In this document: piece after piece, positions 1 through 64,000 of the stretch
Position numbering within the stretch: the stretch's first letter is position 1
Layout: every line of letters begins with the position of its first letter
Source: Desulfurobacterium pacificum
Lineage (GTDB): Bacteria; Aquificota; Aquificia; Desulfurobacteriales; Desulfurobacteriaceae
Direction of reading: 5' to 3'
DNA length: 64,000 nt
NCBI RefSeq assembly: GCF_900182835.1
Contig: NZ_FXUB01000003.1
Span: 151,928 to 215,927, forward strand
Notes under the pieces: model-generated
Databases searched by the model: none
Seen by the model: the letters and a program-made list of their open reading frames with translations, nothing else
Told to the model about the DNA's origin: nothing
Program-made: the position numbers and the translations under genes

Positions 1-1
1 G

Positions 2-394
2 CTGGCAGAATATGTGGGAATGGAGCCAAAGGATATAGAAAGGCTTTTAACTGTTTGTCAGGTTCCTCTTTCCCTTGATACGCCGATAGGGGATGAAGAA
101 GACACTACTTTTAAAGATTTTCTCAAGGGTGAAGGGACAGCAGAGGTAGAAGAAAAAGTTGTGAAAGAGGAGTTAAAGCAGAGTATTCAAGAGATGCTTG
201 AACAGTTAACGCCTCAAGAAAAGAGAATTATTATTATGAGGTTTGGTTTAGACGGTAACGACCCAAAAACTCTCAGGGAAATCGGAGAAAAGCTTGGGAT
301 AAGTAGGGAAAGGGTTAGACAGCTTGAAGCGAGAGCGAAGAAAAAAATGAAAGAGTATGCTTTAAGGAAAAAACTTAACGTATTCCTCAACTGA
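2..394 (+). CDS. rpoD: RNA polymerase primary sigma factor, C-terminal part (5' end outside window)
   Basis: Only the last ~130 residues are present; the frame is open through the left edge, so the start lies outside. The visible part begins in sigma region 3 and contains the region 3.2 signature PLSLDTPIGDEED. It then has region 4.1 (LTPQEKRIIIMRFGL) and the region 4.2 helix-turn-helix (LREIGEKLGISRERVRQLEA) that reads the -35 element. The acidic DEED linker and the C-terminal length fit a housekeeping sigma-70 factor rather than an alternative sigma. fbp follows almost without a gap, so the two are probably co-transcribed. Confidence 0.93.
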   Translation: MAEYVGMEPKDIERLLTVCQVPLSLDTPIGDEEDTTFKDFLKGEGTAEVEEKVVKEELKQSIQEMLEQLTPQEKRIIIMRFGLDGNDPKTLREIGEKLGISRERVRQLEARAKKKMKEYALRKKLNVFLN

Positions 395-407
395 TATGGA
401 GGGAGAA

Positions 408-1340
408 ATGGCTGTTACGTTGACATCTTATCTGTTTGATAAGAAAAAAGAGATTGGACACCTTGATGATGACTTGATTATTCTGATAAACGAGATTGCA
501 TCTGCAACCAAAGAGATTTCTGCAAAGGTAAGGAAAGCTGCTCTTTTAAACGTTTTAGGAAGTGCGGGAAAGACGAACGTTCAAGGAGAAGAGGTTCAAA
601 AACTTGATGAGCTTGCTAACGAGATAATTCTTGATACGCTTAAAAAGTGCGGGAAGGTTTCTCAGATAGCTTCTGAGGAAATGGAAGATAAAGTTGTTTT
701 GTCCAATAGCGGTTATGCTGTTGCTTATGACCCTCTTGATGGTTCTTCAAACATTGACGTTAACGTTAGTATTGGAACGATTTTCTCTATCCATAAGGAC
801 AACGTTTTAAAACCCGGTAGAGAGCAGCTTGCAGCAGGTTACGTTATATACGGTTCGGGAACGATAATGGTTTTGACGTTGGGTAGAGGGGTTGTTGGTT
901 TTACTTTAGACCCTGAAAGTGGAAATTATCTGCTTTCCCATCCAGAGATAAGATTGAAGGAGAAAGGGAAAATTTACTCAATCAATGAGGCTAACAGGGA
1001 TAAGTGGGTACAGGAAGGGTTGAGAAAGTACGTGGATTTTCTCAAAGGAGAGAAGTATACGCTAAGGTACGTTGGTTCTATGGTTGCTGATGTTCATAGG
1101 ACGCTACTAAAGGGAGGCGTATTTATCTATCCGGCAGATAAGAAGAATACGAGTGGAAAGTTGAGATTTCTTTATGAAGCAAGTCCTATGGCGTTCTTGA
1201 TTGAGCAGGCTGGTGGTTTGTCAACTACAGGTGAGAAAAGCATACTTGACGTTGTTCCTGAAAAACTTCATCAGAGAGTTCCTGTAATAATTGGTAGTAA
1301 GTGGGAAGTAGAGAAGTGCTTAGAGTTTTTAGCGGAGTAA
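408..1340 (+). CDS. fbp: Fructose-1,6-bisphosphatase class I
   Basis: Hydrolyses fructose-1,6-bisphosphate to fructose-6-phosphate, the committed gluconeogenic step, which an autotroph needs. The metal/phosphate motif DPLDGSSNID starts near residue 108, and the C-terminal substrate motif KLRFLYEASPMAFLIEQAGG is intact. I chose ATG 408 because GGAGGG (399-404) lies just upstream; the in-frame ATG at 396 would put that ribosome site inside the gene. About 310 aa, normal for class I. It ends exactly where the convergent lolC-like gene ends, with no intergenic base between the two stop codons. Confidence 0.95.
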   Translation: MAVTLTSYLFDKKKEIGHLDDDLIILINEIASATKEISAKVRKAALLNVLGSAGKTNVQGEEVQKLDELANEIILDTLKKCGKVSQIASEEMEDKVVLSNSGYAVAYDPLDGSSNIDVNVSIGTIFSIHKDNVLKPGREQLAAGYVIYGSGTIMVLTLGRGVVGFTLDPESGNYLLSHPEIRLKEKGKIYSINEANRDKWVQEGLRKYVDFLKGEKYTLRYVGSMVADVHRTLLKGGVFIYPADKKNTSGKLRFLYEASPMAFLIEQAGGLSTTGEKSILDVVPEKLHQRVPVIIGSKWEVEKCLEFLAE

Positions 1341-2567
1341 CTACTGCTCTCCGCTTCTCAGAATTTTTACCGGTTCTGTTTTGGCGGCTTTGAGGGAGGG
1401 GTATATAGTAGCAATTACGCTTATGATAATTGCTGCAACAGCTGCTGTTATACAATCAGAAGCGTGTAAGTTAAAGGGTAGATGATCTATATAGTAAACG
1501 TCAGGTGGTAGTGGAATAAGTTTGTATTTTTCGCCTAAAATGGAAATGCCTATTCCTATAACTTCCCCGATTATCGTTCCTATTAAGCCTATTAAGAAGC
1601 CCTGAAAAATGAAGATTTTTAAAATTAAGGAGTTGTCGGCACCAACAGTTTTAAGGATTGCTATGTCTTTGGCTTTAGCGTTTATGTTCATCATCAATAG
1701 ACTTGAAATGTTGAATGAGGCAACGATTACGATAAGCGTTAGAATTAAAAACATTGCTAATTTTTCCAATTTCAGCGCTGAAAAGAGGTTTTTGTTGAGG
1801 CTTATCCAGTCTTCTGCGTAGTAGCCTTGTCCTAACACTTTTTGTATCTCTTTTTCTACTATCTTTACGTTGTCTGGGTTGTCAACTTTTACCATTATTC
1901 CGGTTACCACGTTGCCAAATCCGAACTTTTTTCGCACCGTATCTATGTGGGCTAAAATGAGGGAAGAGTCAAATTGATACATTCCTACTTCAAATATTCC
2001 GTCAACTCTGAACGTGGCGGTTCTCGGTATTATTCCAAAAGGTGTTTTTCTTCCAAGTGGAGATATTACTTTGATTTTATCGCCAAGCGTTACTCCTAAG
2101 GTGTCGGCTAAAATTTTTCCTATTACAGCTCCGTCTTTGTCTCTTTTGAAAATTTCCCAGTCACCTAAAATAATTTTTTCTGGCAGGTCTGTAACTCTCT
2201 TTTCTTTGTCGGGGTAACAACCTCTGATTGAAGCGCTTGCAGCAGAAGAAGCGTCTGAAGATACTGCCATTACGGGAACGTAGAGAAAAGGTTCTGTGCC
2301 TGTTACGTGGGGGAGTTTTGCGATTCTTCTCTCAACGTAGTCGTAGTTGTCAAAGGGTTTACCGCCTTTCATCACTATAATGTCGGCGTTGCTTGATAAA
2401 AGCCTTTGCTTTATTGCGTCCTGAAAGCCTGTCATTACTGCGTTGACTATTATGAGAGCTGCAACTCCGACGATTACACCTAATATGGATATGATAAAGG
2501 CGAAAGATAGGTATCCTTTTTTGAACTTAAAGTTTCTTAAGGCAAGCCACTTAATCAGCGGATTCAC
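1341..2567 (-). CDS. lolC: LolC/LolE-family ABC transporter permease
   Basis: Inner-membrane permease of the FtsX/MacB fold expected to release lipoproteins from the inner membrane to LolA. The N-terminus (LALRNFKFKKGYLSFAFIIS) is typical of LolC/E. One membrane helix lies near residues 22-46, a ~220-residue periplasmic core follows, and three helices lie in the last ~140 residues. It follows lysS on the same strand after a 41-nt gap that holds a hairpin. No LolD ATPase gene is adjacent, so the partner must be elsewhere. One LolC/E gene, as in many non-gammaproteobacteria, suggests a homodimeric (LolF-like) permease. Confidence 0.85.
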   Translation of the reverse strand: MNPLIKWLALRNFKFKKGYLSFAFIISILGVIVGVAALIIVNAVMTGFQDAIKQRLLSSNADIIVMKGGKPFDNYDYVERRIAKLPHVTGTEPFLYVPVMAVSSDASSAASASIRGCYPDKEKRVTDLPEKIILGDWEIFKRDKDGAVIGKILADTLGVTLGDKIKVISPLGRKTPFGIIPRTATFRVDGIFEVGMYQFDSSLILAHIDTVRKKFGFGNVVTGIMVKVDNPDNVKIVEKEIQKVLGQGYYAEDWISLNKNLFSALKLEKLAMFLILTLIVIVASFNISSLLMMNINAKAKDIAILKTVGADNSLILKIFIFQGFLIGLIGTIIGEVIGIGISILGEKYKLIPLPPDVYYIDHLPFNLHASDCITAAVAAIIISVIATIYPSLKAAKTEPVKILRSGEQ

Positions 2568-2587
2568 TTTTTATTGCTCCTTGTAAA

Positions 2588-2610
2588 GGGGAGAGCGTGA
2601 GGCTCTCCCT
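2588..2610 (-). terminator. Hairpin between lysS and lolC (attenuator, processing site or weak terminator)
   Basis: Perfect inverted repeat GGGAGAGC / GCTCTCCC with a 5-nt loop, overlapping the lysS stop codon. On the minus strand it is followed by only a short T stretch (CCCCTTTAC). It could therefore lower lolC expression or mark RNA processing rather than fully terminate. Confidence 0.45.
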
Positions 2611-4144
2611 ACTTGCTTTCCTGCTTTTCTGGTCTTAACTGAGGGAATAAAAGTACCTCTCTAATTGAGTCCTTGTTGGTGAAAAGCATTACGAGTCTAT
2701 CTATTCCGATACCTTCGCCGGCTGTCGGCGGCATTCCGTATTCAAGTGCTGTAACGAAGTCTTCGTCGTATTCCATCGCTTCGTCGTCGCCTTTCTTCCT
2801 CTCTTCAAGCTGCTGTAAGAAGCGCTTTTTCTGTTCTTCCGGGTTATTTAGCTCTGTGTAAGCGTTTGCAACTTCTCTGCCAAAAATTATAAGCTCAAAT
2901 CTTTCTACCAATTCTGGGTTGTCTCTCTTTTCTTTTGCGAGGGGTGATATCGCTTTCGGAAAGTCTATTACGAACGTTGGCTGAATGAGTTCTGGTTCTA
3001 TGAGTTCTTCAAACAGTTCCTGAACTCTCTTAAAGTGGGATAGTTCTTCTGCCTTTTCTATGCCGACTTCTTTTGCTTTTTTAAGAACGGCTTCTTCATC
3101 GTGTAGTAACTGGTCTGGTGTAAGTCCTGTTTTCTTTGAGAGTTCTTCAAGGTAAGAGATTCTTCTGAAAGGTCTTTTGAAGGAAAGTTTTGTTCCCTGA
3201 TATTCTATTTCTCTTACGCCTTTACCGAAAATTTCGTCTAACAGGTATTCAAAGAGTTTTTCGGTCATGTCCATAAGGTCGTAGTAGTCGGCGTAAGCCA
3301 TATACCATTCAATCATCGTAAATTCGGGATTGTGGCGCGTGCTTATACCTTCGTTTCTGAAGTTTTTACCTAACTCGTAAACCCTTTCAAATCCGCCGAC
3401 GATGAGCCTTTTTAAGTAAAGCTCTGGTGCGATTCTCAGGTAAACGTCTATGTCAAGGGCGTTGTAGTGGGTTATGAAGGGTTTTGCAGCAGCGCCGGAG
3501 GCTACCGGCTGCAGGATAGGAGTTTCAACTTCCATGAAACCTCTGCTATCAAGGAATTCTCTGATTTTCTTAATGATTTTTGTTCTCGTTCTGAAAACGT
3601 CTCTGACTTCCGGATTGACTATCAGGTCAAGGTATCTCTGTCTGTAACGCTTTTCAACGTCTTTTAAACCATGCCACTTTTCCGGTAGCGGGCGGAGGGA
3701 TTTTGTGAGCAGTTCCATTTCTGTAACTTCTAACGTTAGTTCGCCTGTTCTTGTTCTGAAAAGTTTTCCTTTGACGCCGACGATGTCTCCTATGTCAATT
3801 AGTTTTTTGAATACCTTGTTGTAAAACTCTTCTCCAACTACGTCCCTTCTTATGTAGCACTGTATCTTTTCGGTTTCGTCTTGAATGTGGAAGAAGGCAG
3901 CTTTACCCATTATTCTCATCGCCATTATTCTGCCGGCTAAAGAGAACGTTTCTTCTGGAAGTTGTTCTTTTTCTCTTTCTTCGCCTTCTTTGTGTCTTCC
4001 GAATTTGTCTAAGAGTTCCTTTGCGGAAACTGTTTTTTCAAACTTGTAAGCGTATGGTTGTATGCCTTTTTCTTTAAGTTTTTCTATCTTTTCTTTTCTC
4101 TGTTCAATGATTTTTTGCTCAAGGCTTTTTTCTTCTGCTGCCAT
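2609..4144 (-). CDS. lysS: Lysyl-tRNA synthetase, class II
   Basis: Charges tRNA-Lys. 511 aa. An OB-fold anticodon-binding domain occupies about residues 60-170. The class II core shows motif 2 ([20 protein letters not shown]) and motif 3 ([12 protein letters not shown] near residue 480). The N-terminus is Lys/Glu-rich as in bacterial LysS. It is first in a two-gene minus-strand unit with lolC and divergent from the Mla-like operon across 4145-4283. Confidence 0.96.
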
Positions 4145-4283
4145 TTTGCCTCTCCTTGTAATTTTGTCTTGTAGAGTTTACGAAAAATTAGTCGTTTGTG
4201 GGGGAGATGGGGGGGATTTTGTAGAATAGAGGAACAAAAATTAATCAGTTGTTCAGAATATTTTTATCTGGAGAGTGGATAGA

Positions 4284-5066
4284 TTGATAGGTGTTTTAGA
4301 AGCGATAGGTTCATGGGTTATAGGCTTTTTGGAGTTTTGGGGTAGGTGGTTTCTCCTTTCGGTAAAGGCAGTACTTTTAGCCTTTAAAAAGCCAATTAGA
4401 TTCAAGCGATATATCTATTACCTTGCATCTATAGGTGCAGACTCTTTACCTGTAATTGCCATTACTTCTTTCTTTACAGGTGGAGTTATAGCTCTTGAAA
4501 CTTATACGGCGTTTCACCGCTTTAATGCTGAGTATATGATAGGTGCTGTTGTAGCTATTTCTATGGCGCGTGAACTTGCACCGGTGTTGTCTGCCCTTTT
4601 GGTTACGGCTCGTTCTGGTTCTGCTATGGCTGCTGAAATAGGAACGATGAAGGTTACAGAGCAGATAGATGCTCTTGAAATGATGGCAGTAAATCCGATT
4701 AAGTATTTGATAACCCCCCGCCTTTATACTTCTGTTATTGCTGTAACTGTTCTTACACTTATCTCTGATATTGTTGGTTATATAGGCGGTTATGTTGTTA
4801 GCGTTTATCTGTTTCACGTGAATAAAACTCTTTATCTGAGATATACGCAAAACCTTGCAGAAATGAACGATGTTTACCACGGTCTTATTAAAGCTGCAGT
4901 TTTCGGATTTTTGATTGCTACGATAAGTTGCCTTTATGGATACTACACGAAAGGTGGCGCTAAAGGTGTTGGTGAATCTACAACGAAGGCAGTTGTAACT
5001 TCGTCTATAGCTATTTTGATTTTTGACTACTTGATTACATACATATTGAGGTTGTTTAACCTATGA
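4284..5066 (+). CDS. mlaE: MlaE-family phospholipid ABC transporter permease
   Basis: Multi-pass inner-membrane permease (MlaE/YrbE fold) with about five or six hydrophobic segments; it moves phospholipids or related lipids between inner and outer membranes. The family core is visible in the stretch with ARELAPVLSALLVTARSGSA and EIGTMKVTEQIDALEMM. GGAGAG (4270-4275) fits a TTG start at 4284 with an 8-nt spacer; GTG 4275 would overlap the ribosome site, so I prefer 4284. It overlaps the ATPase gene by 4 nt (ATGA). Confidence 0.9.
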   Translation: MIGVLEAIGSWVIGFLEFWGRWFLLSVKAVLLAFKKPIRFKRYIYYLASIGADSLPVIAITSFFTGGVIALETYTAFHRFNAEYMIGAVVAISMARELAPVLSALLVTARSGSAMAAEIGTMKVTEQIDALEMMAVNPIKYLITPRLYTSVIAVTVLTLISDIVGYIGGYVVSVYLFHVNKTLYLRYTQNLAEMNDVYHGLIKAAVFGFLIATISCLYGYYTKGGAKGVGESTTKAVVTSSIAILIFDYLITYILRLFNL

Positions 5067-5848
5067 AAGAGGCGATTGTTGTTAAGCATCTGAAAAAATC
5101 CTTTGGAAGTAAGGTTGTTCACAGAGATGTAACTTTTACTGTTTACGATAGAGAGATATTCGTTATCATGGGTCCTTCGGGGACAGGCAAGAGCGTTCTT
5201 TTAAAGCAAATAGCTGGTTTAATAAAACCTGATGATGGTTATATAGAAGTTTACGGAATGGATATTTTGTCGTTGGATGAAGAGAAAGTTATTGAGTTCA
5301 GAGAAACGCTTACCTATGTGTTTCAAAGTGGAGCTTTATTTGATTCTTACCCTGTCTGGTACAACGTTGCTTTTTACTTGATAGAGAAGAAAGGAATAAG
5401 TGAAAGAGAAGCAAAGAAAGAGGCTTCCTATTATTTGTCTCTATTAGGACTTTCAGGAACAGAAGACCTTTATCCTTCAGAGCTTTCTGGCGGTATGAGG
5501 AAACGGGTGGCAGTTGCCAGAGCGTTGTGTATGAATCCAAAGTGTATCCTTTTTGATGAGCCGACTTCTGGTCTTGACCCTGTTATGACGGCGATTTTTG
5601 ATAATTTAATATTGAAGCTCCGAAAAGAACTTGGAAAGACTTGCGTTGTAGTTAGTCATGACGTTAACAGCGCTTTTAGGATAGCTGATAGGATAGCTAT
5701 CCTTTGGAACGGAACGATAGTGGAAGTTGGTACGCCGGAGGAGATAAGAAATTCTTCCAACCCTGTGGTTAAGCAGTTTATCAATGGGGAACCGGAAGGT
5801 CCTATAACGGAAATGATGGAGAGGGAAAATGAGCAGATTAACGCTTGA
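5063..5848 (+). CDS. mlaF: MlaF-family lipid ABC transporter ATP-binding protein
   Basis: Cytoplasmic ATPase powering the adjacent permease. Walker A is GPSGTGKSVLLK (~residue 34), the ABC signature is LSGGMRKRVAVARAL, Walker B is CILFDEPTSGLDP, and the H-loop is VVSHDV. The signature with GGMRKR is typical of the Mla/Ttg2A group. 261 aa. It overlaps its neighbours on both sides (4 nt and 20 nt), indicating a translationally coupled operon. Confidence 0.94.
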   Translation: MKEAIVVKHLKKSFGSKVVHRDVTFTVYDREIFVIMGPSGTGKSVLLKQIAGLIKPDDGYIEVYGMDILSLDEEKVIEFRETLTYVFQSGALFDSYPVWYNVAFYLIEKKGISEREAKKEASYYLSLLGLSGTEDLYPSELSGGMRKRVAVARALCMNPKCILFDEPTSGLDPVMTAIFDNLILKLRKELGKTCVVVSHDVNSAFRIADRIAILWNGTIVEVGTPEEIRNSSNPVVKQFINGEPEGPITEMMERENEQINA

Positions 5849-7412
5849 AGCTAAAGTCGGGCTGTTTGTCGTCCTGGCTTTTGCAGGACTCGGAGTTGTA
5901 GCTACTACTCTTGAACCTTTAAAGTTCAAAAAAGAGTTTAAAAACTTAAAGTATTCCATAGTGTTTTCTAATGTAGCTGGTCTTGAAAAGGATGCACCTG
6001 TTAGAGTTGCCGGCGTTACTGTAGGTAAGGTCGTTTCTGTAGATGTAAAAGGGGATAAAGCTGTTGTAGAGATAGTTTTTTTAAAACCCATTAAAATATA
6101 TAGAAATGCGAAGGCTTCCATTGAAACTATGGGATTGATGGGAGAAAAGTACGTAGAACTTGACCCCGGTCACCCTCCGGCACCACTACTTCCCCCCAAT
6201 TCCGTTATAGAAAATACTAAAGTTCCGGCTTCTATGGATGAAGTTATGACCAGCGTGAATGAACTGTTAGAGAAGTTTAATCAGTCTTTAACGACACCGG
6301 ATGGAAAGAATAGGCTTGCCATTATAATGGATAATGTAGCTAAGCTGACAAAAGATATTGACACTACTATATCGCAGATAAATAGCGTTTTGGCTAACAA
6401 TAAAGAAACTGTTTCTAAGATACTTAAGAATACTTTAGCTCTAACTTCTGTTTTAAAGGAAGAACTCCCGCAAGTTATGGATAACGTTAATACTTTAACT
6501 ACTCAGCTTTCGCAAATGGCAGTGGAAAACAGAGATGATATAAGACAAACTGTGATTTCTCTGAAGAAGGCTGTTCAGAGAGCGCCTGAAATAGCGGACA
6601 GGTTAGATAACCTAACGGCTAAATTGCAAGAGCTCTTAAATGAAAATAATACGAAAAATATAGAAGAGACCTTGAAGAACGTTAAAGTTACGACGGAAGA
6701 GCTTAAGGAGTTACTTGCAAAAGTTAACGAAGGTAAAGGAACTGTTGGAAAGCTATTTAACGATGATAAGCTTTATGAGAGTCTTACAAAAACGGCAAAG
6801 ACGTTGGGTAACCTTGCAGATAGGTTTGAAAAGACAAAGACGTTTATAGGGTTTAGAGGGGATGTTAATACAAGGACAGGCGATACTAGAGGGATTATGA
6901 GCTTGAAAATAGTGCCTTCAAAAGACCATTTCTACCTGTTGGAAGTTGTGGGTGATTCTCAGGGTAAGGTTGACAGAAAGGATTATTACATTACTTACGG
7001 CTCAACAGTGGAGAAGAGAGAAGAGATAGAAACGAACTATAGGACAGAGTTTACGCTTCAGTACGCAAAGGTATTTGATGATGACTTATTCCATAAAGGA
7101 GGTAAGTTTGTTCTTAGAGGCGGTTTGAAAGAGAGTACTGGTGGTATAGGTTTGGATTACATATTTAATGATAAGTGGATGTTGAGCTCAGACTTGTGGG
7201 ATGGTGGTAGAAAGGATGCAGATGGAGATGATATTCCACCTCATTTAAGAATAGGTTTAAGGTATAACTTAAATAAGAATTGGTTTATCTACGGTGGTGG
7301 TGATGAGTTACTTTACCACAAGTGGAGAGGAGTATATTTGGGAGCAGGTGTTATGTTTGGAGATAACGATATCAAGTATCTTTTGGGTTCGCTCCCTGGA
7401 GGTATAAAGTGA
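5829..7412 (+). CDS. mlaD: MCE (MlaD-like) lipid-transport protein with a long C-terminal extension
   Basis: One N-terminal membrane anchor (residues ~8-27) is followed by an MCE domain (~37-115, with [20 protein letters not shown]). Next is a long helical, probably coiled-coil region (~130-340), then ~185 residues of short alternating polar/hydrophobic strands rich in G, Y and W. At 527 aa it is more than three times the length of E. coli MlaD. I infer that the strand-rich tail may be an outer-membrane barrel, so one chain could bridge the periplasm. Third gene of the Mla-like operon; hisH follows with a 4-nt overlap. Confidence 0.88.
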
Positions 7413-8026
7413 TAGCGGTTGTAGATTATGGAATGGGTAATTTGAGGAGCGTTAGTAAAGCCTTAGAGCACGTAGGAGCTGACGTTGTTGTTACTTCTAA
7501 ACCCGAAAAAGTGAGAGATGCTGAAGCCATTGTACTGCCGGGTGTTGGAGCTTTCAAAGATGCTGTGAGGAACTTAAAAGAGAGAGGGTTATGGGAAGTT
7601 TTGATAGATGAGGTTGAGAGGGGGAAACCGTTTTTGGGTATATGTCTTGGATTACAGCTTGTGTTTGAAAAGAGTTATGAGTTCGGTGAAGAGGAAGGTT
7701 TGGGGTTTATAAAAGGTGAGGTGGTTAGGTTTGATTTGCCGAAAGAGTACAAAATACCCCATATGGGTTGGAATCAGATAGTTAAGAAGAAAGAATCGGT
7801 TTTACTTAAAGGTATTAAAGAAGGAGAGTTTTTCTACTTCGTTCATTCTTATTACGTTTGTCCTAAAGAGGAGAGCGTTAAATTGACAGAAACAGAGTAC
7901 GGGCTTGTTTTCACATCTGCAATAGAGAAAGACAACGTCTTTGCTACACAGTTTCATCCAGAAAAGAGTCAGAAAGCTGGATTGAAACTGCTTGAAAACT
8001 TTCTCTATTTTGTGAGGAATGTGTAA
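7409..8026 (+). CDS. hisH: Imidazole glycerol phosphate synthase, glutamine amidotransferase subunit
   Basis: Supplies ammonia from glutamine to HisF in histidine biosynthesis. Class I amidotransferase triad: Cys79 in GICLGLQL, and His183 and Glu185 in FHPEKS. The N-terminus [13 protein letters not shown] is diagnostic. GTG start, 4-nt overlap with the preceding gene, and GGAGG at 7398-7402. No other his gene is nearby, so it appears to be a passenger in the lipid-transport operon. Confidence 0.95.
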
Positions 8027-8043
8027 TTCTGATTGGAGGAGTC

Positions 8044-8469
8044 ATGAAAAGGAGAGGATTTACGTTAATAGAGCTTATGATTGTTATAGTTATTTTGGGA
8101 CTTTTGGCAGCTTTAGTCGCTCCGAAATTCTTAAAAAGAGGAGAAGAAGCGAAAGTTACAGTTACTCAAACTCAGATGAAAAGTATTGAACAGGCACTTA
8201 AGCTCTATAAGGCAGATAACTCTTTCTATCCTACTACATCTCAAGGGTTAAAGGCGCTTGTTGAGAAACCGGAAACGGAGCCTGTGCCTAAAAACTGGAA
8301 AGGTCCTTACATGGATGCTGTTCCTAAAGATGCTTGGGGCAACAATTTTATTTATGTTTCCGATGGTAAGACGTTTACACTTATTTCACCCGGTCCTGAT
8401 GGAGAAGAGGGAACATCTGACGATATAAAGTGCGTTAATACGTGTATCTTTAATAATACTGGGAAGTAG
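8044..8469 (+). CDS. gspG: Type II secretion / type IV pilus major pseudopilin, GspG family
   Basis: Starts MKRRGFTLIELMIVIVILG: a short basic leader, a prepilin peptidase site after Gly, Phe+1 and Glu+5, then the hydrophobic spine helix. The C-terminal half has the GspG pattern (SQGLKALVEKP, AWGNNFIYVS, ISPGPDGEEGT) with the acidic calcium-binding loop. 141 aa. It stands alone with GGAGG before ATG 8044; the minor pilin genes are 16 kb away (24.0-26.7 kb). Confidence 0.92.
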   Translation: MKRRGFTLIELMIVIVILGLLAALVAPKFLKRGEEAKVTVTQTQMKSIEQALKLYKADNSFYPTTSQGLKALVEKPETEPVPKNWKGPYMDAVPKDAWGNNFIYVSDGKTFTLISPGPDGEEGTSDDIKCVNTCIFNNTGK

Positions 8470-8470
8470 A

Positions 8471-9190
8471 ATGGTTATTTATGGCGTTAATCCTATTGCT
8501 GAAGCGGTTAGGTCTGGATACCCGATATTGAAGGTTTACGTGGAGCAATCTTTCAGGGATAGAGAAAAAATCCTCCCCCTCCTCTCCTCCTCCTACCCTT
8601 CCGCCAAAATCGTAAAAGTCCCGCGAAAAAAACTTGATGAAATAGCAAAAACAAAAAAGCATCAGGGCATAGTTGCAATCGTTTCCCCGGTAGAGCCGAC
8701 AGATTTTGACGAACTCGTCCAGAGAACGATAGACACAAACGGCTATCTTCTCTTTTTAGACAGGATAGAAGACCCTCACAATTTAGGAGCTATTTTCCGC
8801 TCAGCCGACGCCTTCGGCGCAACCGGCATAGTAATACCCAAAGACAGGAGCGCAACCATAACCGATACGGTTGTTAAAGCTTCCACGGGAGCAGTTTTCT
8901 ACGTTCCTTACGCAGTTGTGAACAGCTTTTCTCAAGCAGTGAAAGAATTTAAAAAGGCGGGAGGTTGGCTTATAGGACTTGAGACGGGAGGTAAGCCCAT
9001 CTCTAAGTATTCTTTTCCCTTTCCCTTAGGGCTTGTTGTCGGTTCTGAGGGGCGCGGTATATCAAACCCTGTGAAAAAACAACTTGATGACGTTGTTACC
9101 ATAGAGATGAAAGGTCACGTTAACTCTTTGAACGTTTCTAACGCCGTTGCTATAGGACTATATTTAATATCCCTACAAAACGAAACTTGA
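8471..9190 (+). CDS. rlmB: 23S rRNA 2'-O-methyltransferase (RlmB/TrmH, SPOUT family)
   Basis: The SpoU/TrmH trefoil-knot motifs are visible: LDRIEDPHNLGAIFRSADAFGA, then VVGSEGRGIS and IEMKGHVNSLNVSNAVAIGLY. The length (239 aa) and the N-terminal substrate-binding domain (VIYGVNPIAEAVRSG) fit RlmB, which methylates G2251 of 23S rRNA. Codon composition changes abruptly near 8565: before it the coding strand is G/T-rich, after it C/A-rich. The protein is continuous across the change. Overlap or spacing with gspG is 1 nt. Confidence 0.93.
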   Translation: MVIYGVNPIAEAVRSGYPILKVYVEQSFRDREKILPLLSSSYPSAKIVKVPRKKLDEIAKTKKHQGIVAIVSPVEPTDFDELVQRTIDTNGYLLFLDRIEDPHNLGAIFRSADAFGATGIVIPKDRSATITDTVVKASTGAVFYVPYAVVNSFSQAVKEFKKAGGWLIGLETGGKPISKYSFPFPLGLVVGSEGRGISNPVKKQLDDVVTIEMKGHVNSLNVSNAVAIGLYLISLQNET

Positions 9191-9199
9191 GGAGGAGAA

Positions 9200-9601
9200 A
9201 TGGAATCTCTTAAAGGTAAATTGGTGTTCGTTCAAACAGCAGGAGGAGAAAGCGTTATACCATCTTCGGGTATAATCGGCGTTGTGGAAGAGATAACTCC
9301 CGACTTTATCAGGCTCAAAGATGCGGGCGTTTTCGCTTTAGTTCCTACAACAAAAGGGGCGCAGGCTACAATTATGCCTATGGACCCAACTGCAAACGAA
9401 CCTGTAGAAGCTTACATTCTCAAAAGTCAGATTACTGCAATTGTTCCTGTTACTGATAAGTCAAGACTTAAAGAGTTTCACCAGCAGTTTAAGGCAGCAG
9501 CTGCAGGTATAGAACTTCCTTCACCTGGTTCTATTGACCTATCAAAGATTAAAGAGTTCCCCAAAGGGGGCGGAGATAAAGGAGGACTATCCATAACTTG
9601 A
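9200..9601 (+). CDS. Conserved-looking hypothetical protein, 133 aa
   Basis: I do not recognise the family. The first ~90 residues look like a small beta-rich domain (KGKLVFVQTAGGESVIPSSG, GVVEEITPDFIRLKDAG). A proline/glycine-rich linker and tail follow (PSPGSIDLSKIKEFPKGGG). It has no signal peptide or membrane segment. GGAGGAG precedes ATG 9200. It overlaps the sensor kinase gene by 4 nt, so a role tied to the NtrB/NtrC pair is possible but unproven. Confidence 0.75.
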   Translation: MESLKGKLVFVQTAGGESVIPSSGIIGVVEEITPDFIRLKDAGVFALVPTTKGAQATIMPMDPTANEPVEAYILKSQITAIVPVTDKSRLKEFHQQFKAAAAGIELPSPGSIDLSKIKEFPKGGGDKGGLSIT

Positions 9602-10578
9602 GAGCGGAAGATATCCTCTTTTCTATACCCTTCCCCGTTGTTATTACCGACGGGGAGGGGAAAATCCTCCACGCCAACCAAAAGTTTGAAACGTTCGTTA
9701 ACCGTTCCATAAAGTACCTTCAGGGTAAACCGCTATATTCCTTTTTCAAACATCAGGAAGACATAAAAAAGAAGATAGAGGAGTCTTACTCAAACTTAGT
9801 TGAAATCTTAGGATTTAAAACTGACGATTACTATCTGAACTTTGCACCTTTTTACGTTTCTTCCGTAGTAAAGGGAGTAATCGTTGTCGTTCAGCCCGTT
9901 GCGGAAAATCCGTTTGACGAGGATATTCTCCTTTTTCTGAAAGGGCTTTCTCACGAGATAAGGAATCCCCTCAGCGGCATTAAAGGAGCAGCTCGCCTCT
10001 TTCAAAAACTAAAGTGTTACGATGAAGAACTACTCAACGTTCTTATAGAAGAAACAGAGCGTATAGAAAGGCTCCTTAACAACGTAGTTAAAAGCTTTGA
10101 CTTTTCTTCCTTAAACTACGAACCTACCAACGTTCACAAAATAATTCAGAACGTTGTGAACCTTTTCAGGGAGCGTATAGAAACGGAAGATATAGAAGTA
10201 GTTTACCTTTTTGACCCTTCCCTGCCTGAAATTTCTGTTGACCCCGACAGGATAACTCAGGTTCTTATAAACTTTTTTAAGAACGCCCTTGAAGCTGTAG
10301 AAACTTCGGAGATTAAAAAGATTACCGTTGAAACCGGCTACGCCATTCACCCTTCCGGCTTTATTTTTATAAGATTAAAGGACACAGGCTGCGGTATGGA
10401 TGAGCAGGAGTTAAAGCAGTTTTTCGTTCCGTTCTTTACGACCAAAGAGAAGGGAAGCGGTTTGGGAACGTTTATCGCTTCGGAGATAGTGAAAAAACAC
10501 GGCGGCGAAGTGAAAGTGAAAAGTGAGAAAGGTAAAGGGACGGAAGTAACAATCTACCTGCCGATGAAGGGGTATTGA
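9598..10578 (+). CDS. NtrB-like PAS-domain sensor histidine kinase
   Basis: Soluble kinase: PAS-like domain (residues ~5-110), dimerisation/phosphoacceptor helix with His119 in LSHEIRNPLSGIKGA, and an HATPase_c domain (N-box LINFFKNALEA, G1 DTGCGMDEQ, G2 GSGLGTFIASEIV). No membrane segment, so it senses a cytoplasmic signal. TTG start overlapping the upstream TGA, with GGAGG about 12 nt before. Its partner regulator follows with a 1-nt overlap. Architecture resembles NtrB/GlnL, but no glnA or amtB gene is adjacent, so a nitrogen role is only one option. Confidence 0.9.
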   Translation: MRAEDILFSIPFPVVITDGEGKILHANQKFETFVNRSIKYLQGKPLYSFFKHQEDIKKKIEESYSNLVEILGFKTDDYYLNFAPFYVSSVVKGVIVVVQPVAENPFDEDILLFLKGLSHEIRNPLSGIKGAARLFQKLKCYDEELLNVLIEETERIERLLNNVVKSFDFSSLNYEPTNVHKIIQNVVNLFRERIETEDIEVVYLFDPSLPEISVDPDRITQVLINFFKNALEAVETSEIKKITVETGYAIHPSGFIFIRLKDTGCGMDEQELKQFFVPFFTTKEKGSGLGTFIASEIVKKHGGEVKVKSEKGKGTEVTIYLPMKGY

Positions 10579-11942
10579 TGGCAAAGATTTTGGTTGCAGA
10601 CGATGAGAAGAGTATAAGGATTGTTCTGAGAAAATTCCTTACCTCTCAGGGACACGAAGTAGTTGAGGCTTCTAACGGTGAAGAAGCTCTTTCCATTTTA
10701 AAGTCCGGAAACGTTGACCTTGCGTTTGTTGACGTTAAGATGCCCGGAAAGAGCGGTATAGAGATTTTGGATGAGGTGAAAGACGTTCCAATCGTTATCG
10801 TTACGGCTTACGGAACGATGGACTTTACCATTTCCGCTATGGAAAAGGGAGCTGTTGATTACATAACGAAACCTTTTTCCTTTGAGGATATAGAGACGGT
10901 TCTCAAAAAGGTTCTCTCTGTGCCTTCTCAAGAGGTAGAGGAGGAAAAACCCATAGAGGATGAGATAGTTGGAACAAGCAGAAAGATGCAGGAAGTTTTC
11001 AAACTTATAGGTAGGGTAGCCAAAAGCGATATAACCGTTTTAATAACCGGAGAGAGCGGAACGGGAAAAGAGCTTGTTGCTAAAGCGATTCACAGGTACT
11101 CCCACAGAAAGGATAAGCCATTTATTGCCGTTAACTGCGCAGCTTTGCCTCCAAACTTACTGGAAGCAGAACTGTTCGGTTATGAAAAAGGAGCTTTTAC
11201 GGGAGCTACTTCCACAAAGAAAGGACTCTTTGAGCAGGCAGACGGCGGAACGCTGTTTTTAGACGAGATTGGAGAGCTTGCACCAGAACTCCAGGCAAAA
11301 CTTTTAAGGGTTTTGCAGGAAAAGGAGATAAGAAGAGTAGGGGGAAGCAAAAACATAAAAGTTGACGTCAGGATAGTCGCTGCTACGAACCGCAATTTAG
11401 AAGAAGAGGTAAAGAAGGGTAAGTTTAGAGAGGATTTGTTTTTCAGGCTTAACGTTGTTAACGTTGAAATCCCGCCGTTGAGAGAAAGGAGGGAGGATAT
11501 TATTCCCCTTGCCCTTCACTTTATAAAGAAGTTTGCCAGAGAGTTCAAGCTTCCAGTAAAGGAACTTACGCCAGAAGCGGTAGAGTGGCTTGTTAACTAC
11601 GATTTTCCGGGAAACGTAAGAGAACTTGAAAATATGATTTTGAGAGCTATGGTTGTCTCTCCCGTTGACGTTATAGACGTTTCCGACCTGAAACCTTCTG
11701 CCGTTATGCCGTCTTCTCCTTCTTTTGAAGAGGCGATACGTAACTTTGTCGTTGATATCTTCACCGTTGAACAAAAGGAGAAGAACAACCTTTACGACCT
11801 TGTTGTTAAAGCTGCTGAAAGGATTTTAATCTCGGAAGTGTTAAAGTTCTGTAACTTCAATCAGGTTAAAGCGGCGAAAGTTTTAGGTATTCATAGGAAC
11901 ACTTTGAGAAAGAAGATAAAAGAGTTGGGGATAGGGAAGTAA
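10578..11942 (+). CDS. NtrC-family sigma-54-dependent response regulator
   Basis: Receiver domain with phospho-acceptor Asp52 (FVDVKMPG), Thr76 and Lys98. AAA+ domain with Walker A GESGTGKE, the sigma-54 contact loop GAFTGA, Walker B GGTLFLDEIGEL and a downstream arginine finger. C-terminal Fis-type HTH (NQVKAAKVLGIHRNTLRKKI). 454 aa. ATG 10578 overlaps the kinase stop codon by 1 nt (TGATG) and is preferred over TTG 10575. It activates RpoN promoters elsewhere; I found no convincing -24/-12 site in this window. Confidence 0.94.
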   Translation: MAKILVADDEKSIRIVLRKFLTSQGHEVVEASNGEEALSILKSGNVDLAFVDVKMPGKSGIEILDEVKDVPIVIVTAYGTMDFTISAMEKGAVDYITKPFSFEDIETVLKKVLSVPSQEVEEEKPIEDEIVGTSRKMQEVFKLIGRVAKSDITVLITGESGTGKELVAKAIHRYSHRKDKPFIAVNCAALPPNLLEAELFGYEKGAFTGATSTKKGLFEQADGGTLFLDEIGELAPELQAKLLRVLQEKEIRRVGGSKNIKVDVRIVAATNRNLEEEVKKGKFREDLFFRLNVVNVEIPPLRERREDIIPLALHFIKKFAREFKLPVKELTPEAVEWLVNYDFPGNVRELENMILRAMVVSPVDVIDVSDLKPSAVMPSSPSFEEAIRNFVVDIFTVEQKEKNNLYDLVVKAAERILISEVLKFCNFNQVKAAKVLGIHRNTLRKKIKELGIGK

Positions 11943-11965
11943 CAGTTTTTCTTATCTTCCCATAA

Positions 11966-11979
11966 TTGATTTTTATCAA
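11966..11979. promoter_or_regulatory. FNR/CRP-type operator (perfect TTGAT-N4-ATCAA)
   Basis: TTGAT TTTT ATCAA matches the FNR consensus exactly, within the longer palindrome ATTGATttttATCAAT (11965-11980). Its centre (11972.5) is about 42-47 bp upstream of the start expected from the -10 candidates TATTGT (12003-12008) or TAAAAT (12008-12013). That is the class II activator position. The target would be the ferredoxin gene at 12045. Confidence 0.6.
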
Positions 11980-12044
11980 TGCTAATTGCCTAATCTTGTA
12001 GATATTGTAAAATTGTTAATAAGGAAGTAGTTGAATTTGCTTAA

Positions 12045-12734
12045 ATGGAAGGTGTTATGAAGGAAGGGGATTTCGCAGAAAAGAAAAGTTTAATTCTCTG
12101 TCAGGACGGTTCTCCTTTTATTCCTTACTATCCTGCCGGAATCAATACCGATAAGTGTACAGGGTGCGGTGAGTGTGTGAAGGTCTGTCCGCAGAACTGC
12201 ATTGAACTTAAAGAGCAGAACGGTAAGTTGGTAGCTGTCATCGTTGATATGGAGTCCTGTATAGGCGACGGTATGTGCAGGCTTGTCTGCCCGGAAGATG
12301 CCTTTACCTGAGGCGTTTCCTGCTCCGGTTCGGGGAAGGTAGAGCTTTCAGAAGAGAATATCCTTTGCGATGAGAACGGCAACTACGCTTACCTTACTTT
12401 TGGCGGTAAACTTTACACCCCTGCTTATCTTCAGAATATTGATAGGAATTTGTGCGAGAACTGCGAGAAGTGTCTTGAAATGTGCGAAACGAGAGGACTT
12501 GATGAGGAGGGAAACGTAATTCCGGAGTTACCTGAGGTCTGCAACGGTTGTGGACATTGCGTTAACGTTTGCCCTGCAAAAGGTATAGAGGCTAAGCCCA
12601 TAAGCATTAAAGAGATGATAGAACGGTTCAGACGCTGGAAAAAGTCTCAATCGCATATAGACAGCGTTATATTGAGCTTACTTGAAATTTCTTCAAGCGG
12701 TGCGCTTCTTTTCAGCATGTTCGCTGCTTCGTGA
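12045..12734 (+). CDS. Polyferredoxin-type 4Fe-4S protein, candidate selenoprotein (in-frame UGA at codon 89)
   Basis: One frame runs from 12045 to 12734, broken only by TGA at 12309-12311; the 46 codons after it stay open into a second cysteine-rich half. Cluster motifs: C38-x2-C-x2-C-x3-C48P; a modified C72-x5-C78-x3-C82P (CIGDGMC, Asp where a Cys is usual); then, after the UGA, C137-x2-C-x2-C-x3-C147 and C166-x2-C-x2-C-x3-C176P. The UGA gives the local motif T-U-GVSC. A hairpin follows it (see 12309-12345), and selB is present at 47.5-49.4 kb. I therefore read this as a ~229-aa selenoprotein, probably an electron carrier. ATG 12057 is an alternative start. A true nonsense mutation or a sequencing error is less likely but possible. 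Its 3' end overlaps the convergent gene by 88 nt. Confidence 0.75.
12309..12345 (+). promoter_or_regulatory. Candidate bacterial SECIS element directly after UGA
   Basis: After UGA, the RNA can fold 12313-12345. The upper stem is CUCCG (12323-12327) with CGGGG (12331-12335), closed by loop GUU. The lower stem is CCU (12319-12321) with AGG (12337-12339), and further pairs G-C, C-G, U-G and U-A lie below, broken by single mismatches. The apical GU lies about 17 nt after UGA, within the usual bacterial SECIS window, and resembles the GGUC tip of E. coli fdhF. The fold was made by eye. Confidence 0.6.
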
Positions 12735-13471
12735 AGCGTTATTGGTCGTTTGGGGTTTAAGGATAGGTGGAGACAACGGGGAGCTTCTATAAAGTTTGAT
12801 AAGGGAATGAGTACTGAGGGCGGTAGTTTCCCCTGCAGTGAAGATATGAGCTGCTTTTTGAACGTTCTTACGTCTTCCCCTGCTAATTCGGCTTGCTTTC
12901 TTAAAAAGCCTTTTACTAATCCTTGGTCTCTATAGGTAAGTTCTAACTTTTTAAGTTTTAGGCGCGATGGTGTAGAAAGGTTCCCCTGTAGTTGAACGCC
13001 CAAGTTAATACTTCCTAAGTCTTTACCTTCTGCAGATAGGGATAGATTAACGTTATTTCCTGATATCAGGTAGATAATCGCAGCGTTTATTTTTACTTTG
13101 TTTCTATGGTAATCGGTGAGTGAGAGCATTTCTTTCATATAGGGGAGGTTTGAGGAAAGAGTTGCATCAGCTATAGATACGGAGAGTGAGGGGGGGATTT
13201 TGGAAACGCTGAAAGGTAGGTCAATTTTAATTTTTCCTATCTCTGCCGAGTAGTTCTGGTAGGAGAATTTAAGGTCGTCTATCGTAATTTCGTTCTTTAT
13301 CAGTGAGTAATTGATTTTTTTGTAGGAAACGCTTCCGGGGAATTTGTCTAAGGCGTGGTTTACTTTGTTCTGGATTTCGTACTTTATCAGCGTTTGGAGG
13401 GCGAAGTAGGAAGATATTAAAGCTCCTGCAAAGAGCAGGAGCGTGATTATTAGCCTTTCTTTTTTACTCAT
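12647..13471 (-). CDS. Membrane-anchored AsmA-like / DUF-type envelope protein
   Basis: 274 aa. One N-terminal membrane helix (residues ~7-27) and a large beta-rich extracytoplasmic part (repeated patterns such as INYSLIKNEITIDDLKFSY and NVNLSLSAEGKDLGSINLGV). This resembles AsmA/DUF748-type lipid-handling proteins, but I am not certain of the family. ATG overlaps the hemE stop codon by 4 nt, so it is last in the prfA-hemE operon. Its end overlaps the ferredoxin gene tail to tail. Confidence 0.75.
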   Translation of the reverse strand: MSKKERLIITLLLFAGALISSYFALQTLIKYEIQNKVNHALDKFPGSVSYKKINYSLIKNEITIDDLKFSYQNYSAEIGKIKIDLPFSVSKIPPSLSVSIADATLSSNLPYMKEMLSLTDYHRNKVKINAAIIYLISGNNVNLSLSAEGKDLGSINLGVQLQGNLSTPSRLKLKKLELTYRDQGLVKGFLRKQAELAGEDVRTFKKQLISSLQGKLPPSVLIPLSNFIEAPRCLHLSLNPKRPITLHEAANMLKRSAPLEEISSKLNITLSICD

Positions 13472-14517
13472 TGTTCTCTTAGTTCTCTGCTGATTTTGTG
13501 GACTGTGTCAACTAAGAATTTAGCCTTTTTAGGGTCTGTTGGGGGCAGGATGCCGTGTCCTAAGTTGAAGATATGTCCGCGCGCCTTTTGGGCGGAGGTG
13601 AGGATTTTTCTTACCTGCTTTTCAATTAATTCCTCACTGGCAAACAGCATTACCGGGTCAAGGTTGCCCTGTATAGATTTATCAATTATCTGAAGAGCTT
13701 TGTCTATTTCTGTTTTCCAGTCAAGCCCTATTACATCAACGTTAAGCCTGTTGTTTACCTCTAACAGGTGTCCTGCGTTTACTCCAAAGTGAATTATCGG
13801 CGTCTCCGGGTGTCTTTTCTTTAGTTCGTTTACGATTTTTTCCGTATATGAAAAAACATATCTTTCGTAGTCGTCTCTGGACAGCACACCTATCCATGAG
13901 TCAAAAATCTGGACTAAGTCAACGCCTGCTTTTATCTGAGCGGATAAGTACTCTATCACTGTTTGAGTTAACTTTGTCATTAAAGTATTCCATAGCTTCT
14001 CATCGTTCCACATGGTTGATTTTGCAGCTATGTAGTTCTTTGAGCTTCCGCCTTCCAATATGTAGCTTGCCAGGGTGAACGGCGCGCCGGAAAAACCGAT
14101 TAGCGGTCTGTCTGTTAACTTTTCTTTTATTAATTGAATGGTTTCTAATACGTAGGGTAGGTCTTTTTCAGGTTCGGGGATTTTTAGTCTTTGAGCGTCT
14201 TCTACAGTTTCTACTTTTGGTTCTAAAACTGGTCCTTTACCTTCAACGAAAGAAACGTTTATTCCCATCTTTTCGACGGGAACTAAGATATCGGAAAAGA
14301 GAATAGCAGCGTCAACGCCGATTTCATCTATCGGAATAAGCGTTACCTCGGCGGCTAACTCAGGATTTTTGCACAAATCCATAAAGCTTCCTGCTTTCTC
14401 TCTGATTTTTCTATAACGTTCTGAGTACCTTCCAGCCTGCCTCATTATCCATATAGGCGTGTATTCAGTTTTTTCTCCTCTTGCAGCTTTTAGAATTGGG
14501 TGGTTTTTTAAATCCAT
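13468..14517 (-). CDS. hemE: Uroporphyrinogen decarboxylase
   Basis: Converts uroporphyrinogen III to coproporphyrinogen III. Signatures: PIWIMRQAGRYSERY near the N-terminus and the substrate-pocket stretch GFSGAPFTLASYILEGG. I use ATG 14517 ([12 protein letters not shown]), which overlaps the upstream stop as TAATG and has GGGAG 7 nt before. A longer frame reading from 14565 lies inside the upstream gene and does not match the family. ~349 aa, normal. Confidence 0.95.
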   Translation of the reverse strand: MDLKNHPILKAARGEKTEYTPIWIMRQAGRYSERYRKIREKAGSFMDLCKNPELAAEVTLIPIDEIGVDAAILFSDILVPVEKMGINVSFVEGKGPVLEPKVETVEDAQRLKIPEPEKDLPYVLETIQLIKEKLTDRPLIGFSGAPFTLASYILEGGSSKNYIAAKSTMWNDEKLWNTLMTKLTQTVIEYLSAQIKAGVDLVQIFDSWIGVLSRDDYERYVFSYTEKIVNELKKRHPETPIIHFGVNAGHLLEVNNRLNVDVIGLDWKTEIDKALQIIDKSIQGNLDPVMLFASEELIEKQVRKILTSAQKARGHIFNLGHGILPPTDPKKAKFLVDTVHKISRELREQ

Positions 14518-15614
14518 TACGCTTCTCCCTGCTGTTTTTTCATTCTTATTGGAACGTATCTGCATATGGGGTCTTCCTGCATATAATCACCGTATTCCCA
14601 GTATGCCCTTACTCTACAACCGTTGCATATCTTAACGTATTCGCAAACACCGCACCTTCCTTTGTATTCTTCAATTTTTCTCATGTCCTGCATGATTTTT
14701 GATTCAAACCACGCTTTATCGAATGGCACGTCAAAAACGTTTATATCGGATATCGGGAAGTAGCTGCAGGGTCTTAACCAGCCGTGGCAATCTATGTAGG
14801 CGATGGACTGCCCTGCTACACAACCTTTACCACCGCCCGTTCCGAATACCAAGTTGCGCCTTTTTAGGTCAAGTCCATCTCTTTTGGCGTTCTGGTTAAA
14901 GATTCTGTAATAGTGAGGGGCGCACGTTGGACGGACTAAGATTGTATTGTCGCCTTTCAGAATTAGCTCTTTTTCCAACTCGTAGTGCCAGTTTAGCCAG
15001 TATTCTGCTTCTTCTGCATTTAAGAGTTCTGCGTTTGCTTCTTCTCCCCTTCCAACGGGAAGAACGATAAACATATACCAGGCTTTAGCTCCTAACTCTC
15101 TTGCTTTTTTGTAAACGTTGGGGATGTCAAAGGCGTTTCGCTTTGTGAAAGAAGAGTTTATAAGAAACGGAATGTCGTACTTTTTGAAGAGTTCAATGGC
15201 GTTCATTACGCCTTCAAACGCACCGGGTTGCTTCCTGAAATCATCGTGTATTTCGGGTGTTGAGCCATCAAGAGAAAGGGATACCATTCTTATTCCGGTT
15301 CTTTTCATCTCTTTGCAAACTTCGTCGTCAACTAACGTTCCGTTTGTTGCCATGCACATTCTAAAGCCTTTTTCCGTTCCGTAGGCTGCTAAATCCCATA
15401 CATCGTCTCTTAAAAGGGGTTCGCCGCCTGTCAGGACGATTGTTGGTTTGGCGATTTTCTCTATGTCATCCATCAACTTTTTTCCATCTTCAAGTGAAAA
15501 ATCACCCTGTTCCGATTCCATCGTTGAAGCGGAACGGCAGTGGATGCAGTTTAAATTGCACCTTCTCGTTATCTCCCAGGCTATCCATTTGGGCAGAAAT
15601 TCATTCTTTTCCAT
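14517..15614 (-). CDS. Radical SAM/SPASM protein, NirJ/AhbC/AhbD-like (heme biosynthesis)
   Basis: 365 aa. The radical SAM cluster motif CNLNCIHC (C-x3-C-x2-C, residues ~19-26) is followed by TGGEPLLR. The C-terminal SPASM-type region has [22 protein letters not shown] and a late Cys (DPICRY). This layout is typical of the NirJ/AhbC/AhbD enzymes that modify heme side chains. Coupling to hemE (1-nt overlap) supports a tetrapyrrole role. If AhbD-like, it would decarboxylate Fe-coproporphyrin III to heme. A peptide-maturase function is the main alternative. Confidence 0.8.
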
Positions 15615-15645
15615 AATGTTTCTCCTCTTTAAGAAATAAACGAAA

Positions 15646-16734
15646 TTATAAACTTTCTTTTGCTAAAGCTTCTACTTTCTTTTCCTGGTCGGCTGCTATC
15701 AGGGCGTCTACCATTTCGTCTATTTCTCCATCTAAGAATTCCTGCAGGTTATAGAGCGTGAGCTTTATTCGGTGGTCTGTTACCCTTCCTTCAGGGAAGT
15801 TGTAGGTTCTTATTTTCTCGCTTCTGTCTCCTGTTCCCACTTGAGAACGCCTTGCAGAGTCAAGTTTCTCTTTCTGTTCTTTTTCGTAAAGTTCTTTTAA
15901 CCTTGCCCTTAAGATTTTCATGGCTTTTATTCTGTTTTGAATCTGTGAGCGTTCGTTTGAGCAGGTTACAACTATTCCTGTTGGTATGTGTGTAATCCTT
16001 ACGGCAGAGTCGGTTGTGTTAACGTGCTGTCCGCCGGCACCGGAGGAGCGGTATGTGTCTATCTTTAAATCCTTTTCATCTATTTTTATATCAACTTCTT
16101 CAGCTTCTGGTAAGACTGCTACTGTTGCTGTTGAAGTGTGAATTCTTCCGCCTGATTCTGTTACGGGAATTCTCTGAACTCTGTGAACGCCCGATTCGTA
16201 TTTGAGACGGGAATACGCTCCCTTACCGGAAATCATTGCTATAACTTCTTTAATTCCGCCCAATCCTGTTTCATTTAGTGAAAGGATTTCTACTTTCCAG
16301 CCTTTTTTTTCTGCGTACCTTGAGTACATTCTGAAAAGGTCTTGAGCAAAAAGGGCTGCTTCTTCTCCTCCAGCACCTGCCCTGATTTCAAGGATTACGT
16401 TCTTCTCATCGTTGGGGTCTTTGGGTATTAGCAGTTTTTTTAGTTTGTTTTCTAACTTTTCTACTTTTTCTTCTAACTCTTTCTTTTCTTCTTTGGCTAA
16501 TTCGGCTAACTCTTCATCTCCGCTTTCTATGATTTCTATCGCTTCTTCTATCCCTTTTTTTGCTTTCTTATATTCCATGTACGTTTCGTAAATCGGTTGA
16601 AGCTCGCTATGTTCTTTGGCTAAGGTCTGAAACTTTTTCTGGTCGGCAATTATTTCAGGTTTTCCTAAATTTTCTTCTATTTCTTTGAATTTTTCTGCTA
16701 TTTTTTCTAAACGTTGTTCAATTCCTCTTTCCAT
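15646..16734 (-). CDS. prfA: Peptide chain release factor 1
   Basis: Terminates translation at UAA and UAG. The GGQ loop is intact ([20 protein letters not shown]), and the preceding recognition domain has the RF1-type region. RF1 does not read UGA, which matters for the UGA recoding seen at 12309. I use ATG 16734 ([11 protein letters not shown]), with AAGGAG 6 nt upstream; this gives 362 aa, normal for RF1. First gene of the operon leading to the radical SAM gene, hemE and the AsmA-like gene. Confidence 0.95.
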
Positions 16735-16807
16735 CCTTTTCTCCTTGGTGGATTTTTCTGTCAATATAGATAGTCAAATTTTATCTGTTAACAAGCGGGA
16801 ATGTTGC

Positions 16808-16813
16808 TATAAT
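16808..16813 (+). promoter_or_regulatory. -10 element (TATAAT) for the Cys-rich lipoprotein gene
   Basis: A perfect TATAAT lies 36 bp before the GTG start. A -35 is weak (TGTTAA, 16786-16791, 16-bp spacer). It is divergent from prfA. Confidence 0.45.
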
Positions 16814-16843
16814 CCTGTTTAGTTAGTTTTTAGGAGGTTTATA

Positions 16844-17434
16844 GTGAGAAAGTTGTTCGTTTTTGCGTTTGTTTTTCTTGCTTCCTGTGGAGGACCTGAG
16901 TTTGCCGTTAAGTATAAGTACGTTCCGCCTGCAGACAATAGAGTTTGCCTTGAAACTTGCGATAAAAAGTTTAACGCTTGCGTTGAAAAGTGTAGTGAGA
17001 GAAGAGAAAGGTGTCTTGAGAAGGTCAGGAAAGAAGCAGAACAAATTTACAGAGAGCAGTTAAGAGAGTATTCTAAGCAGGTGGAGCTTTACAATAAGGA
17101 GATTAAAAACTATCAGAATGAGCTTTTGAGCTGGAACGATAAGTTTACAAAGCTTTACAAGGATTATAGATACTTTGATGCCGTTTGCAGAAGAACGAAA
17201 GATTACGTTGCCTGTAACAGGAGAGATGAACTGAGAGAACTTTTAGAAGACTTAAACGATGAAAAACCGAAAAAGCCTGTAAAACCTGAAGCTCCTTCTT
17301 TTGAAAGGATACTTGCAAGGCTGCAGGCGTCATGTAACGTTGATTGCGGTTGCAAGGATATTTACGATGCTTGCTTTACTTCCTGCGGTGGCAAGTTGAT
17401 TCCTTATAAGTTTTGTGTGAAAAACTGTAAATAG
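16844..17434 (+). CDS. Cysteine-rich lipoprotein with twin CX3C motifs
   Basis: 196 aa, unknown family. The lipobox FLASC (Cys15) marks an envelope lipoprotein. Right after it comes C-x3-C-x6-C-x3-C-x6-C (CLETC, CVEKC), then a long charged coiled-coil stretch, then a second Cys group ending CNVDCGC, ACFTSC, FCVKNC. The spacing suggests disulfide-linked helical hairpins. GTG start with AGGAGG upstream. Four genes of the segment are on this strand (to 18774), so it may share a transcript with the thioesterase. Confidence 0.82.
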   Translation: MRKLFVFAFVFLASCGGPEFAVKYKYVPPADNRVCLETCDKKFNACVEKCSERRERCLEKVRKEAEQIYREQLREYSKQVELYNKEIKNYQNELLSWNDKFTKLYKDYRYFDAVCRRTKDYVACNRRDELRELLEDLNDEKPKKPVKPEAPSFERILARLQASCNVDCGCKDIYDACFTSCGGKLIPYKFCVKNCK

Positions 17435-17443
17435 GAGGTTAAT

Positions 17444-17830
17444 TTGGAAATAAAAACTCACGAGAAAATAGACAAGCGTTTGTGCGGAGAACCTGTAAAG
17501 TTGGAGGAGGGGAGAGCAGAGGTTAAGCTGAAAACCGTTCCTGAAATGGCTGCCGATGAAAAGGGATTGGTTCACGGCGGTTTTGTTTTCGGGCAGGCAG
17601 ATTACGCTGCAATGCTTGCCGTTAACCATCCAAACGTTGTTTTAGGGGCAGCTAACGTCAAGTTCTTGAAACCTGTTAAGGTAGGTGACATTTTGCTGGC
17701 AAAAGCGCAGGTAGTAAAAGAAGAAGGCAAGAAAAGGATTGTTGACGTTGTTGTTGAAAGGGACGGGGAAGCGGTTTTTGAAGGAGAATTTACCTGCTTT
17801 GTTCTACCTGTTCACGTTTTGGAGAGATGA
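17444..17830 (+). CDS. Hotdog-fold thioesterase, PaaI-like
   Basis: 128 aa. The hotdog signature GLVHGGFVFGQADYAAMLAV carries the conserved HGG; the strand AANVKFLKPVKVGDILLAKA follows. It should hydrolyse an acyl-CoA or similar thioester; the substrate cannot be read from sequence. TTG start at 17444 with TAGGAGG 5-11 nt before. It overlaps the next gene by 4 nt. Confidence 0.85.
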   Translation: MEIKTHEKIDKRLCGEPVKLEEGRAEVKLKTVPEMAADEKGLVHGGFVFGQADYAAMLAVNHPNVVLGAANVKFLKPVKVGDILLAKAQVVKEEGKKRIVDVVVERDGEAVFEGEFTCFVLPVHVLER

Positions 17831-18774
17831 GATTTAAAGTTACCGAAAAGGTTTTTAAAGAGGCTGAAAAAGAGGGGAGCGCGAGGGAGTTTTTCTTTAA
17901 GCTGTGTGAACTGCTTTCTGACGGAGAGCTTAGCAGAAAAGTTTTGAAGAAGCTATCTAAGGAAGAACAAGAAAAAGTTGTCTTTTCTTTGGTTAAAGAG
18001 AATGGGTTAGAGAGGTATTTTAAGCTCTCTGATAATCTCTTTGCTTCCTTGAGAAAAGCGTTCAGGGCGAAATACAGGCTTAACGTTGAGAAGGAATGGG
18101 AAGAGAAACTCTCTAACTGGCGAAAGGAATTTGAGGAAGCGCTTGATAGGGCGGTTGTTAGTTATCTGCTAAAAGCAGAGGGTAGAGAAATTGTTTATCA
18201 GCTTTACCTAAAAGGCTGGATAGTCGCTTCAGACGTTGTGAATGAGTTTAAGGGTAGCGGTGAGGATTTTGGTAAATGGGTGATGGAGAGGGGGGATTTT
18301 TCTTTTCTTGCATTGCGAATTGAAAAGTGGCTTGAACTTAAGCCGTTTAAGCGAAGAGAAAAGATTTTAAGAGATATTTTGAAAGCCTATGAACTTGGTT
18401 GCCTTGAGCTTGCCATTTACGGTTTGTTTCCCCAAACGGAAGGGGTTATCTGGGATACCTTTTTGAAGGAAAACGTTGTTGAGGCGGATTTAGAAAGTCT
18501 TATAAGGAAGAGAAACAGGAAGTTCGTTACCATTCAGTATGCCGTTAAGTTAATTGTTGAGAAGCTTTTGGGGAAAGATGAGATTCCGGATTTTTTTGAT
18601 TGGGTCAGGTTTGTTGATTACAAGGAAGGAACGCTTAACAGGCACGCGATACAGCACGGCGTTGCGGTGAATTTCGGGACGAAGGAGAACTTTTTAAGGT
18701 TGTTCCTGTTTTTAGATTTTTTAGCAGAAATCGTTTTTTACCTTACAAAATCACCATCTCGTCGCGGTGGATGA
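17827..18774 (+). CDS. Hypothetical protein with C-terminal HEPN-like R-x4-H motif
   Basis: 315 aa, almost all helical and highly charged, with no membrane segment. Near the C-terminus (residue ~275) is LNRHAIQHGVAVNFGTKEN, containing R-x4-H as in HEPN ribonucleases, embedded in a helix pair followed by FLFLDFLAEIV. Many HEPN proteins act in toxin or antiphage systems, but no antitoxin gene is obvious next to it. Its end overlaps proB by 32 nt tail to tail. The function is a guess from the motif alone. Confidence 0.7.
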   Translation: MRFKVTEKVFKEAEKEGSAREFFFKLCELLSDGELSRKVLKKLSKEEQEKVVFSLVKENGLERYFKLSDNLFASLRKAFRAKYRLNVEKEWEEKLSNWRKEFEEALDRAVVSYLLKAEGREIVYQLYLKGWIVASDVVNEFKGSGEDFGKWVMERGDFSFLALRIEKWLELKPFKRREKILRDILKAYELGCLELAIYGLFPQTEGVIWDTFLKENVVEADLESLIRKRNRKFVTIQYAVKLIVEKLLGKDEIPDFFDWVRFVDYKEGTLNRHAIQHGVAVNFGTKENFLRLFLFLDFLAEIVFYLTKSPSRRGG

Positions 18775-19798
18775 AAGCTTTTTTAAAAGAGCAAAGCTGG
18801 TCAGGGTTACACCTGACAATTCCCTTTCCTATCAGTTTACCGTTAAGGTCAAATATTTCCACTGCATCGCCTTTTCTGAAGTCACCTTCCACTTTTTTTA
18901 CGCCTTTTGAAAGGAGGCTTTTGCCACTTTCTGTAATGGCTTTTACCGCTCCATCGTCTATGAATACTTTTCCTTTCGGTTTCATCAAGTATAGGATTCT
19001 GTAGCTTTTCGCTTTTAGTTTCTTTGCAGGTAGGAACAACGTGCCGATTCTTTCGCCTTTTAAGATTCGTTCTATAACGTTTTCTTCCCTTCCGCCTGCT
19101 ATTATTACCGGGATTCCTTTCTGGGAGGCTTTGACGGCGGCTTCAACTTTAGTCCACATTCCTCCCGTTCCAAACGTAGTTTTTCCTTTAAAGTCGCAAA
19201 AACTTTCTAACTCTTTCGGGTCTTCAACTACAGGTATGAGTTTTGCGTCTTTGTGCTTGTTGGGGTCTTTGTCGTATAAACCGTTTGTCACCGTTAACAT
19301 TATGAGAATGTCTGCTTCAAACAGAACGGCAACGTGGGCTGAAAGGTTGTCGTTGTCTCCTATTTTTATCTCTTCTACCGAAACGGTGTCGTTTTCGTTA
19401 ACGATGGGTATGGTTTTAAACTTCATGAGGGCGTCTAAAGTGTTCTTTGCGTTTATGAAACGTTCTTTTGAGCGTAAATCTTCTGCCGTTAGTAGAACCT
19501 GGGCGATTTCTCTGCCGTGTTTTTTGAAAGCTTTTCTATATTCTGCCATTAGGTAAGGTTGACCAATTGCTGAAAGTGCTTGCTTTTCCTGAAGTGAAAA
19601 GGGCTTTCTGTTGAGCTTAATGGCTTTTATGCCTGCTAAAACGGCACCTGAACTTACTAAGACAACTTCCTTTCCGGCGTTTGATACGTTCGCTATCTGT
19701 TTAGCCAGATTCTCAATAAAATCGCTGTTGAGTCCGTTTTCGCCGGATAGTAGCTGAGAGCCTACCTTTATTACTATTCTTTTAGCCTTCTGAAGCAT
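18743..19798 (-). CDS. proB: Glutamate 5-kinase
   Basis: First step of proline synthesis: ATP-dependent phosphorylation of glutamate. Amino acid kinase fold with the N-terminus [11 protein letters not shown], the motif [17 protein letters not shown] and [18 protein letters not shown]-terminal PUA domain runs from about residue 270. 351 aa, standard. It overlaps obg by 17 nt. proA is not in the window. Confidence 0.95.
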
Positions 19799-20804
19799 CT
19801 TCTTTCTCTAACTCCTTGAGCTTTTGAGCTACGAAATACATAAGTTCGTCAAGTCCTTCGCCGGTTACTGCCGAAATGGCAAAGAAAGGATAACCTTTTT
19901 TGTTGAAGTATTCCTTTAGTTTTTCTATTTTGCTTCTATCGGTAAGAGCGTCAATTTTCGTTCCTACAACTATTTGCGGCTTTTGGGTGAGCTCTTCTGA
20001 GTAGAGTTTTAATTCTTCGTTGATTTTTTCAAAGGCTTCTTCCGGCGTTCTCGTCGGGTCTGTCAGGTCTATCAGATGGAGCAGCAGTTTTGTCCTTTCT
20101 ACGTGCCTCAGGAATTCATGTCCTAAACCTTTGCCTGCGTGTGCACCTTCTATAAGACCGGGGATATCTGCAACAACGAAAGAGTAGTCTCCAGCCTTTG
20201 CAACGCCTAAGATGGGGCGTAAGGTGGTGAAGGGGTAATCGGCGATTTCGGGTTTGGCTGCGGTGATGCGGGAGAGGAGGGTGGATTTTCCGGCATTTGG
20301 AAATCCTACAAGTCCTACGTCTGCTAAAAGTTTAAGTTCAAGTTCTATCCATCTTTCTTCGCCTGGCTCTCCCGGTTCTGCGAAGTCTGGCGCCTGGCGG
20401 GTTGGCGTTACGAACGCCGCGTTGCCTCTTCCGCCTCTTCCACCTTTTGCCACTACCAGTTTTTGTCCGTGTTCGGTTAAATCTCCTAAAACTTCGCCAG
20501 TTTCTGCATCTTTGACGACAGTTCCTACCGGGACTTTTATGATTAGGTCCTTTCCGCTTCTTCCCGTTTTCTTACTTCCTTCTCCGTGCCTTCCTCTTTC
20601 TGCTTTGTATTGACGTTTGTATTTAAAGTCAAGTAGGGTGTGGACATTTCTGTCGGCTTCTAATATGACATCACCGCCTTTTCCGCCGTCTCCGCCGGCA
20701 GGACCACCTTTGGGAACGAACTTTTCCCTTCTGAACGCTACGCAGCCGTTTCCGCCGCGTCCGCCTTGAACGAAGATTTTTGCTTTATCTATGAAAGTTG
20801 CCAC
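19782..20804 (-). CDS. obg: Obg/CgtA family GTPase
   Basis: Ribosome-associated GTPase. The glycine-rich Obg domain occupies residues 1-158 ([28 protein letters not shown]). The G domain shows [21 protein letters not shown], and a TKID base-recognition motif. 340 aa, lacking the variable C-terminal domain. GTG start at 20804 with AAGGAGG before it. The start codon lies in one arm of an 11-bp inverted repeat (20800-20866). Confidence 0.96.
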
Positions 20805-20866
20805 AGTTACCTCCTTAATGGTCGGGCAAAAGAATCTGCCTTAATTATAAGGTAAGTAACTGTGGC
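20800..20866 (-). promoter_or_regulatory. Inverted repeat enclosing the obg start, with internal promoter
   Basis: GCCACAGTTAC (20800-20810, covering the obg start codon and ending next to the ribosome site) and its exact complement GTAACTGTGGC (20856-20866) are 45 bp apart. Between them is a minus-strand promoter: -10 TATAAT (20844-20849), with -35 TTTATA (20867-20872) at 17 bp. A transcript from this promoter lacks the distal arm. A read-through transcript from the upstream lipoprotein gene would carry both arms and could hide the obg start. Confidence 0.5.
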
Positions 20867-20874
20867 TATAAATT

Positions 20875-22554
20875 TTATTTCCCGATAAATTCTGGTTCGT
20901 CATCGTAATAGTCATCTTTACTAACGACGGACTCTACCATCTGACGCAGGTTATCATAGGCGTCGCGGCTTCCCCATATTCCGTAAATAGTTTTGTTGTT
21001 TATTTCGTTAAGTAGGTTTTGTATCGTTTCGTTATCGCAGGATATCTGGAAGTATCCGCTTCCAGAAATGAATAGAATGAAGTTACTATCTGCTTTGCAT
21101 ATTCCTGCATCTGCCATGTAACTTGAACAGGGAATCTGGAATGTCATATCAGGTGTAAAGGTGAAGTTTGCAGAACCGGAACCATAAGCGGTGGGATAAG
21201 TATCATAATATGTGAAATTTACATTGCTATAGCTGGAATAATACTTACTGTCATTTACCTGAATTTCACCCTGTCCCCTTGTGGAAATGGAATGATTGGC
21301 TATTCTCAGAACAATATCCTGAGCGACGCCTTCGTTTCCGCTGAATAATATGTCATCATCGGTGTAGTATGAAACTTTGCCACCGCTGAAGGTGATTCCG
21401 TCATGGTAATCACTATCGCTGCCAATCAGCGTTAAGACGTTCAGAAGGTCATTTTCGCTGGCTTTTGTGTATGTTATGGATGAACCGTCAATGGATAGGG
21501 TAACTCTTTCCAGAGCTGGACTTTCTGAATAGAAAGGGTTATCGATAAGGATACCGGCAAATCCTTTTTCATTGATGGTATGGATTAGTATGGCTTTAAG
21601 ACCTTCTTCACCACTGGGCTGGAGAACCAGTATTGGGTAATTTATGAAAGTAATGGTAGGTGAAGTATAAGGGGATATTACTTTGTAATGTTCCATATCT
21701 GAAAAAATGAATGGGAAAGAGATAATAAATGTCCCATTTCCAGAATTATCGGTGTAGGAACCAATGATCTGGTCGGCTCTTATCTCAATTGGTTTTAAAG
21801 ATAAAGTGTAATTGTCATCTCCTGCTTTTCCTTTTAATTCTTTGCTGGTTTTGAAAAACGAAAGTTTTTCGGATGATTCAATCAGAGTCTCAGGATTACT
21901 ATTTTCCAGTTCTAACTTTTTTCTCAATCGGTAGAATTTAACCCTTGTTTCATCTACAACAGTTGAATTACTTTCCATACAGTTTGCAAAACTTTCGCTA
22001 TCTCTGAGAGAAGTATCAAGACAATAAACTAATTTCTCTCTGTTCCTTTCCCAGAATCTGTAAAAGTTTTTCTCTGGAGGCAGGAAGTTTGCACATACTG
22101 AGGAATTAAAGGAGGAAAAATCCCACGTTGTTATGGAAGAGTTTGTTGTGCACGTCTGAGCTAAATTTTCCAGATATATTGCCAGATCAAGACCGATAGT
22201 TTCATTTTCTGTTCCGTTAAAAATGAAGTCTGTAGGTTTGATAACTTTGTTGTTAACTTTGTTTGAAGGGATAGTTCCCAGGTATATCGGTCCATTTTCT
22301 GTGTTTAGATAGACGTTAAGATTTCCTCCACTGTAATTTTTTATTGTGTATTTCCCCAGTTCATTGGTTTGATTGCATAGGGGGGAAGTAACGGAGCTGC
22401 CTTCCGGGCATACTGTTAGTCCTTTTATGAAGGCATCGTATATCGATCCGCTTGCTGTTGTTGATGTGTTGCTTGAGATGTTACCACTGCCACAACTTGC
22501 CAGGAAGATGATACATAAACTACTGAATGCCAGTTTTGTTCGTAGATTTCTCAT
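20875..22554 (-). CDS. Large secreted lipoprotein, unknown family
   Basis: 559 aa. The signal peptide with lipobox FLASC (Cys21) is followed by a Ser/Thr/Asn-rich linker (GSGNISSNTSTTASG) and then a beta-rich, Asn/Tyr/Ser-rich body with a few Cys pairs (VCPEGSS, PLCNQTN). It looks like a surface-exposed envelope protein. ATG 22554 is preceded by GGAGGAG. I do not recognise domains. It is the next gene upstream of obg on the same strand. Confidence 0.8.
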   Translation of the reverse strand: MRNLRTKLAFSSLCIIFLASCGSGNISSNTSTTASGSIYDAFIKGLTVCPEGSSVTSPLCNQTNELGKYTIKNYSGGNLNVYLNTENGPIYLGTIPSNKVNNKVIKPTDFIFNGTENETIGLDLAIYLENLAQTCTTNSSITTWDFSSFNSSVCANFLPPEKNFYRFWERNREKLVYCLDTSLRDSESFANCMESNSTVVDETRVKFYRLRKKLELENSNPETLIESSEKLSFFKTSKELKGKAGDDNYTLSLKPIEIRADQIIGSYTDNSGNGTFIISFPFIFSDMEHYKVISPYTSPTITFINYPILVLQPSGEEGLKAILIHTINEKGFAGILIDNPFYSESPALERVTLSIDGSSITYTKASENDLLNVLTLIGSDSDYHDGITFSGGKVSYYTDDDILFSGNEGVAQDIVLRIANHSISTRGQGEIQVNDSKYYSSYSNVNFTYYDTYPTAYGSGSANFTFTPDMTFQIPCSSYMADAGICKADSNFILFISGSGYFQISCDNETIQNLLNEINNKTIYGIWGSRDAYDNLRQMVESVVSKDDYYDDEPEFIGK

Positions 22555-22648
22555 ATTCTCCTCCGAGATAGGTTCTGATTTAATAATAACTTTTTTATTT
22601 GATTTTTCAATGTGGAAAATAATTTTTTTATTTTCAAGAGAATGATGG

Positions 22649-22677
22649 TTAACTCTTAAGAGCTTGTCCTGTATAAT
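22649..22677 (+). promoter_or_regulatory. Sigma-70 promoter upstream of the 22719 gene
   Basis: -35 TTAACT (22649-22654), 17-bp spacer, -10 TATAAT (22672-22677). It lies in the divergent gap between the large lipoprotein gene and the 22719 gene. Confidence 0.55.
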
Positions 22678-22718
22678 CCTATTTTCAATTAGATGTTTTG
22701 GTTGATGAGGAGGTTGTT

Positions 22719-23030
22719 GTGGATTTTGAAAAGGAAAAGTTTTTTGAAGAGACTTTTCCCAACTTTTACAGATTGCTTACTGACGTTGCTATGGGAGTTG
22801 AGGAAGGAAGGTCGGAGTGGGACGTTGTAAGGGAAGTTGTTACCGATTGTGAAACTGCAGAAAGTTTGATTGAAGAGATTGAGAAGTTTTTGAAGGAAAA
22901 TCCTGCTCAGTTTGAGCACGTTGTTGAGGACGTTGGAAACAATTACTTTGATGATACAGATGACTTTTTGAGATGGGTTGAACAAATTAAGAGGTACGTT
23001 TTGTCTGTTAAGGGGAGGTTGTGCAAATAG
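22719..23030 (+). CDS. Small acidic hypothetical protein, 103 aa
   Basis: Soluble, acidic, predicted all-helical (FEETFPNFYRLLTDVAMGV, EIEKFLKENPAQFEHVVEDV). I do not recognise it. I chose GTG 22719 because GAGGAGG (22707-22713) lies 5 nt upstream; earlier in-frame starts would place that site inside the gene. It abuts the methyltransferase gene (TAG then GTG), suggesting co-expression. Confidence 0.7.
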   Translation: MDFEKEKFFEETFPNFYRLLTDVAMGVEEGRSEWDVVREVVTDCETAESLIEEIEKFLKENPAQFEHVVEDVGNNYFDDTDDFLRWVEQIKRYVLSVKGRLCK

Positions 23031-23774
23031 GTGCGAGAAGATTGGGATTTATCAAGCTTTTTGAATGAAAAGATGTGGTTTTATCAGAAGAAGGATGGGT
23101 TTAGATTTGGAACTGATACGTTTCTGCTTGCCGATTTTGTTCGTTTGAAGGGTAATGAGTATATAGCCGATTTAGGAACGGGATGTGGGGTTATACCGAT
23201 TCTTCTGTTAAAGAAATATAAAGACGTTAAAGCGTTGGCGATTGATGTTTTGGCTGAGAACGTTGAACTTACAAAAGAAAATGCCCGTCTTAACGGCGTT
23301 GAAGATAGATTGGATGTGAGGCTTTTGAATGTAAAGGATGTCAGGAGAGAAGTGAGGGGTGGGATTTTTGACGTTGTTGTATCTAATCCTCCTTTTATAG
23401 AAGCTGGAACAGGTAATGTGGCTTCCAACTACCATAGGGCTGTTGCGAGGCAGGAGTTAGAGGCAAGGTTAGAGGATTTTGTTTTTGCAGCTGCTTATTT
23501 GCTAAAGAATAAGGGAAGTTTTTACGTTCTTTTACCTGTTCAGAGGTTTGTTGATGTTTTATGTTTGATGAGGAGTTATAAGTTAGAGCCTAAAAGAGTT
23601 CGTTTTATTCAGCCAGATTATGAAAGTGGTGCAAATCTCTTTTTGCTGGAAGGTAGGAAGAACAGCGGGAAGGGTTTAGTTGTAGAGCCTCCACTTGTTG
23701 TGTATTGCGACAGTAAGAAAAGGGTATATACTAAAGAGGTGGAAGAGAAGTATGGGGGATTTTTTGAAGGGTAG
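23031..23774 (+). CDS. SAM-dependent methyltransferase, TrmN6/YfiC-like
   Basis: 247 aa class I methyltransferase. SAM loop DLGTGCGVIPILLLK, acidic residue in IDVLAEN, and the base-amine catalytic motif SNPPFIEAG (N-P-P-F), which marks N6-adenine or related amine methylation. The overall pattern fits the YfiC group that methylates tRNA1-Val A37; a protein substrate is possible. GTG start. It overlaps the DUF4911 gene by 23 nt. Confidence 0.85.
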   Translation: MREDWDLSSFLNEKMWFYQKKDGFRFGTDTFLLADFVRLKGNEYIADLGTGCGVIPILLLKKYKDVKALAIDVLAENVELTKENARLNGVEDRLDVRLLNVKDVRREVRGGIFDVVVSNPPFIEAGTGNVASNYHRAVARQELEARLEDFVFAAAYLLKNKGSFYVLLPVQRFVDVLCLMRSYKLEPKRVRFIQPDYESGANLFLLEGRKNSGKGLVVEPPLVVYCDSKKRVYTKEVEEKYGGFFEG

Positions 23775-24012
23775 GAATTTAGTCTGTGAAGTTGATGTGA
23801 AAGATATTGCATTTATTAACGCCATATTTGAGTGGTATCACGAGATTGCTACTGTTAGAACGAGAGATAGAAAGAAAGGTTTGATTGAACTCTGGATAGC
23901 ACCTGATTTTTATGATGAAGCAATGAAAGCTGTTGATTGGCTTGTAAATGGTGGTTTTGTGAAAAAGTTTAAGATAATTGAAGAGGTTGGTGATGATTGG
24001 TGGCGGGAGTAA
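23752..24012 (+). CDS. DUF4911 family protein
   Basis: 86 aa. The core DIAFINAIFEWYHEIATVRT followed by KKGLIELWIAPDFYDEA fits DUF4911, a small family of unknown role. I use ATG 23752, which has GGAAGAG just upstream and removes an N-terminal stretch unlike the family. It overlaps the methyltransferase end (23 nt). The GGGGGATTTTTT motif (23754-23765) falls exactly in its first codons. Confidence 0.75.
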   Translation: MGDFLKGRNLVCEVDVKDIAFINAIFEWYHEIATVRTRDRKKGLIELWIAPDFYDEAMKAVDWLVNGGFVKKFKIIEEVGDDWWRE

Positions 24013-24017
24013 TTTTT

Positions 24018-24461
24018 ATGTTGAAACGTAGGAATGGTGGATTTTCATTAATTGAATTGTTGTTAGTTTTAATTGTCTTAATTATTATAACTTCAATATC
24101 TGCTTTTGGCGTTTATAAATTGATTTCATACTATAAAGTAAGGACTTTTAGTGAAAAACTTTATTCAGAATTAGAATATGCAAGGTCTTTGGCGTATCAA
24201 AAGGGTAGTAGTGAGTTTAGAATAGAAAATGGTTACTGTAATGTGTATGCTCCTGTGGGAAGTTCTATTCCTGTAGTGGCGTTGAAAATACCGGAAAACG
24301 TTAATGTTACTTTAAGTTTATCTTTTTCTTCAGTTAATCAAGTTTTTAAACGTAATGGTTTGCCATATTATAATGGAACTATTAACGTTAGTGGGTATGG
24401 TTTCACCTTTAAAATAGTAATGGATAATATCAGCGGTAGAATTTATTTGGAAAAGGGATAA
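24018..24461 (+). CDS. Minor prepilin/pseudopilin, GspH/FimT type
   Basis: Starts MLKRRNGGFSLIELLLVLIVLI: leader ending in Gly-Gly, Phe+1, Glu+5 and a hydrophobic helix, as required for prepilin peptidase. ~147 aa with a short beta-rich head domain. ATG 24018 has GGGAG about 8 nt upstream. First of four pilin-like genes (to 26737) that are visibly more AT-rich than their surroundings. TAATG overlap with the next gene. Confidence 0.85.
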   Translation: MLKRRNGGFSLIELLLVLIVLIIITSISAFGVYKLISYYKVRTFSEKLYSELEYARSLAYQKGSSEFRIENGYCNVYAPVGSSIPVVALKIPENVNVTLSLSFSSVNQVFKRNGLPYYNGTINVSGYGFTFKIVMDNISGRIYLEKG

Positions 24462-24844
24462 TGAGAAGAAGAGGTTTTACAGTTATTGAGGTGTTAGTGG
24501 CTATGGTAATTATGATGATATCGGTACTTGCTTTAACTCTTGCGTTAATTTATGCAATCAAGTTTTCTAAATTGAATCTTCTTAGGGAACAAGCATTATA
24601 TAAAGCAGAAAAATTGGTTAACTATTTGGTTTCTCTCCCTTATACGGATACCTGCTTGCAAGCTGGAACTTATAACTGTTCGTCTGGAACTTCCTGTTGT
24701 GATGGTTTTGCAGGAGATAGGCAAGTATCTTATTCTGTTTCTGACAATGGTTCTGATTTAAAGAAGATAGAGGTTAATGTAGAGTTTAGTTATGGTTCAT
24801 ATAATGCAACTGTTCACCTTGAACGTTTGAAAGGAAACTGGTGA
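24461..24844 (+). CDS. Minor prepilin, GspI/PilV type
   Basis: MRRRGFTVIEVLVAMVIMMI gives a class III signal (G^F, Glu+5). 127 aa. The head domain has a closely spaced Cys set (TCLQAGTYNCSSGTSCCDG), so disulfides are likely. It starts one base before the previous stop ends and overlaps the next gene's ATG by 1 nt. Confidence 0.85.
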   Translation: MRRRGFTVIEVLVAMVIMMISVLALTLALIYAIKFSKLNLLREQALYKAEKLVNYLVSLPYTDTCLQAGTYNCSSGTSCCDGFAGDRQVSYSVSDNGSDLKKIEVNVEFSYGSYNATVHLERLKGNW

Positions 24845-25383
24845 TGAGAAAAGCTTTTTCACTCATAGAACTTTTAGTGACGATAGCTGTTGCTCTTTTA
24901 ATAATTGGAGGAGCAGTATATTTTTTTTCTAAGGCACTTACTAATAATATAGGAACTTTGTCATTTTCCAGGGGAAGTGTTTCTGTTTTTCAAGCTGTTA
25001 AAGTTATTGATAGCGACCTCTTGAAAGCTGGATATGGAATAAATGATACAAGTGTTTATCCTCCTGTTAGTTGGGATAATGTTAATAGGATACTAATTAT
25101 TAGGTATGTAGATTATGAAAAACCTGGTTGTGAAAATGCGACCTTTTCTTCTAGTTCTACTTGTAGTTATGTAGTTCAATATAAGTTGATTGATGGGAAC
25201 TTAGAAAGAAAGGTGAATGGTAGTTTGTTCATTCCTATGTTTGACAGTGGAGTTGTTGAAGTAAGTGATTTTAATGTTTCTTTTAATTCCACATCGCATG
25301 TTGTTAATTATAAGCTTGAAGGAACTCTAAATGGGAAATACTTTTCAATAGGAGATATTGTAATTTGTAGAAATTGGCGTTAA
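24844..25383 (+). CDS. Minor prepilin, GspJ/PilW type
   Basis: MRKAFSLIELLVTIAVALLI gives a class III signal (A^F, Glu+5). 179 aa with a longer head domain (DSDLLKAGYGINDTS, typical of PilW/GspJ N-termini after the helix). I use ATG 24844 (TGATG overlap) rather than GTG 24841. Two Cys (GCENATFSSSSTCSY) lie in the head. Confidence 0.85.
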   Translation: MRKAFSLIELLVTIAVALLIIGGAVYFFSKALTNNIGTLSFSRGSVSVFQAVKVIDSDLLKAGYGINDTSVYPPVSWDNVNRILIIRYVDYEKPGCENATFSSSSTCSYVVQYKLIDGNLERKVNGSLFIPMFDSGVVEVSDFNVSFNSTSHVVNYKLEGTLNGKYFSIGDIVICRNWR

Positions 25384-25402
25384 CCACAATAAGAGGATAA
25401 TT

Positions 25403-30431
<5,029 letters not shown>

Positions 30432-30446
30432 TAAGTTTCCTCCAGA

Positions 30447-31514
30447 TTAGAAAGTAAAGAAGTTCATTGCTTTTCTGACTTCTTCCATAGTTTCTTTAGC
30501 TATTTCCCTTGCTTTTTTAGAGCCTTCAACGAAAATTTGGGAAAGCGTTTCTTTGTCTGATAATAGTTTTTCTCTTTTTTCTCTAATCGGTGAGAGAAAG
30601 GTATTTAAGTTTTCAAAAAGTTGCTTTTTACATTGAACGCAGCCTATCTGTCCCTTTCTGCAGTTTTCTTCTATCTCTTTCACCTGTTTTTTGTCAGTGA
30701 ATATTTTATGGTAGGAGAATACAGAACATACTTCCGGATGTCCGGGGTCGGTTTTTCTCACTCTTGCCGGGTCTGTAACCATTGACATAACTTTTTTTCT
30801 GAGTTCTTCTTCTGTGTCTGAAAGATAAATACAGTTTCCATAGGATTTGCTCATTTTCCTTCCGTCAAGTCCGGGGAGTTTGGGCGCTTCTGAAAGATAA
30901 GGTCTTGGTTCAGGGAAAATATTACCGAAAAATCTATTGAACCTTCTTGTTATATCTCTTGACAGTTCAAGGTGTGGAAGCTGGTCAATGCCTACTGGAA
31001 CGGTGTCTGCTTTGTATATGATAATGTCTGCAGTTTGAAGAACAGGGTAACCTAAGAATCCGTAAGTTGCCAGGTCTCTATCTTTTAAGTTTTCCATCAT
31101 TTCCTTATAAGTGGGATTTCTTTCCAGCCATTTTACCGGTGTAATCATTGAAAGAAGCAGGTGGAGTTCTGCGTGTTCTTTTACCTGAGACTGAATAAAG
31201 AGAACGGACTTTTCCGGGTCAAGTCCTGCAGCTATCCAGTCTGCCATCATTTCCAAAGTATTTTGAGAAAGTTTGGAAGTGTCTTCATAAGACGTTGTTA
31301 TGGCGTGCCAGTCTGCAATGAAGAAAAAGCATTCAGCTTTATCCTGCAGTTCAATCCACGTTTTAAGTGCTCCAAAGTAGTTACCTAAATGAATTTTGCC
31401 GGTTGGGCGCATTCCTGATAAAACGCGTTTAATATCTTTAGGTTCTTCGTATTTCTCAAGGGCAATTTTCATTTCTTTGTCAACGTTGCTGACTAATAAC
31501 TCTTTCTGTGCCAT
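30447..31514 (-). CDS. trpS: Tryptophanyl-tRNA synthetase
   Basis: Class I enzyme: HIGH-type motif GKIHLGNYFGA, PTGKIHLGN region, and KMSKS in GRKMSKSYGN. 355 aa. Compared with usual TrpS (~330 aa) it has a ~28-residue N-terminal extension before VLSGMRPTGKIHLG. A CxxC pair (GCVQCKKQLFENL) lies in the anticodon-binding part, as in several thermophile enzymes. It begins 2 nt after the purC stop. Confidence 0.95.
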   Translation of the reverse strand: MAQKELLVSNVDKEMKIALEKYEEPKDIKRVLSGMRPTGKIHLGNYFGALKTWIELQDKAECFFFIADWHAITTSYEDTSKLSQNTLEMMADWIAAGLDPEKSVLFIQSQVKEHAELHLLLSMITPVKWLERNPTYKEMMENLKDRDLATYGFLGYPVLQTADIIIYKADTVPVGIDQLPHLELSRDITRRFNRFFGNIFPEPRPYLSEAPKLPGLDGRKMSKSYGNCIYLSDTEEELRKKVMSMVTDPARVRKTDPGHPEVCSVFSYHKIFTDKKQVKEIEENCRKGQIGCVQCKKQLFENLNTFLSPIREKREKLLSDKETLSQIFVEGSKKAREIAKETMEEVRKAMNFFTF

Positions 31515-31516
31515 TT

Positions 31517-32242
31517 TTACTCCTCTACTTTTTCGTATCTTTCCACTATTCTTCTATAAACTTCTTTATAGCTTTCTACTACTTTGCCCATATCTTTTCT
31601 AAATCTGTCTTTATCTAAAACTTCTCCTGAAGACTTATCCCATAGTCTGCAGGCGTCGGGTGTTATTTCATCTGCCAAGAGAATTTCGCCGTTGTGCCTG
31701 CCAAATTCAAGTTTGAAGTCAACTAACTGGATGTCTATTTCGTCAAAGAACTTTTTGAGAAGTTCGCTTACTTCAAGGGCTGTTTTTGTCATGAAACCCA
31801 GCTCTTCTCTTGTTGCCCATCCGAACATGTAAACGTGGTTTGGGCATACCATCGGGTCGTGAAGTTCGTCGTTTTTGTAGAAGTATTCTACTAACGGTTC
31901 TTTGAGGGGCGTTCCTTCTTTTACCCCGTATCTCCTTGAGAAACTACCGGCTGCTACGTTTCTGACTACTACTTCTACCGGTATTATTTCACATTTTTTG
32001 ACGAGCATTTCTCTTGGTGAGAGTCTTTCAACGAAGTGGGTTTTGATTCCGTGTTTTTCAAGGTATTCAAAGATTATGGTAGAAATAGAGCAGTTTATAA
32101 CGCCTTTGTCTTCTAAAACTTCTTTTTTTGCACCGTCAAAAGCGGTTGTATCATCTTTGAAGTATTGTATTACTAAGTTATCGCTGTCTGTTGTGTATAT
32201 GATTTTTGCCTTTCCTTCGTATAGTTTTTCTCTTTTTTCCAT
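31517..32242 (-). CDS. purC: SAICAR synthase (phosphoribosylaminoimidazole-succinocarboxamide synthase)
   Basis: 241 aa. Joins CAIR and aspartate in purine synthesis. Signature stretches: YEGKAKIIYTTDSDNLVIQYF at the start, VEVVVRNVAAGSFSRRYG and LADEITPDACRLWD. First gene of the minus-strand operon, facing purF across a 281-bp gap; two purine genes are thus divergent and could share control there. Confidence 0.96.
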   Translation of the reverse strand: MEKREKLYEGKAKIIYTTDSDNLVIQYFKDDTTAFDGAKKEVLEDKGVINCSISTIIFEYLEKHGIKTHFVERLSPREMLVKKCEIIPVEVVVRNVAAGSFSRRYGVKEGTPLKEPLVEYFYKNDELHDPMVCPNHVYMFGWATREELGFMTKTALEVSELLKKFFDEIDIQLVDFKLEFGRHNGEILLADEITPDACRLWDKSSGEVLDKDRFRKDMGKVVESYKEVYRRIVERYEKVEE

Positions 32243-32523
32243 TTTTTCCTCCGTGATTAAGTTTCAGGTGAAAATTAATGGTTTGTAAGCCAAATTATCT
32301 CATAAATTGTGCTGGTTTTTAGGCGGGAGTTTCTGTAAAAAAGTGCTTTTTGGGACAAATTTTGTCGGTTTTTTTGTTTACATTTTCAATAATGAAAAAA
32401 TAATAGATTTGGGTTTTCGGTTGAGGTGAAGGGGGGAGGGGGATTTTACTTCGTGCTTGAATTTCTTTAATGGAAGTAGGATAATCTTCTTTCCATTGGT
32501 ATCAAAGTACCCGGGAGAGAATA
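32243..32523. other. Divergent purC/purF control region
   Basis: 281 bp without a gene. It holds the purF promoter (32457-32485), a minus-strand GATAAT likely serving purC, and a G-run motif GGGGGATTTT (32438-32447). The + strand left of that motif is strongly G/T-rich. I see no convincing PurR box or riboswitch. Confidence 0.5.
32457..32485 (+). promoter_or_regulatory. purF promoter
   Basis: -35 TTGAAT (32457-32462), 17-bp spacer, -10 GATAAT (32480-32485), about 38 bp before ATG 32524. Confidence 0.55.
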
Positions 32524-33912
32524 ATGAAAGAGTATTGCGGCGTTTTTGGTATTTATAACAATCCTAACGCTGTTTACTATACTTATTTAGGACTTTATGC
32601 TTTGCAGCATAGAGGGCAGGAAAGCGCAGGTATAGCTGCTACAGATGGAAATAAAATTGGTTATTACAGAGATTTTGGATTAGTTTCTTCTGTTTTTAAA
32701 AGTTCTGTACTTCGTGAATTGTCTGGTTTTATAGCCATTGGGCATAACAGGTATTCTACTTCAGGTGCTTCAGATTCGCCAGATAACATTCAACCTATAG
32801 TTGTGTCTTATAAATATGGACAGATGGCTGTTGCTCATAACGGTAATTTGGTTAATGCGTTAGAACTTAGGGAAAAGTTGGAAGAGGAAGGTTCTATTTT
32901 TAGAGGGACTACTGATTCTGAAGTTATAGTTCATTTAATAGTTAAGTCTAAGAAAAAAAAGTTTTTGGATAAACTTATAGATGCGCTTGTTAGGCTTAAA
33001 GGAGCTTATTCCCTTTTAGTTATGACCAATAAAAAGCTCATTGCGGTAAGAGACCCGTGGGGATTCCGTCCGTTATGTATGGGAGAACTTGACGGTAGTC
33101 CGGTTTTTGCTTCAGAGACTTGTGCTTTTGACCTTATTGGTGCGAAATACTTAAGGGATGTTGAACCGGGCGAAATTATTGTTGTTGAGAATGGTGCGAT
33201 ATCATCGTATAGGCTGCCTGAAACTGAAAACTGCCCCAGGTCACAATGTATATTTGAATTTGTTTATTTTGCCAGACCTGATAGTAAGATTTTTGGTAAA
33301 AGTGTTTATGACGTTAGGAAGGCTTTTGGTAGGAGATTGGCGAAGGAACATCCGGTAGAAGCGGATATTGTTATACCTGTTCCCGATTCTGGTGTTGTGC
33401 CTGCTTTGGGGTACTCTCAGGAAAGTGGAATACCATTTGAAATGGGACTTATAAGGAATCATTATGTTGGTAGGACGTTTATAAAACCTGACCAAAAGTT
33501 GAGGGATATAGGTGTAAAGGTAAAGCTTAACCCAATTCCTGAGTTGCTTGAGGGTAAAAGGGTTATAGTGATAGATGATTCTATAGTGAGGGGAACTACC
33601 AGTAGGAAGATAATAAGAATGCTTAGAGAAGCAGGTGCTAAGGAAGTTCATATGAGGATAAGTTCTCCGCCGACAAAGTTTCCCTGTTACTTCGGAATAG
33701 ATACTCCGACCAAAGACCAGCTTATCGCTTCCAACCATTCTGTTGAGGAAATATGTAAATATATAGAGGCAGATTCTTTGGGTTATCTTTCGTTAGAAGG
33801 AATGATAGAAGCAGCTGGAGGAAACTTTTCAGAGTACTGTACTGCATGCTTCAATGGGGAATATCCTTTTAATATTCCAGAGTCTGTGGAGAGACAAGCA
33901 GAGAAAAAGTAA
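32524..33912 (+). CDS. purF: Amidophosphoribosyltransferase
   Basis: First committed step of purine synthesis. After Met, the N-terminus reads [10 protein letters not shown]: Cys4 probably becomes the N-terminal nucleophile after removal of a short propeptide, as in Bacillus-type enzymes. The Ntn glutaminase domain is followed by a PRTase domain with [18 protein letters not shown]. Late Cys residues (FPCYFG, EYCTACF) fit a 4Fe-4S site as in B. subtilis PurF. The stop codon directly abuts the encoded CCA end of a convergent tRNA gene. Confidence 0.95.
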
Positions 33913-33989
33913 TGGTGCGCCTGGCGGGATTCGAACCCGCGACGCCAGGATCCGGAGTCCTGGGCTCTATCCAGCTGAGCTACAGGCGC
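33913..33989 (-). tRNA. tRNA-Arg (anticodon CCG), CCA encoded
   Basis: Cloverleaf read on the minus strand: acceptor GCGCCTG/CAGGCGC, D-arm TAGCTCAGCTGGATAGAGC, anticodon stem CAGGA/TCCTG with loop CTCCGGA (anticodon CCG, reads CGG), T-arm GCGGG-TTCGAAT-CCCGC. Discriminator A and a genomic CCA follow. It is tail to tail with purF with no spacer. Confidence 0.95.
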
Positions 33990-33993
33990 TTAT

Positions 33994-34022
33994 ATTGTAG
34001 AGATAAAATATATTCTGTTTAA
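33994..34022 (-). promoter_or_regulatory. tRNA-Arg promoter
   Basis: Minus strand: -35 TTAAAC (34017-34022), 17-bp spacer, -10 TACAAT (33994-33999), 4 bp before the tRNA 5' end. Transcription would start within or just before the mature end. Confidence 0.55.
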
Positions 34023-34030
34023 GGAGTGGC

Positions 34031-34303
34031 GTGAAGGAGCTGAGAGAGAAAATATGTTTCCTCTCTTACATCGTTAGTGCTATTTTAGCTGCTTTTTTGA
34101 GCTTTAAAGTTATTAATGTCAGGTCAGCATGTACTCATGAAAAACTGAAGATAACATCTGTGGTTAATGAAATAAGAAGATTAAAAGAGGAGAATGTTAG
34201 ACTGTCTGTGGAATATTATTCTAATCTAAAACCGGAGAATGTTGATAAGGCTTCTAATGATTTAGATTTTTACCAAGAGAATGAGGTTCAGTATATAAAA
34301 TGA
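34031..34303 (+). CDS. ftsL: FtsL-like small bitopic cell-division protein
   Basis: 90 aa. Short cytoplasmic N-terminus, one membrane helix (residues ~8-27), then a leucine-zipper-like coiled coil (VVNEIRRLKEENVRLSVEYYSN). The sequence itself is poorly conserved, so the call rests on size, topology and its place right before ftsI (4-nt overlap). GTG start with GGAG close upstream. Confidence 0.72.
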   Translation: MKELREKICFLSYIVSAILAAFLSFKVINVRSACTHEKLKITSVVNEIRRLKEENVRLSVEYYSNLKPENVDKASNDLDFYQENEVQYIK

Positions 34304-36318
34304 AATGGTTTCTCTACAGGATAAAGGAGACTATTCTTAGGACTTACCATTTTATAAGTCCCTTTAAGGATGACAGACTTAATCTTTTTATGTTAGCGTC
34401 TTTGGTAGTAATGGTTATCTATTTAATTAGGTTATTTTCGTTAGGAGTTTTTGACGGTAAGAAGTGGATATCTCTTGTAGAAAGGCAGTTCCAGGGATGT
34501 GTGAGGATATCTTCAGAAAAAGGAGAAATCTTAGATAGAAATTTTACACCTTTGGCAGTTAGTGAGAAGGTTGTTTCTATTTATGTTCGTCCGCCTGAAA
34601 TAAAAGATTGGTTGTTGTTTGAAAAGATAGTTAGAGGAGATAATAAAGTTATTTCTGAATATGCTGAACGAAAAAAAAGCTCTCCGGAAAAGCTTCTTTC
34701 GCTTCTTTCTCCTCTTTCTTCTACAATTACTCTGTCTGACCTTGAAGCTGCCTTTAAAAAAAAATACATCGTCATAAGAGTTGATAGAAAAGAGAAGAAA
34801 ATCCCCTTCGTCTGGCTCAAAAAGGGCATAAACTGCAACGTTTCCGATATCTCAAAAGCAATTTCACTTGCACTGCGCATTTATTACACGCTTTCAGGTG
34901 AAAACCGTTTTGATAAAAGATATCCTGACCTTATAGGCTATGTGACTGAATATAAAAGAGTTTATCCTTATGCTGTTGCATCGGAGGTTGTTGGAGTAAC
35001 CAATGCTCAGGGAGATGGGCTTTCCGGACTTGAATATATCCTGGAAAAGAAAAAAATCATAGCCGGCAACACTATCGTTCTTGAAGGAAGAAAAGATGCC
35101 AGAGGCAAGGTCTATCTTGGTGAAAACGCAGTAAAGTTTCTATCAAAGCAGAAAGGTAACAACGTAGTTACGACAATAGACGGGAACCTTCAATATATTT
35201 TTGAGAGAATTATTAAAGAATACGGTGAAAAGTGGCATCCTAAATTCATAAATGCAGTTCTTATGGACATTCATACCGGTGACGTTCTGGCAGCAGCGTC
35301 GTATCCTTTTTATATCTATGGTGAGAAAAAAACAAAAAATTTTCTGTCTCTTCTTAATCCCCGTTTTATAACTGAGCCTTATGAACCTGGTTCTGTAATG
35401 AAGCCGATAGTTCTGGCTGCTGCCCTTACCGAAGGAGTAATAAATGTTGATTCAGTTATATCCTGCCCTGCTGACTATAAAGTTGGTGATAAGGTTTTCC
35501 ATAACGAGTTCCACGGGAAGGACGTTAAGATTAGGGCTTGGGAAGTCATAGAATATTCAGATAACGTTGGAATAGTTAGAATTGCGCAGAAACTTGGTAA
35601 AGAGAGACTCTATAAATATTTAAAGCTTTTTGGTTTTGGAAACAAAACTGGAATAATGCTTCCTGGTGAGAGTCCTGGCTTTTTAAAAGACTGGCATAAG
35701 TGGAGAGATGTTGAGTTTGCAACAATTGCTTTTGGGCATTTCATATCCACCACAACGCTTCAGTTAGCTGCTGCCTATGCGGCTCTGGTAAACGGTGGCT
35801 ACTACGTCAAGCCGAGAATTCTGAAAGAAATCGTTGATGATAAGTGGAACGTAATAAAAAAGTTTCCGATTAAAAAGAAGCGAATTATCCCGGAGAAAGT
35901 TTCAAAAACGATGAGAAGAGTTCTTACCATGGTAGTTGAAGGTGGAACAGGTACGGCTACGAAAATGGAAAACTTTTACATAGGCGGAAAGACTGGAACT
36001 GCGCTGGTTTACGACCCTAAGATAAAAGCCTACAACAAGAGTAAGATAACCGCCTCTTTTGTTGGTGCCTTTCCTATGACCAATCCTGAATATGTTTTAG
36101 CTGTGACTGTTGATGAGCCTAAAGTGCCAAAAAATATGTTGTGGGCGAGTAAAATTGCCGTTCCTATCTTTAGAGACCTTGCTGAAAGGGTTTTGCTTTA
36201 CGAAAGAGTTGCGCCGGATAGAAAGAGCTACACTTTGCTCTCTAACGGAACGATTATCAGTAAAGAGATTAACACCGACTTTATCTTGAAAAACGGACTT
36301 GCGGACAAGCAAAAGTAG
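34300..36318 (+). CDS. ftsI: FtsI/PBP-family penicillin-binding transpeptidase
   Basis: 672 aa class B PBP. Membrane helix near residues 27-50, pedestal region (RGEILDRNFTPLAVS-like), and transpeptidase motifs S-x-x-K in EPGSVMKPIVL, S-x-N in YSDNVG, and KTG in GGKTGTAL. It cross-links septal peptidoglycan. Codon composition switches from G/T- to C/A-rich at AAAATCCCC (34798-34806). An A9 run lies at 34756-34764. Confidence 0.92.
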   Translation: MKWFLYRIKETILRTYHFISPFKDDRLNLFMLASLVVMVIYLIRLFSLGVFDGKKWISLVERQFQGCVRISSEKGEILDRNFTPLAVSEKVVSIYVRPPEIKDWLLFEKIVRGDNKVISEYAERKKSSPEKLLSLLSPLSSTITLSDLEAAFKKKYIVIRVDRKEKKIPFVWLKKGINCNVSDISKAISLALRIYYTLSGENRFDKRYPDLIGYVTEYKRVYPYAVASEVVGVTNAQGDGLSGLEYILEKKKIIAGNTIVLEGRKDARGKVYLGENAVKFLSKQKGNNVVTTIDGNLQYIFERIIKEYGEKWHPKFINAVLMDIHTGDVLAAASYPFYIYGEKKTKNFLSLLNPRFITEPYEPGSVMKPIVLAAALTEGVINVDSVISCPADYKVGDKVFHNEFHGKDVKIRAWEVIEYSDNVGIVRIAQKLGKERLYKYLKLFGFGNKTGIMLPGESPGFLKDWHKWRDVEFATIAFGHFISTTTLQLAAAYAALVNGGYYVKPRILKEIVDDKWNVIKKFPIKKKRIIPEKVSKTMRRVLTMVVEGGTGTATKMENFYIGGKTGTALVYDPKIKAYNKSKITASFVGAFPMTNPEYVLAVTVDEPKVPKNMLWASKIAVPIFRDLAERVLLYERVAPDRKSYTLLSNGTIISKEINTDFILKNGLADKQK

Positions 36319-36358
36319 TAAAATTGCTCACTCAAAAGAGGATTATGAGAGGTAGAGA

Positions 36359-38338
36359 ATGATAAAGATAAAGCTACCTGACGGAACTATTTTGGAGTTT
36401 GAACCTGGCGTTACCGTTAAAGATATAGCAAGCAGGATTGCTAAAAGTCTGGAGAAGAACGCCGTAGGTGCTTTCTTTAATGGTGAACTTATTGACGTTC
36501 ACACGCCGATAACGACCGATGGGGAGATAAAAATAATAACGGCGAAAGACGATGAGTCTCTTGAAATTTTAAGACATAGCGCTGCTCACGTTCTGGCAAA
36601 GGCGGTAAAGAGGGCTTTCGGTGAAGATAACGTTAAGTTGGGTATAGGTCCTGCAACGCAGGAAGGTTTCTACTACGATTTTGACCTTTCAGAAGCGATT
36701 TCTGAAGAAGATTTAGAGAAGATAGAAAAAGAGATGCAAAAAATTATTGAAAACAAGGAACCTTTTGTTAGAGAGGAAGTAACAAGAGAAAAAGCGCAGG
36801 AGCTTTTTAAAGACGACCCATATAAGTTAGAGCTTCTTGCTGATATTCCTGAAGGAGAAAAGATAACGATATACTGGCTTGGTAATGACTTTTACGACCT
36901 ATGTAGAGGTCCTCACGTAGAGCACGCTGGAATGATTAAAGCGTTTAAGTTGCTTTCTGTAGCAGGTGCTTACTGGCGTGGTGATTCTAAAAACAAGATG
37001 CTTCAAAGGATTTACGGGACTGCCTTCTGGAAAAAGAAAGAGCTTGAAGAATACCTTCACAGGCTTGAAGAGGCGAAAAAGAGAGACCACAGAATTTTAG
37101 GAAAGCAGCTTGACCTGTTTTCCATTTATGAAGAAGCTGGACCAGGTCTTGTTTTTTGGCATCCTAACGGTGCTATTTTGAGACAGGAAATTGAAAACTG
37201 GGTTGAAGAAGAACACAGGAAGAGAGGTTATCAGAGGATATATACGCCTCACATAATGAAGGCTGACCTTTGGAAAACTTCCGGTCACTACAACTTTTAC
37301 AGAGAAAATATGTTTTTCGTTCCAGTTGTTGAGCACGACGAGGAAGAGAGGCTTGGAAACGAAGAGGTGCCACTCACCTGTGAAGAGATTGAAAGAGCTA
37401 ACTGGTATGCTGTAAAGCCGATGAACTGTCCGGGGCACATTCTCATTTATAAATCAAAAGTGAGAAGTTATAGAGACCTGCCTGTAAGGTTTTTTGAGTT
37501 TGGAACGGTTTACAGATATGAAAAGAGCGGTTCTCTTCACGGTCTTTTAAGGGTTAGAGGATTTACCCAGGACGATGGTCACATCTTTTGCCGTCCAGAC
37601 CAGTTAAAAGAGGAAATTCAGGGCGTTTTAGATTACGTTATGGAAATGCTCAACACATTTAACCTTGATTACGTTATTAACATTGGAACTAAACCTGATA
37701 AATACATAGGTAGCGACGAGGCGTGGGAACACGCAACACAGGCTCTTATAGATGCCTTGAAGGAAAGGGGTTTTGAGTACAACATTGTTGAGGGTGATGG
37801 TGCTTTCTACGGACCAAAGATGGACATTGCCGTTTTAGACGCCATAGGAAGGAAGTGGGATGGTCCTACAATTCAGGTTGACTTTAACCTGCCAGAAAGG
37901 TTTGACCTGACTTATGTAGATAAGGACGGGCAGAAGAAGCGTCCTGTAATGGTTCACAGGGCGATAATGGGAAGTATAGAAAGGTTTATCGGTCTTCTCA
38001 TAGAGCACTATGCAGGACTTTTCCCCGTGTGGCTTGCACCGGTTCAGGTTGTTATTATTCCTGTCAGCGATAAGTATCTTGAATACGCTGATGAGGTTTA
38101 TGAGCGCCTCAAAAAAGCTGGCGTTAGAGTTCAGCTTGATGATGAAAGCGCTAAAGTAGGCTACAAGATAAGAAAGGCAGAAACGATGAAAATACCTTAC
38201 ATGCTTGTTGTAGGAGAGAAAGAACAGCAGAGTGGAACGGTTTCCGTTCGTTCTAAGAAAGAAGGTGACCTTGGAGCTATGGACGTTGATGCGTTTGTGT
38301 CTAAAATTCTTAAAGAGATAAAAGAGAAATCTAATTAA
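36359..38338 (+). CDS. thrS: Threonyl-tRNA synthetase
   Basis: 659 aa. TGS domain (residues 1-62), editing domain (~63-225, with HSAAHVLAKAVKR and CRGPHVEHAG), class II core with zinc-binding Cys (MNCPGH) and motif 2 (RYEKSGSLHGLLRVRGFTQDD), and an anticodon domain. It heads thrS-infC-rpmI-rplT, a gene order known in many bacteria and often regulated translationally. Confidence 0.96.
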   Translation: MIKIKLPDGTILEFEPGVTVKDIASRIAKSLEKNAVGAFFNGELIDVHTPITTDGEIKIITAKDDESLEILRHSAAHVLAKAVKRAFGEDNVKLGIGPATQEGFYYDFDLSEAISEEDLEKIEKEMQKIIENKEPFVREEVTREKAQELFKDDPYKLELLADIPEGEKITIYWLGNDFYDLCRGPHVEHAGMIKAFKLLSVAGAYWRGDSKNKMLQRIYGTAFWKKKELEEYLHRLEEAKKRDHRILGKQLDLFSIYEEAGPGLVFWHPNGAILRQEIENWVEEEHRKRGYQRIYTPHIMKADLWKTSGHYNFYRENMFFVPVVEHDEEERLGNEEVPLTCEEIERANWYAVKPMNCPGHILIYKSKVRSYRDLPVRFFEFGTVYRYEKSGSLHGLLRVRGFTQDDGHIFCRPDQLKEEIQGVLDYVMEMLNTFNLDYVINIGTKPDKYIGSDEAWEHATQALIDALKERGFEYNIVEGDGAFYGPKMDIAVLDAIGRKWDGPTIQVDFNLPERFDLTYVDKDGQKKRPVMVHRAIMGSIERFIGLLIEHYAGLFPVWLAPVQVVIIPVSDKYLEYADEVYERLKKAGVRVQLDDESAKVGYKIRKAETMKIPYMLVVGEKEQQSGTVSVRSKKEGDLGAMDVDAFVSKILKEIKEKSN

Positions 38339-38350
38339 AAGGAGGGAGCC

Positions 38351-38872
38351 ATTAGTAAGAAGGTTGAACAAACGAGGGTAAACGAGAGGATAAGGGCGAG
38401 GGAAGTTTTAGTAATTGACGAGGACGGAACGAAGTTAGGAGTAATGCCCACGCTTAAGGCTCTTCAAATTGCACGGGAAAAAGGGCTTGATTTAGTGGAA
38501 GTTTCACCTAACGCCAATCCTCCCGTTTGCAGGATTATGGATTACGGCAAGTATAAGTATCAGCAGCAGAAAAAGATGCATGAAGCGAAAAAGAAACAAA
38601 AGACTATTGAGGTTAAAACTATAAAGGTGCGTCCGAGAACTGATGAACATGACATGCAGGTAAGAATAAAGCAGGCGAGGAAGTTCCTTGAAAAAGGCAA
38701 CAAGGTAAAAGCTGTTGTTATGTTCAGAGGTAGAGAGCAGGCACACCTTGAGATTGGTGAATCGCAATTGATGAAAATTTATGAGGCTGTTCAGGATATA
38801 GCTGAAATTGAAAAGAAGCCCAAGAAAGAAGGGCGGGACATGATTATGATACTTGCACCGAAGAAAAAATAG
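38351..38872 (+). CDS. infC: Translation initiation factor IF-3 (AUU start)
   Basis: Binds 30S subunits and checks start codons. The conserved N-terminus VNERIRAREVLVIDEDG lies upstream of the first ATG (38444). The frame is closed by the thrS stop at 38336-38338, and no ATG, GTG or TTG occurs in between. GGAGGGAG (38341-38348) stands 2 nt before ATT 38351, so the start is AUU, giving 173 aa. In E. coli the AUU start of infC allows IF-3 to repress itself; the same is likely here. Confidence 0.93.
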   Translation: MSKKVEQTRVNERIRAREVLVIDEDGTKLGVMPTLKALQIAREKGLDLVEVSPNANPPVCRIMDYGKYKYQQQKKMHEAKKKQKTIEVKTIKVRPRTDEHDMQVRIKQARKFLEKGNKVKAVVMFRGREQAHLEIGESQLMKIYEAVQDIAEIEKKPKKEGRDMIMILAPKKK

Positions 38873-38880
38873 ACTATAAT
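38853..38880 (+). promoter_or_regulatory. Internal promoter for rpmI-rplT, inside the end of infC
   Basis: -35 TTGCAC (38853-38858), 16-bp spacer, perfect -10 TATAAT (38875-38880) overlapping the infC stop region, 37 bp before the rpmI ATG. Confidence 0.6.
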
Positions 38881-38916
38881 TCACACTTCGTTTAACTAAG
38901 GTAAGGAGGCTTTACA

Positions 38917-39114
38917 ATGCCCAAGATAAAGACAAGAAGGTCTGCTGCTAAAAGGGTAAAGGTAACGGCTAAAGGTAAGATTAAGCACTGGTCTCCTGGT
39001 AAGAGCCACATCTTGACCAAAAAGAGCAGAAAGAGAAAGAGAGCGCTCAGAAAGGCCAAGTACCTTGAAGGAGCTCAGGCCGCTAACTACAAACAGTTAG
39101 TTCTTTACATGTAA
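38917..39114 (+). CDS. rpmI: 50S ribosomal protein L35
   Basis: 65 aa, very basic. The signature [23 protein letters not shown] and the C-terminal [21 protein letters not shown] are standard. AAGGAGG precedes ATG. It lies between infC and rplT. Confidence 0.97.
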
Positions 39115-39121
39115 AAAATCA

Positions 39122-39162
39122 GAGCTACGGGCTAAAAAGACCCGAAAGGGCGCCTGTAGTTC
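39122..39162 (+). promoter_or_regulatory. Structured RNA between rpmI and rplT (candidate L20 autoregulatory site)
   Basis: GAGCUACGGGC (39122-39132) pairs over 11 positions, counting G-U, with GCCUGUAGUUC (39152-39162). Inside is a second hairpin CCC-GAAA-GGG (39141-39150), leaving an A-rich internal loop (UAAAAAGA). L20 controls its own operon in E. coli and B. subtilis by binding mRNA that mimics its 23S site; this element sits where such control of rplT would act. Confidence 0.6.
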
Positions 39163-39179
39163 GGTGAAGGAGGAGAAGA

Positions 39180-39533
39180 ATGAGAGTAAAGTACAGCCCA
39201 AGAAGGAAGAGAAGGAAAAAGCTAAAAAAACTGACGAAAGGTTACTTTGGTGGCAGGTCCCGTCTTTACAGAACTATGAAGATTGCTGTTATGAAGTCTC
39301 TCTTTTACGCTTATCAGCACAGAAGGTTAAAGAAGAGAGACTTCAGAAAGCTGTGGATTATGAGAATTAACGCTGCTGTTAGACCGTTTGGCATCAATTA
39401 CAGCAGATTTATTCATGGTCTTAAGAAAGCCGGAATTGAGCTTGACAGAAAAATCTTGGCTGACCTTGCAGTTAGAGACCCTGAAGCTTTTGCTGCAATT
39501 GTTGAAAAAGCCAAAGCTGCTCTAAATCAATAA
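39180..39533 (+). CDS. rplT: 50S ribosomal protein L20
   Basis: 117 aa. The basic N-terminal extension [21 protein letters not shown] and the globular C-terminus ([29 protein letters not shown]) match L20. GGAGGAG before ATG. A strong terminator follows. Confidence 0.97.
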
Positions 39534-39538
39534 ATATG

Positions 39539-39561
39539 AGCCCGCTTTCTGCGGGCTTTTT
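39539..39561 (+). terminator. Rho-independent terminator after rplT
   Basis: AGCCCGC-TTTCT-GCGGGCT hairpin followed by TTTTTA. It ends the thrS-infC-rpmI-rplT unit. The last bases overlap the end of the convergent M29 gene. Confidence 0.85.
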
Positions 39562-40669
39562 ATACATTTAAATTTCCGTTTTCCATTAAAGTAACTTTTT
39601 TCTTATTTACCTTAAGTATTACCGTTGGTTCCTCTATAAGCATGTCTATATGAACGTTTGCTTTTACCTTTCCACCAAAAGCGCTGTTGTCTCCAATTGC
39701 TATGTGGCAGGTTCCTAAAATTTTTTCTGCTTCTAAAATGTTCGTTCTTGTAACGGCTTTTTCGTTTGTTCCTATTCCTAACTCTGCGATGTTGTCGGCG
39801 TTTTTCTCTCTATGGATTAGCTGGTTTATGTAGGATGAAAACTCTTCTTCGCCTTCAGCTTTTACTACTTTTCCTCCCTCTACGGTGATTTTTACCGGTT
39901 CTTTAAGTTTTCTGTCTGGCGCGTAAAAGGTTACAAAAACGCCTTCTGCCGTTCCTTCTACCGGTGCTATGAACGCTTCTCCTGCCGGTAAGTTACCGAA
40001 GTCTCCGGGTTTACAGAGCCTTCCTGTATCTGCTAATCCTTCTCTATCTTTTAAAGACATTGTAATTGCTGTTCCGTTGGGACAGGTTATTTCTACTTCT
40101 TCTGCTTGAGTTAAAAGTTCTGCAATTTTCCTGGATAATTTTTCCACCTTTTCCCAGTTAGCTTGAAAGGCGGTGTTAAACATGAATGGTTCAAACAGAG
40201 GCATGCTGGCAAACCTTATAGATAAGAATTCCGTGCAGAGCTTTCTGAAGATAGTGTGACTTATTGAATGCTGATTTACCGCTACGATTGCTGAAGGTAG
40301 TTCGTTAGGTGATGTTGTTTCTAAAAGGATTTCTTTAATTTCTTCTTCGTCGTTTTCCGTTATCTCTTTATTTTTTACTTTTTCAAATAGCTCTTTTGAT
40401 TTGAGTTCGTTTGTGAATTCTCTGCCGAAAGTGGCTGTCCATACGATTTCTGGCGGTTCAAGCCCGTGCCTGCCGGTTGGCGGATACGTTACGTGTTTGA
40501 GGTTGTTTACGTAATTTAAACCGAAGTTGAAGAAAATTTCGCCGATTCTTTCTTTGAGGGTGTCTGAGAGTATGAGGATTTTTTCTTCTTTCTGCGCGCA
40601 GAGATTTTGTTTGAAAAGGTTTCTAACGGCTTTTTCTATCTTTTCGTTTTGCCAGTCCCAGATGGTCAT
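39560..40669 (-). CDS. M29-family aminopeptidase-like protein
   Basis: 369 aa. The second half carries metal-ligand-type motifs of thermophilic M29 aminopeptidases: LPAGEAFIAPVEGTAEG and HIAIGDNSAFGGKVKANVHIDMLI. The usual Glu, His and Asp ligands can be matched. It would remove N-terminal residues from peptides. Last gene of purT-msrA-nitrilase-M29; ATG overlaps the nitrilase stop by 4 nt. Confidence 0.8.
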   Translation of the reverse strand: MTIWDWQNEKIEKAVRNLFKQNLCAQKEEKILILSDTLKERIGEIFFNFGLNYVNNLKHVTYPPTGRHGLEPPEIVWTATFGREFTNELKSKELFEKVKNKEITENDEEEIKEILLETTSPNELPSAIVAVNQHSISHTIFRKLCTEFLSIRFASMPLFEPFMFNTAFQANWEKVEKLSRKIAELLTQAEEVEITCPNGTAITMSLKDREGLADTGRLCKPGDFGNLPAGEAFIAPVEGTAEGVFVTFYAPDRKLKEPVKITVEGGKVVKAEGEEEFSSYINQLIHREKNADNIAELGIGTNEKAVTRTNILEAEKILGTCHIAIGDNSAFGGKVKANVHIDMLIEEPTVILKVNKKKVTLMENGNLNV

Positions 40670-41436
40670 AGGATTTCCTCCCTTTTTATAGGAAGTTTTT
40701 TCTCTACCTGTTTTATTTTAAAAAGTTCTATTTGGGCAGAAATCATACTGTTTCCATCGTAGGTTTTTGCCAGAGTTCTTCCCCAGGGGTCTATTATTGC
40801 TGAACATCCTGCCATTTTGCCGCTTCCGTTTGCAGCTACGACGAAGCGCTGGGTTTCTATGGCTCTTGCAATTGTGAGAATTTCCCAGTGTTCCTTTCTT
40901 GCCTTTCCCCACTGGGCAGAAACGGTGAAGATTTCCGCTTCCTGTTGTAAGAGTTTTAAAAAGAGTTCAAAGAACCTCAGTTCAAAACATACGATTGGGG
41001 CTATTGTTCCTATTGAAGTTTTTACTGCTTTAAGGTCTTTTATGCTGCCTGGTTTAAAGTATTTGTCTTCTTTCATCGGTGAAAATAGTTTGATTTTCGG
41101 TCTTGATAGTAAGACATTGCCGTTTTCAACTACGTGAACGGAATTGAAGAATGAATTATTTACTTTTTCTATTACGGTGTAAACAAAAACTGCGTTTAAG
41201 CCTTTGGAAAATTCTAATATGTGAGATACGACTTTTTCGCTGAAGACGGCGGCTTCGGTTAGTTTGTCGTAGCAGAAGCCTGTGAGGAAGAGTTCTGGCA
41301 GGACTATGAGTTGTGCGTTTTCTGTTAAGTTAAAGAGGGACAGGAATTTGTTGTAGTTTTTTTCAAAGTTTCCATCTTCGGTTTCAAATTGGATACAGGC
41401 TGCTTTAAAGGTTTTCTTCAAGTAGCTTCCTTCCAT
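40666..41436 (-). CDS. Carbon-nitrogen hydrolase (nitrilase superfamily)
   Basis: 256 aa. Catalytic triad: Glu in LPELFLTGF, Lys in SRPKIKLF, Cys in PIVCFELRF. The pattern is closest to omega-amidase/YafV-type enzymes; the substrate is unknown. ATG 41436 overlaps msrA by 32 nt; a TTG at 41421 with GGAAGG 7 nt upstream is a possible start. Confidence 0.85.
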   Translation of the reverse strand: MEGSYLKKTFKAACIQFETEDGNFEKNYNKFLSLFNLTENAQLIVLPELFLTGFCYDKLTEAAVFSEKVVSHILEFSKGLNAVFVYTVIEKVNNSFFNSVHVVENGNVLLSRPKIKLFSPMKEDKYFKPGSIKDLKAVKTSIGTIAPIVCFELRFFELFLKLLQQEAEIFTVSAQWGKARKEHWEILTIARAIETQRFVVAANGSGKMAGCSAIIDPWGRTLAKTYDGNSMISAQIELFKIKQVEKKLPIKREEIL

Positions 41437-41974
41437 TTTTCTTTTCCCACACTATTTCGCAGTATTTTGCTCTGCCGGAGTTTACTTTGTAGTGGTGGTA
41501 TCTAAAGGGGTCTTTTTTGAAAAAGCGGTGATGATAATCTTCAGCGGGATAGAAGTTTTTAAACGGTTTTATTTCCGTTGCTATTGGTTCGCTGAATAAA
41601 TTGCTGTTTTCAAGGATTTTCTTGCTTTTTTCTGCTAATCTTTTCTGTTCTTCGTTGTGGTAAAAGATTACCGTTTTATATTGGTTGCCTCTGTCTGTGA
41701 ATTGACCGCCTGTGTCTGTTGGATCTATTGAGCACCAGAAGGTTATCAGCAGTTCTTTGTAGGAAACTTTTTCTGGGTCGTAAGTTACTTGAACTGCTTC
41801 AACGTGTCCTGTTTTACCGGTGCAGACTTCTTCATAGATGGGATTTTCAGCGTCGCCCCCGGCGTAACCGGGAACGACTTTTATTACGCCTTTAAGCTTA
41901 TAAAACGCTTCTTCAAGACACCAGAAGCATCCACCTGCAAAAGTTGCCTTTTCCATCGTTCTTTTAGAGTTCAT
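41405..41974 (-). CDS. msrA: Peptide methionine-S-sulfoxide reductase A
   Basis: Repairs oxidised methionine. The catalytic Cys lies in [11 protein letters not shown] near the N-terminus, and the family stretches [12 protein letters not shown] and [10 protein letters not shown] follow. 189 aa from ATG 41974; ATG 41956 ([13 protein letters not shown]) is equally possible. No MsrB domain is fused. It overlaps the purT end by 11 nt. Confidence 0.95.
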
Positions 41975-43151
41975 TTTCTATAACTTTCATTGCCATTGCT
42001 GCTCTTTTTGCCTTTCTTCTTGCTTCCTCTACCGTTTCGGCTCTTGCTACGGCTACACCCATTCTCCTTTTAGGTCTTGTTGTGGGTTTACCAAAAATCC
42101 TCACCCACACATCCTCCTCACCAAGCGCCTCTGCAAGCCCTTCGTAAGCCGGTGCTACGTTGTGCGTTTTTGCGTGGAAGCAGTAAGAAGCGCCCGGCGA
42201 AAGCATCTTTATCTTTATCGGCAGTCCTAAAATTGCCCTTAAATGAAGTTCAAATTCGCTCATGTTCTGGCTTGCCATCGTTACCATTCCGGTGTCATGA
42301 GGTCTTGGTGAGACTTCGCTGAACCATACGGTATCGCCTTTTACGAAGAATTCGCAACCGAAAATTCCGTATCCGCCTAAAGCGTCCGTTACTGCTTTTG
42401 CCATTTCCTGTGCTTTTTTAAGGGCTGTTTCGCTCATCGGTTGGGGCTGCCAGCTTTCGTGGTAGTCTCCGTCAACCTGAACGTGACCTATCGGCTCGCA
42501 GAAGAGCGTTCCCTGATTTTTCGTTCTGACGGTTAAAAGGGTTATCTCAAAGTCAAAATTTATGAACTCTTCAATGATTACCTCGCTTCCCTTTCCCCTT
42601 GCGTTTTCCTGGGCGTAGTGGAATGCTCTGTCTATTTCATCTTCGTTGCGGACGATGCTTTGACCTTTACCGGAAGAACTCATTACAGGCTTTACGACGA
42701 CTGGAAGTCCTATCTCTTTGACGGCTTTTCTGTAAGTTTCTATGTCTGATGCGAACCTGTAAGCGGAGGTTTTAAGCCCTAACTCTTCTGCCGCTAACCT
42801 TCTGATGCTGATTCTGTCCATCGTGTATTTTGTTGCCTTTGCAGAAGGAACGACGTTGAAGCCTTTTTTTTCAAGTTCTAACAAAGTGTCTGTGTCTATT
42901 GCTTCAATTTCCGGTACTATGAAGTCGGGCTTTTCTCTATAAACGATGTTTTTAATCTGTCTGCCATCTTTCATGTCTATTACGTAGGAGCGCTGTGCAA
43001 CCTGCTGTGCGGGAGCGTTGGGATATGAATCAACTGCTATGACTTCTATTCCGAGCCTTAACGCTTCTATGGTGAACTCTTTTCCAAGCTCGCCGCTTCC
43101 TAAAAGGAGTATTTTGGTGGCATTGTGAGAAAGTGGTGTTCCTATTTTCAT
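41964..43151 (-). CDS. purT: Formate-dependent phosphoribosylglycinamide formyltransferase
   Basis: 395 aa ATP-grasp enzyme using formate and ATP to make FGAR in purine synthesis. ATP-grasp features: [33 protein letters not shown], and [17 protein letters not shown]. It heads the minus operon; AGGTAAA-type spacing precedes ATG. The motif AAAAATCCTCACCC (42093-42106) lies within it. Confidence 0.95.
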
Positions 43152-43205
43152 CTTTTACCTCCGTTTAAGAAACAAATTCGAGTTAGCTTGGCTTTTTGAA
43201 AATTG

Positions 43206-43230
43206 TATAATTTCTGCCCCTTATTGGGCA
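43206..43230 (+). promoter_or_regulatory. -10 and palindrome upstream of the acyltransferase gene
   Basis: TATAAT (43206-43211) is followed by the inverted repeat TGCCC-N6-GGGCA (43215-43230) at the expected start of transcription. The -35 is weak (TTAGCT, 43183-43188). It could be an operator. Confidence 0.35.
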
Positions 43231-43263
43231 ATGTGAAGTTGAGAGGGTGATTGGGAGAAACAA

Positions 43264-45366
43264 ATGATAAAAAAGATTTTTAATGTTGTTGAAAAATTGA
43301 TTCCTCCTCCACCATCTTCTCTTCATTACAATCCTGCTTTAGACGGGATTAGAGCTATTGCAGTTCTTTTAGTTATTCTGGGGCATTATTTCCCGGGAAA
43401 AGTTTCATTTGGTTATGTGGGCGTTGATGTTTTTTTCCTATTGTCAGGGTATTTAATTACAACTATTATCCTTCGGAATATTCTGAGCGAGAAATTTTCT
43501 TTTAAGAAATTTTATAGGAATAGAATTAGAAGACTTTTTCCAGCTATGATAATTTTGCTCGTATTTTGCTTGATTTTAGGATATTTATTTGTTCCTTCTG
43601 TCTTTTATAAACAAATTGGAGAACATGTGTTTTTTACAGGGATTTATCTTCAAAACTTTAAATTGGCAAGCGAGGTCGGTTATTTTGATTTATCGCGAGT
43701 TTACAAGCCTTTATTGCATACTTGGAGTTTAGCAGTAGAGGAACAATTCTATTTGCTGTTTCCTTTATTGCTATTTTTTTTGTGCAAAAGATGTTCTGGA
43801 CGTTTTTCAGTTGTTTTGAGGTGGTTGGCAATTTTGGGCGTAGTTTCTTTACTTATGTCTGCATATTGGCAACATTCCTTTCCTCAGACTGCTTACTATA
43901 TGCCTTTTGGTAGGTTCTGGGAATTCTTAATGGGGGCATTACTTGCTCTTTTTTTAATCTACAAGAAAGAAAAGAAAATTGTATTATCGGGACTTTTTTC
44001 AAGGAATGTGATTCTTTGGGAATCAATTCTTTTAATTTTTACATTTGCGTTTGCGTGTTTCTTTTTACGTGAATATAATCCTATCTATCTATCTATCTAT
44101 CTATCTATCTGGATAGTATTGTTTGTGTCAGCTGTTATTAATGAGGAAAAAAGCCTTCTTGCGTTTCCAGTGTTAGTTTGGACTGGTAGAATATCTTATT
44201 CTCTCTATTTATGGCATTATGTTTTGCTCTCTTTCTCGTTTTTAATACCGATAATTCCCATCCTTGGACATGAAAATATTAACTACGTTAGAGTCTGTAA
44301 ATTGTTTCTTATAGTTTTTTCGTTTTTCTTAGCTGTTCTTTTTTATAGGTTGGTTGAGTATCCTCTAAGGAAGATTAAGAGTTTTAGTAAAGTTATAACG
44401 TTGTGGTTTATTTTGATTATTGTTGCTGTTTTGGGATTGATAGTTTATTTAAAGGACGGGTTACCGAAGAGAAAATATGCTTTATTTACGCCTGTTGTTA
44501 AGAACTTGAAGGATTTTCTTCCTTATCCTAATAAAAACGATAATTGTATAAAACTTATAAAGTCTTTAGGCGAAAAGGATATTAAGTTTGATTACTGTTT
44601 ATCTGATACTTCTCAGAATGATTTGGATGTTCTTATCCTTGGGGATTCACATTCTAAGCAGCTCTATTATGGTTTTGAAAGGTATTTCGGAGATAATTTG
44701 CGTTATGCAGAGATAGGAATCTCAAGTTGGCCGGCTACTTTTAAAGCAATTGGATCTAACCTAAGAAAAGCTGTGGAACAGGAAGAAGAGATTAAACAGG
44801 TGTTTGCAATCTTGCCAAAGCTGAAATTTAAATTTCTTTTGATAGTGACCAGAAATGCGGAGTATTTTTATGGGAAAGATATAGATTTGAGCAAAAAGCA
44901 TAAATTCTTGCAGTGCTTTATTGATGGTAAGGATTGTGATAATGAAAAGGTTTATGTGCTGCAGTTAAAGAAAACCTTGGATTTTCTTAGAAAATTGAGT
45001 TATAAGAAAATCTATTTCTTGTATGAAAATCCGGCGTTAGATTTTGATCCAAGGTTTAGTGCAGTTAAATATGAAATTTGGATACCATTTACCGAGAGGA
45101 CAAAAATGCCTTCTTATCTCTTTTTTGATAAAGAGAAAGAAATAAGAGAAAGCCTTTCATCTGTTTTTAAATTATATAACGTGATTCCACTGAATACAGA
45201 TGCCATTTTTTGTGATGGGAAGTATTGCTACGCTTTTAAGGATGGGATGACTTTGTATTATGATGATGATCATTTGAGTAAATACGGCGCTTATTTGGTT
45301 GTTAAATATATATCTAATTCTTTTCTTAAAGCAGTTCAACCTTCGGTCTTGAAAAAATCACGTTAA
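43264..45366 (+). CDS. OafA-type acyltransferase-3 with C-terminal SGNH domain
   Basis: 700 aa. About ten membrane helices (residues ~30-400) form the acyltransferase-3 domain (GIRAIAVLLVILGHYFPG with the conserved His, then FFLLSGYLIT). An extracytoplasmic SGNH domain has GDSH near residues 460-463 and DDDHLSKYG near the C-terminus. It acetylates a cell-surface glycan such as O-antigen or peptidoglycan. A (CTAT) tetranucleotide tract lies in the region coding for a membrane helix (residues ~273-283). Base composition is AT-rich. No glycan genes are adjacent. Confidence 0.92.
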   Translation: MIKKIFNVVEKLIPPPPSSLHYNPALDGIRAIAVLLVILGHYFPGKVSFGYVGVDVFFLLSGYLITTIILRNILSEKFSFKKFYRNRIRRLFPAMIILLVFCLILGYLFVPSVFYKQIGEHVFFTGIYLQNFKLASEVGYFDLSRVYKPLLHTWSLAVEEQFYLLFPLLLFFLCKRCSGRFSVVLRWLAILGVVSLLMSAYWQHSFPQTAYYMPFGRFWEFLMGALLALFLIYKKEKKIVLSGLFSRNVILWESILLIFTFAFACFFLREYNPIYLSIYLSIWIVLFVSAVINEEKSLLAFPVLVWTGRISYSLYLWHYVLLSFSFLIPIIPILGHENINYVRVCKLFLIVFSFFLAVLFYRLVEYPLRKIKSFSKVITLWFILIIVAVLGLIVYLKDGLPKRKYALFTPVVKNLKDFLPYPNKNDNCIKLIKSLGEKDIKFDYCLSDTSQNDLDVLILGDSHSKQLYYGFERYFGDNLRYAEIGISSWPATFKAIGSNLRKAVEQEEEIKQVFAILPKLKFKFLLIVTRNAEYFYGKDIDLSKKHKFLQCFIDGKDCDNEKVYVLQLKKTLDFLRKLSYKKIYFLYENPALDFDPRFSAVKYEIWIPFTERTKMPSYLFFDKEKEIRESLSSVFKLYNVIPLNTDAIFCDGKYCYAFKDGMTLYYDDDHLSKYGAYLVVKYISNSFLKAVQPSVLKKSR
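44081..44110 (+). repeat. Tetranucleotide microsatellite (CTAT)7.5 inside the acyltransferase gene
   Basis: Seven full CTAT units plus CT, read in frame as IYLSIYLSI. A change of one unit shifts the frame and truncates the enzyme; three-unit changes keep it open. Confidence 0.95.
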
Positions 45367-45613
45367 ATGTTGATAGTTTCGTTTTTTTATCTTTTATCAT
45401 TTCCTTTAAGAATAGGTTTAAAGAGTCGTATGATCTTATATCCACTTTTCTGTTTAGTTTTTCTTTTGTATGTATTTTAATTATTACGATGTCTATGTCA
45501 CTGTTTGGGGTTTCTTCTTCTCTTGCGACAGAACTGAATATAGCTATCTCTTCTATACCGTATAGCTTTTTTAGGTCTTCCTTTAGGAGTTTCAGCTTTT
45601 CCAGGATTTCCAC
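45326..45613 (-). CDS. MNT-type minimal nucleotidyltransferase (possibly degenerate)
   Basis: 95 aa. The fold-defining D-x-D is present (SDIDIVII), but the usual GS is SS (IFSSVAREEE). The C-terminus (KDKKTKLSTFNVIFSRPKVELL) runs 41 nt into the end of the acyltransferase gene, unlike its paralogue at 46318. It may have lost its original stop. MNT proteins are often antitoxins of HEPN toxins; none is next to it. Confidence 0.7.
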   Translation of the reverse strand: MEILEKLKLLKEDLKKLYGIEEIAIFSSVAREEETPNSDIDIVIIKIHTKEKLNRKVDIRSYDSLNLFLKEMIKDKKTKLSTFNVIFSRPKVELL

Positions 45614-46299
45614 TATTTCCTATGTTTGAAGCAGCTAAATTTTACATCGGCTTTTACAGAAATTCTTTGAGAAGTGCGCGCTGGGACGGGGGCGGGAAGC
45701 GCCTTTACGTTTGAGCGGTAAAGCGGAAATATCGGTTGTGAGAAGGGGTTAAACGATATGGATTCTACGGTGCACACTTCTTTTAACTCTCTGCCGAACT
45801 CTCTTGCTTCTTTTAATGATTTGCGGATGAGGGCTTTTTTAAGTTCGCTGGTTACTTTCTGCCTTTTTGATTGAGAGATTTCCCAGTGGGGTGAGCCAAT
45901 AGTGTATTGAAAACCCAACTGCCTTGATTCTTCGTTTAAGAGAGTGAAGATTTCGTTTTGCTTTTGAACGTTTTTTAGTTTAAATGTGTAGTGGATTGTT
46001 CCGATGTAGCCTTCTGTTACATAGCGTTTTTTTATCGTGTCCCAGATTCTATTTTCTTCAATTCTGTAGTTGCCGCCTTCGTAGGGAAGTTTCAGGTTTC
46101 TGATTTTTTCGTCTAAGGTAGAGAGGGCGGTGAGGATTTTGCCTTCATCCCACGATTTTATCTTTACGTTTATGGGAACTACATAGATGTCTGGCTTTAC
46201 GTATCTTGATGCTGTTACGGTATCTCTGATTTTTGTTCCTGCAAAGGCTGTTGCTGTTAAAAAGATGATTCCTGTTAGCGTTATTAGAGCTGTTTTCAC
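45613..46299 (-). CDS. SIMPL-domain (DUF541) periplasmic protein
   Basis: 228 aa. Signal peptide (MKTALITLTGIIFLTATAFA), then a SIMPL domain: DTVTASRYVKPDIYVVPINV and a C-terminal region with RISVKADVKFSC. Role unknown in general. It lies between two MNT nucleotidyltransferase genes and abuts both closely. Confidence 0.82.
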   Translation of the reverse strand: MKTALITLTGIIFLTATAFAGTKIRDTVTASRYVKPDIYVVPINVKIKSWDEGKILTALSTLDEKIRNLKLPYEGGNYRIEENRIWDTIKKRYVTEGYIGTIHYTFKLKNVQKQNEIFTLLNEESRQLGFQYTIGSPHWEISQSKRQKVTSELKKALIRKSLKEAREFGRELKEVCTVESISFNPFSQPIFPLYRSNVKALPAPVPARTSQRISVKADVKFSCFKHRK

Positions 46300-46317
46300 G
46301 ATTTCCTCCCTTAATGT

Positions 46318-46614
46318 TTAGACATATACAGCCTCTTTTAATATAGCTTTTTTGAGTTTTGGTTTTGTTGCTGTTTTTACAATAAGGTCAACTTTTCTGC
46401 TAAGAAGTTTTTCAAGGTATTCTTTTAGATTCATGTAGTTGTCAAAAGTTTTGTAACCTTTCGCGAATGTAACGATTATGTCTATGTCGCTTTTTTCCGT
46501 TTGTTCATTTCTGCAAAAAGAACCGAATATAGCTATTTCTTCCACTCCAAAAGTTTTTTTTATGTGGTCTTTTCTGCTTTTAAGAAAGGTAATTGCTTCC
46601 TGGAGGTTTTTCAC
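46318..46614 (-). CDS. MNT-type minimal nucleotidyltransferase, intact
   Basis: 98 aa. Complete motif: IFGSFCRNEQTEKSDIDIIV (GS-x10-D-x-D), then RKVDLIVKTATKPKLKKAILKEAVYV, the standard MNT C-terminus. Such proteins modify partner HEPN toxins, often by adding AMP. Here the neighbours are a SIMPL gene and a transporter, so it seems an orphan. Confidence 0.85.
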   Translation of the reverse strand: MKNLQEAITFLKSRKDHIKKTFGVEEIAIFGSFCRNEQTEKSDIDIIVTFAKGYKTFDNYMNLKEYLEKLLSRKVDLIVKTATKPKLKKAILKEAVYV

Positions 46615-46649
46615 TTCAAGACTCCAGATTTGGTTTGCTAACTTCTATT

Positions 46650-47528
46650 TTATAGGAAGTTTTTAATGAGAAGTAGGTAGAGGGGGAAGAGAAGGGTAGA
46701 GATGAAGACGATTGTGGCGGCGGTTTGGGGGGAATTTTTGAACTTTTCGCAAAGAACGTAGTTTAGGATTGCTGAAGGAAGGGATGACTGAACGATTATT
46801 ACCTTTTTGGCTGTTGTCGGGCAGGGGATAATTGACACTGTTAAAAGAGCAGCGATTGTTCCGCCGAAGAAGCGAACTGCCGTTGCTACGATGCCAACTT
46901 TTAGTTCTTTTGGCACTATTTTTGAAAGGCTTATTCCAATTGAAACTAACATAAGAGGTAGGCTTGCGTTTCCGCTCATCTCTATCATTTTGAGAATTCC
47001 TGGCGGAAGGGAAACGTTTTTTAAAAGTAGAGAGAGGGTGAGGGCGGGGAGGAGAGGGATTTTGATGGCTGAAATCACAGCGTTTTTAAAGTTTTCTCTT
47101 TGCAGAATAACTATGCCTAAACTGAAGTGATAAACAGCCATTGCTACCATGAAACTTAAAGCGTAGGGTAGTCCTTTTTCACCAAACATCAGGTAAATTA
47201 GAGGAATTCCTAAATATCCTGCATTCATAACGGTGGCTGAGAGTTCAAATGCTTCGTTTTTTGTTTTTAAAAAGAGTCTTTCAGCCAGAATTGAGATGAG
47301 GAAGACCAGCGCAAATACTAAAAGAGCTGAGGCAAACATACAGGTAAGGTTTTGAGCGTTTAAGGAGATTTTTCTGAACGAGTAGAAAATGAGGGCAGGG
47401 GCAAAAACGTAAACAACGATTGTGGAAATTGTATCGGTTTGGACGTCAGGTTTTATTCTACCTATTGCGTATCCGACAGATATAAGCAGGTATAGGGGAA
47501 AGAGAACGTTTATTATCAGGTTTTCCAT
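46650..47528 (-). CDS. AEC-family (auxin efflux carrier-like) membrane transporter
   Basis: 292 aa with about nine or ten hydrophobic segments; the AEC pattern includes LISVGYAIGRIKPD, TVMNAGYLGIPLIYLMFG and NASLPLMLVSIGISLSK. It probably exports a small organic acid; the substrate is unknown. It overlaps selB by 13 nt. Confidence 0.86.
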   Translation of the reverse strand: MENLIINVLFPLYLLISVGYAIGRIKPDVQTDTISTIVVYVFAPALIFYSFRKISLNAQNLTCMFASALLVFALVFLISILAERLFLKTKNEAFELSATVMNAGYLGIPLIYLMFGEKGLPYALSFMVAMAVYHFSLGIVILQRENFKNAVISAIKIPLLPALTLSLLLKNVSLPPGILKMIEMSGNASLPLMLVSIGISLSKIVPKELKVGIVATAVRFFGGTIAALLTVSIIPCPTTAKKVIIVQSSLPSAILNYVLCEKFKNSPQTAATIVFISTLLFPLYLLLIKNFL

Positions 47529-49435
47529 TCTAAATTACCGGCTACTCTTTCGTTACCTTTTCTCACGGTAATGCCTTTGCTGTCTAAAAATTCTAACAGC
47601 GGAATTGCAAACTTACGGGAGACGTTCAGGTAGTCTTTAAACTCTCCGACTGTAAGCGTTTCTTTGTTCTTAAAGTGATTTTTGAGTATTGAAACGATTT
47701 CTTTCATGGCTTCTGGCGAAAACAGGTGTTCGCCGATTTTTACAAAGCCTTTTTGAAGCTGGAGATATGACGCTATTAAGTTTGCTTCCTCTTCAGGAAT
47801 TTCTATTTCTTTGGCTAATTCTTTTACCTCTGGCGGCGTGAACCGGCTGTTTCTGACTACTTCGACTATTTTCTCTACTTTGCTTTCAAAGGGTGTTCCT
47901 TCGTGGTGTGGTGTGAAGCCTTTTAGTTTCAGGACTGCGCCGATTTCTTCTATCTTTCCTTCCTTTAACAGTTCGCTGATGGCTTGAGAAAACATCTCTG
48001 GAGGTGCAGAGAGAGATGTTTTAAGGGATTCGCGGTTGATTCCTTCCGATATGGGAAACTTTTTGTGGTGCTGTGAAAGGGCGGTGAGGATTTGCTCCTT
48101 CAGTTTCTCTTTAAATTCTGCCGGATAGAGCTTTTTATCGGAAATGGTGATTGTTCCGCTGTCTGTTAGTTCTTTAATTAGCTTTTGGGCTTTTTCGGGT
48201 GGTATGTTGAGTAGCTGGGTTAGGGATTTGTCTGTAAGTTTTCCAGGGAACGTTTTTATCAGGTGTATTGCCTTTTCTTTTTCGCTTCCTTCGGTAAGTT
48301 TTTTTAGGAATGCCGTTTTTTCTTTTCTGAACTTGCGTCTGAATTTCCTTTCAGGAAGCGGAAAAACGATTTTTCCTCCGCCTATAACTCTTGCCGGCGA
48401 GTAGTTTCTTATAACGAACCTGTCGTCGTAAACGGGAACGATTTCTTCCTTTAAGCGTATTTGGGCGAGGGCGCTTTCGCCGGGTAGGAGTTCGTCTTTA
48501 TCTATTAAGAAAACTTCGCCTTCTGTTTCTTTTGTGAGGTGGTGGAAGTGGATTTTGTGCCCTGGTTGGACGATTACATCTGCATCTTTTGAAAGAGAGA
48601 GTTCAACGTCAACGATTTTTGTGGGTTTTAAGTATCCCGGGGTGGCGATTACGTCGCCCCTTTCAACGTCTTCTTTTGAGACATCTGAAAGGTTAAGTGC
48701 CGTTCTCTGTCCTGCTAACGCTTCTTCTCTGTTTTTTCCGTGAACCTGAATGTTCCTTACCTTTACCGTTCTACCTTCCGGCAGTATTTCTACTGTATCG
48801 CCTACTTTTACTTTTCCGCTTAACAGCGTTCCTGTTATGACGGTGCCAAATCCTTTAACGGTAAAGGAACGGTCAACGGGAAGTCTTAAAATACCTTCTG
48901 TCGTTTTCGGCTCTACAGTTTGCGCTATCCTGTCTATCTCTTTAACGAGTTCCTTTATTCCTTCGTCGGTTTTTGAGGATACTGCAATTAAAGGTGCGTT
49001 TTCTAAGAACGTTCCTTTTACGAAATCTTTTACATCTTCCTTTACCAGTTCAAGCCACTCTTCATCTACCGTGTCCTTTTTGGTTAGAACGATTATCCCT
49101 TTTTTCGTTCCAAGGGTCTGGCAGACTGTAAGATGCTCTTTTGTCTGGGGCATTACGCCTTCATCTGCTGCTATTACAAAGAGGACTAAATCTATACCGG
49201 AAGCACCTGCTAACATGTTTTTTATGAACTTTTCGTGTCCAGGGACGTCAACGATACCGGCAAAGATGCCGGAGGGCAGTTCAAGGTTGGCAAAACCTAT
49301 GTCAATGGTCATTCCTCTCTTCTTTTCTTCTTCCCAGCGGTCTGTATCTATACCGGTGAGGGCTTTTATAAGCGTTGTTTTGCCGTGGTCTATGTGCCCT
49401 GCCGTTCCGATAACGATGAACTTTTTACTTTGCAT
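47516..49435 (-). CDS. selB: Selenocysteine-specific translation elongation factor SelB
   Basis: 639 aa. EF-Tu-like G domain: [32 protein letters not shown], and a TKKD motif. Domains 2-3 follow to ~residue 350. A C-terminal series of winged helices (~400-639; [35 protein letters not shown]) binds SECIS hairpins. Length and layout separate it from EF-Tu. Its presence shows that this organism can read UGA as selenocysteine. It overlaps rny by 11 nt. selA, selC and selD are not in the window. Confidence 0.95.
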
Positions 49436-51098
49436 AGTCTACTGCCCTTGTTTCTCTTATAACGGTTATCTTGATTTGTCCGGGGTATTGGACTTCCTCT
49501 TCTATCTTCTTTGAAATTTGGTGTGCTAAGAAGGCGGCTTCTTCGTCGGTTATTCTATCCGGTTCTACCATGATTCTTACTTCTCTTCCTGCCTGAATGG
49601 CAAACGCTTTCATGACGCCAGGGAAGGATTCTGCGATGCTTTCAAGTTTTTCAATTCTCTTAATGTAGGCTTCAAGGCTTTCTCTCCTTGCTCCTGGGCG
49701 GGCTGCTGAAAGGGCGTCAGCCGTTGCTGCGCATACAGATTCAATCGTTGTAAATTCGGCTTCGCCGTGGTGGGCGGCTGCAGCGTTTATGACGGCTTCC
49801 GGTTCGCCGTATTTCTTTAAAATGTCTGCGCCTATGAGGGCGTGAGAACCTTCTACTTCGTGGGTTACTGCTTTGCCGATGTCGTGGAACAGTCCTGCTC
49901 TTCTTGCTAATTGCTGGTCTGCGCCGATTTCCGCAGCTATCATGCCAGCAAGGTATGCAACTTCTTTGACGTGCTGAAGGACGTTTTGACCGTAACTTGT
50001 TCTGAACTTGAGCTTTCCTAACAGTTTTTTGAGTTCAGGGTGAACGTTATCTATGCCTAATTCAAATAGAACTTCTTCCGCTGCGTTGAGGATTTCCTGG
50101 TCTATCTCTTCTCTGACCTTTTCTACCACTTCTTCTATGCGTGCGGGGTGGATTCTTCCGTCTGCTACGAGTCTCTCTAAGGCTATTCTTGCGATTTCTC
50201 TGCGGACAGGGTCAAAAGAGGATATCGTAACGGCTTCTGGCGTATCGTCAATGATTAAGTCAACGCCTGTTGCAAGTTCAAACGCTCTGATGTTTCTACC
50301 TTCTCTACCGATAATTCTTCCTTTCATTTCGTTGTTGGGAAGGTCAACAACGGAAACGGTTGTTTCAGCTACCGTATCTGTGGCAAGGCGCTGAATGGTT
50401 GTAGCTAGGATTTTGCGAGCTTTTCTGTCAACAGTTGTTTCAAACTCTTCTTCTATCTTCTTGTATTTTACTGCCAGGTCTTTTCTTATCTCTTCTTCCA
50501 TGCGCTTCATTAACTCTTCCTGAGCTTCTTCTCTTGTCATTCCGGAAATTTCTTCAAGCTTTTTGATTTCTTCTTCTATCAACTGGCTGACTTTCATCTC
50601 TTTTTCAAGAAGTTCTGCTTCAAGTTTTTCCACTTCTGCGCGCTTTTCTTCAAGTTCTGCTTCCATTCTGTCTAAGAATTCTGCGCGCTTGTCTAAGTTT
50701 TCTTCTCTTTTATCAAGGGTTGATTCTCTTTTGTCTAAGTATTCTTCGCGCCTTAAGAGTCTTTTTTCAAGTTCGGAAAGTTCTCTGCGCTTTTCTCTCA
50801 GTTCTTCTTCAAGCCTTTCCTTTTCTTTTAAGACTTCCTCTTTGGCAGATAGAAGGGCTTCGCGCCTCATCTCTTCAAATTTTTCTCTTGCTTCGGTTAA
50901 AAGTTTTTCAGCCTTTTCTTTGAGTTCTTTAGCTTCCTCTTTAGCCCTTTCTATGAGCCTGTCGGCTTCTGCCCTTGCTTCCTCTTTGATTTTCCGTTCT
51001 ATCTCTTCCTTTTCTACGTGGCTTTTCTTCATTCCAATTACGTAACCTATTGCGAGTCCTGAAATTACAGCCATTATGGCAACTATGATTAGTTCCAT
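49425..51098 (-). CDS. rny: Ribonuclease Y
   Basis: 557 aa endoribonuclease that initiates mRNA decay. N-terminal membrane helix (residues ~3-22), long coiled coil (~25-210), KH domain ([23 protein letters not shown]), and HD domain ([21 protein letters not shown]). It overlaps ygfA by 10 nt and selB by 11 nt. Confidence 0.96.
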
Positions 51099-51646
51099 TC
51101 TTTCCTCCTTATCTCTCTTTTTTCTGTAATTACTGCGTTCATGGGGACGTCAAAGGGGTCAGTGGGGATTTTTTCCACTACCTGAAAGTCAAAGCAGATA
51201 CCAATTTTAGTTCCGATTTTCCATTTAGCAAGGAATCGGTCGTAGAAACCGCCTCCGTATCCTATGCGAAAGCAGTTGAGGTCAAAAGCTATGCCTGGCA
51301 CGAAAGCGATGTCTATGGTCTTGAGTATTTTTTCGGGGTTGAGAGGGGGTTCTGGAATTGAGAATTTTCCGGGTGACAGTTCTCTGAGATTGTTGACGGC
51401 TACTGGAATGATTTCCTTTCCTTCTGTTTTCGGAAAAGCTACGGTTTTGCCAGCTTGCAGCAACTTTTCTGCTAAGTTGAGAAGCGTCACTTCGTTTTTG
51501 AAAGGGTAGTAAAATAGGAAAGACTTGGCGTTTGAGAAAAGGTTATAGAGTTTTTCTTCTATTTTTGTTGATAGCTGTGTTACCTCATCTTTTGATAACA
51601 AAAGCCTCTTTTGTTTTATAAATCGGCGTATAGCCTCTTTTGTCAT
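51089..51646 (-). CDS. ygfA: 5-formyltetrahydrofolate cyclo-ligase
   Basis: 185 aa. Converts 5-formyl-THF to 5,10-methenyl-THF with ATP. Family motif: [16 protein letters not shown] near the C-terminus; the N-terminus has the basic [13 protein letters not shown]. It follows zapA after 44 nt, the order seen in many bacteria. Confidence 0.93.
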
Positions 51647-51690
51647 CGTTACCCCTTAACCTGAAAGTAAGGGGCATAAGGGGAAGATTG

Positions 51691-51984
51691 TCAGGGGGCG
51701 ATTTTCTTAGACGTTATTAGAAGTTTTGCGCCTTCTTCAAGCCTTTTTATTTCTTCGCCTAATTCTTTTATCTGACTTTTCAGAGATTCGTTTTCGTCAA
51801 GAAGGTAAAAGCAGGCTATTATCAGCGCTTTGTCTAAAGTTACTCTGCTATTCCCTGACTTTATCCTTGAAATCATATTTTCAAGGCGTAAAGCAAGTTC
51901 CTTAACGTATTGAGGGTCTTTATCCGTCTTTATGTTAAATTTCCTTCCTGCAATGGTCACTTCAACGGTTTCTGGTAAGCTCAC
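51691..51984 (-). CDS. zapA: Cell division protein ZapA
   Basis: 97 aa. Binds and cross-links FtsZ filaments. Globular N-terminus (VEVTIAGRKFNIKTDKDPQYV) and a C-terminal coiled coil (NESLKSQIKELGEEIKRLEE). It lies between pheT and ygfA. Confidence 0.88.
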   Translation of the reverse strand: MSLPETVEVTIAGRKFNIKTDKDPQYVKELALRLENMISRIKSGNSRVTLDKALIIACFYLLDENESLKSQIKELGEEIKRLEEGAKLLITSKKIAP

Positions 51985-51994
51985 AATCTTCCTC

Positions 51995-54376
51995 TTATGC
52001 CCTTAAAGTAGCTCCATAGTTTTCAAGTTCTTTAATTATAGCATTCATTATAGTATTTACTTCTTCGTCGGAAAGGGTTTTATCTTTTGCCCTGAATCTG
52101 AGTGAGAACGCTACGCTCTTCTTACCTTCGGGAATACCTTTACCTTCGTAAACGTCAAAGAGTTTCAGCGATTCTAAATATTTAGCTTTTGAGCGTATAA
52201 CGTTTTCTATTTCCGCTACCGGTTTTTCTTTTTCTACTACAACGGCTATGTCTCTCGTTACCGGTGGGAATTTTGGAATCTGTTTGAATGTAACTTTCTT
52301 AGAGAGAGCTTCTGATAGTAACTTATCAAGGTTTAGTTCGGCGATAAAGATATCCTGTTTTATCTCAAACTTTTCTGTTACATCTGGGTGTAGTTTGCCT
52401 ATGAAGCCTACTTCTTCTCCGTCAACGGTTATTTTTGCGCTCTGTCCGGGGTGAAGGAACGGTTTTTCGTTTTGAGCTGTAAATTCAGCGTTTACGTTGA
52501 GCTTTTCAAGCAGAGATTCAACGATGCCTTTTATGTCGTAGAAGTCAGCGTTTCTCTCTCTGTAAAGGTCGTCTTTAACTTTTCCGGTTAATAGGAAAGC
52601 GACGTGTAGCGGTTCTTCAGGAAGTTTTTCACCTTTGTTGACGAATATTTTGGCGACTTCAAAAAGAGCTACATCTTTTTCGTTTCTGTTTATGTTGTTG
52701 ACGGCGTTTTGGACTAAAGACGGGAAGAGGTAGTCTCTCATGTAAACCCATTCTTCTGATAGTGGGTTGGCGATTTTTGTTAGCTTTGAAACGTCAAAGC
52801 CGAATTTTGAGTAGAGTTTTTCTCCTATGAAGCTGTAGTTGATTGCTTCGTTGTATCCGTGAGATGCAATGAACTCTTTGATTTCCTGAATGTAGAAGTA
52901 ACGGTAGTCTTTTTTAACGTTTGAGTGCATGAGGGGATATGTGCTTGTGATGTTTTTCATTCCGTATATACGGGCAACTTCTTCTATAAGGTCAACTTCT
53001 CTCGTTACGTCGTATTTTCTCCAGGAAGGGACTTTGACAACTATGTAGTCCTGCTCTTTTTTGACGGTGAAGCCCAGGTTGGAGAGGATTTCGGAGGATT
53101 TTCTTGCAGGAATCTGGACGCCTAAGAGGCGGGAGGATTTTTCCGGATTGAAAACGATAACCTTTGGTGTGTAAGGTTTGGGGTAATGTTCTAACCTGCC
53201 TTCTGCAACTTCACCGCTGCAAACCTTTTGAATAAGATGAAGTGTTCTTGCTGCTGCGAATTCACAGGCTTCAATATCTGCACCTCTTTCAAACCTGTAG
53301 GAAGAGTCTGTTGAAAGGTTAAGGCGTTTGGACGTTTTTCTGATTGTCATCGGGTCAAAGTGGGCAGACTCTAAAAGGATGTTTTCTGTTTCAAGGGTTG
53401 TTCCCGATTCTTCTCCGCCCATTATTCCTGCTATTGCAACGGGTTTTTCCGCATCTGCGATGACTAAGTCATCAGAGGTTAGTTTTCTTTCTGTGCCGTC
53501 TAAGGTGAGGATTTTTTCACCGTCTTTTGCCCTTCTAACGACTACTTTTTTGCCTGCCAATTTCTCAAGGTCAAAGGCGTGTAGAGGTTGCCCTAACTCA
53601 TACATTACGTAGTTTGTTGCATCAACTACTGCGTTTATAGGTCTTAAGCCTACAAGGTAAAGCCTTACCTGCATCCAAAGTGGGGATTGGGCATTTTTGA
53701 TTCCTTTTACGATAAAGCCTGTGTATCTTGGGCAGGCGGCAGAGTCTAAAACTTCCAACTCTGCTTCGTTTTCCGCCTTAAAACTGCCTGTTTCAAAAGA
53801 GGTGTCTGGAAGAACGATGGGTTTGTTTAAAACTGCTTTTAGTTCTCTTGCTATTCCTAAAACGGAAAGCGCGTCGGGTCTGTTTGTTGTGATTTCGTAT
53901 TCAATTATCCAGTCGTTGAGACCCAAAACTTCTACTATGTCTTTTCCGATTTCGGTGTTTTCTGGAAGAATCATTATGCCAGGTGAAGAGTCTGTTAAGC
54001 CCAATTCTGCTTCTGAGCAGAGCATTCCGTTTGAGACTTCACCACGCAATTTGCTTCTTTTTATCCTTATACCTATTGGAAGTTTTGCACCGTGAAGGGC
54101 TACGGGAACGATTGCACCTTCAAACACGTTGTCTGCACCTGTAACTATCTGAATAGTTTCGTTTCCGACGTCAACCTGACAGATTTTGAGCTTGTCAGCG
54201 TTGGGGTGTTTGGTGATGGAGAGGATTTTGCCGGTAACGACTTTTTCTAAGTTTTCGGCAGCGTAAGAAACAGAATCTACTTCTATTCCGATGTCTGTGA
54301 GAATGTCGGCAACCTCTTGCGGTGTAAGGTCGCTTATGTCAATGAATTCTTTGAGCCAATTGTAAGTTATTTTCAT
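51995..54376 (-). CDS. pheT: Phenylalanyl-tRNA synthetase beta subunit
   Basis: 793 aa. N-terminal EMAP-type tRNA-binding domain (~40-150, [18 protein letters not shown]), B3/B4 editing domain, B5, catalytic-like core, and C-terminal ferredoxin-fold anticodon-binding domain. Several stretches coding Lys-Ile-Leu use the rare codon run AAA ATC CTC (see findings). ATG overlaps the pheS stop by 4 nt. Confidence 0.96.
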
Positions 54377-55398
54377 ACCAGTCCTCCGAACTGCCTTAGG
54401 AATCTCAGGTCGTTTTCAAAGAAGAGTCTTAAATCGTCTATGCCGTATTTGAGCATTGCTATTCTTTCAACGCCCATTCCGAAGGCAAAGCCCTGGTAGT
54501 GCTCCGGGTTTATGCCAACTGCTTTGAAGACTGCCGGGTCAACCATTCCGCAGCCTAAAATTTCAAGCCAGCCCGTTCCTTTACATACCTTGCACCCTTT
54601 ACCGCCACATATTACGCAACCGATGTCAACTTCTGCGCTTGGTTCTGTGAATGGGAAGTAAGAAGGTCTGAAACGCACTTTTGTCTCAGAGCCGAAGATC
54701 TCTTTGAGGAACAGTTCTAATATGCCTTTAAGGTCGGCAAACGTTACTTTTGTGTTAACCATCAAGCCTTCTACCTGATGGAACATTGGCGTGTGGGTGA
54801 CGTCGGCGTCTTTTCTGTAAACCTTTCCGGGTGCGATTATCTGAATCGGTGGCTGGTGGCTTTCCATTACTCTTATCTGAACGGGGGATGTGTGTGTTCT
54901 GAGAACGACATCTTCTGATATGTAAAAGGTATCCTGCATCTCTCTTGCCGGATGTCCTTTGGGTATGTTTAGAGCTTCAAAGTTGTAAAAATCTGTTTCT
55001 ATTTCTGGTCCTTCGGCTACGGCAAAACCCATTGAGGTAAAGGTTCTAACGATTTCTTTGAGAGTTTTCGTTACGACGTGAAGGTTGCCTGGCGTTACTT
55101 TTCTGCCTGGCAGTGTAACATCAATGCGTTCTTTTTCTAACTTTTCCTTCTTTTCCTGTTCTTTAAAGAAGGCAAGTTTTTCTTTTATGGCGTTTTCTAT
55201 TTTCTGCTTCAGGACGTTGCACTCTTTTCCGAATGTTTTGCGCTGGTCGGGGGGTAAGGTAGGGATTTTTTTGAGGAGTTCGGTAACTTTCCCTTTTCTT
55301 CCTATGTAAGAAACTCTCAGGTTTTCAAGCTCTTCTTTCGTTTGTGTCTTTGATAGTTCTTCAAAGAACGTTTTTTCAAGAGATTTTATCTCTTCCAT
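54373..55398 (-). CDS. pheS: Phenylalanyl-tRNA synthetase alpha subunit
   Basis: 341 aa. N-terminal coiled coil (residues 1-90), class II core with motif 2 ([20 protein letters not shown]) and motif 3 ([18 protein letters not shown]). A four-Cys cluster ([18 protein letters not shown]) looks like a metal site and is found in a subset of bacterial PheS. First gene of the long minus block; a TATAAT on the minus strand lies near 55440-55450. Confidence 0.96.
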
Positions 55399-55570
55399 TT
55401 TTCTCCCTCTTTAGAGTAAAGCTTTGAATTGTGAGCAACTATTATAACCCTTTTCCCCTTTCTGTGTTTTACTTTTAAGTGTTGAAAAGTTGCAGTTGTG
55501 TATATTATAATTTTGGTGATGAGGATAAACTTTCTTTCTTAGATGGGAGGGAAGGGGAAAAGAGAATGGT

Positions 55571-55594
55571 AGGGCTTCCCGAAAGGGGAGCCCT
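55571..55594 (-). terminator. Strong hairpin after the 55604 gene
   Basis: AGGGCTTCCC and GGGGAGCCCT pair over 10 positions around GAAA (one G-T). No long T run follows on the minus strand, while the + side is followed by TTAATATATTTTA. It could block read-through into pheS. Confidence 0.55.
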
Positions 55595-55603
55595 TAATAT
55601 ATT

Positions 55604-55843
55604 TTAGGAGAAGAGCCTTCTACAGCGTTTATACCAGTTGATGTAGTTTTCTGCAGCTTTGAGTAAATCTTTATTGGCTTCTCTTAACTCTCTTTTGAAA
55701 CGTCTTCTTTCCCTTTTTGTGCCGTTGAACGCTAAGATTTGCGGAGACTGAGAAAACTTTTCCTTTACTGCTTCAAAAACAGCTTTAAGAGAGCCCTGGA
55801 ACTTTACGCTTTTACCGTCTTCAGCTCTGACCCAGAGTTCCAT
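55604..55843 (-). CDS. Small basic hypothetical protein, 79 aa
   Basis: Not recognised. The first half has a short beta-hairpin pattern (LWVRAEDGKSVKFQGS), the second half is strongly basic and helical (KRERRRFKRELREANKDLLKAAENYINWYKRCRRLF), which suggests nucleic-acid binding. GGAGGTGG precedes ATG. It stands alone between pheS and the CCA-adding enzyme gene on the opposite strand, with a hairpin at its end. Confidence 0.7.
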   Translation of the reverse strand: MELWVRAEDGKSVKFQGSLKAVFEAVKEKFSQSPQILAFNGTKRERRRFKRELREANKDLLKAAENYINWYKRCRRLFS

Positions 55844-55913
55844 CTTCCACCTCCGGTAGAACTTTAACGGTTTTGTAGTGGGATAATTTAGGAAGAATTT
55901 TCGGGAGTGAAAA

Positions 55914-57287
55914 GTGGAGAGCAGGCGTTTCAGGAATGAATTGTTACGGTTAGTTTCTTCGTGTTTGAAGTCTGGTTATATCGTTGGCGGTTTTGTCAGA
56001 GACGTTTTGTTAGGCGTTAGGAAGAAAGAGTTAGACGTTGATTTGGTGGTTAGCTCGTGGGATGAGGTGGATTTTGATTGTTTGAAAGAGAGGTTAGGTG
56101 TAAAGCCGTTTGTTTTTGAGAAGGAGAAGACGGTTTATACCTTTTATAAAAAGGGTGAATTCCGCGTTGATTTGACTTTGGTTGATGGGGAAACGATTGA
56201 GGAGGATTTGGGGAAGAGGGATTTTACGGTTAATGCTATGGCGGTGAGTTTGGGGGGGATTTTTTTAAAAGAAACTGTTAATTTGATAGATCCTTTTAAT
56301 GGATATGAAGATTTAAAAAGGAAGGTTTTAAGACCGATAAGAGAAGATTCTATTCGGGCGGATGTTGTGAGAATTCTAAGGGGTATCAGGTTTAAGTTAA
56401 CTCTCAATTTCGCGTATCATGAAAATTTTGTCAGACAGGCTAAAGAAAATGCTTTCCTTCTGAGAAAAATCCCCCCACCCCGCCTCAAAGACGAACTCTT
56501 CAAAATCCTCCCCCTTCCTCTCTTCCACCGCTACTTAGAAGAACTTGACCATTTGAGCGCTTTTGTTCACGTTTTCCCCGAGCTTGAAGGCATTGAAAAA
56601 ATCCCCCCCTCCGGCCTTCACCAGTTTGACCTTAAAACCCACACCTTCCTAACCGTCAAATACCTTGAAACTTTCTGTGACTCTATACCTTTGAGAGAAG
56701 AAGTCGGTAATGACTTTAATATTCTCAAGTTGGTAGCCCTCTACCACGACGTTGCCAAACCTGTGACGGTGAAAGAAAAAGACGGTTACCTTACCTTTTA
56801 CAACCACGATAAAATAGGTGCAGAGATTGCTAAAAACGCCTTTCAAAGATTGGCGTTTGGAAAGAGAGCCTCTCAAATAGCCTGGACGGTTATCAGAAAC
56901 CACCTCCGTCCCTTTTTCCTATACGACCTTTACAAGAAAGGGAAACTGACTAAAAAGGCGATTTTCAACCTTTACAAAGATTCCCGTCCCTACCACTACC
57001 ACGTTCTTCTTCACAGCGTTGCAGATTACATGGCAACATCGGAAGAAATGGCGCAGTCTGTTGGCGACTACCTTGATTTCCTTTCCCTTTTGGTAGCTGA
57101 TTTTGAAAGGTTTGAGTCCATTAAACCGCTGCTTAGCGGTGAAGATATAATAGAGATAAGAGGATTTTCATCACCCAATCCCTGTGTGGGCAGAATTAAA
57201 GAGAAATTGGAAGAACTTCAGGCTATAGGTAAAGTCAGAACGAAAGAGGAGGCTATCAAGTTTGTCAAAGGATACTGCTGCAGTTAA
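55914..57287 (+). CDS. CCA-adding enzyme / poly(A) polymerase family, with HD domain
   Basis: 457 aa class II nucleotidyltransferase. YIVGGFVRDVLLGVRKKELDVDLVV carries the G-[GS] and D-x-D catalytic motifs; RDFTVNAMAV follows. An HD hydrolase region is visible (LVALYHDVAKP). It adds or repairs tRNA CCA ends, or may be split into A- and CC-adding types as in Aquifex; I cannot tell which. GTG start with GGGAG upstream. The coding strand switches composition at AAAAATCCCCCC (56465). Confidence 0.88.
   Translation: MESRRFRNELLRLVSSCLKSGYIVGGFVRDVLLGVRKKELDVDLVVSSWDEVDFDCLKERLGVKPFVFEKEKTVYTFYKKGEFRVDLTLVDGETIEEDLGKRDFTVNAMAVSLGGIFLKETVNLIDPFNGYEDLKRKVLRPIREDSIRADVVRILRGIRFKLTLNFAYHENFVRQAKENAFLLRKIPPPRLKDELFKILPLPLFHRYLEELDHLSAFVHVFPELEGIEKIPPSGLHQFDLKTHTFLTVKYLETFCDSIPLREEVGNDFNILKLVALYHDVAKPVTVKEKDGYLTFYNHDKIGAEIAKNAFQRLAFGKRASQIAWTVIRNHLRPFFLYDLYKKGKLTKKAIFNLYKDSRPYHYHVLLHSVADYMATSEEMAQSVGDYLDFLSLLVADFERFESIKPLLSGEDIIEIRGFSSPNPCVGRIKEKLEELQAIGKVRTKEEAIKFVKGYCCS
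56252..56609. repeat. Cluster of three G/C-run motifs in both orientations inside the CCA-enzyme gene
   Basis: G7ATTTTTTT (56252-56266), AAAAATCCCCCC (56465-56476) and AAAAAATCCCCCCC (56596-56609). Left of the first, the + strand is G/T-rich; right of the others it is C/A-rich; between them it is balanced. Confidence 0.8.
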
Positions 57288-58386
57288 AGCCTATAAAGTT
57301 AGTTGCCTTGTAGAACCTGATGGAACTATCAAAAGGAACGTTTACTTAGTAGTTAAAGGTAACAAGGTATTGGAAAAGACTTTCAGACGTCCAGAAGCCC
57401 TCAAGGTTAAAGAGATTAAAGGCACTCTTTATCCCCCTTTTGTTAACGCCCATACCCATTTAGAACTTTCAGCCCTTTCCTTTTCGCCCGATAAGTTTGC
57501 CAGCTTTTTTGACTGGCTTCTCTGGATAATAAGTAAAAGACAGACCTTTACCGAAGACTGGATAGAGAACTCTTTTCAGAGAGGCTTAAAACTTCTTGAG
57601 AGCACTGGAACTTACTATATAGGAGATATTTCCTCCTTTGGCTACTCAAAAAGATATTCTTCAAAAAAATTTCACCTCGTTTCTTTCCTTGAAATAATCG
57701 GAAAAGAGAAGAATTTAAAAGGATTACAACCGCCCCTCTCTGCACACTCTGTCTATTCTGTTTCTTTTGAACTTTTAAAAGAGATAGCTGTTGATTCTCT
57801 TGAGAGAAACTACCCTTTCCAGATTCATTTAGGAGAGGTGGTAGATGAACAGCTTTTAGTATCGGGAAAGTCAAACCGATTTGAATCTCTAATTTATCCA
57901 GAAATCGGCAGGAAAAAGTATCCAATGCCTGAAAGTGAGAATCTCATAGATTACCTGAAGAAAGCCGACGCTTTACACGAAAATACGATAGCTGTTCACT
58001 GCACGAACCTTTCAGAAAAAGAGATAGAAACGTTAATTAAACATAACGCTTCCATCGTTCTCTGCCCCCGAAGTAACCTGCACCTTAAAGTAGGATTTCC
58101 CAGTGTAGAACCTTTTATCGGTTACGAGAAAATTGCTTTAGGCACAGATGGAATGAGCACCAATCTTTCTCTTAACGTTCTTGAAGAGTTAAAAACGCTT
58201 TACTACCGTTTGGATTGTAAGGTGTCATTAAAAAAGCTCTTTTACACCGTTACTCTCGGCGGAGCCAATACGTTAAGGATTGAAAATTACAGGGTTTCTC
58301 CAATCTTTTCCTATTCACCTCAAACCCCCGAAAATCCCCTTGATTTCCTTTTAACTCTTCCTTCTTTGAAGATAATAACTCTTTAG
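57262..58386 (+). CDS. Amidohydrolase, possibly aminodeoxyfutalosine deaminase (MqnX)
   Basis: 374 aa metal-dependent hydrolase. Metal ligands: NAHTHLELSALS (H-x-H), QIHLGEV, VHCTN, and Asp in LGTDGMSTN. The opening VNAHTHLELSALSF followed by a FFDWLLWI stretch resembles MqnX-type deaminases of the futalosine menaquinone pathway, but other chlorohydrolase-like deaminases are similar. TTG 57262 with GAGGAGG 9 nt upstream; it overlaps the CCA-enzyme gene by 26 nt. Confidence 0.75.
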   Translation: MSKDTAAVKAYKVSCLVEPDGTIKRNVYLVVKGNKVLEKTFRRPEALKVKEIKGTLYPPFVNAHTHLELSALSFSPDKFASFFDWLLWIISKRQTFTEDWIENSFQRGLKLLESTGTYYIGDISSFGYSKRYSSKKFHLVSFLEIIGKEKNLKGLQPPLSAHSVYSVSFELLKEIAVDSLERNYPFQIHLGEVVDEQLLVSGKSNRFESLIYPEIGRKKYPMPESENLIDYLKKADALHENTIAVHCTNLSEKEIETLIKHNASIVLCPRSNLHLKVGFPSVEPFIGYEKIALGTDGMSTNLSLNVLEELKTLYYRLDCKVSLKKLFYTVTLGGANTLRIENYRVSPIFSYSPQTPENPLDFLLTLPSLKIITL

Positions 58387-58409
58387 CTTTTCTGCTCACT
58401 TTGTTGTGT

Positions 58410-58415
58410 TATAAT
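58410..58415 (+). promoter_or_regulatory. -10 element (TATAAT) for ccsB
   Basis: Perfect TATAAT 43 bp before the ccsB ATG, without a clear -35. Confidence 0.4.
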
Positions 58416-58458
58416 CGCCTTTAGTTTTTAAGAATATTCCACTCCTAAAGGAGTTGAC

Positions 58459-59778
58459 ATGAAGAAACTGTATGACTTTTTCAGTTCCGTCAAGTTGGCG
58501 ATTTTCCTTCTCCTTATGCTCGCTACAACCTCTATCATTGGAACAATCATAGAACAGCAGAAAGACCCAATTCAGTATTTGAGGGAATACGGGGAGACTA
58601 CGTATAAGATTTTTAAATTCTTAGGTTTTACCGACGTTTACCATTCTTGGTGGTACATTCTGCTTTTGGTTTTACTTGCCATAAACCTTATTGTTTGTTC
58701 AATAAAGAGGCTTCCAAAAATCTGGAAGATAGCTAAAGAGCCTAAGAAGATTCTTCCTGAAGGGCAGGAGAAAAACCTTAAAGCCTATCACTCCATTACT
58801 TTTCCTGCACCTTTTGAAAAGGTAAAAAACTCTCTGATAGAAGCTTTCAGAAGAGTAAGGTACAAAGTAGAAGTTGTAGAAGAACAGGAGGACAAAACTT
58901 ACATTTTTGCTGATAAAAACGTTTTTGCAAGGTTTGGCGTTTATATAGTCCACTTAGGCGTTCTTATCGTCTTAATTGGCGGTCTAATAACGGCTATTTG
59001 GGGATACAGAGGTTATATGAACCTTGCAGAAGGAACTGCCAGCAACCTGGTAAGCTTTTTCACAGGCGGTAAAATTATTGAGCTTCCCTTCTACGTTAAG
59101 TGCAACAAGTTCAAGATAGACTTTTACCCTTCCGGTATGCCCAAAGCTTACATCTCCGATATTTCCATAATAGAGAACGGTAAAGAGGTATTGAGAAAGC
59201 AAATAAAGGTTAACGACCCTCTTAAGTACAAAGGTATTTACTTCTATCAGGCAAGTTACGGGCAGGGAGAAGCTTTCATTCAGCTCAAAAAGGGTGATAA
59301 CATAACTACCGTAGCTGTTGCGTTTGGACAGCCTTTTAAAGTAGAGGATGGCGTTTATATGAGAATTGTCAGTATAGACGGTATGAGAATGTTGGTCGGT
59401 TTTGAAGTGATAGACCACGGAAAGGTGAAAGATTATCAAGCAAAAATGTTTACTCCGTACCAGATTCCGGGTACAAACGTTCTCTTTGCTGTTGCAGACG
59501 TTAAACCCGTATTTTATACGGGACTTCAAGTTTCCAGAGACCCAGGAACGTGGGTTGTTTGGCTTGGCAGCATAATACTGATTTTAGGATTGATTATCGC
59601 CTTCTTCATTCCTCACAGAAGGGTATGGGTAAGAATAGAGAAGAAGGGTGAGGATAGAACGAAAGTAGTAATAGGCGGAACGACGAACAAGGGAACGGAG
59701 GGGCTGTCTCAGGAACTTGAGGGAGTCTTAGGGGTGTTAAAGTCTTCATACTGCCAGAATACCCCTAAGGAGGAATAA
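58459..59778 (+). CDS. ccsB: Cytochrome c biogenesis protein CcsB/ResB
   Basis: 439 aa. System II heme lyase subunit: membrane helices near residues 12-32, 70-92, 160-182 and 375-395, with a large extracytoplasmic domain between the last two. The N-terminal SSVKLAIFLLLMLATTSIIGT and EYGETTYKIFKFLGFTDVYHSWW are typical of ResB/Ccs1. It works with CcsA to move heme outward and attach it to apocytochromes c. ccsA starts 1 nt later. Confidence 0.93.
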   Translation: MKKLYDFFSSVKLAIFLLLMLATTSIIGTIIEQQKDPIQYLREYGETTYKIFKFLGFTDVYHSWWYILLLVLLAINLIVCSIKRLPKIWKIAKEPKKILPEGQEKNLKAYHSITFPAPFEKVKNSLIEAFRRVRYKVEVVEEQEDKTYIFADKNVFARFGVYIVHLGVLIVLIGGLITAIWGYRGYMNLAEGTASNLVSFFTGGKIIELPFYVKCNKFKIDFYPSGMPKAYISDISIIENGKEVLRKQIKVNDPLKYKGIYFYQASYGQGEAFIQLKKGDNITTVAVAFGQPFKVEDGVYMRIVSIDGMRMLVGFEVIDHGKVKDYQAKMFTPYQIPGTNVLFAVADVKPVFYTGLQVSRDPGTWVVWLGSIILILGLIIAFFIPHRRVWVRIEKKGEDRTKVVIGGTTNKGTEGLSQELEGVLGVLKSSYCQNTPKEE

Positions 59779-59779
59779 A

Positions 59780-60985
59780 ATGGTTACATCCGTAACACTT
59801 TTCAACGCTGGTATGGTGGCGTTTTTCCTATCTTTCCTCTTTTACACTATCTATACCTTCTCAAAGAGCGAAAAAGTAGGAAAACTTGCCACTGCCGTTG
59901 CCTGGATAGGTATTTTTATTCAAGGCGCAGCTTTCGTTGTTAGAGGGATTGAAAAAGCAAAGGTGAATATGGTCACCGACTGGACTGCTTTCTACAAGTA
60001 CGCTCCATTTACAAACATGTACGAATCCCTGATGCTTTTCGGTTGGACAGCGGTATTTCTCTATTTGCTCTTTGAGTGGAAGTATAAAAACAAAGCTTTC
60101 GGTATGTTTGTTTTACCTCTCGCTCTGATGGGTGAACTGTCCACTCAGATTTTAGGTTTTGATGAGCAGGCTCAACCTCTTGTTCCTGCTTTGCAGAGTA
60201 ACTGGCTTCTTTTCCACGTTGTAACGACGTTTATAGGTTATGCAGCAGCGGCGGTCAGTGCTGGTATGGCTTACCTGTATTTTTGTAAGGAGAAAGACGT
60301 TACTTTAGGTGATTGGATATACCTCTTCACATTTTCTTTCTACATCATTTTTACAGTGATTCTCTATCCTTTTAGACCTTCTAACTCTTTTATTCTTTCT
60401 GTTTATATTACAGGTTTAGTCGGAGTGATAATTTCCCTGTTTATAGCTTTCTTGGTCTCAAAGACGAGGAAGGAAGGGGAGTTTAAGTTTGCGGATTTTT
60501 CAGGAAAGATATGGGGGCTGATTTTCTTTGCTTCCTTAATTCTTTCTTTGGTTGTTTTTGACTCGGGAAGAAATGCCCTCCTTACGATAGTTATTTCCCT
60601 ACTCCTTTCAGCTTCAATAGTAGGAGCTATATACCTCATTAGGACAAAGGCAGAAGCGTTTTCCCGCATTATTCCTTCTACTGATGCTCTTGAACATATC
60701 ATGTATCAATCTGTTGCGGTAGGTTTCGTTTTCCTGACTATAGGAATAATATTGGGAGCTGTGTGGGCTAAATACGCTTGGGGTGGATACTGGTCTTGGG
60801 ACCCTAAAGAAACCTGGTCCTTAATTACTTGGCTTGTTTACGCTGCTTACCTTCATGCAAGGTATATTAAAGGTCTTTCAGGTAAGCCTCTTGCTTACTT
60901 TACTATAGTTGGTTTCCTATCTGTGATATTTACCTATTACGGCGTTAACCTTATTATTCCTGGTCTTCACAGCTACGCTCAGTAA
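59780..60985 (+). CDS. ccsA: Cytochrome c biogenesis protein CcsA/ResC
   Basis: 401 aa, multi-pass. The heme-binding WWD motif is intact: WGGYWSWDPKETWSLITWLVYAAYLH. Flanking His residues fit external heme ligands. It is longer than many CcsA proteins, with extra helices at the N-terminus. It forms the heme channel/lyase with CcsB. Confidence 0.95.
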   Translation: MVTSVTLFNAGMVAFFLSFLFYTIYTFSKSEKVGKLATAVAWIGIFIQGAAFVVRGIEKAKVNMVTDWTAFYKYAPFTNMYESLMLFGWTAVFLYLLFEWKYKNKAFGMFVLPLALMGELSTQILGFDEQAQPLVPALQSNWLLFHVVTTFIGYAAAAVSAGMAYLYFCKEKDVTLGDWIYLFTFSFYIIFTVILYPFRPSNSFILSVYITGLVGVIISLFIAFLVSKTRKEGEFKFADFSGKIWGLIFFASLILSLVVFDSGRNALLTIVISLLLSASIVGAIYLIRTKAEAFSRIIPSTDALEHIMYQSVAVGFVFLTIGIILGAVWAKYAWGGYWSWDPKETWSLITWLVYAAYLHARYIKGLSGKPLAYFTIVGFLSVIFTYYGVNLIIPGLHSYAQ

Positions 60986-60997
60986 TATTTGTTGTTG

Positions 60998-61018
60998 CCC
61001 CCTTCTTGGGGGTATAAT
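60998..61018 (+). promoter_or_regulatory. Hairpin fused to a -10 element between ccsA and yihY
   Basis: CCCCC-TTCTT-GGGGG (60998-61012) runs directly into TATAATTTTT. It can act as a weak terminator of ccsA, and TATAAT (61013-61018) with TTGTTG 18 bp upstream (60989-60994) can be a promoter for yihY. Confidence 0.5.
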
Positions 61019-61032
61019 TTTTCAGGGTGATT

Positions 61033-61833
61033 ATGATTTGCAAAAGATTGCTCAAGAAAGGTTCTTTTTCCCGTTATCTTCTGTTTTCTGTGTGTGACCT
61101 GTTTGAAAGCGATTATCAATTCTTTGCAGCTTCTATAGCTTACTATACGTTAATGTCAGTTATTCCCCTCTTTATATTTCTCTTCTTCTTGGGTATGATG
61201 GTCTTTCACGTTGACTTTAAGAGTTTTATTCCGCCGGAGATTATAAATTCACCCTTAAAACCCATATTTTTACAGATAGAAGATGTTATCAACGATTCCG
61301 GAATTATAAGTGGAACTGCTGCTTTGATAATGTTGTGGTTTTCGCGGGGGATTTTTCTTTCAATAGAGAAAAGTTTTTGTGAAATACTGGATAAGACAAA
61401 TCCGGCTGGTTTTTTTTACAAGCATATCGTTACAATTCTTGTGATATTTTTCTTATGGATACTGATGCTTGTTTTTTACGTGGTTAAATACCTCATAGCT
61501 GTTCTTATGCCCAAACTGCCCATTCTTTCTCTCTTTACTTCTATTGCTGTTCCTATCCTTGTTTTTGTCTTCATTTTCTCCATTTATTACTTTCTACTTC
61601 CAGTTAAAGTATCGGGTAGATTTGTGATGAAAGTAACTTTAATCGTATTTATCTTGCTTGCAGTATTTGAAAAAGTATTTATCTGGTTCATTTTTAATCT
61701 GTCTAAGGTAAGTATTTTGTACGGTTCTTTTGCAGCGATAGTTGTTTTTCTTTTATGGATATATTACTCTGCTACTGTGTTACTTTTGGGCGTGGGGATA
61801 ATTAAAGCTAAAATGTTAGCTGAGGAGATGTAG
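61033..61833 (+). CDS. YihY/BrkB-family inner-membrane protein
   Basis: 266 aa with six hydrophobic segments; [20 protein letters not shown] and the late [25 protein letters not shown] are standard. The function is debated: it was once called RNase BN and is not a proven nuclease. I prefer ATG 61033 to GTG 61027. panC follows after 1 nt. Confidence 0.88.
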
Positions 61834-61834
61834 G

Positions 61835-62689
61835 ATGGAAATTGTGGATAAGATATCCGAATTGAGAGAAAAAATTTCAGTTTTTAAAGATAAAGGTAAA
61901 TCGGTAGGTTTTGTTCCTACTATGGGTTATCTGCACGAAGGACATTTAAGTCTTGTAAGAAAAGCTAAGGAGGAGAATGACGTTGTCGTTGTGAGCATAT
62001 TTGTTAACCCAACTCAATTTGCACCTGGAGAGGATTTTGAAAGATATCCCAGAGATGTAGAAAGAGATAGGACTTTACTTGAAAAAGAAGGGGTGGATGT
62101 TCTGTTTATTCCCAGCGTAGAGGAGATGTACCCGGGGGGATTTTCCACCTACGTAGAAGTTTTAAATCTTACTGAAGGTCTCTGTGGAGCTAAAAGACCG
62201 GGCCACTTTAGAGGAGTAACTACTGTAGTTGCTAAGCTGCTTAACATCGTTATGCCTGATAAAGCGTATTTTGGTAAAAAGGATTATCAGCAATTAAAAG
62301 TTATTGAGAGAATGGTAAAAGATTTGAATTTTCCGGTAAAGATAGTTGGTTGTCCTATAGTAAGGGAACCCGATGGACTTGCGATGAGTTCCCGGAACGT
62401 TTATCTCTCCTTGGAAGAAAGAAAAGCTGCTACAATTCTTTACAGGAGTTTGTTGTTAGCGAAAGAGTATTATGAAAAGGGGGGAAGGGATGCTGAAGAA
62501 TTAAAGGAAAAGATAGTGTCTTTTATCAGCGCTGAACCTTTGGTGAAGAAGATAGATTATGTGGAAATAGTTGATGGAGAAACTCTTAACCCTGTTGAAA
62601 AATTGTATCCCGGTGTATTAGTAGCGTTAGCGGTTTTTGTGGGTAACGCACGATTGATAGATAACTGGGTTGTAGGTGAAGAACTTTAG
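61835..62689 (+). CDS. panC: Pantothenate synthetase
   Basis: 284 aa. Joins pantoate and beta-alanine with [20 protein letters not shown] holds the HIGH-type motif, [16 protein letters not shown] is the pantoate site, and MSSRNVYLS is the KMSKS-like loop. Followed after 10 nt by yjbQ, with AGGAGG before it. Confidence 0.96.
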
Positions 62690-62699
62690 GAGGTGAAGA

Positions 62700-63101
62700 A
62701 TGATTTATGAAATTAATCTAAAAACGTCTGCCAGAACGCAGTTTGTTGATATTACCAGGCAAGTTGAAGCTATTGTTGCGCAAGCAGATGTTGAAGAAGG
62801 TATATGTGTAGTATACGTTCCTCACACTACTGCAGCGGTTACTATTAACGAAAATGCTGACCCGACTGTTCGCAAAGATATAGCAAAAGTTCTTGATAAA
62901 CTTATTCCTTGGGTAGAACCGTTTTATGAACATGCGGAAGGAAACTCAGCTGCTCATGTAAAATCTTCAGTTGTTGGATGTTCTCAGACTGTAATAATTA
63001 GGAATGGAAGGCTTTTATTAGGGACGTGGCAAGGGATTTACTTTTGTGAATTTGATGGACCGAGAAATAGGAAGGTTTATGTAAAAATTGTAAAAGGATA
63101 G
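62700..63101 (+). CDS. yjbQ: YjbQ/UPF0047 family protein
   Basis: 133 aa. Core motifs: VYVPHTTAAVTINENADP and the C-terminal LLLGTWQGIYFCEFDGPRNRKVYVKI. Some members have weak thiamin-phosphate synthase activity; the main role is unclear. Its stop lies 2 nt from the RNase P RNA 3' end, tail to tail. Confidence 0.92.
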   Translation: MIYEINLKTSARTQFVDITRQVEAIVAQADVEEGICVVYVPHTTAAVTINENADPTVRKDIAKVLDKLIPWVEPFYEHAEGNSAAHVKSSVVGCSQTVIIRNGRLLLGTWQGIYFCEFDGPRNRKVYVKIVKG

Positions 63102-63103
63102 AA

Positions 63104-63425
63104 GGAGCAGGGACGTAAGCCGGGTTCTGTTTGAAAGGGTCATTTATCTATGCGGCTTACCCGCTGGCATCGGGCGGGCAACCCTCAAGCGCCAGCCTAT
63201 TTAGCCTTGCTCCGGGAGGGGGTTACCGTGCCTTTCCCTCTCGCGAGGGAAAGCGGTGGTCTCTTACACCACCTTTTCACCCTTACCACCTTTTAGGTGG
63301 CGGTCTGTTTTCTGTGGTCCTTTCCGTAGGGTTACCCCTACCTGGCTTAACGCCAGCTCCCTGCCCTGTGGAGCCCGGACTTTCCTCTGGAAGGAGTTCC
63401 TTCCAGCGACCCTTCGCCCTGCTCC
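63104..63425 (-). ncRNA. rnpB: RNase P RNA (bacterial type A-like)
   Basis: Minus strand begins GGAGCAGGGCGAAGGGTCGC and ends CCCTGCTCC, which pairs with the start as helix P1. The conserved core GAGGAAAGTCCGGGCTCC is present, as is the terminal ACAGAACCCGGCTTA region. About 322 nt. It processes tRNA 5' ends. TATTTT/TATATT stands about 10 nt before the start. Confidence 0.95.
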
Positions 63426-63450
63426 CTATTAAAATATAGGATTGTTGGAA

Positions 63451-63765
63451 CTATTTTCTAACTTCCTTGCCTATTTTCTTTTCTATTGATTTGATTTTTT
63501 GTTCTAATCGGTTACTCCTTCCTTTTCTTATATCAAACTTTGCCGTGCAGTAGACTCTATTACAGTCGGGTTCTAATAACTTATAAGCTTGTTCTAAAAC
63601 TTTAAGAGCTTCCTCTATTGTTTCTGTCTCAAAAATGGTTCCCATAGGAGTAAGTTTGTATGGAATACCGCTTTCATCAATGAATTTTATTATCCTTGAT
63701 ACATAACTACTTACACTTTCCCCTTTATCTGTGGGGAACATGGCGAATTCCACTAAGACAGACAT
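63451..63765 (-). CDS. MTH1187/UPF0045 thiamine-binding family protein
   Basis: 104 aa, ferredoxin-like fold. SVLVEFAMFPTDKGESVSSYVS and YKLTPMGTIFETETIEEAL match the family, members of which bind thiamine or related ligands. GGAGG precedes ATG. It is just upstream of rnpB on the same strand. Confidence 0.88.
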   Translation of the reverse strand: MSVLVEFAMFPTDKGESVSSYVSRIIKFIDESGIPYKLTPMGTIFETETIEEALKVLEQAYKLLEPDCNRVYCTAKFDIRKGRSNRLEQKIKSIEKKIGKEVRK

Positions 63766-63814
63766 TTTTTCCTCCTTTAATTAGATTTCTTTTTAAAATT
63801 TAGTCCCAATCCCC

Positions 63815-63842
63815 TTGACATCAGTTTTCGTGGGTCTATATT
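63815..63842 (+). promoter_or_regulatory. Strong sigma-70 promoter P1 (probable rRNA promoter)
   Basis: Perfect -35 TTGACA (63815-63820), 16-bp spacer, -10 TATATT (63837-63842). Divergent from the thiamine-binding gene; no coding gene follows to the window end. Confidence 0.75.
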
Positions 63843-63909
63843 AGCCATCGTCAAGTTTGAACAACAGTTGAATAAGGTCAGGCTCTCACAAGAAACTGAA
63901 AGTGGGGGC

Positions 63910-63938
63910 TTGACAGTTCGGGTCAAGAGTCATAAATT
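63910..63938 (+). promoter_or_regulatory. Strong sigma-70 promoter P2 (probable rRNA promoter)
   Basis: Perfect -35 TTGACA (63910-63915), 17-bp spacer, -10 TAAATT (63933-63938). In tandem with P1. Confidence 0.7.
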
Positions 63939-63960
63939 TACATCTTGCGTCTTGAAAGGC

Positions 63961-64000
63961 GGTCTTTGACAGTAGAATAAGGGGTGCGTGCCTGCGGGAG
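63961..64000 (+). other. boxA-like leader, probably of an rRNA operon beyond the edge
   Basis: GGTCTTTGACAGTAGAATAAGG resembles the boxA and linker sequence found just before 16S genes (CTCTTTGACA-type followed by GAATA). With tandem strong promoters and no ORF in 63766-64000, a stable RNA operon is the best reading. The 16S gene itself is not reached. Confidence 0.5.

Follow-up and report, generated by a model that had tools for sequence, protein, structure and literature searches.

A predicted selenocysteine-containing double ferredoxin in the Desulfurobacteriaceae

How is a UGA codon read when it stands in the middle of a frame that is otherwise open and encodes cysteine cluster motifs on both sides of it? 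This question is raised by a gene in a 64,000-nucleotide stretch of the Desulfurobacterium pacificum genome (the window, to whose positions the coordinates below refer). The original prediction, made from the sequence of the window, described a single frame with four cysteine cluster motifs and one TGA at 12309, and proposed that the TGA encodes selenocysteine (Sec). The description is accurate: the frame at 12045-12734 is interrupted only by TGA 12309-12311 and by its final stop. Full-length relatives are found in 18 of the 22 Desulfurobacteriaceae genomes, representing six of the seven genera, and amount to 19 copies (two in genome G008). Because the layout recurs in all of them, a single frame carrying a TGA at this point is not a chance arrangement. 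We consider it likely that 12057-12734 encodes one two-module ferredoxin, with the UGA read as Sec; the protein is predicted to contain a redox-active selenol and four Fe-S clusters.

Layout of the frame

The features of the gene are listed below. Residues are numbered from 12045, which makes the Sec residue 89; counted from the ATG at 12057 it is residue 85 of 225.

12057..12734, + strand: predicted selenoprotein coding sequence, 225 amino acids, from ATG 12057 to stop TGA 12732-12734
12156..12188, + strand: cluster motif 1, C38-x2-C41-x2-C44-x3-C48
12198..12200, + strand: Cys52, an extra cysteine outside the motifs; Cys codon in 18/19 copies, TGA in one (L033)
12258..12290, + strand: cluster motif 2, C72-x2-D75-x2-C78-x3-C82P, in which Asp replaces the second Cys
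12309..12311, + strand: in-frame UGA at codon 89 from 12045 (85 from 12057), predicted to encode Sec; TGA in 19/19 copies
12310..12348, + strand: predicted hairpin of the bacterial SECIS type; coordinates are those of the paired part of the 45-nt fold
12321..12323, + strand: Cys93, found in every one of the 19 copies (U-x3-C) and absent from one-module Cys relatives
12453..12485, + strand: cluster motif 3, C137-C140-C143-C147
12540..12572, + strand: cluster motif 4, C166-C169-C172-C176

The frame had originally been taken to begin at 12045. The ATG at 12057 is more likely to be the start, as it is preceded at a distance of 4 bases by GGAAGG, and a relative from the same genus (L007/L012) has an identical ATG in the same context, which there directly follows an in-frame TAA. 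Position 12045 is in frame, but a start there is not conserved in that relative.

The unusual second motif that had been pointed out, C-x5-C-x3-CP with Asp for the second Cys, followed by T-U-G-V-S-C, corresponds exactly to the sequence. The UGA lies seven residues past C82, between ferredoxin module 1 (motifs 1 and 2) and module 2 (motifs 3 and 4). Pfam matches of the predicted protein are to Fe-S domains of the ferredoxin type. Structure prediction from an alignment of 59 rows gave a two-module protein with pLDDT 84.2 and pTM 0.77; prediction from a 19-row alignment was poorer, with pLDDT 60.7. The matches listed by fold searches were to chains with ferredoxin-type domains by title, and covered mostly residues 27-127. 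At its 3′ end the frame is overlapped by 88 bases by a convergent gene (12647-13471, - strand), which has no NCBIfam match and 24-33% identity to proteins from outside the genus.

How the UGA is read

Codon 89 is TGA in every one of the 19 copies and never TAA or TAG. Purifying selection acts to a similar degree on either side of it: pN/pS among the 19 copies was 0.217 before the site, 0.238 over codons +11 to +45 and 0.220 in the C-terminal half. Over the 20 codons that follow the site, within which the hairpin lies, the ratio was 0.382 and synonymous differences were fewer (pS 0.585, versus 0.781 and 0.804). In each of four regions tested pN was lower than pS in all 171 pairs of copies, and third codon positions were the most variable on both sides of the UGA.

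One copy, L033, has an additional TGA (L009:3702-3704; this is the second copy in G008) in place of the otherwise invariant Cys52 codon. The database protein P0048 has the same residues as L009 from codon 52 to the Sec site, but has Cys at 52. The 48 bases 3′ of this second TGA fold with -7.7 kcal/mol. It may be a variant, an error or a sign of decay.

A profile search of 5.8 billion proteins, in which 3755 candidates were scored, gave 26 matches at E 1e-6, and no full-length two-module Cys form was found among those proteins. In this the double ferredoxin differs from nearly all selenoprotein families, which have Cys homologues (PMC12013277). Eight strong matches were C-terminal fragments of 108-131 amino acids, and the remainder were weak matches to ferredoxins or polyferredoxins. 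In the polyferredoxins P0010-P0022 and P0024-P0027 the alignment falls into scattered ferredoxin pieces; P0023 covers the Sec site and has no Cys there. All 30 records for module 1 (P0028-P0057) end exactly at the Sec site; the N-terminal half records include Theam_1103 of Thermovibrio ammonificans, Dester_0818 of Desulfurobacterium thermolithotrophum and one from Balnearium lithotrophicum. Homologues consisting of two separate proteins had been named at the outset as an outcome that would count against Sec. The public records do split the gene in this way, but annotation of the TGA as a stop would yield the same division, and the uniform end of the N-terminal records at the Sec site is what such annotation would give.

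P0059 and P0060, like P0056 and P0057 among the 30 records above, are ferredoxins whose ends coincide exactly with the Sec site, and these four could hide further UGA-Sec genes. One of the eight strong matches, P0009, is a distant relative of the C-terminal half with 119 amino acids, from a contig of 945 bases. Its frame extends four residues beyond the Sec position and contains neither Cys nor Sec there, having Tyr at the Sec position and Leu at position 93. It could be a free-standing C-terminal half, a frameshift or something else.

A weaker match, P0058, led to 20 one-module ferredoxins (P0058 and P0061-P0079), three of which are from Hadarchaea or Hadesarchaea by record name. All 20 have C48, C52, C72, D75, C78 and C82, and in each the residue aligned with the Sec is Cys; they thus share a CxGDCxC motif, the additional Cys and a further Cys behind the second motif, and none has C93. 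The alignment of this Cys with the Sec requires a two-residue gap before the Cys. Since the search that uncovered this family started from a member of it, the count of 20 out of 20 is a property of the one-module family and not of a blind sample. Alignment of homologues at codon 89 had been suggested as a check on the Sec reading. The outcome was TGA throughout the two-module copies and Cys in distant relatives, all of the one-module kind. A sense codon at this position, which would have spoken against Sec if it were not for Cys, was seen in no close relative.

The 3′ side of the UGA can fold into the hairpin listed above, with the apical stem-loop CUCC-GGUUC-GGGG at 12323-12335. A strict stem-loop of -8.8 kcal/mol or lower was obtained for 16 of the 19 copies (for example UCCUCC-AGUUC-GGAGGA). 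As a control we used the TGA stops of 80 neighbouring ORFs (76 distinct), of which two reach -5 and none reaches -7.5; among synonymous recodings, 10.8% reach -5 and 3.5% reach -7.5. The strict stem test was weak in three copies, two of them from the window's own genus (L001 and L012) and the third L028; the window copy is included in these. Their strict hairpins have -3.9 (L001), -2.6 (L012) and -4.0 (L028), values that 21%, 16% and 7.7% of synonymous recodings respectively do as well as, and the best strict hairpin of L012 differs from the expected one. The 45-nt folds of the same three copies have -15.1, -11.3 and -8.6. For L013 and L033 the natural value is reached by 4-5% of recodings, and their loop has GGA rather than GU. 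An apical loop of the CC-(A/G)GU-GG type is present in 17 of the 19 copies, and the two G008 copies have the loop CC-AGGAU-GG.

The published bSECIS model (PMC13188914) has a loop of 3-9 nt, an upper stem of 4-16 bp, G within the first two loop positions, a spacing of 16-37 nt from the UGA and an MFE of -7.5 or lower. The window copy agrees with this model, with a 5-bp upper stem, a GUU loop, a spacing of 16 and a 45-nt MFE of -15.1. The expected loop of L012 begins 15 nt past the UGA, 1 nt short of the published range. A search of the whole window with Rfam at gathering scores gave RNase P and one tRNA only, and no SECIS match.

The serine at +5, which lies in the stem, is encoded by TCC in all 19 copies, the sole single-codon column among 63 columns with an invariant residue; elsewhere in the 19 genes TCC accounts for 20 of 138 serine codons. 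Judged by eye, the stem letters hardly vary among copies that stay in register, and MAFFT set L014 out of register in the hairpin alignment. Support for the hairpin comes from this synonymous-codon invariance, from the control TGA stops and from hairpins re-formed after codon changes (L001, L012 and L014). The G-U apical loop resembles those of the family's own Sec genes: CCC-GGUC-GGG follows the TGA in 8/8 SelD loci folded, and (G/A)GCC-GGUCU-GGC(C/U) is found in both Sec-containing formate dehydrogenase (Sec-FDH) genes, those of G009 and G014.

Decoding of the UGA as Sec would also require factors supplied in trans. The loci of selB and of the two Sec-FDH genes are as follows.

47516..49435, - strand: selB, Sec-specific elongation factor, needed in trans; TIGR00475 432.7 bits, cut-off 242.25
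G009:C1:1333532-1335229: Sec-FDH, one TGA
G014:C38:17465-19156: Sec-FDH, one TGA

The selB gene had already been recognised in the original prediction, and its profile score bears this out. The source genome also contains selA, selD (itself with one TGA) and tRNA-Sec (79.7 bits at G000:C3:78891-78981). Across the family, tRNA-Sec scores above cut-off in 20 of the 22 genomes, and SelD has one TGA in all 21 copies above cut-off. Two of the 18 carriers of the double ferredoxin, G006 and G021, have no tRNA-Sec over the cut-off, yet have SelD with a TGA. Family-wide searches for Sec genes covered SelD and FDH. At 1e-100, Sec-FDH is present in just 2 of the 22 genomes; the other molybdoenzyme matches listed for the family genomes have no inner stop, and none of the ferredoxin-domain matches in the source genome has an inner TGA except the gene itself. 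Thus SelD and the double ferredoxin are the only Sec users detected in most family genomes in searches for SelD and FDH, and because Sec-FDH is so rare, these two may be what maintains the Sec machinery there. The g4 genomes G010-G013 (L076-L079) keep tRNA-Sec and TGA-bearing SelD and do not have the double ferredoxin gene. They also have no TIGR01591 match at 1e-100, whereas all 18 carriers have one, a contrast that comes from a single clade.

Two other readings of the TGA have to be set against these results. If the TGA were an ordinary stop and module 2 were translated from its own downstream start, the gene would encode two separate small ferredoxins. The annotation of two proteins in public records agrees with this, as does the TTG, GTG or ATG that is present 8 or 11 codons past the TGA in 11 of the 19 copies; P0009 continues beyond the site with neither Cys nor Sec, as would be expected of a C-terminal half that stands alone. 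However, in eight copies there is no ATG, GTG or TTG within the first 47 codons after the TGA, and in four none within the first 69. The 47-codon stretch is conserved under purifying selection in the same frame, which argues against a separate C-terminal gene. Nor would two ferredoxins account for the invariant Cys93-Ser94 directly 3′ of the TGA, for a stop that is TGA in 19/19 copies and never TAA or TAG, or for the hairpin that comes next. We rejected the two-protein reading on the invariant TGA, the startless conserved stretch and the hairpin, and regard it as very improbable.

Still less credible, to the point of being negligible, is a nonsense mutation, a sequencing error or a UGA read as some other amino acid. 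The second TGA in L033/L009 indicates that errors or decay do occur, but the same TGA in 19 copies from six genera, with pN/pS near 0.22 on both sides, rules out mutation or error for the family as a whole. UGA is not a general sense codon, because TGA terminates 80 neighbouring ORFs of at least 100 amino acids. Since the frame reads on as a single Fe-S protein and all copies keep the UGA, it is very likely translated as Sec. The invariant TGA, the continuous conservation, the SECIS-like hairpin and the aligned Cys in the distant one-module ferredoxins all support the selenoprotein reading first put forward, and selenium insertion at the internal UGA can be predicted with high confidence from these sequence data.

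Possible role of the selenocysteine

With SelA, SelB, SelD and tRNA-Sec present and a hairpin just downstream, Sec would be delivered by SelB at the UGA. The predicted function of the double ferredoxin is redox electron transfer, with a selenol centre beside the Asp-bearing cluster. Module 2 would feed electrons in, and module 2 together with both clusters of module 1 would pass them on to Sec89. Close to the Asp-bearing cluster, Sec89 could form with Cys52 a selenium-sulfur pair that can be reduced; the set of Cys52, Asp75 and Cys or Sec at position 89 is common to the one-module family. Cys93, which occurs in the two-module form only, may be the partner instead. The electrons might then be handed to a thiol, a polysulfide or a protein partner in sulfur- and hydrogen-based metabolism. 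As a prediction from sequence, the role of Sec as a redox centre is tentative. A little more doubtful is the fuller proposal that Sec89 binds the Asp-substituted [4Fe-4S] site or exchanges electrons with it directly, the Sec being fixed throughout the vent lineage, its Cys counterpart lying in one-module ferredoxins of other microbes, and the double ferredoxin being, with SelD, the only Sec user detected in most family genomes in the SelD and FDH searches. If the double ferredoxin does contain Sec, it becomes possible to ask directly whether selenium serves as neighbour or ligand to an Asp-substituted [4Fe-4S] cluster in a natural ferredoxin.

The main rival to the redox pair is a permanent ligand role, in which the selenolate, and not Asp75, would complete a site-differentiated cluster of module 1 and tune its potential or lability without catalysis. 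The second Cys of motif 2 is missing in 19/19 two-module copies and Cys89 occurs together with Asp75 in 20/20 one-module relatives, and both observations favour the ligand role. Against this, the Sec is seven residues past the last cluster Cys, and Cys52 competes for the ligand role. We know of no ordinary ferredoxin with a ligand seven residues past its last cluster Cys, and on balance consider the ligand role rather unlikely. The UGA might alternatively act as a selenium-dependent switch, such that module 1 alone, a complete two-cluster ferredoxin, is made without selenium and the two-module form with it, the ratio reporting selenium supply. The end of module 1 almost coincides with the end of the one-module relatives, as this would have it, but some truncated product is to be expected from any Sec gene, and we regard a switch as improbable. 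Sec in a reducible pair is the reading that we prefer among these.

Relation to known families and genomic setting

Module 1 matches the profile TIGR02936 (ferredoxin III, nif-specific, fdxN_nitrog) over almost its whole length, positions 4-88 of 91. The scores, 70.6 bits for the whole protein and 53.4 for module 1 alone, are below the cut-off of 80.55. The one-module Cys relatives and the double ferredoxin have in common Cys52, Asp75 and Cys or Sec at the same site; compared with these relatives and with TIGR02936, the protein described here has Sec for Cys, a second ferredoxin module fused behind and Cys93 as a new residue. FwdF/MvhB-type polyferredoxins and the C-terminal ferredoxin of HdrA ranked among the best matches in PDB, both by sequence and by structure, with scores that fall short of the family cut-offs (42 of 375 bits for FwdF, NF042909; 58.2 of 1100 bits for HdrA, NF040770).

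A 2026 inventory (PMC13188914) has 119 selenoprotein families and subfamilies in its Table 1, and the double-ferredoxin layout is absent from that table. Of its entries, those described in the most similar terms are HgcB and NF005503 (PMC13188914), and the double ferredoxin scores below both profile cut-offs. HgcB, the mercury-methylation ferredoxin (NF040864), is likewise a two-cluster ferredoxin with Sec forms, but it has one module and a different Sec motif, GVGU (PMC13188914), and the double ferredoxin scores 45.6 bits against its cut-off of 99. NF005503, an Fe-S cluster domain-containing selenoprotein, also combines ferredoxin-type clusters with Sec; its motif is UxxC (PMC13188914), as compared with U-x3-C here, and the score is 36.1 bits against a cut-off of 252. 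The Sec motif listed for HdrA is CxxU (PMC13188914).

Literature searches for Sec ferredoxins or polyferredoxins and for the locus tags gave no paper recognisable as describing the protein. The family would be new relative to that inventory (PMC13188914) and to the literature searched, in keeping with the initial statement that no selenoprotein family of this layout was known. If real, it adds a selenoprotein family of a kind that Cys-pair and annotation pipelines would miss, since no full-length Cys homologue was found and the records are split in two. Among its carriers, Thermovibrio ammonificans and Desulfurobacterium thermolithotrophum are cultured vent thermophiles, so that the prediction is open to experiment.

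The four family genomes without the gene all belong to genus g4, and a search of 136 genomes of the phylum gave no further full-length relative at E 1e-9. A separate scan of GTDB contigs gave five loci, by record name from Desulfurobacteriaceae, Desulfurobacterium and Thermovibrio. Mapped on to the protein tree, the labels of the six genera require 5 changes, the minimum possible, compared with a mean of 11.6 for shuffled labels; g3 alone needs 2 changes, and 8 of the 16 inner branches are open. Two upstream genes provide context:

9598..10578, + strand: histidine kinase, conserved upstream neighbour
10575..11942, + strand: NtrC-like sigma-54 response regulator, directly upstream

Among 15 loci compared, the regulator is kept in 14, the kinase in 13, the convergent unknown gene in 14 and hemE in 14; of these loci L011 and L063 are on the same contig, L056 and L007 end upstream at contig or locus ends, and L052 is missing the downstream pair. 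The four g4 genomes also have the kinase-regulator block; in them another ORF of about 420 amino acids begins 16-34 bases behind it and therefore leaves no room for the gene.

The NtrC-like regulator next to the gene might control it through sigma-54; the window has 24 loose matches to sigma-54 sites (30.11 expected by chance), none of them between 10593 and 17333. Sigma-70-like matches at 11939-11966 and 11986-12013 are consensus matches only. Farther downstream, at 13468-15614 on the - strand, hemE (436 bits, cut-off 302.95) lies beside an AhbD-like radical SAM protein, which scores 385.9 bits with the heme b synthase profile, under the cut-off of 500.
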